Shown: piece by piece, positions 1-26,227 of the stretch
Numbering within the stretch: position 1 is the stretch's first letter
Layout: every line of letters starts with the position of its first letter
IMG/VR virus record: IMGVR_UViG_3300021792_000509
Location: 1-26,227 of that record
From: a virus
DNA: 26,227 bases
Direction: 5' to 3' (one strand)
The notes under the pieces: model-generated
The model's input: the letters and a program-made list of their open reading frames with translations, nothing else
What the model was told of the DNA's origin: nothing
The model's database searches: none
Position numbers and translations under genes: made by a program

Positions 1-124
1 CCAACTTGGTACCAGTGTTAGCGAGGCAAACCAGTTTTTAACGCCTTGCCATTTCTGCATCAGGCCGTCGATCAGTTCGCCGCCAAGGTTCCAGTTGGGT
101 TCCAGTGTTAGTGAGGCAAACCAA
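1..124 (-). repeat. 90-bp tandem repeat unit inside tape measure gene
   Basis: Bases 1-34 and 91-124 are near-identical (differences at only a few positions), so the gene has a direct repeat with a 90-bp (30-codon) period. Both copies encode a W-F-A-S-L-T-L peptide. Repeats of this sort are common in tape measure proteins and may continue past the left edge. Confidence 0.75.
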
Positions 125-2064
125 TCAGCCAGCACCTGCCAACCATCAGCTAAGCCTCCCATTAATGCGTCGATCAGCTCAAAGGCCACATAAAATGGTG
201 CAAATACAACTTTCATCCATGTGTTGTTTTCAAACGCCGCGCGAATGCTTGCCCAACCTGCGCCGATCATTCCGAAGAATCCCGAAACGGCACCCCACAC
301 AAAATCAACAAAGCCAGATAGCAAACCGCTAACCATACCTTTCAAGTTTGTAAACGCACTCATGACACCTTCAATTGCCGCCCACGCGCCCAGCACAATC
401 AGGCCAAACCAATCGATATTTGTAATCCAGTTTTTAAATTCGCTAATCGCTGACGGAATACCTTTAAAGAAGCTCACGACACCATCTAGCAAGTTGCTAA
501 AACCATCCGCAATGAACGTGAAAAATGCTTTGGTGGCTGCGGTAATGTCATCCCAGTAAACAATCAAACCAACGATGGCCGCCGCCAATGCCCAAACACC
601 GATCACAATCCAAGTCAGCGGATTGGCCAGCAATGCAGCAGTAAATGACCAGATAGCAGGAAGTGTTGTTAAGACGGATGTTTTTAAGATGCCAAAGAAG
701 GCCGCGACCGCGGGACCATAGAGCACGAATGCGAGCATTGCGGTGCGCATTGCCCACAGCGCTGCGGTTTTTGCCCAGATCGCAGCTGTGACTATAATTG
801 TTCGCGCCTGCCACAGCTTAGTAACTACCATCATGCCGACCATGGAATAGCGAGCCAGACCGATGGCCAACGATAACGCACCGCCCACGGCGATTAGGCC
901 GATCAACGCAGCACCCGCCAAGGCAATCCATTTTGTCAGTTCTGGATATTCGTTTGTCCAGGCAACCATCATGCTAGTGACGCCCACCAAATAGGCTATA
1001 AATGGCTCAATCGCTGGCAAGGCTTTTTGTGTGACAGCGATAAATACCGCCTGAATCCCTGACGCGATTTGCGCCCATGGATCTTTCATCTTATTCGCCA
1101 TATCCGTGGCTTTTTGCATGCCCGTTTGTTCGCCTAGTTTGGCAATATCGCCATTCAACTTGCCGATGTTTTGGGACATTAATTGAATGAAGCCGACCGC
1201 TTCACCATCGAACGCACCAGACAAGAATTCTTGCGCTTCCAAGGCGTTCATGCCTTTCATTTGGCCTTGGATCATTTGCAGGATGTCGACAACTGGTAGT
1301 AAGTTGCCGCTTGAGTCGTTGAAGTTGAGACCTAGATCACTTTGGGCACCGGCTAGACCTTCTAGGAAAGCGCCGTATTTAGTACCCGCCTCTGAACCGC
1401 TCATAGTCGCTTGCAGCGAGCCAAGCACGGCCATCTGCTCTTGTAGACTAACGCCCATTGTTTGCGCACCAGCACCCAATGACTCAAATGCACTCGCCAT
1501 TTCTGGACCAGTGGTTTTGAACATTTGCACCGCTGCAGCCGTTTTTCCCGCGAGCTGCTCTACCCACTCGCCTTTGCCCATTTGGTCGGCTTGCTTTTGG
1601 AAAATGCCGTACATAGTACCGACATAAGATGTGATATCGCCCACGCTGGCTTTTGTAGCCTTGGCTAACGTACCCGCTGCTGTTGTGAAGCGCGGCAAGT
1701 CGTCGCCCGTTAAACCAGCAATAGCGGATTGGATGTCATAGGCTGAGCGCACATAGTTGGACGCGCTATCTCCAAACTCGATAGAGTATTGAAGCCCCGC
1801 CTCATTCAGCTTTTTCAGCGTGTCGTCAGCCACATCGAGCGACGACACTTCCCGCAATGCGTTGTTTAAATCGTTCGCGGGATTGACCGTGGCCATGAAT
1901 GTACCAGCGGCACCGATCAGGGCAGTGACACCCGCCGCCGTGCTTTCAAAAGCCTTGCGTGATTGGCTGGTCACCTGCTGAATTGTGCGCTGAATGCCGC
2001 GCATAGGCTTAGTGACCTTGTCCAACAGGCCGATAGTGAGCATGAGTTTTTCAAGTTGCTTCAT
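1..2064 (-). CDS. T: Phage tail tape measure protein, 3'-truncated by window edge
   Basis: This minus-strand frame is open from the ATG at 2062-2064 to position 1 without a stop, giving 688 codons of a gene that continues past the window. The start MKQLEKLMLTIGLLDKVTKP and the following region with many Gln/Ala and AAG/GTLAKAT-type stretches fit the TP901/P2 gpT tape-measure family, which sets tail length and is ejected with DNA. Two strongly hydrophobic segments lie near residues 376-410 and 443-500, as is common in tape measures that later interact with the host inner membrane. At the truncated end a 30-residue unit containing WFASLTL is repeated. It is the last visible gene of the late operon and begins 5 nt after the stop of the chaperone partner frame. 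The identity is secure by context and composition; the C-terminus is not visible. Confidence 0.9.
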   Translation of the reverse strand, partial: MKQLEKLMLTIGLLDKVTKPMRGIQRTIQQVTSQSRKAFESTAAGVTALIGAAGTFMATVNPANDLNNALREVSSLDVADDTLKKLNEAGLQYSIEFGDSASNYVRSAYDIQSAIAGLTGDDLPRFTTAAGTLAKATKASVGDITSYVGTMYGIFQKQADQMGKGEWVEQLAGKTAAAVQMFKTTGPEMASAFESLGAGAQTMGVSLQEQMAVLGSLQATMSGSEAGTKYGAFLEGLAGAQSDLGLNFNDSSGNLLPVVDILQMIQGQMKGMNALEAQEFLSGAFDGEAVGFIQLMSQNIGKLNGDIAKLGEQTGMQKATDMANKMKDPWAQIASGIQAVFIAVTQKALPAIEPFIAYLVGVTSMMVAWTNEYPELTKWIALAGAALIGLIAVGGALSLAIGLARYSMVGMMVVTKLWQARTIIVTAAIWAKTAALWAMRTAMLAFVLYGPAVAAFFGILKTSVLTTLPAIWSFTAALLANPLTWIVIGVWALAAAIVGLIVYWDDITAATKAFFTFIADGFSNLLDGVVSFFKGIPSAISEFKNWITNIDWFGLIVLGAWAAIEGVMSAFTNLKGMVSGLLSGFVDFVWGAVSGFFGMIGAGWASIRAAFENNTWMKVVFAPFYVAFELIDALMGGLADGWQVLADWFASLTLEPNWNLGGELIDGLMQKWQGVKNWFASLTLVPSW

Positions 2065-2069
2065 ATCGT

Positions 2070-2201
2070 TTATCTACCAGCGAATGCTTTTGATATGCCG
2101 TTCACTACGGCAGCGGTTTGTAGTTCTAGTTGTCTTTCTTCGAGCCATAGAGCGCGGCCCCATGATTCGGCATCATCCTGCGCATGGGGCAGATGCTTCA
2201 T
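2070..2201 (-). CDS. Tail chaperone partner frame (P2 E'-like, DUF6890-like)
   Basis: In the -1 frame relative to the upstream tail chaperone there is an open frame that runs through the chaperone stop and ends at TAA 2070-2072, 5 nt before the tape measure start. The only ATG in it is at 2199-2201, giving 43 aa that begin MKHLPHAQDDAESWG and contain ALWLEE-type sequence, reminiscent of small proteins next to the chaperone in P2/K139-like phages. No Shine-Dalgarno precedes that ATG, and the frame is open far upstream inside the chaperone gene. The likely product is therefore a -1 frameshift fusion, as for P2 E+E' and lambda G/GT, which would recruit tape measure to tube. Whether it is made by frameshift or re-initiation is not settled by sequence. 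Confidence 0.65.
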   Translation of the reverse strand: MKHLPHAQDDAESWGRALWLEERQLELQTAAVVNGISKAFAGR

Positions 2202-2221
2202 GCGCAGCGTGACCAGTTGCT

Positions 2222-2533
2222 CTATGCTGTTTCGTCGGCAGAAGTCGCGGTGCTCTTCTGCAGCTTTACCACTTCTGGTAACCCCTGCCCCATCTCTTCT
2301 GAGATTTCACCGACTAAGTTCATCACCACCAAAGCTTTTGGCTGACGCTCTTCATCTGCGATCACTTCAAGAAGTGATGCGCGTTGCTCTTGCACAACAG
2401 TTTTTGTCAGCAGGTTAAAACCCGCTTGCGTTGGCTTACCCGCTGCCATGGTGTCTACAAACTTGTTGTAATCAGCGTTAGCCACTTTGAATGTGAACTC
2501 AGATGCGCCGATACCCAAAACGATTACTTTCAT
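2222..2533 (-). CDS. Putative tail assembly chaperone (P2 gpE-position)
   Basis: This 103-aa protein sits directly upstream of tape measure, the invariant position of tail assembly chaperones. It begins MKVIVLGIGASEFTFKV, with a central Thr/Ala region and a helical acidic C-terminal half. It starts with an ATGA overlap on the stop of the HP1-type holin gene, which implies translational coupling. The chaperone is expected to coat tape measure during tail assembly and is not usually part of the virion. A second frame (2070-2201) continues past its stop in -1 phase. The role is inferred from position, size and the overlapping frame rather than from a catalytic motif. Confidence 0.75.
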   Translation of the reverse strand: MKVIVLGIGASEFTFKVANADYNKFVDTMAAGKPTQAGFNLLTKTVVQEQRASLLEVIADEERQPKALVVMNLVGEISEEMGQGLPEVVKLQKSTATSADETA

Positions 2534-2724
2534 GTGTTTTCCCCTGCGATTTCCGCTTGCTGTTTAGCCAACTTTAGGTGCTGACTCTTAAACCAAAAAT
2601 TCGTTAAAAAGGTTGCTACACCTATGATCAGACCGCCGACAGCTACCCACTCGTTGACGGATAACCCCGTAAAAAAGGTTATGATCGAAAAAATATAGCT
2701 AGCCGTTACGTTGGTCTGTTCCAT
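2530..2724 (-). CDS. HP1-family holin
   Basis: This 64-aa protein has two hydrophobic segments (about residues 8-22 and 27-44) joined by a short polar turn (LSVNEW) and a charged C-terminal tail (KSQHLKLAKQQAEIAGE). That is the layout of small class II holins and matches the HP1 holin family. Holins form inner-membrane lesions that time lysis and let the endolysin reach peptidoglycan. It lies between a second membrane protein of the lysis cassette and the tail chaperone, overlapping the latter by ATGA. The start is ATG at 2722-2724. Confidence 0.8.
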   Translation of the reverse strand: MEQTNVTASYIFSIITFFTGLSVNEWVAVGGLIIGVATFLTNFWFKSQHLKLAKQQAEIAGENT

Positions 2725-2729
2725 GTGCC

Positions 2730-3152
2730 CTACTTTTTAATTGCTCCGATGCTCTTTAATCCGACTGCGGCAAATACCACGACGGCCATCAAATCCCCTA
2801 AATCCACACCGAGTCCTTTTAGTGCCTGTATCCCTGCATTGGCTGAGTCGATGAAACGAGTGTCACCCGTCCATGCACTGGCCACCGCTGACAGGAACAA
2901 CAGCACAAAGGGACTGGTGATGATCAGCGTGACGTATTCGTCCTTCCAAGTGCCTGACTCATTGCGCTTGCTGATCGCTTCCCATTCGGCATTGCTTAGC
3001 TGGATGTTAAAGTCGCCCGATTGCTTGGCCATTTTTAACTTGGCTTCTGCAGTGTCCTTTGCCGCTTTTCGGGCGGTGTACGCTGAGTAAGCGTCCGATA
3101 GTGGCTTGGTTAAACCACTGAAAATTGTGCTGATTGCGGTTAATACGCTCAT
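2730..3152 (-). CDS. 3TM-type holin (GTA/K139 holin-like)
   Basis: This protein is 140 aa if it starts at the ATG 3150-3152, which overlaps the amidase stop as TGATG; an in-frame TTG just upstream is less likely. The N-terminus is an amphipathic helix (VLTAISTIFSGLTKPLSDAY) followed by a charged Ala/Lys-rich helix. Two strong hydrophobic segments then occur at about residues 77-92 and 112-135. The pattern matches 3TM-type phage holins found beside amidases in K139-like phages and gene transfer agents. It is probably a holin or a partner of the HP1-type holin immediately downstream; which one sets lysis timing cannot be told from sequence. Confidence 0.7.
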   Translation of the reverse strand: MSVLTAISTIFSGLTKPLSDAYSAYTARKAAKDTAEAKLKMAKQSGDFNIQLSNAEWEAISKRNESGTWKDEYVTLIITSPFVLLFLSAVASAWTGDTRFIDSANAGIQALKGLGVDLGDLMAVVVFAAVGLKSIGAIKK

Positions 3153-3550
3153 CAATCAATCCCCCTTGCTTGCACTTCTGCCCACCACGCCTGCACGTCA
3201 AAATTCGGGCAGGTTTTGTGGTCATTTAGGTCATGATGACCTAGCACTTCTGCGCCGCTGTATTGTTCCGTGAGCGCAATCACTAACCCTTCTAACGAAC
3301 GCCACTGGGCATCTGTGAACTGGTCACGACCAATCAAACAGATACCAAGCGAGTCCTTATTGAATGGATCAGCGTGCGCACCTTGCCAGTAATGGGGACG
3401 GCCATTCTGCACATCGCCATCCAGCGTGATGACATGGTGGTAACCAATGCCATCCCAGCCGCGTTCAAGGTGCCAACGGTGAATGTCTTCTGCCGTATTA
3501 GGGCGTCCGTTTGGAGTATCAGAGCAATGGACTACGATGTATTTGATCAT
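3152..3550 (-). CDS. Endolysin: N-acetylmuramoyl-L-alanine amidase (Amidase_2)
   Basis: The 132-aa single-domain enzyme is the size of T7 lysozyme-type amidases. Visible signature residues are the zinc ligands His8 (VVHCSDT), His106 (GHHDL) and Cys114 (KTCPNFD), with Tyr37 (GIGYHH) and Lys112 at the catalytic positions of the family. It cleaves the bond between muramic acid and L-Ala of peptidoglycan once holins open the membrane. There is no signal peptide, so release depends on the holins encoded directly downstream. It begins 3 nt after the tube gene, so the lysis genes are embedded inside the tail operon. Confidence 0.93.
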   Translation of the reverse strand: MIKYIVVHCSDTPNGRPNTAEDIHRWHLERGWDGIGYHHVITLDGDVQNGRPHYWQGAHADPFNKDSLGICLIGRDQFTDAQWRSLEGLVIALTEQYSGAEVLGHHDLNDHKTCPNFDVQAWWAEVQARGID

Positions 3551-3553
3551 GGC

Positions 3554-4006
3554 TTACAGTCCTAGCTCGGTGAGTCGGTCTTGATCGATGTACGGCACAT
3601 CGTCAATTTCGACAAAGCGCGAATCAGTTACCTGGTAAGGAATGGTGTGCTCAAGCTTAGAGCCGCCATCTGCGTTGGCATCCAGTAGACTAGAAATGGT
3701 CAATTTGCAGCCAAACGCCGCTACCTTGAATTCCTGATCAACTGTTTTGCCTAAGCTGATAATGTCGAACGGCTCCAAACGCTGGAACGATCCCGCTGAT
3801 TTAGCTTCTGCCAAGATCAACTTAAAGTTTTCGGTATCCACACGGATTTCACCGCTTGCGGTTGCCGCACCGCCCACGTAGCCATTTGGCACACCATGGG
3901 TGCTGGTTGCGGTCATGCCGTCTTCGATGGAAACCGTGAATTGATTAACGTGTACCAAGGCTGTGCCAATGGTCACGTACACATCTGAACCGGAAATGTG
4001 CTGCAT
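3554..4006 (-). CDS. Tail tube protein (DUF2597 family)
   Basis: This 150-aa protein begins MQHISGSDVYVTIGTALVHV and has the GVPNGYVGG and ASGEIRVDT motifs that I recognise from the DUF2597 proteins of HP1/K139-like phages. It lies immediately after the sheath gene, with only 2 nt between them, which is the normal place for the inner tail tube (P2 FII position). It would form the hexameric rings around which the sheath assembles. Family assignment is confident; the tube role comes from gene order. Confidence 0.85.
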   Translation of the reverse strand: MQHISGSDVYVTIGTALVHVNQFTVSIEDGMTATSTHGVPNGYVGGAATASGEIRVDTENFKLILAEAKSAGSFQRLEPFDIISLGKTVDQEFKVAAFGCKLTISSLLDANADGGSKLEHTIPYQVTDSRFVEIDDVPYIDQDRLTELGL

Positions 4007-4008
4007 GA

Positions 4009-5115
4009 TTACTCTCCAGTTAGGTTAAGAGCCACAAACGCTTCAATCGCTTTCGGGCAGTTGTAAGGACGTACCAAAATGCCGATTGATACATTTGTGC
4101 GTGTTGTCCATGTGATCGTTACATCACCGGCTTGCGGCGGTTTCACATCACCAGGCATTGGTACACCTGCCAAGATGAATGATTTGGACATATCGATCAT
4201 CGGACGCATGAAGTAGGTTTCATGCGCGGCGATAGACGGCGCCGTGCTGTTTAGCTGGCGGTTACCAATCTTTTTGATTGCTAGAATGCGCACTTTGCGC
4301 TTCACGCTGTTCACTACGCGCAGGTTTTCAATCACTGCAAAGTCACTGCCTTCTGCTGCCAGCGTCATACCGTCACTGCAGTAGATACCGTCATAGTCCG
4401 CGTAGATTTGTGGCACTGAGCCGCGCGCGTCGTTTAGCGCTTTGGCGTGTGACATGTTGAATTGCACACCGTCTGCATCTTCTGGCAGCGATACGAAACC
4501 AACAATAGATCCCGAAGCGGTTCTCATTGGCGTATCTGCGATGGATTGCGATTCGTGACATAGACGACCTGCAAGTACGCCCATCCAGCCGTCCCACACA
4601 TCTGGCACCAGCATGACACCATCTGAAGCAATGCCGTCTTGCATGGCATCAAAGCGCGCAATGAACTGCGACCATGTCTCAGTTTCACCCAACGGCGCAC
4701 AACGACCCATGATGAAAATGTTACGCGCGTATTCGTTTTCCGCGTCTGCTACCGCGATGATCAGATCATTCACCGACGCTTGATCCGGTAGCGCATCACA
4801 TACCACCACGCCTTCACAAACGATGTTAATGTCCATGGCATTGTTAAATGCTTCCGACCATGTTTGACCGTCTGCTAATGCAATAGCCACACACGTCCAG
4901 TTGGTACCCGCGTTTAAGCTCGCCAAATTGACCATGGTTTTTAATGGACTGTCATCGGCGCCCAACACTTCGTCCAAATCTGTTGTTTGGTCGATGTATT
5001 GCACCGTGCCTTTGTTCTTTGTCGCAGTACCGATGAAGATCAGCTGGCGTTCTGGCTCGGTAAAGCCACCGCTACCCGTATCTACCGCTGTTACACTTAC
5101 CTCGCCTAATGCCAT
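4009..5115 (-). CDS. Contractile tail sheath protein (DUF2586 family)
   Basis: The 368-aa protein begins MALGEVSVTAVDTGSGGF and is Gly/Asp/Ala-rich throughout, with a C-terminal stretch VTITWTTRTNVSIGILVRPY and a final beta-rich tail (IEAFVALNL). It matches the DUF2586 proteins that take the place of P2 FI sheath in HP1/K139-type phages. It is slightly shorter than P2 FI. Its ATG abuts the stop of the tail completion gene S (TAAATG), which suggests coupled translation. It would polymerise around the tube and contract during injection. Confidence 0.87.
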   Translation of the reverse strand: MALGEVSVTAVDTGSGGFTEPERQLIFIGTATKNKGTVQYIDQTTDLDEVLGADDSPLKTMVNLASLNAGTNWTCVAIALADGQTWSEAFNNAMDINIVCEGVVVCDALPDQASVNDLIIAVADAENEYARNIFIMGRCAPLGETETWSQFIARFDAMQDGIASDGVMLVPDVWDGWMGVLAGRLCHESQSIADTPMRTASGSIVGFVSLPEDADGVQFNMSHAKALNDARGSVPQIYADYDGIYCSDGMTLAAEGSDFAVIENLRVVNSVKRKVRILAIKKIGNRQLNSTAPSIAAHETYFMRPMIDMSKSFILAGVPMPGDVKPPQAGDVTITWTTRTNVSIGILVRPYNCPKAIEAFVALNLTGE

Positions 5116-5844
5116 TTATTTACCCGCCTTTCTGTATTCTTGCGTTACTATTCTTGTTGCCAGCTCATTGAGCCATGCACGTTCATTTGGAAAGAACTCC
5201 CTTGCTGGAAGCTTTACTCTTACAGACTTACCACTTCCCTTCTCCCCGCGTTTCTCCCTCAAAGCAGCAATAATGATCATCGCTTGGTAAGCCGTTATGT
5301 TTTCCATAATCCAGTCTTTTGAAACTGGTTTTGGCACTACCTCTTTTCCGTCTTTTTTAGATGGTCCACGCTTCCCTTTCCGTTCAGGATTGGCCACAAG
5401 AAAGCCCAACTTATTCATCAGCTTCGCCTGCCACTCCAAAGCGGCCAACCCTTTCATCTCTTCTAATTTCTGCTTTGATATTTTGCGCTGGCTATTCATA
5501 GTGAAAGCCATACCCTCTTGGTTGACCTTCGCAACCCCTGCCATCGGCCCCTTCCAAGTAACCAATGCGCTGTCTTGAGTGATTTTTGTGTAAAAGTTTT
5601 TATCCTTACTTAAACCACTCAACATCTTCCCTTTTAAAGTCCGCTTTCGATTTCGCTCCTTGAATTTTTTCCCTGTTACAGAGCTTTGCTTTTTGATGTT
5701 CTTTCGTGTCTGAACTCTTACTCCACGAGCAATCTGTCCCATCGCTCGCTTTTTCTCTCTCTCAGTCATCTGGAGCAGCATTAGTGAATACTTGACATCC
5801 TCTAATCCTTCCCATTTAGCCGATACACCACTTTTATCCGCCAT
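5116..5844 (-). CDS. S: Tail completion / virion morphogenesis protein (P2 gpS-like)
   Basis: This 242-aa, strongly basic protein (many Lys/Arg, e.g. ARGVRVQTRKNIKKQ and RNRKRTLKGKML) resembles the phage virion morphogenesis (Phage_tail_S) family. It is longer than P2 gpS because of an extra Lys-rich middle region (about residues 150-175). It overlaps the upstream gpR gene by 11 nt and abuts the sheath start. In P2, R and S complete the tail so that it can join the head. Base use appears more A/T-rich than its neighbours, which may mean local exchange. Confidence 0.8.
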   Translation of the reverse strand: MADKSGVSAKWEGLEDVKYSLMLLQMTEREKKRAMGQIARGVRVQTRKNIKKQSSVTGKKFKERNRKRTLKGKMLSGLSKDKNFYTKITQDSALVTWKGPMAGVAKVNQEGMAFTMNSQRKISKQKLEEMKGLAALEWQAKLMNKLGFLVANPERKGKRGPSKKDGKEVVPKPVSKDWIMENITAYQAMIIIAALREKRGEKGSGKSVRVKLPAREFFPNERAWLNELATRIVTQEYRKAGK

Positions 5845-6286
5845 TTACGACCTGTGCGCTTTCTGCGATGTCGTAGGCTGGGTCCGCTAATCCCCATGTT
5901 TTTCCTTTCATGGTGATGTTGCCGCCTTCGGCTTCTGTGATGTACACGTCTTCTTCAAACTGCAGCGTGATTTCGATGTCTGCGGTGTCGTTGTCCAGAA
6001 GGTCTACATCAATATCTGGCATTGGGTCGTCTAGTTCGCTGCGGTCGTCGTTGTCACCGAGCCATGTCACCAGTTGGGCGCATAGCTGCTCGATTGGATA
6101 TTGTCGGTAGACGTACCCCTCAATAGAGAACACCGCTCGATATTGCTGTGTGTACAACAGCACATTGGTGCCATCGTATTTACCGCTCACCTGCAGTTGG
6201 ATGTTTTCCACCCATTGATCCATCTTGTTGGTTTGGATCATTCCGCTGTCACGTAGAAACGCTGTTAGCTGGCCAAACTTTTTCAT
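5834..6286 (-). CDS. R: Tail completion protein R (P2 gpR-like)
   Basis: This 150-aa protein starts MKKFGQLTAFLRDSG and has an acidic centre (DNDDRSELDDPMPDIDVDLL), consistent with the P2_Phage_GpR family. The start ATG overlaps the gpL stop as ATGA, and its 3' end overlaps S by 11 nt. Order L-R-S is exactly that of P2. It acts with S at the head-proximal end of the tail. The tail-completion role is taken from P2; no catalytic features are expected. Confidence 0.85.
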   Translation of the reverse strand: MKKFGQLTAFLRDSGMIQTNKMDQWVENIQLQVSGKYDGTNVLLYTQQYRAVFSIEGYVYRQYPIEQLCAQLVTWLGDNDDRSELDDPMPDIDVDLLDNDTADIEITLQFEEDVYITEAEGGNITMKGKTWGLADPAYDIAESAQVVNGG

Positions 6287-6783
6287 ATGGTTGATGCCCT
6301 AAATCCGTTGGCGTGGTGACGCTTGCCCAGTGCGCCTAGCTTTGCTGCAGCGTCCATCAGTCCTTTGCTGACCTGGTCGATTGCCGCGTGTGCCGCTTCG
6401 GTCCAAACGTCTTTGAGTACATCGCCGCGCTCGCCTTGGATCTCTGCCGCCGCTTTGCGGTTGGCGGTCTCGAAATACTTGATCAGGCCAGAACGCGCTT
6501 TACCCATGACCGCCGTTTTGTAGGCGTGACTTAGGGTTTCGTTGTGTTCTTCCAGTGTTTCCACTGGGTCAACGCTTTGCAGGATCAACACATAGTCGAT
6601 CAGCTCTTCGTTGATTTGGTACATGGCTGTTTTCAGCTCCTGCACCAGCGTTACGTCTTTGTATTCACTTGGCAGGCGGTAAATATCAATAAAGTCCTGC
6701 ACTTCGATATCAGGAAAGAACGCATGGGCATTCACGATGATCTCGGTACTGGTCGTGTTGCCTGTAATGCCGTTTAAACTCAT
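6283..6783 (-). CDS. L: Head completion/stabilisation protein (P2 gpL-like)
   Basis: This 166-aa, mostly helical protein contains FFPDIEVQDFIDIYRLPSEY, typical of the Phage_GPL family. gpL closes the portal-side connector of filled heads before tail joining. A good ribosome binding site (AGGAGAG) precedes the ATG at 6781-6783. A 100-bp gap with a strong potential RNA fold separates it from the upstream terminase gene M, the widest gap in this operon. The 3' end is coupled to R. Confidence 0.87.
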   Translation of the reverse strand: MSLNGITGNTTSTEIIVNAHAFFPDIEVQDFIDIYRLPSEYKDVTLVQELKTAMYQINEELIDYVLILQSVDPVETLEEHNETLSHAYKTAVMGKARSGLIKYFETANRKAAAEIQGERGDVLKDVWTEAAHAAIDQVSKGLMDAAAKLGALGKRHHANGFRASTI

Positions 6784-6807
6784 GGTCGTTCTCTCCTATT
6801 TGTTAAA

Positions 6808-6868
6808 ACACAGGGCAATCGGCTTATGGTCATTGCCATGACGACTACGCCTCAGCCGTTGCCTGTGT
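6808..6868 (-). other. Structured intergenic element between M and L
   Basis: The two ends (ACACAGG...CAA...CGGC and GCCG-TTGCCTGTGT) are complementary apart from two single-base bulges. They enclose an inner hairpin GTCAT-TGCC-ATGAC at 6829-6842. There is no adjacent T-run on the minus strand, so it is not a standard intrinsic terminator. It may be a processing or stability element of the late mRNA. Confidence 0.5.
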
Positions 6869-6883
6869 CGCTTGGGGAGCTGG

Positions 6884-7888
6884 TTAATCTTTAATGCCTA
6901 GCTTTTCTTTCATTGCTGAAATTCGCTTTTTCACACCACCACGTTCATTGATCGATATGGTGGTCTCATATTCTTCGAGCGCTTCTTTGTACTGACCTTG
7001 TGCTTCCAAGTGCTTACCTAACATGGCATGCAGCTTACTTCGCACCATGATGGGCACTTCCCAGCCTTGCGCTTCCATGGCTTCAACCACTTGCTGCAGG
7101 TAAGGCCCAGCGGAGCGTTCCGCCTCTAATTCGGCTTTTGCCCAGTCGAAGATGTTGTCGCAAATGTAGGTGTAAATGTTTGAGCTAAAGCGCGTTGGCA
7201 TTTTGTGAATGCCTTGCTTTGCCAGGTGCAAACCGACTTTCACCGCGCGTGGAATATCGGCTAGATCAAATAGCCAGATCATGAACCACACAGCGGCAAT
7301 GTTTGGGTACGCTGCAGCGCTTTCGATGTACTTCATCACGAACGCTTCTAGGCGTTTGACCGCCTCGGCTTTTACCGGTGCACGGTCTGCGATGTCTTCG
7401 ATAGTGCGTGTTTCTTCAATGCACTTGGCCACGATTCCCTTGGCTACTTCTAGCTCTAGGTTGCCGGTGCCTTCTTCGCTGTCTAGGCGTGCGCGTAGTT
7501 CGTTGATGTCGTCATCATGTGAAGTGACACGGTTATCCAGTTCACTAACTTCGTCTTTTAGTTCATCAACTGAGCTATCCAGTTCATCAACTGCACCATC
7601 TAAGCCACTTACTTGATCGTTCAACTGATCGACCTTGCCCTGCGTTTCAGTTAGGTCGTGGACCATGTCGTCCACTTGACCTTCCAAACCATCGACTTTG
7701 CGGTCTAGGTCTTTGATTTGCTGGTCCGTTGCTTTGGCCAGTTTTTGGCGTAGCTTGGATGGCTTTTTAGCTGGCGCGGCATCCGCTTTGGCTTGCTCCG
7801 CATGCTTTTTAGCAGCGGCTTGCTGTTGTTCTGCTTGCTTCTTTTTCGCCGCGAGCTTTGCCGCGCGGCGTTGTTGGATTACGCTCAT
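6884..7888 (-). CDS. M: Terminase small/endonuclease subunit (P2 gpM-like) with coiled-coil insert
   Basis: Residues from about 140 to the end (e.g. IAAVWFMIWLFDLADIPRAV, TRFSSNIYTYICDNIFDWAK) match the P2 gpM terminase family, which with gpP recognises and cuts cos DNA. The N-terminus is Lys/Ala/Gln-rich (RRAAKLAAKKKQAEQQQAAA). Between it and the conserved domain, about residues 55-130 form long heptads (LDRKVDGLEGQVDDM, VDELDSSVDELKDEV) predicted to be a coiled coil. At 334 aa it is clearly longer than P2 gpM (about 247 aa), the difference being roughly this insert. A GGGGGA ribosome site precedes the ATG. Confidence 0.85.
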   Translation of the reverse strand: MSVIQQRRAAKLAAKKKQAEQQQAAAKKHAEQAKADAAPAKKPSKLRQKLAKATDQQIKDLDRKVDGLEGQVDDMVHDLTETQGKVDQLNDQVSGLDGAVDELDSSVDELKDEVSELDNRVTSHDDDINELRARLDSEEGTGNLELEVAKGIVAKCIEETRTIEDIADRAPVKAEAVKRLEAFVMKYIESAAAYPNIAAVWFMIWLFDLADIPRAVKVGLHLAKQGIHKMPTRFSSNIYTYICDNIFDWAKAELEAERSAGPYLQQVVEAMEAQGWEVPIMVRSKLHAMLGKHLEAQGQYKEALEEYETTISINERGGVKKRISAMKEKLGIKD

Positions 7889-7915
7889 GTGATGGATTCC
7901 CCCGTTGGCTTATTC

Positions 7916-7944
7916 AAGAACACTCAGCTAGGCCAAGTGTTCTT
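7916..7944 (-). repeat. Inverted repeat between N and M
   Basis: AAGAACACT at 7916-7924 and AGTGTTCTT at 7936-7944 are perfect 9-bp inverted arms with an 11-nt spacer, 28 nt upstream of the M start and just after the N stop. On the minus strand no clear T-run follows, so it is at most a partial terminator or an RNA processing hairpin that lowers expression of M relative to capsid N. Confidence 0.55.
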
Positions 7945-7968
7945 TGGTAAGCCTTTGATCAATGCTTA

Positions 7969-8985
7969 CTAAGGTGCAACGTATTCCGTCACGTTGGTGG
8001 CCGCAGACACTGCGCGGTACTCTTCGACGATGTAGTCTTCGTTGAATGAGTTGAAATCTTCGACCTGGTCCTTCTTAGGGTTGTCGATGATGTTTCGACG
8101 CCATGAGTCCTCTTGGCGATAGATCGAAAGGTTTTCATAGAACGTGATCATGATGGCGTTCTCTGGGAAGAACGGTGGCGTTTCCGCAGGTAAGCCGCCG
8201 TAGGTATCCAACAAACGACCGCCATCCAAGTGGCGTTTTTCACTCGGCTTATCACCGCCCGCGGTGTAGAACTTGTTCTCAGCTAGGCTGATCAAGTTAC
8301 TACCAATGAACACACGCAAACGTGGGTCATTACGGAAAATTGGATCAATCGAATCTTTAAGGTCACGCACCGCTGCATCTAAGTTGGCATAGTCACCGCC
8401 AGTACCGATGGTGATGGCATCGTCATCGATTTGCTCCGGCGCTTCTTCACGGATTTTCTGGAACCAGCCTTTGTTTACGTCTTGACCCATCGGATTTGCA
8501 ACTGGATCAGTAGTGACGGCAATCGATGTGCCGTACCAACCGATACGTAAACGGTCATTAGCAATCGCCATGCGGCATGCAGACGCATACATTTCAGCGA
8601 ATTTGCCTTCATTGACGTGCTTCCATTGATCGATGATGCCGTATTTGATTGCTACATCAGCATTGGTTTGACGAAGGTGAAAACCATGCTCATCCAGACC
8701 GTGCAAGCTGCGCGCAACACGCTCACCGTTACCGCTGGTGTCAGTACGACCAGCAATCAAGCCCGTGACAAATAGGCCAAGCTTTTTGCCGACCTGCTCT
8801 GTCACCATTACGTTGCCATTGATCTTGCCAAGGAACGGCAAGCCATCTTCAACAGCTTTTAGAAATAGCTTTTGTACTGCTGCAGGTGTTACGGCAAATT
8901 GTTCACCTTGATTGACGCCTGCTTTTTCGTGCAAACGCCCCATGTATTCATTTAAGCGAGCGCGACCTGTTGCGGATAAATTCAT
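7969..8985 (-). CDS. N: Major capsid protein (P2 gpN-like)
   Basis: This 338-aa protein has the characteristic N-terminus of the Phage_cap_P2 family (MNLSATGRARLNEYMGRL) and family segments such as DVNKGWFQKIREEAP and NPKKDQVEDFNSFNEDYIVE. It forms the HK97-fold icosahedral shell and in P2 is trimmed at its N-terminus by the gpO protease encoded just upstream. Length is close to P2 gpN (357 aa). AGGATGGG lies upstream of the ATG at 8983-8985. Confidence 0.95.
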   Translation of the reverse strand: MNLSATGRARLNEYMGRLHEKAGVNQGEQFAVTPAAVQKLFLKAVEDGLPFLGKINGNVMVTEQVGKKLGLFVTGLIAGRTDTSGNGERVARSLHGLDEHGFHLRQTNADVAIKYGIIDQWKHVNEGKFAEMYASACRMAIANDRLRIGWYGTSIAVTTDPVANPMGQDVNKGWFQKIREEAPEQIDDDAITIGTGGDYANLDAAVRDLKDSIDPIFRNDPRLRVFIGSNLISLAENKFYTAGGDKPSEKRHLDGGRLLDTYGGLPAETPPFFPENAIMITFYENLSIYRQEDSWRRNIIDNPKKDQVEDFNSFNEDYIVEEYRAVSAATNVTEYVAP

Positions 8986-9038
8986 CTAATTTCCCATCCT
9001 GTTAAATTCGTGTTTTAGCGGCTCCCCAGACGCTGCGT

Positions 9039-9911
9039 TTAAAAAATGTCGAAGTCCGTATCTTGGCTTGCACCCTTGCTAGCTGGCGGTGGTGTACCGG
9101 CGTCTTTCAGCGCTTCGCTGAAGTCGCTTTGCAACTTGGTGAAGTTTTCTTGAAGCTGGTCGAAGCCTTCTAACTTCGTTTTGTATTCGCCGTTTTCTTT
9201 TTGTAGCGTTTCGATTTGGCCTTGTAGCTCTTCGATCTGCTGTGAAAATTCAGCGTTATCAGGCGGCGTTTCTTCATCGCCCTTAGTGCCTGATAGCGCT
9301 GCAACTTGCTCACTCAACTGAGTGAATTGCGTTTGCAGTTTTTCTAGGTCTGCTTTGCTCATGTCGTCGTTTTCCTGCTCTGGGGAGTGTTTGCTAAAAA
9401 GTCGCTTAAAGAAGCTTGAGCGCTTGATCAGCTCCGCTTCGATTTCTTCATCTGAGAATTGATCGAATTCGATTTCAGTACCGTCTTGATTGGCAAAGAT
9501 CAGTGATGTTTCACCATTGACTGAAAATGACAGTTGCTCAGTGCCAAGACTGGCTGGCTCGTCGGTGATGGCTAGGTGCATAAGGTAGGCTTTGCCCGTT
9601 TTGGCGAAGTCTTCGATCACGCGAATGGAGGTAAAAAGCTTTTGGCCTGCTTTGTTCAGTTTCAGCAACAGCTTGTTGGCTTCCACTTTGGCGAATAGGC
9701 ATAGACGACCTTTGCCGTCTTTTTCTGCTTTTACAGCCGTTACGCGGCCATAGTTGCCATACCATGACCAATGATCTTGAAAGATGTTAGCGGTGTATTC
9801 TGCTGGGTCGTAAGTCTCGGCCATATCCTTTACCCACTGCTCTTTGATCTCGCGACCATCGACAGTTGGGCCAGACGTTGCCACTTTGAACCACTTGGAA
9901 TTTTTCGCCAT
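9039..9911 (-). CDS. O: Capsid scaffold and serine protease (P2 gpO-like)
   Basis: The start is the ATG at 9909-9911 (MAKNSKWFKVAT), because AGGTG lies 6 nt upstream; a GTG nine bases earlier is in frame but overlaps that ribosome site. The protein is 290 aa. The N-terminal half is the P2-type protease: catalytic residues by family alignment are Asp18 (TVDGR), His47 (FQDHWSW) and Ser95 (LFTSIR), with Asp-His spacing of 29 residues as in P2 gpO. The C-terminal half is Gln/Glu-rich coiled coil (about residues 180-270), the scaffold part. It opens the capsid operon and faces gpP across the divergent promoter region. Confidence 0.93.
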   Translation of the reverse strand: MAKNSKWFKVATSGPTVDGREIKEQWVKDMAETYDPAEYTANIFQDHWSWYGNYGRVTAVKAEKDGKGRLCLFAKVEANKLLLKLNKAGQKLFTSIRVIEDFAKTGKAYLMHLAITDEPASLGTEQLSFSVNGETSLIFANQDGTEIEFDQFSDEEIEAELIKRSSFFKRLFSKHSPEQENDDMSKADLEKLQTQFTQLSEQVAALSGTKGDEETPPDNAEFSQQIEELQGQIETLQKENGEYKTKLEGFDQLQENFTKLQSDFSEALKDAGTPPPASKGASQDTDFDIF

Positions 9912-9920
9912 TTTTAACAC

Positions 9921-10084
9921 CTGTACCGTTTACCGTTGAATTCGTCATTAGTTGGTTAAACGATATGCGGCTAAGTGGGCGCTCTCAAGCAGGTGAATTG
10001 TTTAGAATTGCGATTTTTAAACATTCGCAACTAATTGTAATTATTCGAGTTATTTGCTTTAAGGTGGGTCGTTAAGATGGGCTC
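9921..10084. promoter_or_regulatory. Divergent late promoter region (O leftward, P rightward)
   Basis: The 173-bp gap between the O and P starts occupies the position of the divergent P2 late promoters. It contains an imperfect inverted repeat with TTGCGA (10008-10013) and TCGCAA (10025-10030), extended outwards by TTAG and CTAA. This is a candidate site for the Ogr-like activator encoded at 17714-17965. P2-type late promoters usually lack a good -35 and depend on Ogr/Delta; I see no strong sigma70 pair here. The site assignment is inference. Confidence 0.5.
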
Positions 10085-11908
10085 ATGGCACATTCTCAAG
10101 ATACGATCGATCATGCACGTTTATTATTCATCCGAGCAAACAAACCCTCGGAGATAGCTGCGCGTCTTAATGTCAGTGAGCGCACTGTATTTAACTGGAT
10201 CGATAAGTTTGGTTGGAAAGATCAGCTGGCATTCGACACGGCAGAAATTGAAATCGGCCGCCGTATTGCCACACTGACCAACCGGGAAAATAAAACCACT
10301 GCAGAAATAAAAGAACTAGAAGCTTTATGTAAAGTTTTTGGGTCGTTAAAGCAGGACTTGGCCAAAGCTGAAAAGGTGATGGCAGAAGCCAAAGCGCTGA
10401 AAGAAGGCCGACCCGACGCAGTAGCCGGTGCCGAGAAGCGAGCAAATCGTCGCAGTAACAAAGGCCGCAAGGCGAAGCCTAAAAACGATATCAGTGAGAT
10501 TGATCTATCCAAGTTTGATACCTGGGCAGATGAAAACCTATTCGAATACCAAAAGCTATGGCGTACCGTTGCACATGATCCCGACCTACGCCGTAACCGC
10601 TTCATTCTGAAATCACGCCAGATCGGTGCCACGTATTACTTTGCGTGGGAAGCGTTCGAGGACGCCTGTAAAAACGGTGAAAACCAAGTATTCCTATCTG
10701 CGTCCAAGGACCAAGCGCGCATATTTAAGGCGTACATCCAAGCCTTTGCGCGTAATACGTTTGATATTGAGCTGAAAGGCCAAGACTCTATCGAGCTGAC
10801 CAAAGACGGCAAAACCCACGCCACGCTGTATTTCCTATCGACGAACAGCAGTACGGCACAGGGTTACCACGGCCACCTTTATGTGGATGAAGTGTTTTGG
10901 ATTCATGGCTATGAGAAGTTGCAAAAACTTGCATCCGGTATGGCCGCGCACAAGAAATGGCGACGCACGTATTTCTCTACACCATCCAGCCTGCAGCACC
11001 CAGCGTATGAGCATTGGTCCGGTGAGAAATTCAATAAAGGTCGATCTAAGGCGCAGAAAGTCGAAATCGATCTATCTGATAAAACGCTGAAAAAAGGCTC
11101 ACTGGGTGGCGACAAAATATGGCGTCATCTGGTCACGGTGGAAGATGCCGAGAAAGCCGGTTGTACGCTGTTCGATATTGCCGAGCTTAAAGCCGAGTAC
11201 AGCAAGGAAGACTACGCCAACCTGTTTGGCTGTAAATTCATTGACGATAACGATTCGGTATTCCCATTCACCACCCTGCAGAAATGTATGGTGGATGCGT
11301 ACAGCGCATGGACCGATGTTGATTTTGATAGCACGTCCCCAGTGGGCAACCGCCCTGTGGCGATTGGTTACGATCCTAGCCGTATTAGAGATAACGCGGC
11401 GCTGGTTGTTCTGCTGATCCCGCTCCACGCTGGTGAAAAGTGGCGTGTGATCGAAACCCAACAATTCAAAGGTGTTACGTCCACGTATCAAGCCGAGCGC
11501 ATCAAAGAAGCGTATTCACGCTACAACGTGGCATGGTGTGGCATCGATACCACCGGCATTGGTTATGACACTTATCAGTGCTGTTTGGACTTAGGTCTAA
11601 GCCATCTAGTACCGATCATGTATTCAGCCATCGAGAAAACAGACCTCGTTACTCGTGCAAAACGCCTGATCGATGGCGGACGCTTTGAATATGACATGGG
11701 CAATAAAGAAGCGACTCAGTCTTTAATGCTGATCAAACAAATTACAACCACTGGCGGCACGCTCACATACGGCGCCGCACGTATCGGCAACGCTGGCCAC
11801 GCGGATATTGCATGGGCGATTTTCCACGCCATGAAAGCCGAGCTCCAATTCACCAAATCGAAGAAAGCCGAAACGGCACCAGGCAAAACGCGCTTGGCCA
11901 TTGGCTAA
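10085..11908 (+). CDS. P: Terminase large subunit, ATPase/nuclease (P2 gpP-like)
   Basis: This 607-aa protein is close to P2 gpP in length. Residues 20-45 form a helix-turn-helix (PSEIAARLNVSERTVFNWID). The ATPase has the P2-type deviant Walker A KSRQIGATYYF (from Lys176) and Walker B LYVDEVFW (Asp268-Glu269). The C-terminal RNase H-like nuclease shows acidic residues Asp430 (IGYDPS), Asp488 (GIDTTG) and Asp574 (GHADIAW). It drives DNA translocation and cos cleavage with gpM. It is the first gene of the rightward late unit; the ribosome site is weak (AAGATGGG just ahead of the ATG). Confidence 0.95.
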   Translation: MAHSQDTIDHARLLFIRANKPSEIAARLNVSERTVFNWIDKFGWKDQLAFDTAEIEIGRRIATLTNRENKTTAEIKELEALCKVFGSLKQDLAKAEKVMAEAKALKEGRPDAVAGAEKRANRRSNKGRKAKPKNDISEIDLSKFDTWADENLFEYQKLWRTVAHDPDLRRNRFILKSRQIGATYYFAWEAFEDACKNGENQVFLSASKDQARIFKAYIQAFARNTFDIELKGQDSIELTKDGKTHATLYFLSTNSSTAQGYHGHLYVDEVFWIHGYEKLQKLASGMAAHKKWRRTYFSTPSSLQHPAYEHWSGEKFNKGRSKAQKVEIDLSDKTLKKGSLGGDKIWRHLVTVEDAEKAGCTLFDIAELKAEYSKEDYANLFGCKFIDDNDSVFPFTTLQKCMVDAYSAWTDVDFDSTSPVGNRPVAIGYDPSRIRDNAALVVLLIPLHAGEKWRVIETQQFKGVTSTYQAERIKEAYSRYNVAWCGIDTTGIGYDTYQCCLDLGLSHLVPIMYSAIEKTDLVTRAKRLIDGGRFEYDMGNKEATQSLMLIKQITTTGGTLTYGAARIGNAGHADIAWAIFHAMKAELQFTKSKKAETAPGKTRLAIG

Positions 11909-11918
11909 AGGAACCAAC

Positions 11919-13007
11919 ATGACTGATAAACCACGCCACCGCTTACCCGCCACCATCGAAGGTGAGTTCAACCGTGCAGAGGAAACCCTACCCGACACAA
12001 CCCAGCCAGCTAAGGCGCGGGCGTTTAGTTTTGGGGATCCAGAACCGGCGCTAAGTGGCGGTATTACTGACTATTTAGGCATTTTTGCGGACTATAATTC
12101 GCTGTATTACATCCCGCCCGTCAGCCTATCGGGCCTATCCAAAGTGCTATCCGCTAATGGTACCCATGCCAGTGCGCTTGGCTTTAAGCGCAACCAGCTT
12201 TTGGCCAATTGGAGCGAAAACCCGCTGATCGATCGAAAGGAAATCCGCGCGGCTTTTCAAGATTACTTGGTATTTGAAAATGCTTACTTTTTGGCAATCC
12301 GTAACTTTCTGGGCGGCATTAATCGTTATGTGCACGTTCCCGCTATCAATATGCGCGTAGGTACGGATAACAATTACTGGTTGCTGGATAACAAAGGCAC
12401 GATGACGGAATACGCCGCACAGGACATCATTCATTTGAAAGGCACCGATGTACGCCAAAGCATTTACGGCGTGCCGGATTATTTCGCGGGTGTGCAATCC
12501 ATTTTGCTAGGTGAAGCGGCCACGCTGTTCCGCCGCCGCTATTACCAAAACGGCGCCCATGCTGGCTATATTTTTGTCACGTTTGATTTGGATGATAGCG
12601 AAGCAGCTGACATCGAAGAGGCCATTGCCAACACTAAGGGACCCGGCAATTACCGCAGCATGTATTTGAATATGTCGTCGATGGTTGGTGGTAAACCTGG
12701 TATCACGAAAGACCGTATTCAGCTGATCCCCGTTGGCGACTACGGCAATAAAGACGAATACGACAAGATCAAAGAAGTGACCCAACAGGACATTTTGAAT
12801 TTGCACCGTGTACCGGCGGCGCTGGCATCGATCATGCCAGTGAATGCCGCAGGCCATGGCAACCTGCAGAATGTCCGCGAGGTTTATTACGACTCCGAAG
12901 TGCTGCCAATGCAAGCAATCTGGGAAGAGTTAAACGATGTACTGCCACAGCGTGGGCGCATTGAGTTTAAAGAGCCGCGTTGGTTGGTGGATGGGAAACC
13001 AACTTAG
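11919..13007 (+). CDS. Q: Portal protein (P2 gpQ / PBSX family)
   Basis: I place the start at ATG 11919-11921, 6 nt after AAAGGA; an in-frame TTG at 11901 would add six residues but lacks a ribosome site. The 362-aa product has PBSX-type portal motifs, including YNSLYYIPPVS near the N-terminus, HLKGTDVRQSIYGVPDYFAG in the middle and LNLHRVPAALASIMPVN. It forms the dodecameric DNA channel at one vertex and docks the terminase. It follows P with a 10-nt gap, and its stop lies 3 nt from the stop of the convergent unknown gene. Confidence 0.93.
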   Translation: MTDKPRHRLPATIEGEFNRAEETLPDTTQPAKARAFSFGDPEPALSGGITDYLGIFADYNSLYYIPPVSLSGLSKVLSANGTHASALGFKRNQLLANWSENPLIDRKEIRAAFQDYLVFENAYFLAIRNFLGGINRYVHVPAINMRVGTDNNYWLLDNKGTMTEYAAQDIIHLKGTDVRQSIYGVPDYFAGVQSILLGEAATLFRRRYYQNGAHAGYIFVTFDLDDSEAADIEEAIANTKGPGNYRSMYLNMSSMVGGKPGITKDRIQLIPVGDYGNKDEYDKIKEVTQQDILNLHRVPAALASIMPVNAAGHGNLQNVREVYYDSEVLPMQAIWEELNDVLPQRGRIEFKEPRWLVDGKPT

Positions 13008-13010
13008 CCC

Positions 13011-13403
13011 CTAATACCCCAGAACATCCAATGTAGCTAATCTTTCCGCCATGCTTGCGCCTTTGATCTTTTCAATTAAAGCATTTCCCTCATCTGGAAA
13101 TGCTTCCACTCCTTCTGAGTCCATTACCTCCAACTCCAACCCCTCAACAAACGAATCATTTACTACCGATCCGCTCAAGCACTCAAGAAGAATGGATTTT
13201 TCTGTATCACTCAGCTCAATAGCTAGCGCGTCACGCATTTGGATGAAGCGAGCATAGATTTGATTGATTCGTGGTGACGCTCCGGCAGGCCATCCGCGGT
13301 TTGGCCCCCAGATCGTGACACCTCTTTCCATTAGCGTGTTAATGTCTGCGCGAAGCTCTGCGCTTGGTGAAATACTGGGGCTTTTTGGTAGTTCCTTTGG
13401 CAT
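13011..13403 (-). CDS. Hypothetical protein, 130 aa
   Basis: I do not recognise this protein. It has a Pro/Ser-rich start (MPKELPKSPSISPSAEL), a middle with IWGPNRGWPAGASPRI, and an acidic helical C-terminus (MDSEGVEAFPDEGNALIEKI). It is soluble and without membrane segments. It ends 3 nt from the portal stop in convergent orientation. An intrinsic terminator for the upstream minus gene lies 15 nt before its start, so it probably has its own weak promoter or relies on read-through. It is the first gene of the accessory block where P2 carries its late-end morons. Confidence 0.6.
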   Translation of the reverse strand: MPKELPKSPSISPSAELRADINTLMERGVTIWGPNRGWPAGASPRINQIYARFIQMRDALAIELSDTEKSILLECLSGSVVNDSFVEGLELEVMDSEGVEAFPDEGNALIEKIKGASMAERLATLDVLGY

Positions 13404-13417
13404 TGTATGCTCCTAAT

Positions 13418-13444
13418 GAAAAAAGAGCGCCGCATGGGCGCTCT
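13418..13444 (-). terminator. Intrinsic terminator on the minus strand
   Basis: AGAGCGCC (13424-13431) and GGCGCTCT (13437-13444) form a perfect 8-bp GC-rich stem with a 5-nt loop. On the minus strand it is followed by a run of six T. It sits 9 nt after the stop of the 13454-13789 gene. Confidence 0.85.
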
Positions 13445-13453
13445 GGGTAATCG

Positions 13454-13789
13454 TTAGATGAATTCAACTTGCACGTCTTCGTTGCAATCAAAATCTAGCC
13501 AATCATCACAAAACGCTTGAACTAATCCTTGTTTTTGCTCTTCTGTCCAGCTTTCTTCGTCTTCAATGTCGCCTTCCCATTCGCCAAACGACCAGCCGCC
13601 CTGGGTTTCAACGAGAGACAAAACAACCGAGCTAGTATCGGAATGAACATCAAAGCCGTAATCAACATCGCCGTCTTCATCTAGGCCAATGTGAATGTCC
13701 ATCATGTTGCCAGTGTAGTAGCGCTCCATGATGTCTACGATTTGAGTAGCGATTTGTTCTTTGGTTAGAGTAGTTTTGATAGTTTGCAT
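13454..13789 (-). CDS. Hypothetical acidic protein, 111 aa
   Basis: This is an unrecognised, very acidic protein. It has a helical N-terminus (LTKEQIATQIVDIMERYY), a beta-rich middle with IHIGLDEDGDVDYGFDVHSD, then Trp-rich acidic sequence (GGWSFGEWEGDIEDEESW). GGAG lies 7 nt before the ATG. It is a single-gene unit with its own promoter (13873-13901) and terminator (13418-13444), a typical moron layout. The high negative charge is reminiscent of DNA-mimic inhibitors, but that is only a suggestion from composition. Confidence 0.65.
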   Translation of the reverse strand: MQTIKTTLTKEQIATQIVDIMERYYTGNMMDIHIGLDEDGDVDYGFDVHSDTSSVVLSLVETQGGWSFGEWEGDIEDEESWTEEQKQGLVQAFCDDWLDFDCNEDVQVEFI

Positions 13790-13848
13790 CTTGTTTCTCC
13801 TTCACTTCATCCGGCTACCGCCGCTTCAGATCATTAAGTTTTGTGGAA

Positions 13849-13865
13849 GTGGACTCGGTGTCCAC
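13849..13865. repeat. Perfect inverted repeat at the start of the 13454-13789 transcript
   Basis: GTGGAC (13849-13854) and GTCCAC (13860-13865) are perfect arms with a 5-nt spacer, located just downstream of the predicted -10. It could be an operator overlapping the start site or a 5' mRNA hairpin. Confidence 0.5.
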
Positions 13866-13872
13866 ATGATCA

Positions 13873-13901
13873 AGATTAGATGCTACCTAGCACCTAGTCA
13901 A
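13873..13901 (-). promoter_or_regulatory. Candidate sigma70 promoter for the 13454-13789 gene
   Basis: On the minus strand TTGACT (13896-13901) is followed by a 17-bp spacer and TAATCT (13873-13878). Start of transcription would be near 13866, about 77 nt ahead of the gene. Confidence 0.5.
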
Positions 13902-14000
13902 CACTTTTTTTGTATTTATTTCACTGAGGCTTTAAAGTAGCGCCGTTATTAACACTGATAAGGAATTTGGGTTAGCGTTAAATTAAGACGTTTAGCATCC

Positions 14001-14012
14001 GTGACATGTCAC
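14001..14012. promoter_or_regulatory. 12-bp palindrome GTGACATGTCAC, copy 1
   Basis: This perfect palindrome lies 59 bp upstream of the 439-aa moron and is followed by a T/A-rich tract. Copies 2 and 3 are at 16912-16923 (one central change) and 22950-22961 (identical). The core is too short to be a useful hairpin terminator, so a dimeric DNA-binding protein site is more likely. Confidence 0.6.
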
Positions 14013-14037
14013 AATTTTATTTTTAGTTCTTAGCGCG

Positions 14038-14064
14038 TATAGTCCTCCTTAACATTAAGGAGGA
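14038..14064 (+). promoter_or_regulatory. -10 element and 22-bp palindrome covering the ribosome binding site
   Basis: TATAGT (14038-14043) is a good -10 with a poor -35. Bases 14043-14064 are a perfect palindrome (TCCTCCTTAA, CA, TTAAGGAGGA) whose right arm is the Shine-Dalgarno AAGGAGG, 7 nt from the ATG. In RNA from an upstream start it would hide the ribosome site; in DNA it would be an operator at the predicted start of transcription. Confidence 0.55.
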
Positions 14065-14070
14065 TGCCAA

Positions 14071-15390
14071 ATGAGCGAATCATTACGCCAAGCAATGACT
14101 GAAGCAGTCGAATTAAAAACAGGTGAAGCTTTTGAAATCATTTATCATGGAGGAAGCTCACCAGGCAGTAAGCGAACAATAATGCCCCTCAAAGTTGACG
14201 GCCATTTAGTTTACGCAAAGTGCTTTGACTCTGACTCAGAGAAAAACTTTCGATTTGATCGCATGGAGTACGCTACTGATAATAGCGCTCCATCATGGAA
14301 ACCATTCGATACCTCAACCAATTCAAATAGTGCCTCTAAAAAGAAAACTGGTTTCTTCGCATCAATGAAGAAATCTAACCCTGATCCTATGAGTAACAAG
14401 GCCATCTTTGGTGTATCGGCTTTATTTGCTCTGGTTGGATTCTTTTTCCTAGGGCCAATTGGCTTCTTAATTATCTACGCGTTTTTTGTCTATGCTGGGC
14501 TTTCTCACAACAGAGACGTTAAGAAAAAAGCTCAAGCGAAAGCAGACACTACAAAAACAGTTCATTTTGCCCCTACTTCTTCTACGAATGGCAAGACTGC
14601 ATCAGTCGATGTAAAAAGCACAGCTGCAACCGACTCTAAAAACACTGTAAAGAATACATCACCAGAATCTGTGCCAACGCCAACGACTAAAACTGAAGCG
14701 CACAAGATCATAAACAGCCTCAAAACCAAAGAGGAAATCGAGTCTTTCGTTCAAGCCTGTTATGCCGCACAGGACTCTATTTATGATGACCACCCAACCC
14801 TTTCTGAAAAACAAATTGATCGAATATACAGCGTTTTATCTGATGCAATTGATCAAGCAGAATATAAAACATTAAGCTGGCAGTTTGTGCCCGACGTACA
14901 TTCTGATACCCCACTAGATGTACTTGAAATCGCATTTAAGGAATTCAGCTCTGCTGAGCGATTAGCATTACCTGCTAAATTTAGAACTGAATATGGGAGT
15001 GCCTGGCTTGAACTTACCTACGACTCAGAACCAGATTTGAAAGAAGAATTCTTAGACAACCTCATAGAATTCCGAAAAATCGTGGAATCAGACCTTCAAG
15101 ATGACGCAATGGCAAACGCTATAGACGCCTACCTTTCTGAGCATCCGATTTTTTCAGTTGAATATTTTGGGAAGCTAGATGACAACGCCCTACTTACTCA
15201 TGGCCAAGAATGGATGGCATCCAAGCTAGCAAAAGAAGGCCTTCCTTCTGCTTGGGAGCTTTATGCCGAAGGCTACACAACAATTGAAAAGTGCCTAGCG
15301 ATCGAACCAGATGAGTTCATAAAACGCAAAGGCATTGGCCCAAAGAAAAAGCAGCAGCTTATAGAGTTTCAAAACAAACACCGAAAATAA
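14071..15390 (+). CDS. Moron: WYL-like N-domain, membrane hairpin, C-terminal HhH; function unknown
   Basis: The product is 439 aa. Residues 15-68 (FEIIYHGGSSPGSKRTIMPL and the following LVYAKCFDSDSEKNFRFDRM) read like a WYL-type ligand-sensing beta fold. Residues 110-145 are two hydrophobic segments split by GPIG, ending in a positive cluster (RDVKKKAQAK). A long Thr/Ser/Lys linker follows (about 155-210), then a helical acidic region. The last 36 residues carry a helix-hairpin-helix (RKGIGPKKKQQLI), a DNA- or self-association motif. Composition is more A/T-rich than the structural genes. It is a stand-alone gene with its own promoter region and a strong terminator, a moron layout. It could be a lysogenic conversion or anti-phage factor, but no catalytic motif is visible. 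Confidence 0.8.
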   Translation: MSESLRQAMTEAVELKTGEAFEIIYHGGSSPGSKRTIMPLKVDGHLVYAKCFDSDSEKNFRFDRMEYATDNSAPSWKPFDTSTNSNSASKKKTGFFASMKKSNPDPMSNKAIFGVSALFALVGFFFLGPIGFLIIYAFFVYAGLSHNRDVKKKAQAKADTTKTVHFAPTSSTNGKTASVDVKSTAATDSKNTVKNTSPESVPTPTTKTEAHKIINSLKTKEEIESFVQACYAAQDSIYDDHPTLSEKQIDRIYSVLSDAIDQAEYKTLSWQFVPDVHSDTPLDVLEIAFKEFSSAERLALPAKFRTEYGSAWLELTYDSEPDLKEEFLDNLIEFRKIVESDLQDDAMANAIDAYLSEHPIFSVEYFGKLDDNALLTHGQEWMASKLAKEGLPSAWELYAEGYTTIEKCLAIEPDEFIKRKGIGPKKKQQLIEFQNKHRK

Positions 15391-15393
15391 AAC

Positions 15394-15416
15394 AAAGCGC
15401 CCGATCAGGGCGCTTT
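15394..15416. terminator. Bidirectional intrinsic terminator
   Basis: AAAGCGCCC (15394-15402) and GGGCGCTTT (15408-15416) form a perfect 9-bp stem with a 5-nt loop. It lies 3 nt after the stop of the 439-aa gene. The stop codon of the convergent 88-aa gene lies in the loop (15405-15407). Plus-strand T content after the stem is TTTCTCT; on the minus strand the stem is followed by TTTGTTTTATTTT. Confidence 0.8.
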
Positions 15417-15671
15417 CTCTAACTCCAATTTAACATCCACCGATATCATTTGCGGTGATGATGGTGACTGCACCACAATATCGCCATTGCTATTCACTCC
15501 CACCAGCTTTGACATCATTTCCGCCGGCACCAAAAAAGCCTCTACACGCCCATGCTTAACAATAGCCAGTGGGTCAGCGCATTCAACGGCCATGGTGATG
15601 GTTTCTTGGTCCACCTGCCCCAGCGTAATACGCTGGGCGGTTTCAATATCGTTGATCAGCATATGAGCCAT
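15405..15671 (-). CDS. Small protein with Phd/YefM-like central segment, 88 aa
   Basis: I choose the ATG at 15669-15671 because AGGAG lies 6-7 nt upstream. Longer in-frame versions would overlap the preceding gene. Residues 31-56 (CADPLAIVKHGRVEAFLVPA) resemble the 'preventing host death' antitoxin core, where a G-R-x-x-A-x-L-V-x-A pattern is typical. No toxin gene is adjacent; the upstream genes are rha and a zinc-finger protein. It is the last gene of the rha unit, 8 nt after the previous stop. It could be an orphan antitoxin, an anti-toxin decoy, or a coincidental likeness. Confidence 0.6.
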   Translation of the reverse strand: MAHMLINDIETAQRITLGQVDQETITMAVECADPLAIVKHGRVEAFLVPAEMMSKLVGVNSNGDIVVQSPSSPQMISVDVKLELEKAP

Positions 15672-15679
15672 TTTTACTC

Positions 15680-16024
15680 CTACAGCGCTAATGCGCGCTT
15701 TTTGTGTGTGAGGAAGCATTCCCCACGGCCTTTGAATTTCCCTTCGCAGGTGTTGGGCCATGTCTCGCCGCAGAATTCACACGGCTCGATGTTGGCTTTG
15801 ATTTCCTGCATGTTCTGGTGTGCACGTCGGATCAGTGTGGCTAGGCATTCGCTGACATCGTACCCACCGTGGAAGTGACGCACTTCATCCAGTTGCTTAC
15901 GTTCGGTGCTGGATAGCTGCGCCGATACTGTTTTGATATCCATGGCGGCGTACTTTTCCGCTTCGTTTTGACGTTGGCGGCGTTTGCGTAGTGTCGTTTT
16001 GCTTACGGCTTGTTCTTGGCTCAT
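15680..16024 (-). CDS. Small Cys-motif protein coupled to rha, 114 aa
   Basis: The start ATG at 16022-16024 overlaps the rha stop as ATGA, so I use it rather than the longer in-frame version. The N-terminus is Arg/Gln-rich and helical (KTTLRKRRQRQNEAEKYAAM). A middle part with LSSTERKQLDEVRHFHGGYD looks like a ribbon-helix-helix or HTH-type fold. The C-terminus has CEFCG...C...C, four Cys that could bind zinc. It probably binds DNA or a host regulator. I do not recognise a named family. Confidence 0.7.
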   Translation of the reverse strand: MSQEQAVSKTTLRKRRQRQNEAEKYAAMDIKTVSAQLSSTERKQLDEVRHFHGGYDVSECLATLIRRAHQNMQEIKANIEPCEFCGETWPNTCEGKFKGRGECFLTHKKRALAL

Positions 16025-16608
16025 ACGTTGCCCCTGTCGTCTAGTAGGGTTAATCCGGTCATTTGCTTGAGCTGGGAGATGTTGTCTTCCATCCACATGG
16101 GTGGAGTTTGCATGGCGGCAATTTGTTGTTGGTGGTAGCGGACGGTTTGTACTAGGTGTACTACGTTGATCACTGGCACGACAACGGGCTCGTTGATAAA
16201 GCCCATGGAACGGATCATGTTATTTAGCAGGCGGTATTTTTCCGCGTCGGCGATGTCGTTGGATACTTGTTGTGTTGGGTGGACTTTGCGTTCTAGTTCG
16301 TTGAACGCTTCGATGTAGGCTTCTTTGAATTGGGCGGCACGTTTACCAGTGAACCCCATGGCTAGGAATGTGAAGCCATCGCGGGTCACATGGTAAGCCT
16401 TTGTTGGGATAGGTTCACCACCACTTGGATTCTCTCGCATGTAGACCGTCTCCGCAAAATTGCGGAGACGGAATTTCTCTGAGCAATCAAGCGCGGCGAT
16501 TTTACGCAAAACATCGTCGTGACGCTTACCAAATGTTTCAGCAATATCTTTTGAAGTGGTGACAGCAGTACCGTCCACTAGACGGATTTGTGGTGTGTGA
16601 TTAGGCAT
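16021..16608 (-). CDS. rha: Rha-family phage regulatory protein
   Basis: The start is ATG 16606-16608, 6 nt after a perfect AGGAGG. The 195-aa product has the Rha (pRha) signature: SKDIAETFGKRHDDVLRKI near the N-terminus, AYHVTRDGFTFLAMGFTGKRA in the middle, and KEAYIEAFNELE. Rha proteins act in lytic/lysogenic choice, often as antirepressor-like regulators. The gene is preceded by a leader with strong folds and by a putative short antisense RNA (16764-16852). It heads a three-gene unit with the 114-aa and 88-aa genes. Confidence 0.9.
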   Translation of the reverse strand: MPNHTPQIRLVDGTAVTTSKDIAETFGKRHDDVLRKIAALDCSEKFRLRNFAETVYMRENPSGGEPIPTKAYHVTRDGFTFLAMGFTGKRAAQFKEAYIEAFNELERKVHPTQQVSNDIADAEKYRLLNNMIRSMGFINEPVVVPVINVVHLVQTVRYHQQQIAAMQTPPMWMEDNISQLKQMTGLTLLDDRGNV

Positions 16609-16638
16609 AAAATGCCTCCTGTGTATTGGGTGTTTTAA

Positions 16639-16695
16639 CCGCCACACAAGAGACGCCAATCTCATTAGGGTGGCGGGTCGAACGGATTGGCGTTA
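16639..16695 (-). promoter_or_regulatory. Structured rha leader with switchable helices
   Basis: On the minus strand the leader carries AACGCCAATC (16685-16694) and, closer to rha, GATTGGCGT (16653-16661), which are complementary over 9 bp. The second copy also sits in a local hairpin (GAG/CTC closing an ATTGGCGT loop, 16650-16663) nested in an outer stem CCGCCAC/GTGGCGG (16639-16645 with 16670-16676). This lies about 20 nt ahead of the rha Shine-Dalgarno. The same ATTGGCGT occurs as a hairpin loop in the upstream RNA at 16817-16832. Confidence 0.6.
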
Positions 16696-16763
16696 CCGTA
16701 CACAGGGACGGCGGGTGCAAGCACCCTCCGAACGACCCACCATAACAGGTGTATTCAGGACGT

Positions 16764-16852
16764 AAAAAAACACGCATACAAGTAATAGAGGCGTGTCCTA
16801 GTCCTCTGTGTTTAAACGGAACGCCAATTCCGGCACTAGATTTTGCTAGTGC
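16764..16852 (-). ncRNA. Putative C4 / P4-CI-like antisense RNA, about 90 nt
   Basis: A minus-strand promoter (16859-16888) would start RNA near 16852. The RNA begins with hairpin GCACTAG-CAAAAT-CTAGTGC (16833-16852), followed by hairpin CGGAA-TTGGCG-TTCCG (16817-16832). It ends with stem ACACGC/GCGTGT (16791-16796, 16770-16775) and seven T (16764-16770). The second loop is complementary over 9 nt to AACGCCAAT in the rha leader. This order of small RNA, leader target and antirepressor-like gene is that of C4 RNA of P1/P7 and CI RNA of P4. Family membership is inferred from architecture, not shown by a covariance search. Confidence 0.6.
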
Positions 16853-16858
16853 AGGCGA

Positions 16859-16888
16859 AGTATGGCCCCGTGTATGCGTTGTTGTCAA
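16859..16888 (-). promoter_or_regulatory. Candidate sigma70 promoter for the antisense-like RNA and rha
   Basis: Minus-strand TTGACA (16883-16888), an 18-bp spacer and CATACT (16859-16864). The -35 is perfect. The predicted start coincides with the first hairpin of the small RNA. Confidence 0.6.
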
Positions 16889-16911
16889 ATTCATTTATCA
16901 TTACCTTTTTT

Positions 16912-16923
16912 GTGACACGTCAC
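16912..16923. promoter_or_regulatory. 12-bp palindrome GTGACACGTCAC, copy 2
   Basis: This copy lies 29 bp upstream of the zinc-ribbon membrane moron and just behind the leftward promoter of the antisense-like RNA, so a bound protein could affect both. One arm of each central base pair differs from copies 1 and 3, but the palindrome is kept (CACGTG core in place of CATG). Confidence 0.6.
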
Positions 16924-16952
16924 GCCCATTAAATCAGACAAAGGAAAGTCCC

Positions 16953-17717
16953 ATGTCATTAAAGCCTTGCAGAGAGTGCAAACAAGAAGTTTCAAACAAA
17001 GCTAAAACCTGTCCACACTGCGGAGTTAAGAACCCCGCTTCCAGTTTTATGCGTAGGCTCCTAAGGCTCCTATTAATAATCTTTGGTATCTTTTTTGTTC
17101 TAGGTCTTATCGGTGCCATCGTGGGTGAACCACCAGAAAAAACCACAACCGGAGACTCTACTCCTGCAACAGAAGCCGAAGCTCCCGATCCAGTACAAAA
17201 AGCTACGTCCAACAAACCAGCCCAAGTTGAGACCATCAGTTCTACCCAAACCACTCCGAAGGAAGTTCCTTTTTCTGAGCGACCACTCATTAACGCAGAA
17301 GAGCGTGATCAGCTGATCATCGATATGAGTAACTTCTACTTTGAAAGCGCCGCTGATTTACTTTCTCATTACTCTTCTTACAAAAACCGAGATCGCTCTG
17401 TATTTATCCTCTGGCATAACAATGAATGGCTTCCATCCGTCAAAGCCCAAGAAGAGCATTTCGAGTCAATTATCAGCACTTACCAGATTGGAGTTACCAA
17501 TCAGGACTTCTTTCCTATTCGAGGAGCCATTGGTAACCTCAGCCATATTTCTTTGCTCTTAATGCAATCCATTCGAGACAACAATCCCGACGCCCTAGAA
17601 ACTGCCAGAATGCATCTTAGAAATGGCATGACCGGCGTTGGTAAAACCATAGAATCTCTGAAGTTGCAGCAGCACATAACCATCCCTGACGCTATCCAAC
17701 AGCAAGCGAACAACTAA
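16953..17717 (+). CDS. Moron: zinc-ribbon plus single membrane span, 254 aa, function unknown
   Basis: I start at ATG 16953-16955, 9 nt after AAGGA; a longer in-frame version would read through the regulatory region. Residues 6-23 are a zinc ribbon (CREC...CPHC, Cys6, Cys9, Cys20, Cys23). A hydrophobic span follows at about residues 36-57, flanked by Arg, then a Thr/Pro/Glu-rich linker (60-105) and a helical C-terminal domain with FYFESAADLLSHYSSY and RDNNPDALETARMHLRNGM. The cytoplasmic zinc ribbon next to one span, with an outer domain, is common in unknown bacterial envelope proteins. It is a candidate lysogenic conversion gene. It ends convergently on ogr with a 4-nt overlap. Confidence 0.78.
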   Translation: MSLKPCRECKQEVSNKAKTCPHCGVKNPASSFMRRLLRLLLIIFGIFFVLGLIGAIVGEPPEKTTTGDSTPATEAEAPDPVQKATSNKPAQVETISSTQTTPKEVPFSERPLINAEERDQLIIDMSNFYFESAADLLSHYSSYKNRDRSVFILWHNNEWLPSVKAQEEHFESIISTYQIGVTNQDFFPIRGAIGNLSHISLLLMQSIRDNNPDALETARMHLRNGMTGVGKTIESLKLQQHITIPDAIQQQANN

Positions 17718-17965
17718 ACCAACTTCATTTGCTTTTCTTTCTGTTCCACCAGTGCGCGGGCCATTTCCAGTACGCCCGCCTGCGGTGGGTTTAGGTAGTG
17801 GCTAAAGCCTGCGCGCACGACGAATGTTGCACCGCAGTGCTGGACGTTGGTGCAGCGGCAATACAAGTCTTTGGCGTAGATACCTGGGACGCCTTCGGCT
17901 ACGTCATTGCTATTGGAAATCACCGCTTTGCTATTGCAATGCGGGCATTCGATGCGAAAAGCCAT
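17714..17965 (-). CDS. ogr: Late gene activator, Ogr/Delta-like zinc finger
   Basis: The ATG at 17963-17965 gives 83 aa beginning MAFRIECPHC. Cys7, Cys10, Cys38 and Cys44 fit the Ogr/Delta finger, and YCRCTNVQHCGATFVV is close to the family core in which Cys pairs precede G/S-A-T-F. The last pair is spaced by five residues rather than the four seen in P2 Ogr, and an additional Cys36 is present. Ogr binds upstream of late promoters and contacts the RNA polymerase alpha subunit. It overlaps the 3' end of gpA by 35 nt, so it is expressed with the early operon. Confidence 0.88.
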   Translation of the reverse strand: MAFRIECPHCNSKAVISNSNDVAEGVPGIYAKDLYCRCTNVQHCGATFVVRAGFSHYLNPPQAGVLEMARALVEQKEKQMKLV

Positions 17966-19784
17966 TTGCCACCTCCGGTAAAACATCTGGGTTTAAGGCG
18001 TGGGCGGCAAACGCCCTTAACCTGTCCTCCGGTACCCCGCTGTATTGCGGTTTTACCGGTTTGGGTTTCTCGAAATCACAACGGATTTGCGAGTCCGTAC
18101 AGTTATTGACACGAGTCCAAGAAGAGCCGGCTTCGCCGCTCTTTAAAAGATCAGACCCTTTGCGTTGCACAGTCCATTCATACAGGCGCGTTGTCACCAC
18201 ATCGATAAGCGTTTGCACACCTTTGATCGACTTGGTGATTTCACCGTATTGGTTTTCTTCGTTTTCAACGTAGTGAGTTTTTAGGGTTTGATTACGGCCA
18301 GCGAATGGACCACCCATCAGGTTCATGAATTGCTTCCAGTCAGCACGGTTGGCAGCGTGGTAAATGTCGATACAACTAGCCGGCGCGTTGTCGATCTTTA
18401 GGCGGCGCAGTTCACGCCAAACAGTCACAGATACACCACCGACAAATTGAAATTGGCGGATGCGGTGACGACGCGCCCAAGCGGTGATTCGCTCAGCGGC
18501 TTCTTTGCCGCTTTTGTTGGTTTCGATATCGCCATCGATGTATTCGCCGTCTACGTTTTTGGCAATGTATTTAGCGATGTAGCCGACTGCTGAGCCTTTG
18601 CTTTTGTCGATATCTTCAATGGTGATGCGGTATTCTGCAGCGCCCTTTTCGTCTCGATCTTCACGCATAAAGTATTCTGTAAAGGCACCAACCATGGCAT
18701 CACGTTGATCAGGATTGATAAACAGCAAAAGGTGCCAGTGTGGCGTGCCGTCATGGTGAGGCTCTACCGCTCTCATTCCATAAAATAAGATGCCATGACG
18801 TTTGCAGTAGGAACGGAACTGGGCGAAAGTCTTGACCATATAGGCATTGGCATCACGAACACTTGGACAACCAGCATCTAAGAACTTGCCGTTGTTCTGG
18901 CCAGATGAGTGAACAGGGTGATACTTTGACGGGCAGGTTGCTGTTAGAAATACGGCGACATGCCCCATTTCGTCAGATAGCTCTTCGCATCCACGAAGGC
19001 GCACCATTAATTCATTACGACGGTTTACAGGATTAGAGACGCCTTTGTCTGATAGCTCAGCCAGTGTAAAGCTTTGATCTAAATCGTTGACGGCTTCCAT
19101 GCTCTCTAAAAAGGCGCGGTTGTCGTCACGTTGTTTGCGAAACTTATTAAGGGACCAATACGAAACATAAGGCGAGGCTTTGCGATGCACTTCACCACAT
19201 TCGCGTAGGATGTTTTCTACGACAGTCCACTGCTTCTTTGCAAGACGAATCCACCACTCTGGTGTGATCATGCGCGCGGCCATGCCAACTATGCGCTCTG
19301 GATCGTCTTCGCCGTCAAAGACATAGCCCAGTTCGCGCAGCTCAATGCATACGAACTCACGGGCTTTTTCTTCGCCTAGCTCTAGCGAGATTTCCATTAG
19401 ATCAATCTCAAAGCGGTGGCTTTTGCCTTCTGCCCAGCTTGCTAGCTCTTCTCCGTCTAAGCTGGTGATTAGCTTGTCACAGAAGTGCATGCGCTTAACC
19501 ACTGAACGCAACCAATCCATTGCCGCCGCTTGGTTCATGCGCTTGGCGATACGATCAGCATTTGCTTTGACGGTTGGACGCATGAAAGAGATTTTCGCCA
19601 GCAACTGGTAACGCTCAATATGATTACGCAACCAGCCATTGGTTTTAACGTAGCCCATTGAATTGTCCAGCTCGTCCAGCTTGCCGCGCAACCATTTGGC
19701 ATCGTCTACATAGACGGTTTCCAATAGCTCATCACGCCATTCAATACACTGCGCAGTTGGCGTGTTGATCAGATCAAGCTGCAT
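17931..19784 (-). CDS. A: Replication initiator gpA, rolling-circle HUH endonuclease
   Basis: The 617-aa protein matches the phage replication gene A family. Motif 1 is FLTATCPSKYHP (279-290). The metal-binding HUH motif is PHWHLLLF, with His349 and His351. The nucleophile motif is GYIAKYIAKN, with two tyrosines, Tyr402 and Tyr406, as in P2 gpA, which nicks and rejoins DNA in cis. The N-terminal 250 residues are helical and the C-terminal part after the catalytic domain is less conserved. The P2 origin lies inside gene A; an equivalent cannot be picked by eye here. It overlaps its upstream neighbour by 11 nt. Confidence 0.95.
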   Translation of the reverse strand: MQLDLINTPTAQCIEWRDELLETVYVDDAKWLRGKLDELDNSMGYVKTNGWLRNHIERYQLLAKISFMRPTVKANADRIAKRMNQAAAMDWLRSVVKRMHFCDKLITSLDGEELASWAEGKSHRFEIDLMEISLELGEEKAREFVCIELRELGYVFDGEDDPERIVGMAARMITPEWWIRLAKKQWTVVENILRECGEVHRKASPYVSYWSLNKFRKQRDDNRAFLESMEAVNDLDQSFTLAELSDKGVSNPVNRRNELMVRLRGCEELSDEMGHVAVFLTATCPSKYHPVHSSGQNNGKFLDAGCPSVRDANAYMVKTFAQFRSYCKRHGILFYGMRAVEPHHDGTPHWHLLLFINPDQRDAMVGAFTEYFMREDRDEKGAAEYRITIEDIDKSKGSAVGYIAKYIAKNVDGEYIDGDIETNKSGKEAAERITAWARRHRIRQFQFVGGVSVTVWRELRRLKIDNAPASCIDIYHAANRADWKQFMNLMGGPFAGRNQTLKTHYVENEENQYGEITKSIKGVQTLIDVVTTRLYEWTVQRKGSDLLKSGEAGSSWTRVNNCTDSQIRCDFEKPKPVKPQYSGVPEDRLRAFAAHALNPDVLPEVANGFSHRMPALQ

Positions 19785-20325
19785 ATTCTACGCCTTCCAT
19801 TTGAGCCACGTTGAAGCACGTTGATTGGTACGCAGAATGCCCAGCGAACAAGCCCGCTAGGTTCTTAAGCACGTCCAGCTTTTCCATGAGTCGTTTCGCC
19901 GCCACACTGCTGGCCCACGACTGGGTAAGATACGGCCCCACCACATCCGCCATGCTGCCTTGGTCGATCAGCATGAATTGGTTTAATCGCACTTCCACCG
20001 CCGCACTCACCATTTCATGCAGCATTTCCAGTTCGTAAGCGCACAACTCAACATTCAGCTGTGCGCCTAGATCAAACGCATAACCGCCCTTTCTTACTTT
20101 GTCAGTACGAAATGAGCGGCGCGCTTCAATCTTTTCTAGGGTAAACAGCGGATTCCAAACGGTTAAGAAGTGGAAGCCCACTTGTAAACCACGGTCGATT
20201 TCATGGCAGGTGTACATTTTCATCCAATGTTTTGCGATGGCTTTGCAGATGTTTATTTCAGCAGCCTCAAACGTGAACAGAATGGCCTGTGGCTGCTTTA
20301 ATTGAGTTGTTGGATTGCTGGACAT
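19774..20325 (-). CDS. Hypothetical early protein, 183 aa
   Basis: This is an unrecognised soluble protein just upstream of gpA. Visible sequence includes FTFEAAEINICKAIAKHWMK near the start, a basic patch (RRSFRTDKVRKGG) and a helical C-terminal half. GGAG lies 7 nt before the ATG at 20323-20325. It overlaps gpA by 11 nt and the upstream 69-aa gene by 59 nt, an unusually long same-strand overlap. Position suggests a role with replication, but nothing in the sequence shows which. Confidence 0.75.
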   Translation of the reverse strand: MSSNPTTQLKQPQAILFTFEAAEINICKAIAKHWMKMYTCHEIDRGLQVGFHFLTVWNPLFTLEKIEARRSFRTDKVRKGGYAFDLGAQLNVELCAYELEMLHEMVSAAVEVRLNQFMLIDQGSMADVVGPYLTQSWASSVAAKRLMEKLDVLKNLAGLFAGHSAYQSTCFNVAQMEGVEYAA

Positions 20326-20476
20326 AACGCGCTCCGTGTGTGGCTTTGTGTTCTGCGATGTAGTGTTCCGTTAGGTATTTGGCGATGGCTAACGGTGGTC
20401 GGTGCGCGATGAAGGCCGCAAGTTGGAGGCGGCTTTCATCAAGCGCTGTTTGCTCAGAATGGGATTTGCACATCAT
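20267..20476 (-). CDS. Hypothetical small early protein, 69 aa
   Basis: I start at the first of two adjacent ATGs (20474-20476), preceded by GGAG at 4 nt spacing. A longer in-frame version to 20497 has no ribosome site. The product is helical and His/Ala-rich (AAFIAHRPPLAIAKYLTEHY). It overlaps the gene before it by 23 nt and the gene after it by 59 nt in other frames. No family is recognised. Confidence 0.6.
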   Translation of the reverse strand: MMCKSHSEQTALDESRLQLAAFIAHRPPLAIAKYLTEHYIAEHKATHGARYVQQSNNSIKAATGHSVHV

Positions 20477-20753
20477 CAATCTCCATCGAATCGCCATCCG
20501 AGCTGGCCTGCAGTCTTGCTGCCTCCCAAGCTTTATGGCTCTCTACGATCTCCCGACCTTCACTCTTAGAAATGACAAAAGCAGACTGGCAATCAGGGCA
20601 ACGCTGCATTTCGTCTCGCACATCTGCCCAAACAATCATTTCGCGAAGCGGACCAGACCAGTCGCAACTCATGCACTGCATGGGCTTGCTTAATTCTTTT
20701 TGCACCTCTTCAAAGGCCATGATTTCTTGGTCGCGGTTTGGGCTTAGTGACAT
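20454..20753 (-). CDS. Small zinc-ribbon early protein, 99 aa
   Basis: CMSCDWSG (residues 27-30) and CPDC (about 52-55) form two CxxC knuckles typical of a zinc ribbon. The C-terminus is helical and acidic (SSDGDSMEIDDVQIPF). GAGGTG precedes the ATG at 20751-20753, which overlaps the stop region of the upstream gene by 10 nt. It is similar in outline to small zinc-finger proteins of phage replication operons. The function is unknown. Confidence 0.72.
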   Translation of the reverse strand: MSLSPNRDQEIMAFEEVQKELSKPMQCMSCDWSGPLREMIVWADVRDEMQRCPDCQSAFVISKSEGREIVESHKAWEAARLQASSDGDSMEIDDVQIPF

Positions 20754-20989
20754 AGCACACCTCGCTCGCTTTCTAGATGAAGAACACGCGATTGCAGCTC
20801 TTTGATTCGCTTTTCATGGCTTCCTAGCTGCCAACTCGTTTTGCGTATTTCGGCATCGTGCTTTGCTAGTTGCTTTGCGAAAGCACCACTTACGATTTCA
20901 ACAGCGGTTTCCGCAACGCCACGGTACATAGGATCAAGCCCCGACAAATACGCTTCCAACTCTTCTATTTTTTGGACGGCCTCTTTCAT
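20744..20989 (-). CDS. Hypothetical coiled-coil early protein, 81 aa
   Basis: This is an unrecognised, mostly helical protein. An N-terminal segment (MKEAVQKIEELEAYLSGLD) is followed by a helix and a C-terminal heptad region (KRIKELQSRVLHLESERG) suggesting a coiled coil. It begins 2 nt after the CII-like gene stop and overlaps the next gene by 10 nt, so it is clearly part of the early operon. No catalytic residues are seen. Confidence 0.65.
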   Translation of the reverse strand: MKEAVQKIEELEAYLSGLDPMYRGVAETAVEIVSGAFAKQLAKHDAEIRKTSWQLGSHEKRIKELQSRVLHLESERGVLCH

Positions 20990-20991
20990 GG

Positions 20992-21444
20992 TTAGCCCTC
21001 CGACTGGTGCAAATACAAAACCGGCTTGGTAGCCAATACCGCCCCGCGCAATGTTTCCAGTGACGCAATCGCTTCACTGATCTCGCGCAGTAGTCCTGCT
21101 TTTTCGCGTTCGGTTAGGCGCCCATCTGCCAAAGCGGCTTGCACGGCTCCAACAACATCGCCGTTTTCTTTCGCTGCATTTAGTGCGCACTCGATAATTC
21201 CAGCAGGCTTATCTTGGTTAGCATGCGCATCGAGCATGCCTTTCATGGCAACCGCTAACGAATGGTTGCCAGTCAGCAGTTGAATAGAAAATGCTTCACG
21301 CACGGACATGCGGTGAAAGTCTGCATTTGGGTTAGCCTTATTGATCAGCGTTTGGTGTGACATCCCGAGACGGTCGGCGATCTCTTTTGGTGTCATACCT
21401 GAGTTGTGAACAATGTCGTGCGTTGCTTGGTCTAGTTGATCCAT
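20992..21444 (-). CDS. cII: CII-like phage regulatory protein (Phage_CP76 family)
   Basis: This 150-aa protein has an N-terminal helix-turn-helix (MTPKEIADRLGMSHQTLINK) and the helical C-terminal part with VREAFSIQLLTGNHSLAVAM and LTEREKAGLLREISEAI that marks the Phage_CP76/CII group of 186- and K139-like phages. In 186, CII helps establish lysogeny by activating a promoter for the repressor. Second gene of the early operon, after the Cro-like gene. DNA target not identifiable by eye. Confidence 0.88.
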   Translation of the reverse strand: MDQLDQATHDIVHNSGMTPKEIADRLGMSHQTLINKANPNADFHRMSVREAFSIQLLTGNHSLAVAMKGMLDAHANQDKPAGIIECALNAAKENGDVVGAVQAALADGRLTEREKAGLLREISEAIASLETLRGAVLATKPVLYLHQSEG

Positions 21445-21470
21445 GTTTATTGCTCCCCGCTAAAACTTGG

Positions 21471-21683
21471 TTATGCCGCCACAACGGCGGTATTTTTTTG
21501 ATATAGCGATTCGTCGTATTTAAGCTGCCCTTTTGGATCCGTCTCTGTTAGTCGCTCCAATTTCAGCGCGTGCTTTTCTGGGATTACATCGCCCCATCCG
21601 CACACACACGAACGCGCAATTTTCAGCGCCTTTGCAACTGCAGACTGAGTTCCGAAGTGATCTACAACCTTTTCTTTGTACAT
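21471..21683 (-). CDS. cro: Cro-like repressor (P22 Cro fold)
   Basis: The 70-aa protein reads MYKEKVVDHFGTQSAVAKAL, then a recognition helix region (ARSCVCGWGDVIPEKHALKL) and a tail with GQLKYDESLYQKN, the layout of P22-type Cro proteins. It is divergent to cI across a 128-bp operator region, as expected of the lytic switch partner. The start is ATG 21681-21683. It is the first gene of the leftward early operon whose promoter (21739-21767) overlaps CI-type operator sequence. Confidence 0.87.
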   Translation of the reverse strand: MYKEKVVDHFGTQSAVAKALKIARSCVCGWGDVIPEKHALKLERLTETDPKGQLKYDESLYQKNTAVVAA

Positions 21684-21723
21684 TTCTTCAACCTCTCACT
21701 GTGTGTTCTGTTTTGTTTTGTGC

Positions 21724-21753
21724 TGTTCTGTAAATCGAACACTAATTGTTCGA
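21724..21753. promoter_or_regulatory. CI/Cro operator region
   Basis: TGTTC-N8-GAACA occurs at 21724-21741 (spacer TGTAAATC). It is overlapped by another dyad, TCGAACA-N5-TGTTCGA, at 21735-21753, and a further TCGAACA half-site is at 21796-21802 beside the cI ribosome site. The 18-bp version recurs, inverted and with one change, at 22540-22557. Confidence 0.65.
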
Positions 21754-21767
21754 GATTTGGATGTCAA
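21739..21767 (-). promoter_or_regulatory. Leftward early promoter (cro-cII-A operon)
   Basis: On the minus strand, perfect TTGACA (21762-21767), a 17-bp spacer and TAGTGT (21739-21744). The spacer and -10 are covered by the operator dyads, so repressor binding would block polymerase. Confidence 0.65.
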
Positions 21768-21775
21768 CTTATTCC

Positions 21776-21781
21776 TATAAT
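21776..21781 (+). promoter_or_regulatory. -10 element of the cI promoter
   Basis: Perfect TATAAT ends 30 nt before the cI ATG. There is no good -35 at 17 bp; the operator dyad lies just upstream, so the promoter may need activation by bound CI. A TCGAACA half-site lies in the 5' untranslated region. Confidence 0.55.
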
Positions 21782-21811
21782 TAATGTTTCATTAGTCGAA
21801 CAGGTGAGACC

Positions 21812-22468
21812 ATGACTACAGGCGAACTAATACGCACAATGCGCACAAAGCAGGGCTTGTCCATTCGAGGACTGTGCAGATTATTAGACGGTATATCGCC
21901 TTCTACCGTGGCATCTTGGGAGCAAGACAAAACCACGCCGAACGGCAAAAACTTAGACAAGTTAGCCAAGATATTTAAAACCACTACCACGCTTCTACTG
22001 ACAGGAAAGGACTATACCGCTAACACACCTATCACTAGCAACGTCACTCATGCACCAGCCCAATACAACACAAAGTCACTACCCGTTTTAAGTCACGTTC
22101 AAGCGGGAGGATGGACTGAAGCCCTTGATTACACTACGTTAGGTGAAGACATTGAATGGGAAGATGCACCAAGCAGCGCCAGCGATAACGCCTTTTGGTT
22201 GCGCGTTGTGGGCGATAGCATGACCTCACCACACGGCACCAGCATTACCGAAGGCACATTAATTTTAGTAGACCCCGAAATACCAGCCGAGAACGGCAAG
22301 CTGGTCGTGGCAAAGCTAGAAGGCACCGACGAAGCCACATTCAAAAAGCTGGTAATCGATGCTGGCATGAAGTTTTTAAAACCTCTAAACCCTATATATC
22401 CCGCTATACCGATCAATGGTAATTGCGAAATTGTAGGTGTTGTCAAAGAAGCAAAAGTGAAATTCTAA
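21812..22468 (+). CDS. cI: Phage repressor CI, LexA-like (HTH + S24 peptidase)
   Basis: The 218-aa protein has an N-terminal HTH (residues 5-55, LSIRGLCRLLDGISPSTVAS) and a LexA/UmuD-type S24 domain. The self-cleavage site is the Ala98-Gly99 bond (HVQAGGW). Ser136 (GDSM) and Lys178 (ATFKKL) are the catalytic pair. RecA-stimulated cleavage should make the prophage SOS-inducible, unlike P2 itself. AGGTGA precedes the ATG. It is divergent from cro and flanked on both sides by matching operators. Confidence 0.94.
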   Translation: MTTGELIRTMRTKQGLSIRGLCRLLDGISPSTVASWEQDKTTPNGKNLDKLAKIFKTTTTLLLTGKDYTANTPITSNVTHAPAQYNTKSLPVLSHVQAGGWTEALDYTTLGEDIEWEDAPSSASDNAFWLRVVGDSMTSPHGTSITEGTLILVDPEIPAENGKLVVAKLEGTDEATFKKLVIDAGMKFLKPLNPIYPAIPINGNCEIVGVVKEAKVKF

Positions 22469-22513
22469 CCTTCCCCTTTTCTCTCCCGCTGTTTTAAAAA
22501 TAGAACAAAAAAT

Positions 22514-22557
22514 TTGACAAAGTGTTTTTTCGCGCCTATTGTTCGATTTACCGAACA
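22514..22557 (+). promoter_or_regulatory. Second CI-controlled promoter, downstream of cI
   Basis: TTGACA (22514-22519), a 17-bp spacer and TATTGT (22537-22542) make a strong sigma70 promoter. Its -10 is overlapped by TGTTC-N8-GAACA (22540-22557), which on the reverse strand matches the operator at 21724-21741 in 17 of 18 positions. It drives the rightward operon from 22594. Confidence 0.75.
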
Positions 22558-22593
22558 ACACCAGACACTAACGGACAAATAGGGACGAACACT

Positions 22594-22947
22594 ATGAAAC
22601 AGCTATTCAAACCAGAAAACGCCTCTCTTATTAAATCAGCGATGAACAATGTTCCATTTATGGATTTTGTTGAAGACGCTGGTGGCGAACGCACCGCAGC
22701 AGACGTGGAAGCATTCTTTACGGAGTACACAGGCGAAAACGTTGACGTTTTATTAGAACGCCTACGCCCAGCAACCTCAATTCGTATGTGGCGTTTCTTT
22801 GTCGCCTACACATTAGAGCTCAATCCTTACAGCCCACTTTGCACCCATTTCCTAGAGCAACACCTAAATGACAAATGGGATCGCCTTGGCTTAATCGCCC
22901 TAGTCGAGAAAAAGAACCAAGAAACCATGCAACAGCTTTGCGCCTAA
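22594..22947 (+). CDS. Hypothetical protein, first gene of the CI-controlled rightward operon, 117 aa
   Basis: This is an unrecognised helical, soluble protein (MKQLFKPENASLIKSAMNNV at the start, then ADVEAFFTEYTGENVDVLLE). I start at ATG 22594-22596, after AGGGA; an in-frame upstream start at 22522 would lie inside the promoter. As the first gene behind a repressor-controlled promoter it is likely made early in induction. It ends 40 bp before the excisionase-like gene, with palindrome copy 3 in the gap. Confidence 0.72.
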   Translation: MKQLFKPENASLIKSAMNNVPFMDFVEDAGGERTAADVEAFFTEYTGENVDVLLERLRPATSIRMWRFFVAYTLELNPYSPLCTHFLEQHLNDKWDRLGLIALVEKKNQETMQQLCA

Positions 22948-22949
22948 GC

Positions 22950-22961
22950 GTGACATGTCAC
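22950..22961. promoter_or_regulatory. 12-bp palindrome GTGACATGTCAC, copy 3
   Basis: Identical to copy 1 at 14001-14012 and, like it, followed by an ATTTT-TATTTTT tract. It lies 26 bp upstream of the excisionase-like gene. Confidence 0.6.
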
Positions 22962-22987
22962 ATTTTTTATTTTTGAAGGAATTAACC

Positions 22988-23245
22988 ATGCAAGCAAACG
23001 TTATCTCAATCACCAGCAACAACCCAGAGCCAGCACATAAACCACAATTTATTGAACGCTATTTCACATCGGTGGAACTGGCCAAGCGCTTCAACTGCAG
23101 TGTTCGCACACTAGACCGTTGGCAAAAACGTGAAGAGAACCCAATGCCCCAGCCGACCTTTCGACCAAGTGGCGTCCATAACCTATGGGCTGATCAGGCT
23201 ATCTACGAATGGGAAGAGAAAATGGCGGCATGCGCCCAGAAATGA
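22988..23245 (+). CDS. AlpA/MerR-like HTH protein, probable excisionase (Cox/Xis role)
   Basis: I use ATG 22988-22990, 7 nt after AAGGA, giving 85 aa. Residues 24-60 form a winged-HTH of the AlpA/excisionase type (FTSVELAKRFNCSVRTLDRW, then NPMPQPTFRPSG and W..D.AIYEWEE). Such proteins act as excisionases or directional factors that bend att DNA and steer the integrase. It shares the window end with the tyrosine integrase but lies in the opposite-strand operon. It could instead be a regulator of other genes. The palindrome next to its start may be its own operator. Confidence 0.78.
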   Translation: MQANVISITSNNPEPAHKPQFIERYFTSVELAKRFNCSVRTLDRWQKREENPMPQPTFRPSGVHNLWADQAIYEWEEKMAACAQK

Positions 23246-23252
23246 AAAAGGC

Positions 23253-23276
23253 CGTTGGGCATCCGACCTCCCAACG
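23253..23276 (+). repeat. Hairpin after the excisionase-like gene
   Basis: CGTTGGG and CCCAACG are perfect 7-bp arms with a 10-nt loop, 8 nt past the stop of the excisionase-like gene. There is no T-run, so it is more likely a mRNA stabilising or processing element than a terminator. Confidence 0.5.
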
Positions 23277-23313
23277 ACCATGACATCAACTAAACCAAGC
23301 AAAGGTAAGCATT

Positions 23314-23451
23314 ATGTCTGATTTTGATTATAGCGTTATCCGATCCACAAAGTTAAGCGACTTTCACAAATTACCCGCTGAACTTCGCAACCGTTACCTA
23401 CAAACCTGCCCACGCTGTGTACGCGTGGCACTAAACAAACTGAACCACTAA
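23314..23451 (+). CDS. Very small protein with CxxC, 45 aa
   Basis: MSDFDYSVIRSTKL begins a 45-aa frame with AAAGGTAAG upstream and a TCPRCVRVAL segment near the end, so one CxxC pair. It fits snugly between the excisionase-like gene and the next gene (9-nt gap to the next ATG). The spacing and ribosome site support expression. It could bind zinc only as a dimer or with a partner. No family is recognised. Confidence 0.65.
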   Translation: MSDFDYSVIRSTKLSDFHKLPAELRNRYLQTCPRCVRVALNKLNH

Positions 23452-23460
23452 GGAATCGCC

Positions 23461-23808
23461 ATGAGCAACCAACCACTAGCCAAAGGCCGCGTTTGTTACG
23501 CATCTGAATACTATGCGACAAACGAAATCGACCAGCAGACTAAAAAGCCAAAGATGAAAGCGCGCTACGCAACACTTGGCCGCGCAACCATGTGGCCAGC
23601 CGAGCGACAAGGCGAACCGCCACAAATCAGCATCGACCTAGACTCGTTGCCAATCGGTTCAAATGGTTCTCTGAAAATGATGGTGTTTTGGGACCAACCA
23701 CAACAGCAACAGCACCCACAACAACCGGCACCACCACAACAGCCAGCACCGCAAAGCTACGGCCAACCGCAAAGCTACGGCAGTTTTGGAAACCAACCAC
23801 AACGCTAA
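23461..23808 (+). CDS. Hypothetical protein with Gln/Pro-rich SSB-like tail, 115 aa
   Basis: The first 80 residues look like a compact beta-rich domain (MSNQPLAKGRVCYASEYYAT, later MVFWDQPQ). The last 35 are Gln/Pro/Tyr/Gly-rich with two QSYG repeats, much like the flexible tail of single-strand DNA binding proteins. A ssDNA-binding role would suit rolling-circle replication by gpA, but no OB-fold signature is clear and the acidic tip of host SSB is absent. AAGGA precedes the ATG; a strong terminator follows the stop. Confidence 0.72.
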   Translation: MSNQPLAKGRVCYASEYYATNEIDQQTKKPKMKARYATLGRATMWPAERQGEPPQISIDLDSLPIGSNGSLKMMVFWDQPQQQQHPQQPAPPQQPAPQSYGQPQSYGSFGNQPQR

Positions 23809-23821
23809 ACCACTACACCCC

Positions 23822-23845
23822 AAAGCGCCTACTGGCGCTTTTTTT
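23822..23845 (+). terminator. Intrinsic terminator
   Basis: AAAGCGCC (23822-23829) and GGCGCTTT (23834-23841) with a 4-nt loop, followed by T to 23845. The T-run abuts the ribosome site (GGAG) of the next gene, so distal genes of this operon are attenuated. Confidence 0.9.
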
Positions 23846-23855
23846 GGAGCTTAAT

Positions 23856-24245
23856 ATGTATAAAATCGGCTATCTATTCAAACCAACACATACGGACATT
23901 CACTATGTCCGCCAACCTAGCCGCGTTGACCTTCGTCGCCGTTATGAAGTCAACTTTACAACCAATGGCCGCTTTGCCAATACGGTAACTGACATCGATA
24001 CAGCCAAAGAATTAATTGTGAAAATCGTTGACCGGTTCAAGAAAAACGACGGCTACCAGTACACGCCAGTGCTGATCAACACGGAAACCGGACGATACGA
24101 GCGATACATAAACAACCATGATCCAATCCTAAAGAGTGGTTGGCTAGGCGACCTCTATGACCTTCAAACACACAAAAGAATAATCTCTTTGGGTGACAGC
24201 TGGGAACCCGAACTCATCGATATGACTGACACAGCTAACTGGTAA
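23856..24245 (+). CDS. Hypothetical protein, 129 aa
   Basis: I start at ATG 23856-23858, preceded by GGAG 6-7 nt upstream and by the terminator. The product is beta-rich and basic at the N-terminus (PSRVDLRRRYEVNF), with Tyr-rich middle and an acidic end (SLGDSWEPELIDMTD). It is soluble, with no motif I recognise. It is followed 7 nt later by the next gene. Confidence 0.68.
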   Translation: MYKIGYLFKPTHTDIHYVRQPSRVDLRRRYEVNFTTNGRFANTVTDIDTAKELIVKIVDRFKKNDGYQYTPVLINTETGRYERYINNHDPILKSGWLGDLYDLQTHKRIISLGDSWEPELIDMTDTANW

Positions 24246-24252
24246 TCACATT

Positions 24253-24732
24253 ATGAACACACTAATCAATCACCTTCACAACATGATCGAAAACACAGAC
24301 CTTGCAACACACACATGGCTGCTTGGCTTTGCACACCCAACACTTGAAAACCTAAACGCTGGTCAATATGACAAAGGCGATATGATGCAAACATGGATCA
24401 ATTTTTACAACGAGCACTGTGCTAGCTTTGGCACTCAGGGCTTTATACGCATGAAACCATCTAAGCCACGCGAAGCGACCGATCATGACGCACACGTTTT
24501 GCAGTCTGTTTTACTGGTCCCCACTTCTGCATCCGCATCTATCGAAGAATCACTAGAAACAGCGTTTGGTAGCGGCTTTCGCACTATCGTTTTGAACCTT
24601 GAATCACATCCAGAAACGGAAGCCTATATGGAAGAACATATCTCTGGCCCACACTGGGAGATCATCAATTCTGTGGACGCGGGTCATAACACTCAACCAC
24701 AAACACAGGCACATCTTCATACAAGTTTGTGA
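24253..24732 (+). CDS. Hypothetical protein, 159 aa
   Basis: This is an unrecognised soluble protein starting MNTLINHLHNMIENTDLATH, with a central part holding VLQSVLLVPTSASASIEESL and a Gln/His-rich end. It closes the rightward operon. Its last 68 nt overlap the 3' end of the convergent gene at 24665-25003 in antisense, and no terminator is visible between them. Confidence 0.68.
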   Translation: MNTLINHLHNMIENTDLATHTWLLGFAHPTLENLNAGQYDKGDMMQTWINFYNEHCASFGTQGFIRMKPSKPREATDHDAHVLQSVLLVPTSASASIEESLETAFGSGFRTIVLNLESHPETEAYMEEHISGPHWEIINSVDAGHNTQPQTQAHLHTSL

Positions 24733-25003
24733 TTGGCACATACAATCCTTTGTACATTCTCACCACCTTGGCAGTGGGGATAGTTTCCAGAAGCGGCTCA
24801 AAGATTTCGATCACTTCATCTATCCTCACCCTCCCCCTGTCATTTCTAAACACAAGCTCAATACCATCGCTTGTTGCTTTTATCTCAGCTAACCAAACAC
24901 ACCACGGACCAAACTCACAATCGGTCACTTCTAAATTATCCAGACCTGGTATCGCCTGCTCTTTTAGCTTGATCAGTCTTTGGTAAAATTCTTTAACGTC
25001 CAT
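24665..25003 (-). CDS. Hypothetical protein, 112 aa
   Basis: I prefer ATG 25001-25003 because GAGGG lies 6-7 nt upstream; the in-frame ATG two codons earlier sits directly on that ribosome site. The product is mixed alpha/beta (MDVKEFYQRLIKLKEQAIPG, then IELVFRNDRGRVRIDEVIEI), acidic, and without membrane segments. It lies 15 nt after the integrase stop on the same strand, so may be co-transcribed with int. No family is recognised. Confidence 0.68.
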   Translation of the reverse strand: MDVKEFYQRLIKLKEQAIPGLDNLEVTDCEFGPWCVWLAEIKATSDGIELVFRNDRGRVRIDEVIEIFEPLLETIPTAKVVRMYKGLYVPITNLYEDVPVFVVECYDPRPQN

Positions 25004-25018
25004 ATTCATCCCTCATTA

Positions 25019-26227
25019 TTAACTTACTATCTCTACAATCTTACTCCACCACTTAGCGTAACCTTCCGCTTGCTCTTCTAAATAGTGATGCTTGTCGTAT
25101 GTTTGCCATTCACCAGGCAATTTATGCCCTAACATAATTTCGGCCACATGCGGTGGCACTAGCTCTGCCATGTGTGTTCGCATGGTTCTGCGCAAGTCAT
25201 GCATTGCCCAGTGTTCCATTTCATACTTTTTGTGACGGCGCAACCATTGCATTAGGTTGTATGGCAACTGCAGTGGTGCACTTCGACTCATTACAGTGTT
25301 ATCCCCAGAATTTGTGAATACAAACCGATCAGATGAACTCAGTGCAAAGGCTTCTTTTATCAGTGGTTCGATCTCTGGAATGATTGGCCGTAAGAGCGGC
25401 TTTTTGGTTTTCGCACCTAGCTTGTGGTTTTCCGCCGGTACTGTCCAGATTCCCTTTTCAAAGTCAAAGTGGCTTTTCTCCGCGATCCGCATTTCACCGC
25501 TACGGCATCCATAGATTAGGCACAACTTCACAAACACTTTGTTTTTCGGTGCCATGCGCGAACCTTCTAGCGCTTGCCACATGTATCTAATTTCTTCGCT
25601 TGTGAGCGCTCTGTCGGATACGCCCTTTTCTACTTGTAAATCCTGCTTTGCGTTAATCTCAGATAGCGCATTCCTTTGTATAATCTGGCGACGCACTGCC
25701 CATTTCATCATTTGCTTTGTGTTGGTTAGCACTCTAGCAGATATCGACGGCTTACCATCTGCCACTAATTTCTCTAGCAGCTCCATCCATGCGTTAAGCG
25801 GTATTTGATCAATGGGCATTTTCCCTAGCTTTGGAAATACGTGAATCTCAAAAGATCGCTTGATCAGCTCATGCCCTTTTTTATTCTTCACGCAATATGA
25901 CTGGTACCACTGCTCAAAAACCGGCTCCAGTGTAACGGCTCGCTTTATCTCTAACTGCCCTACCTTCTTGACGACTCGCGGATCGTGGCCTTCTTCTAGC
26001 TTTGCTCTGAATTCTTGAGCCTTGGTTCTGGCATCTTTAAGACTTGTAAGCGGATAGGTCCCGACATCGACACGCGATTGCTTGCCGTCATAGCGGTATC
26101 TTAGTTGGTAGGTGATCTTGCCTTTTGGCGATACGCGAACGCTCAAACCGTCGCGGTCAGATTTGACCTCTAGTTTGTCGCGCGCCTTGTTGTGATTGGC
26201 CTTGAGCCATGATTCTGTAAGTGCCAT
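25019..26227 (-). CDS. int: Tyrosine integrase
   Basis: The 402-aa protein is complete, with its ATG on the last three bases of the window. Residues 1-85 form the arm-type DNA-binding domain of P4-like integrases (DGLSVRVSPKGKITYQLRYR). Residues 100-190 are the core-binding helical domain. The catalytic set is visible: Arg242 (YGCRSGE), His343 and Arg346 (HDLRRT), His368 (LGHKLPG) and nucleophile Tyr377 (QTYDKHH); the hairpin lysine is in AKTKKP. It inserts and excises phage DNA at att sites. The attachment site probably lies beyond the right edge; it is not visible here. Confidence 0.95.
   Translation of the reverse strand: MALTESWLKANHNKARDKLEVKSDRDGLSVRVSPKGKITYQLRYRYDGKQSRVDVGTYPLTSLKDARTKAQEFRAKLEEGHDPRVVKKVGQLEIKRAVTLEPVFEQWYQSYCVKNKKGHELIKRSFEIHVFPKLGKMPIDQIPLNAWMELLEKLVADGKPSISARVLTNTKQMMKWAVRRQIIQRNALSEINAKQDLQVEKGVSDRALTSEEIRYMWQALEGSRMAPKNKVFVKLCLIYGCRSGEMRIAEKSHFDFEKGIWTVPAENHKLGAKTKKPLLRPIIPEIEPLIKEAFALSSSDRFVFTNSGDNTVMSRSAPLQLPYNLMQWLRRHKKYEMEHWAMHDLRRTMRTHMAELVPPHVAEIMLGHKLPGEWQTYDKHHYLEEQAEGYAKWWSKIVEIVS

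Follow-up and report, generated by a model that had tools for sequence, protein, structure and literature searches.

The window, which is the whole stretch of viral DNA that was analysed (26,227 nt), contains a single minus-strand leader located between a small plus-strand gene (16953-17717) and the gene rha (16608-16021). The leader carries one promoter, a small RNA of the IsrK/c4-a1b1 type with its terminator, a C4 RNA and rha, in that order (Table 1). The Rfam families c4-a1b1, isrK and C4 were all detected above their curated cut-offs on the same strand of this leader, with E-values computed over the whole window of 2e-9, 1e-11 and 8e-9, respectively. These E-values and the covariation across loci described below confirm that the module is far beyond chance. 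The minus-strand promoter, the two successive hairpins and the terminator with seven T described in an earlier note on this DNA are all present, and the position before a phage regulator gene was correctly recognized. The kinship with C4 of P1/P7 and CI of P4 proposed there is borne out by the Rfam matches, P4 CI itself matching RF01695. The structured RNA at 16747-16666 (C4), the b sites and the isrK/c4-a1b1 match of the small RNA had been overlooked.

Table 1. Elements of the rha leader and the gene downstream
Element	Position	Strand	Evidence or score
Sigma-70-type promoter: TTGACA (16888-16883), 18-nt spacer, CATACT (16864-16859)	16888-16859	minus	10/12 consensus matches
c4-a1b1 (RF03163)	16865-16813	minus	47.7 bits; cut-off 46.7
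IsrK-type small RNA (isrK, RF01394)	16852-16765	minus	63.7 bits; cut-off 50
Hairpin 1: 7 bp, GCACTAG/CTAGTGC, loop CAAAAT	16833-16852	minus	
Hairpin 2: CGGAA/TTCCG, loop TTGGCG, houses a1	16832-16817	minus	
a1, ATTGGCGT, partner of a'	16821-16828	minus	hairpin 2 loop; pairing and covariation
b1, ACACAGAGG, partner of b', similar to rha ribosome site	16803-16811	minus	
Small-RNA terminator (intrinsic): stem and a run of seven T	16765-16799	minus	predicted fold
C4 antisense RNA (RF01695)	16747-16666	minus	57.3 bits; cut-off 45
b', CCCTGTGT, P3 loop of C4	16700-16707	minus	complementary to b1, b2
a', ACGCCAAT, between P3 and closing stem of C4	16686-16693	minus	complementary to a1, a2
Leader stretch AACGCCAAT, complementary to small-RNA loop	16694-16686	minus	
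a2, ATTGGCGT, target site, 5 nt past the C4 end	16653-16660	minus	
b2, ACACAGGAGG, target site, rha ribosome site	16615-16624	minus	
rha, regulated gene, 195 aa	16021-16608	minus	Pfam PF09669 Phage_pRha, 4.5e-27

The C4 RNA contains two single-stranded sites, a' and b', each of which has two partners, namely a1 and b1 in the small RNA and a2 and b2 before rha. In the window, a' pairs with a2 over 8 bp and b' pairs with b2 over 7 bp. The site a1 is identical to a2 and b1 resembles b2; the small RNA copies the ribosome region of rha in the same sense and would act as a decoy. The complementarity of the leader to the small-RNA loop that had been noted earlier was found at AACGCCAAT, the second copy of the loop sequence, ATTGGCGT, is present as well, and the two exact 9-nt complementarities (leader with leader, leader with small RNA) were recovered as inverted repeats. 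The second copy does lie in a hairpin loop (GAGA-TTGGCG-TCTC), but its distance to the ribosome site is about 30 nt and not 20.

A search for relatives of the leader in phages at the DNA level found none, and relatives were therefore sought in two other ways, through the Rha protein and through a pattern of the a1b1 core (GCAAAATC-N5-CCGG-N2-TTGG) run on viral contigs and genomes. Of the first 50 viral records with the a1b1 pattern, 46 contained C4 above the Rfam cut-off; two of the other four had no a1b1 stem (chance matches) and two had the pattern near a contig edge. When our own covariance model was applied off contig edges, 158 patterns with an intact first stem had a same-strand C4 at 40-300 nt downstream and 2 had none. 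The pattern scan of genome contigs was rich in chance matches (stem missing in 70 of 117) and was used as a control; C4 occurred downstream of only one of 74 patterns without the stem. About one quarter of 63 loci chosen by the Rha protein alone, some of them from the same phage, had C4 upstream of the Rha match, mostly at a distance of 45-81 nt. Ten of the Rha-chosen loci were read by hand and showed the same layout, and their loops differ yet still match (TTGGCGT, GTAGGAA, TTAGCAG, TTGGTAG and TTGACAG). The unmodified Rfam models were also run on 198 genomes belonging to the same family as the Vibrio albus genome. Of 62 isrK matches over the cut-off, 60 were followed on their own strand by C4 at a distance of 16-78 nt, and C4 was present in every one of the 37 genomes that had such an isrK match.

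Covariation was counted in 114 distinct loci at the three a1 bases left free by the search pattern. At 341 of 342 positions, these bases and a' form pairs (with shuffled partners, 164 ± 10; maximum of 20,000 shuffles, 205). For a2 and a' the figure is 327 of 333 (shuffles, 161 ± 10), and a2 is identical to a1 in 108 of 111 loci. The mean longest run is 8.1 bp for b' with b2 and 7.2 for b' with b1, compared with 4.2 and 4.0, respectively, when partners are swapped. All of these counts refer to related sequences and not to independent events, but among the 13 distinct a1/a' types 38 of 39 positions match. Hairpin 1 occurs as 51 distinct stems in the 114 relatives, nearly all of them fully paired, and an intrinsic terminator lies between a1b1 and C4 in 107 of the 114 loci (12 expected from shuffles). 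Both the hairpins and the pairing of loop and leader thus covary among the relatives, and the module thereby withstands the refuting condition on covariation given in the earlier note. A promoter-like site, judged by eye, is found at the same position in P1, P7, Gifsy-1, N15 and the rha relatives. No LexA box above chance was found at the module promoter.

The closing stem P1 and the hairpins P2 and P3 of C4 show both-sided changes at 15 of 24 pairs in 33 sequences, a set in which P3 is poorly aligned, so that P3 rests on the Rfam alignment. The window C4 scored 56.9 bits against our own covariance model R1, of which it is one of the 33 sequences. A GGU is present at the expected RNase P position (16741-16739), and from the sequence the C4 5' end is likely of the RNase P type at GGU 16741. 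A coupled reading frame like orf45 of Gifsy-1 was considered and rejected; the C4-internal frame of the window stops after 16 codons, and such a frame reaches the gene start in only 5 of 114 loci.

The feature is best read as a C4-type antisense RNA switch, in which C4 represses rha and the short RNA antagonises C4 (probability roughly 0.8). The parts of the module, their order, their pairing and their covariation are observed directly, whereas P1/P7 and Gifsy-1 serve as the model for the processing of C4, the repression of rha, the direction in which the small RNA acts and the role of Rha as an antirepressor. By this model, the promoter would yield mostly the short terminated RNA of the IsrK/a1b1 type, and read-through would yield a longer RNA carrying rha, from which C4 (approximately 75 nt) would be cut. 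Free C4 would place a' on a2 and b' on the rha ribosome site (b2), giving no Rha translation and a quiet lysogen. The short RNA, with a1 and b1, would bind C4 in place of the target and, where abundant, would relieve rha and promote induction. Before the long RNA is cut, its a1/b1 part could also lock C4 in cis.

Several of these steps have been studied in other phages. The processed c4 RNA of P1 represses Ant synthesis in trans (PMC8546580). RNase P processes this c4 RNA at a GGW motif, and its b' site covers the ribosome site (PMC5320573). In Gifsy-1, IsrK supplied in trans raised anrP translation 139-fold, an effect larger than that on transcription (8-fold), and the pairing of G28/G31 with C162/C159 was tested (PMC4825925); these positions correspond to a1 and a', respectively. 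Breaking a1 in cis, on the long RNA, raised expression rather than lowering it (PMC4825925), and co-expression of orf45/STnc1160 with IsrK worsened growth arrest. These cis and co-expression effects indicate that a plain sponge model is too simple and that the decoy picture is incomplete. Predicted binding to C4 is only slightly stronger for the decoy than for the target (median, -31.4 vs. -29.7 kcal/mol; decoy stronger in 69 of 113), and the idea of a decoy that binds C4 much better was rejected. Standard two-strand folding of C4 with the target gave no gain, because loop-loop contacts cannot be modelled by it.

In the fold predicted for the full leader, a' is base-paired with a1 (P 0.87), and a local hairpin closes most of the ribosome site of rha (0.17 unpaired), an arrangement that resembles 'structure A' of Gifsy-1 isrK-orf45. 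Rha may therefore stay off partly without C4. The a1-a' pairing also agrees with a leader that acts in cis only, in which a1/b1, C4 and a2/b2 are alternative partners in one long RNA and free small RNAs are irrelevant. Such a leader is clearly unlikely, as C4 of P1 acts in trans (PMC8546580), Gifsy-1 makes a separate processed RNA of about 80 nt (STnc1160) with IsrK acting in trans, and the terminator is conserved among the relatives. The same conserved terminator would suit a control like that of P4, in which C4 on a1b1 (seqA of P4) and a2 (seqC of P4) promotes early termination and rha is left untranscribed. P4 CI belongs to the same family (RF01695, E 3.7e-17) and has an isrK match upstream, and P4 CI, seqA and seqC are described, as cited in PMC4825925, as working by termination. 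The b' site, however, covers the ribosome site (7 bp here, on average 8 bp in relatives), and this speaks for control of translation, as does the Gifsy-1 effect, which is greater on translation than on transcription; P4-like control of rha is possible but on the whole doubtful.

The earlier note had taken the promoter-proximal terminated RNA itself as the antisense RNA, which would hold Rha off by pairing with the leader. That RNA does have its own promoter and terminator, and its sequence complements AACGCCAAT of the leader. This stretch belongs to C4, however, so that the terminated RNA pairs with C4 and not with the ribosome site. As a1b1 and a2b2 are same-sense copies, the role of antisense RNA to the rha ribosome site is not open to the promoter-proximal RNA and falls to C4. 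Binding of the terminated RNA to a' would free a2/b2, and its tested homologue IsrK activates (PMC4825925), which would invert the sign proposed; repression of rha by this RNA is very unlikely. It is more improbable still that the module is a decayed leftover whose elements survive while rha is no longer under their control. The window C4 (57 bits) does score lower than most relatives (64-86 bits), but each of the six pairing sites is still intact and finds its match, a good promoter and terminator are in place, and the rha reading frame is open and encodes a complete Pfam domain. The window represents a further temperate phage with a known kind of RNA switch, for which the expected working direction is now corrected.

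Comparison with known systems places the module within the C4 family. C4 of P1/P7 (RF01695, RF03163) shares the RNA family, the order of promoter, a1b1, C4, a2b2 and an antirepressor-type gene, and the a'/b' pairing with the ribosome region. The target in P1/P7 is icd-ant and their isrK matches remain below the cut-off (35 and 44 bits), whereas the target in the window is rha, with a full isrK match and a clear terminator. Gifsy-1 IsrK/orf45 (STnc1160)/anrP (RF01394) has the same small RNA with C4 downstream, but the target is anrP, and its orf45 overlaps the anrP start whereas the window frame ends early. The CI RNA of P4 (seqA, seqB and seqC) is alike in RNA family, by Rfam score and DNA similarity, and in its three-site logic. 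It differs in controlling a replication operon, reportedly by transcription termination, whereas the downstream gene in the window is rha, and in a spacer from isrK to C4 of 107 nt compared with 17 in the window. Salmonella phage ST64B and Aeromonas phage LPM4 (Peduoviridae) carry C4 and isrK before a Rha-type gene in the same geometry, although with other loop sequences; the RNA control of rha is thus not the first of its kind. The C4 and isrK RNAs are absent from the annotated features in the stretches of the ST64B and LPM4 records that were examined. The annotated CDS of ST64B sb41 and SfV orf37 begins upstream of C4 and continues across this RNA into the antirepressor-type gene, for which the ATG following b2 is probably the true start.

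C4 was detected over the Rfam cut-off in Gifsy-1, P1, P7, P4, N15, SfV, ST64B and LPM4. All eight phages have an isrK match upstream of C4, which passes the cut-off in six of them and falls short of it in P7 (E 1.5e-9) and P1 (E 2.5e-7). The C4 of Gifsy-1 is located at 34131-34214, 25 nt downstream of isrK and overlapping orf45 (region 33700-34420). Numbered from the isrK start, the Gifsy-1 region has AUGs at 107 and 119, an orf45 of 45 aa that overlaps anrP at 241, and C159/C162 inside a'; the recomputed positions are exactly those mutated in PMC4825925. The C4 match and these published mutation sites within a' identify the Gifsy-1 orf45/STnc1160 stretch as a C4 RNA by sequence. The orf45 frame is not conserved; in 31 of the 114 loci, including the window, it ends within C4.

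The Gifsy-1 study (PMC4825925) compares IsrK with P4 seqA/CI and not with C4, and a 2025 review lists c4 and IsrK separately (PMC12197685). In Rfam, C4 and c4-a1b1 share one clan and isrK is in none. The link of IsrK and C4 as one locus may be new, although it has possibly been noted elsewhere, as subscription literature lay outside the search. A broader proposal is evenly poised. C4 systems in general, P1 included, may be circuits of a repressor RNA and an RNA antagonist, in which the a1b1 leader is terminated into an IsrK-type antagonist acting in trans; IsrK, C4 and P4 seqA/CI would then form one family, and what is called 'orf45' in Gifsy-1 would be a C4 RNA instead of a conserved frame. 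If true, all such prophages, including P1, carry an RNA repressor and an RNA antagonist in one leader. The proposal predicts that STnc1160 behaves as a C4 RNA and that the terminated a1b1 RNA of P1 relieves C4. The comparison joins two literatures in which IsrK and C4 have been treated apart.

Proteins encoded just downstream of C4 were classified by Pfam in 85 cases, and include Bro-N (19), Phage_pRha (14), ORF6N (6), P22_AR_N (3), AntA (3) and KilA-N (3), all of which are antirepressor-type genes. With Phage_pRha in 14 of the 85 loci, rha is a usual C4-linked gene; Rha genes, whose role has mostly been guessed, are often under a C4 switch. The antirepressor role of Rha is putative, by annotation. 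An ATG directly after C4 (window 16665-16606) shares the reading frame of rha across a2 and b2 and would add 19 codons; it has no clear ribosome site and could give a longer form of Rha.

The window phage is a divergent P2-like phage with the replication protein GPA and a capsid at most about 40% identical to those of named phages, and a search for a near DNA relative found none. The earlier assignment to HP1/K139-like phages does not hold; the Rfam search of K139 found neither C4 nor isrK, and in this respect the window phage is not K139-like. The divergent plus-strand gene at 16953-17717 has a zinc-ribbon-like start (CRECKQEVSNKAKTCPHCG) and no Pfam match, and is likely an added cargo gene beside the switch. 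Another plus-strand gene (14071-15390, 439 aa, no Pfam match) lies in an otherwise minus-strand region, and a perfect CTGT-N8-ACAG match at 14757 inside it is probably due to chance. In five genomes from the family to which the Vibrio albus genome belongs, 13-21 separate C4 RNAs were counted per genome, far more than in their neighbours and partly in the form of repeated close copies; the cause may be a large number of prophages or satellites, or the RNA itself may have spread.
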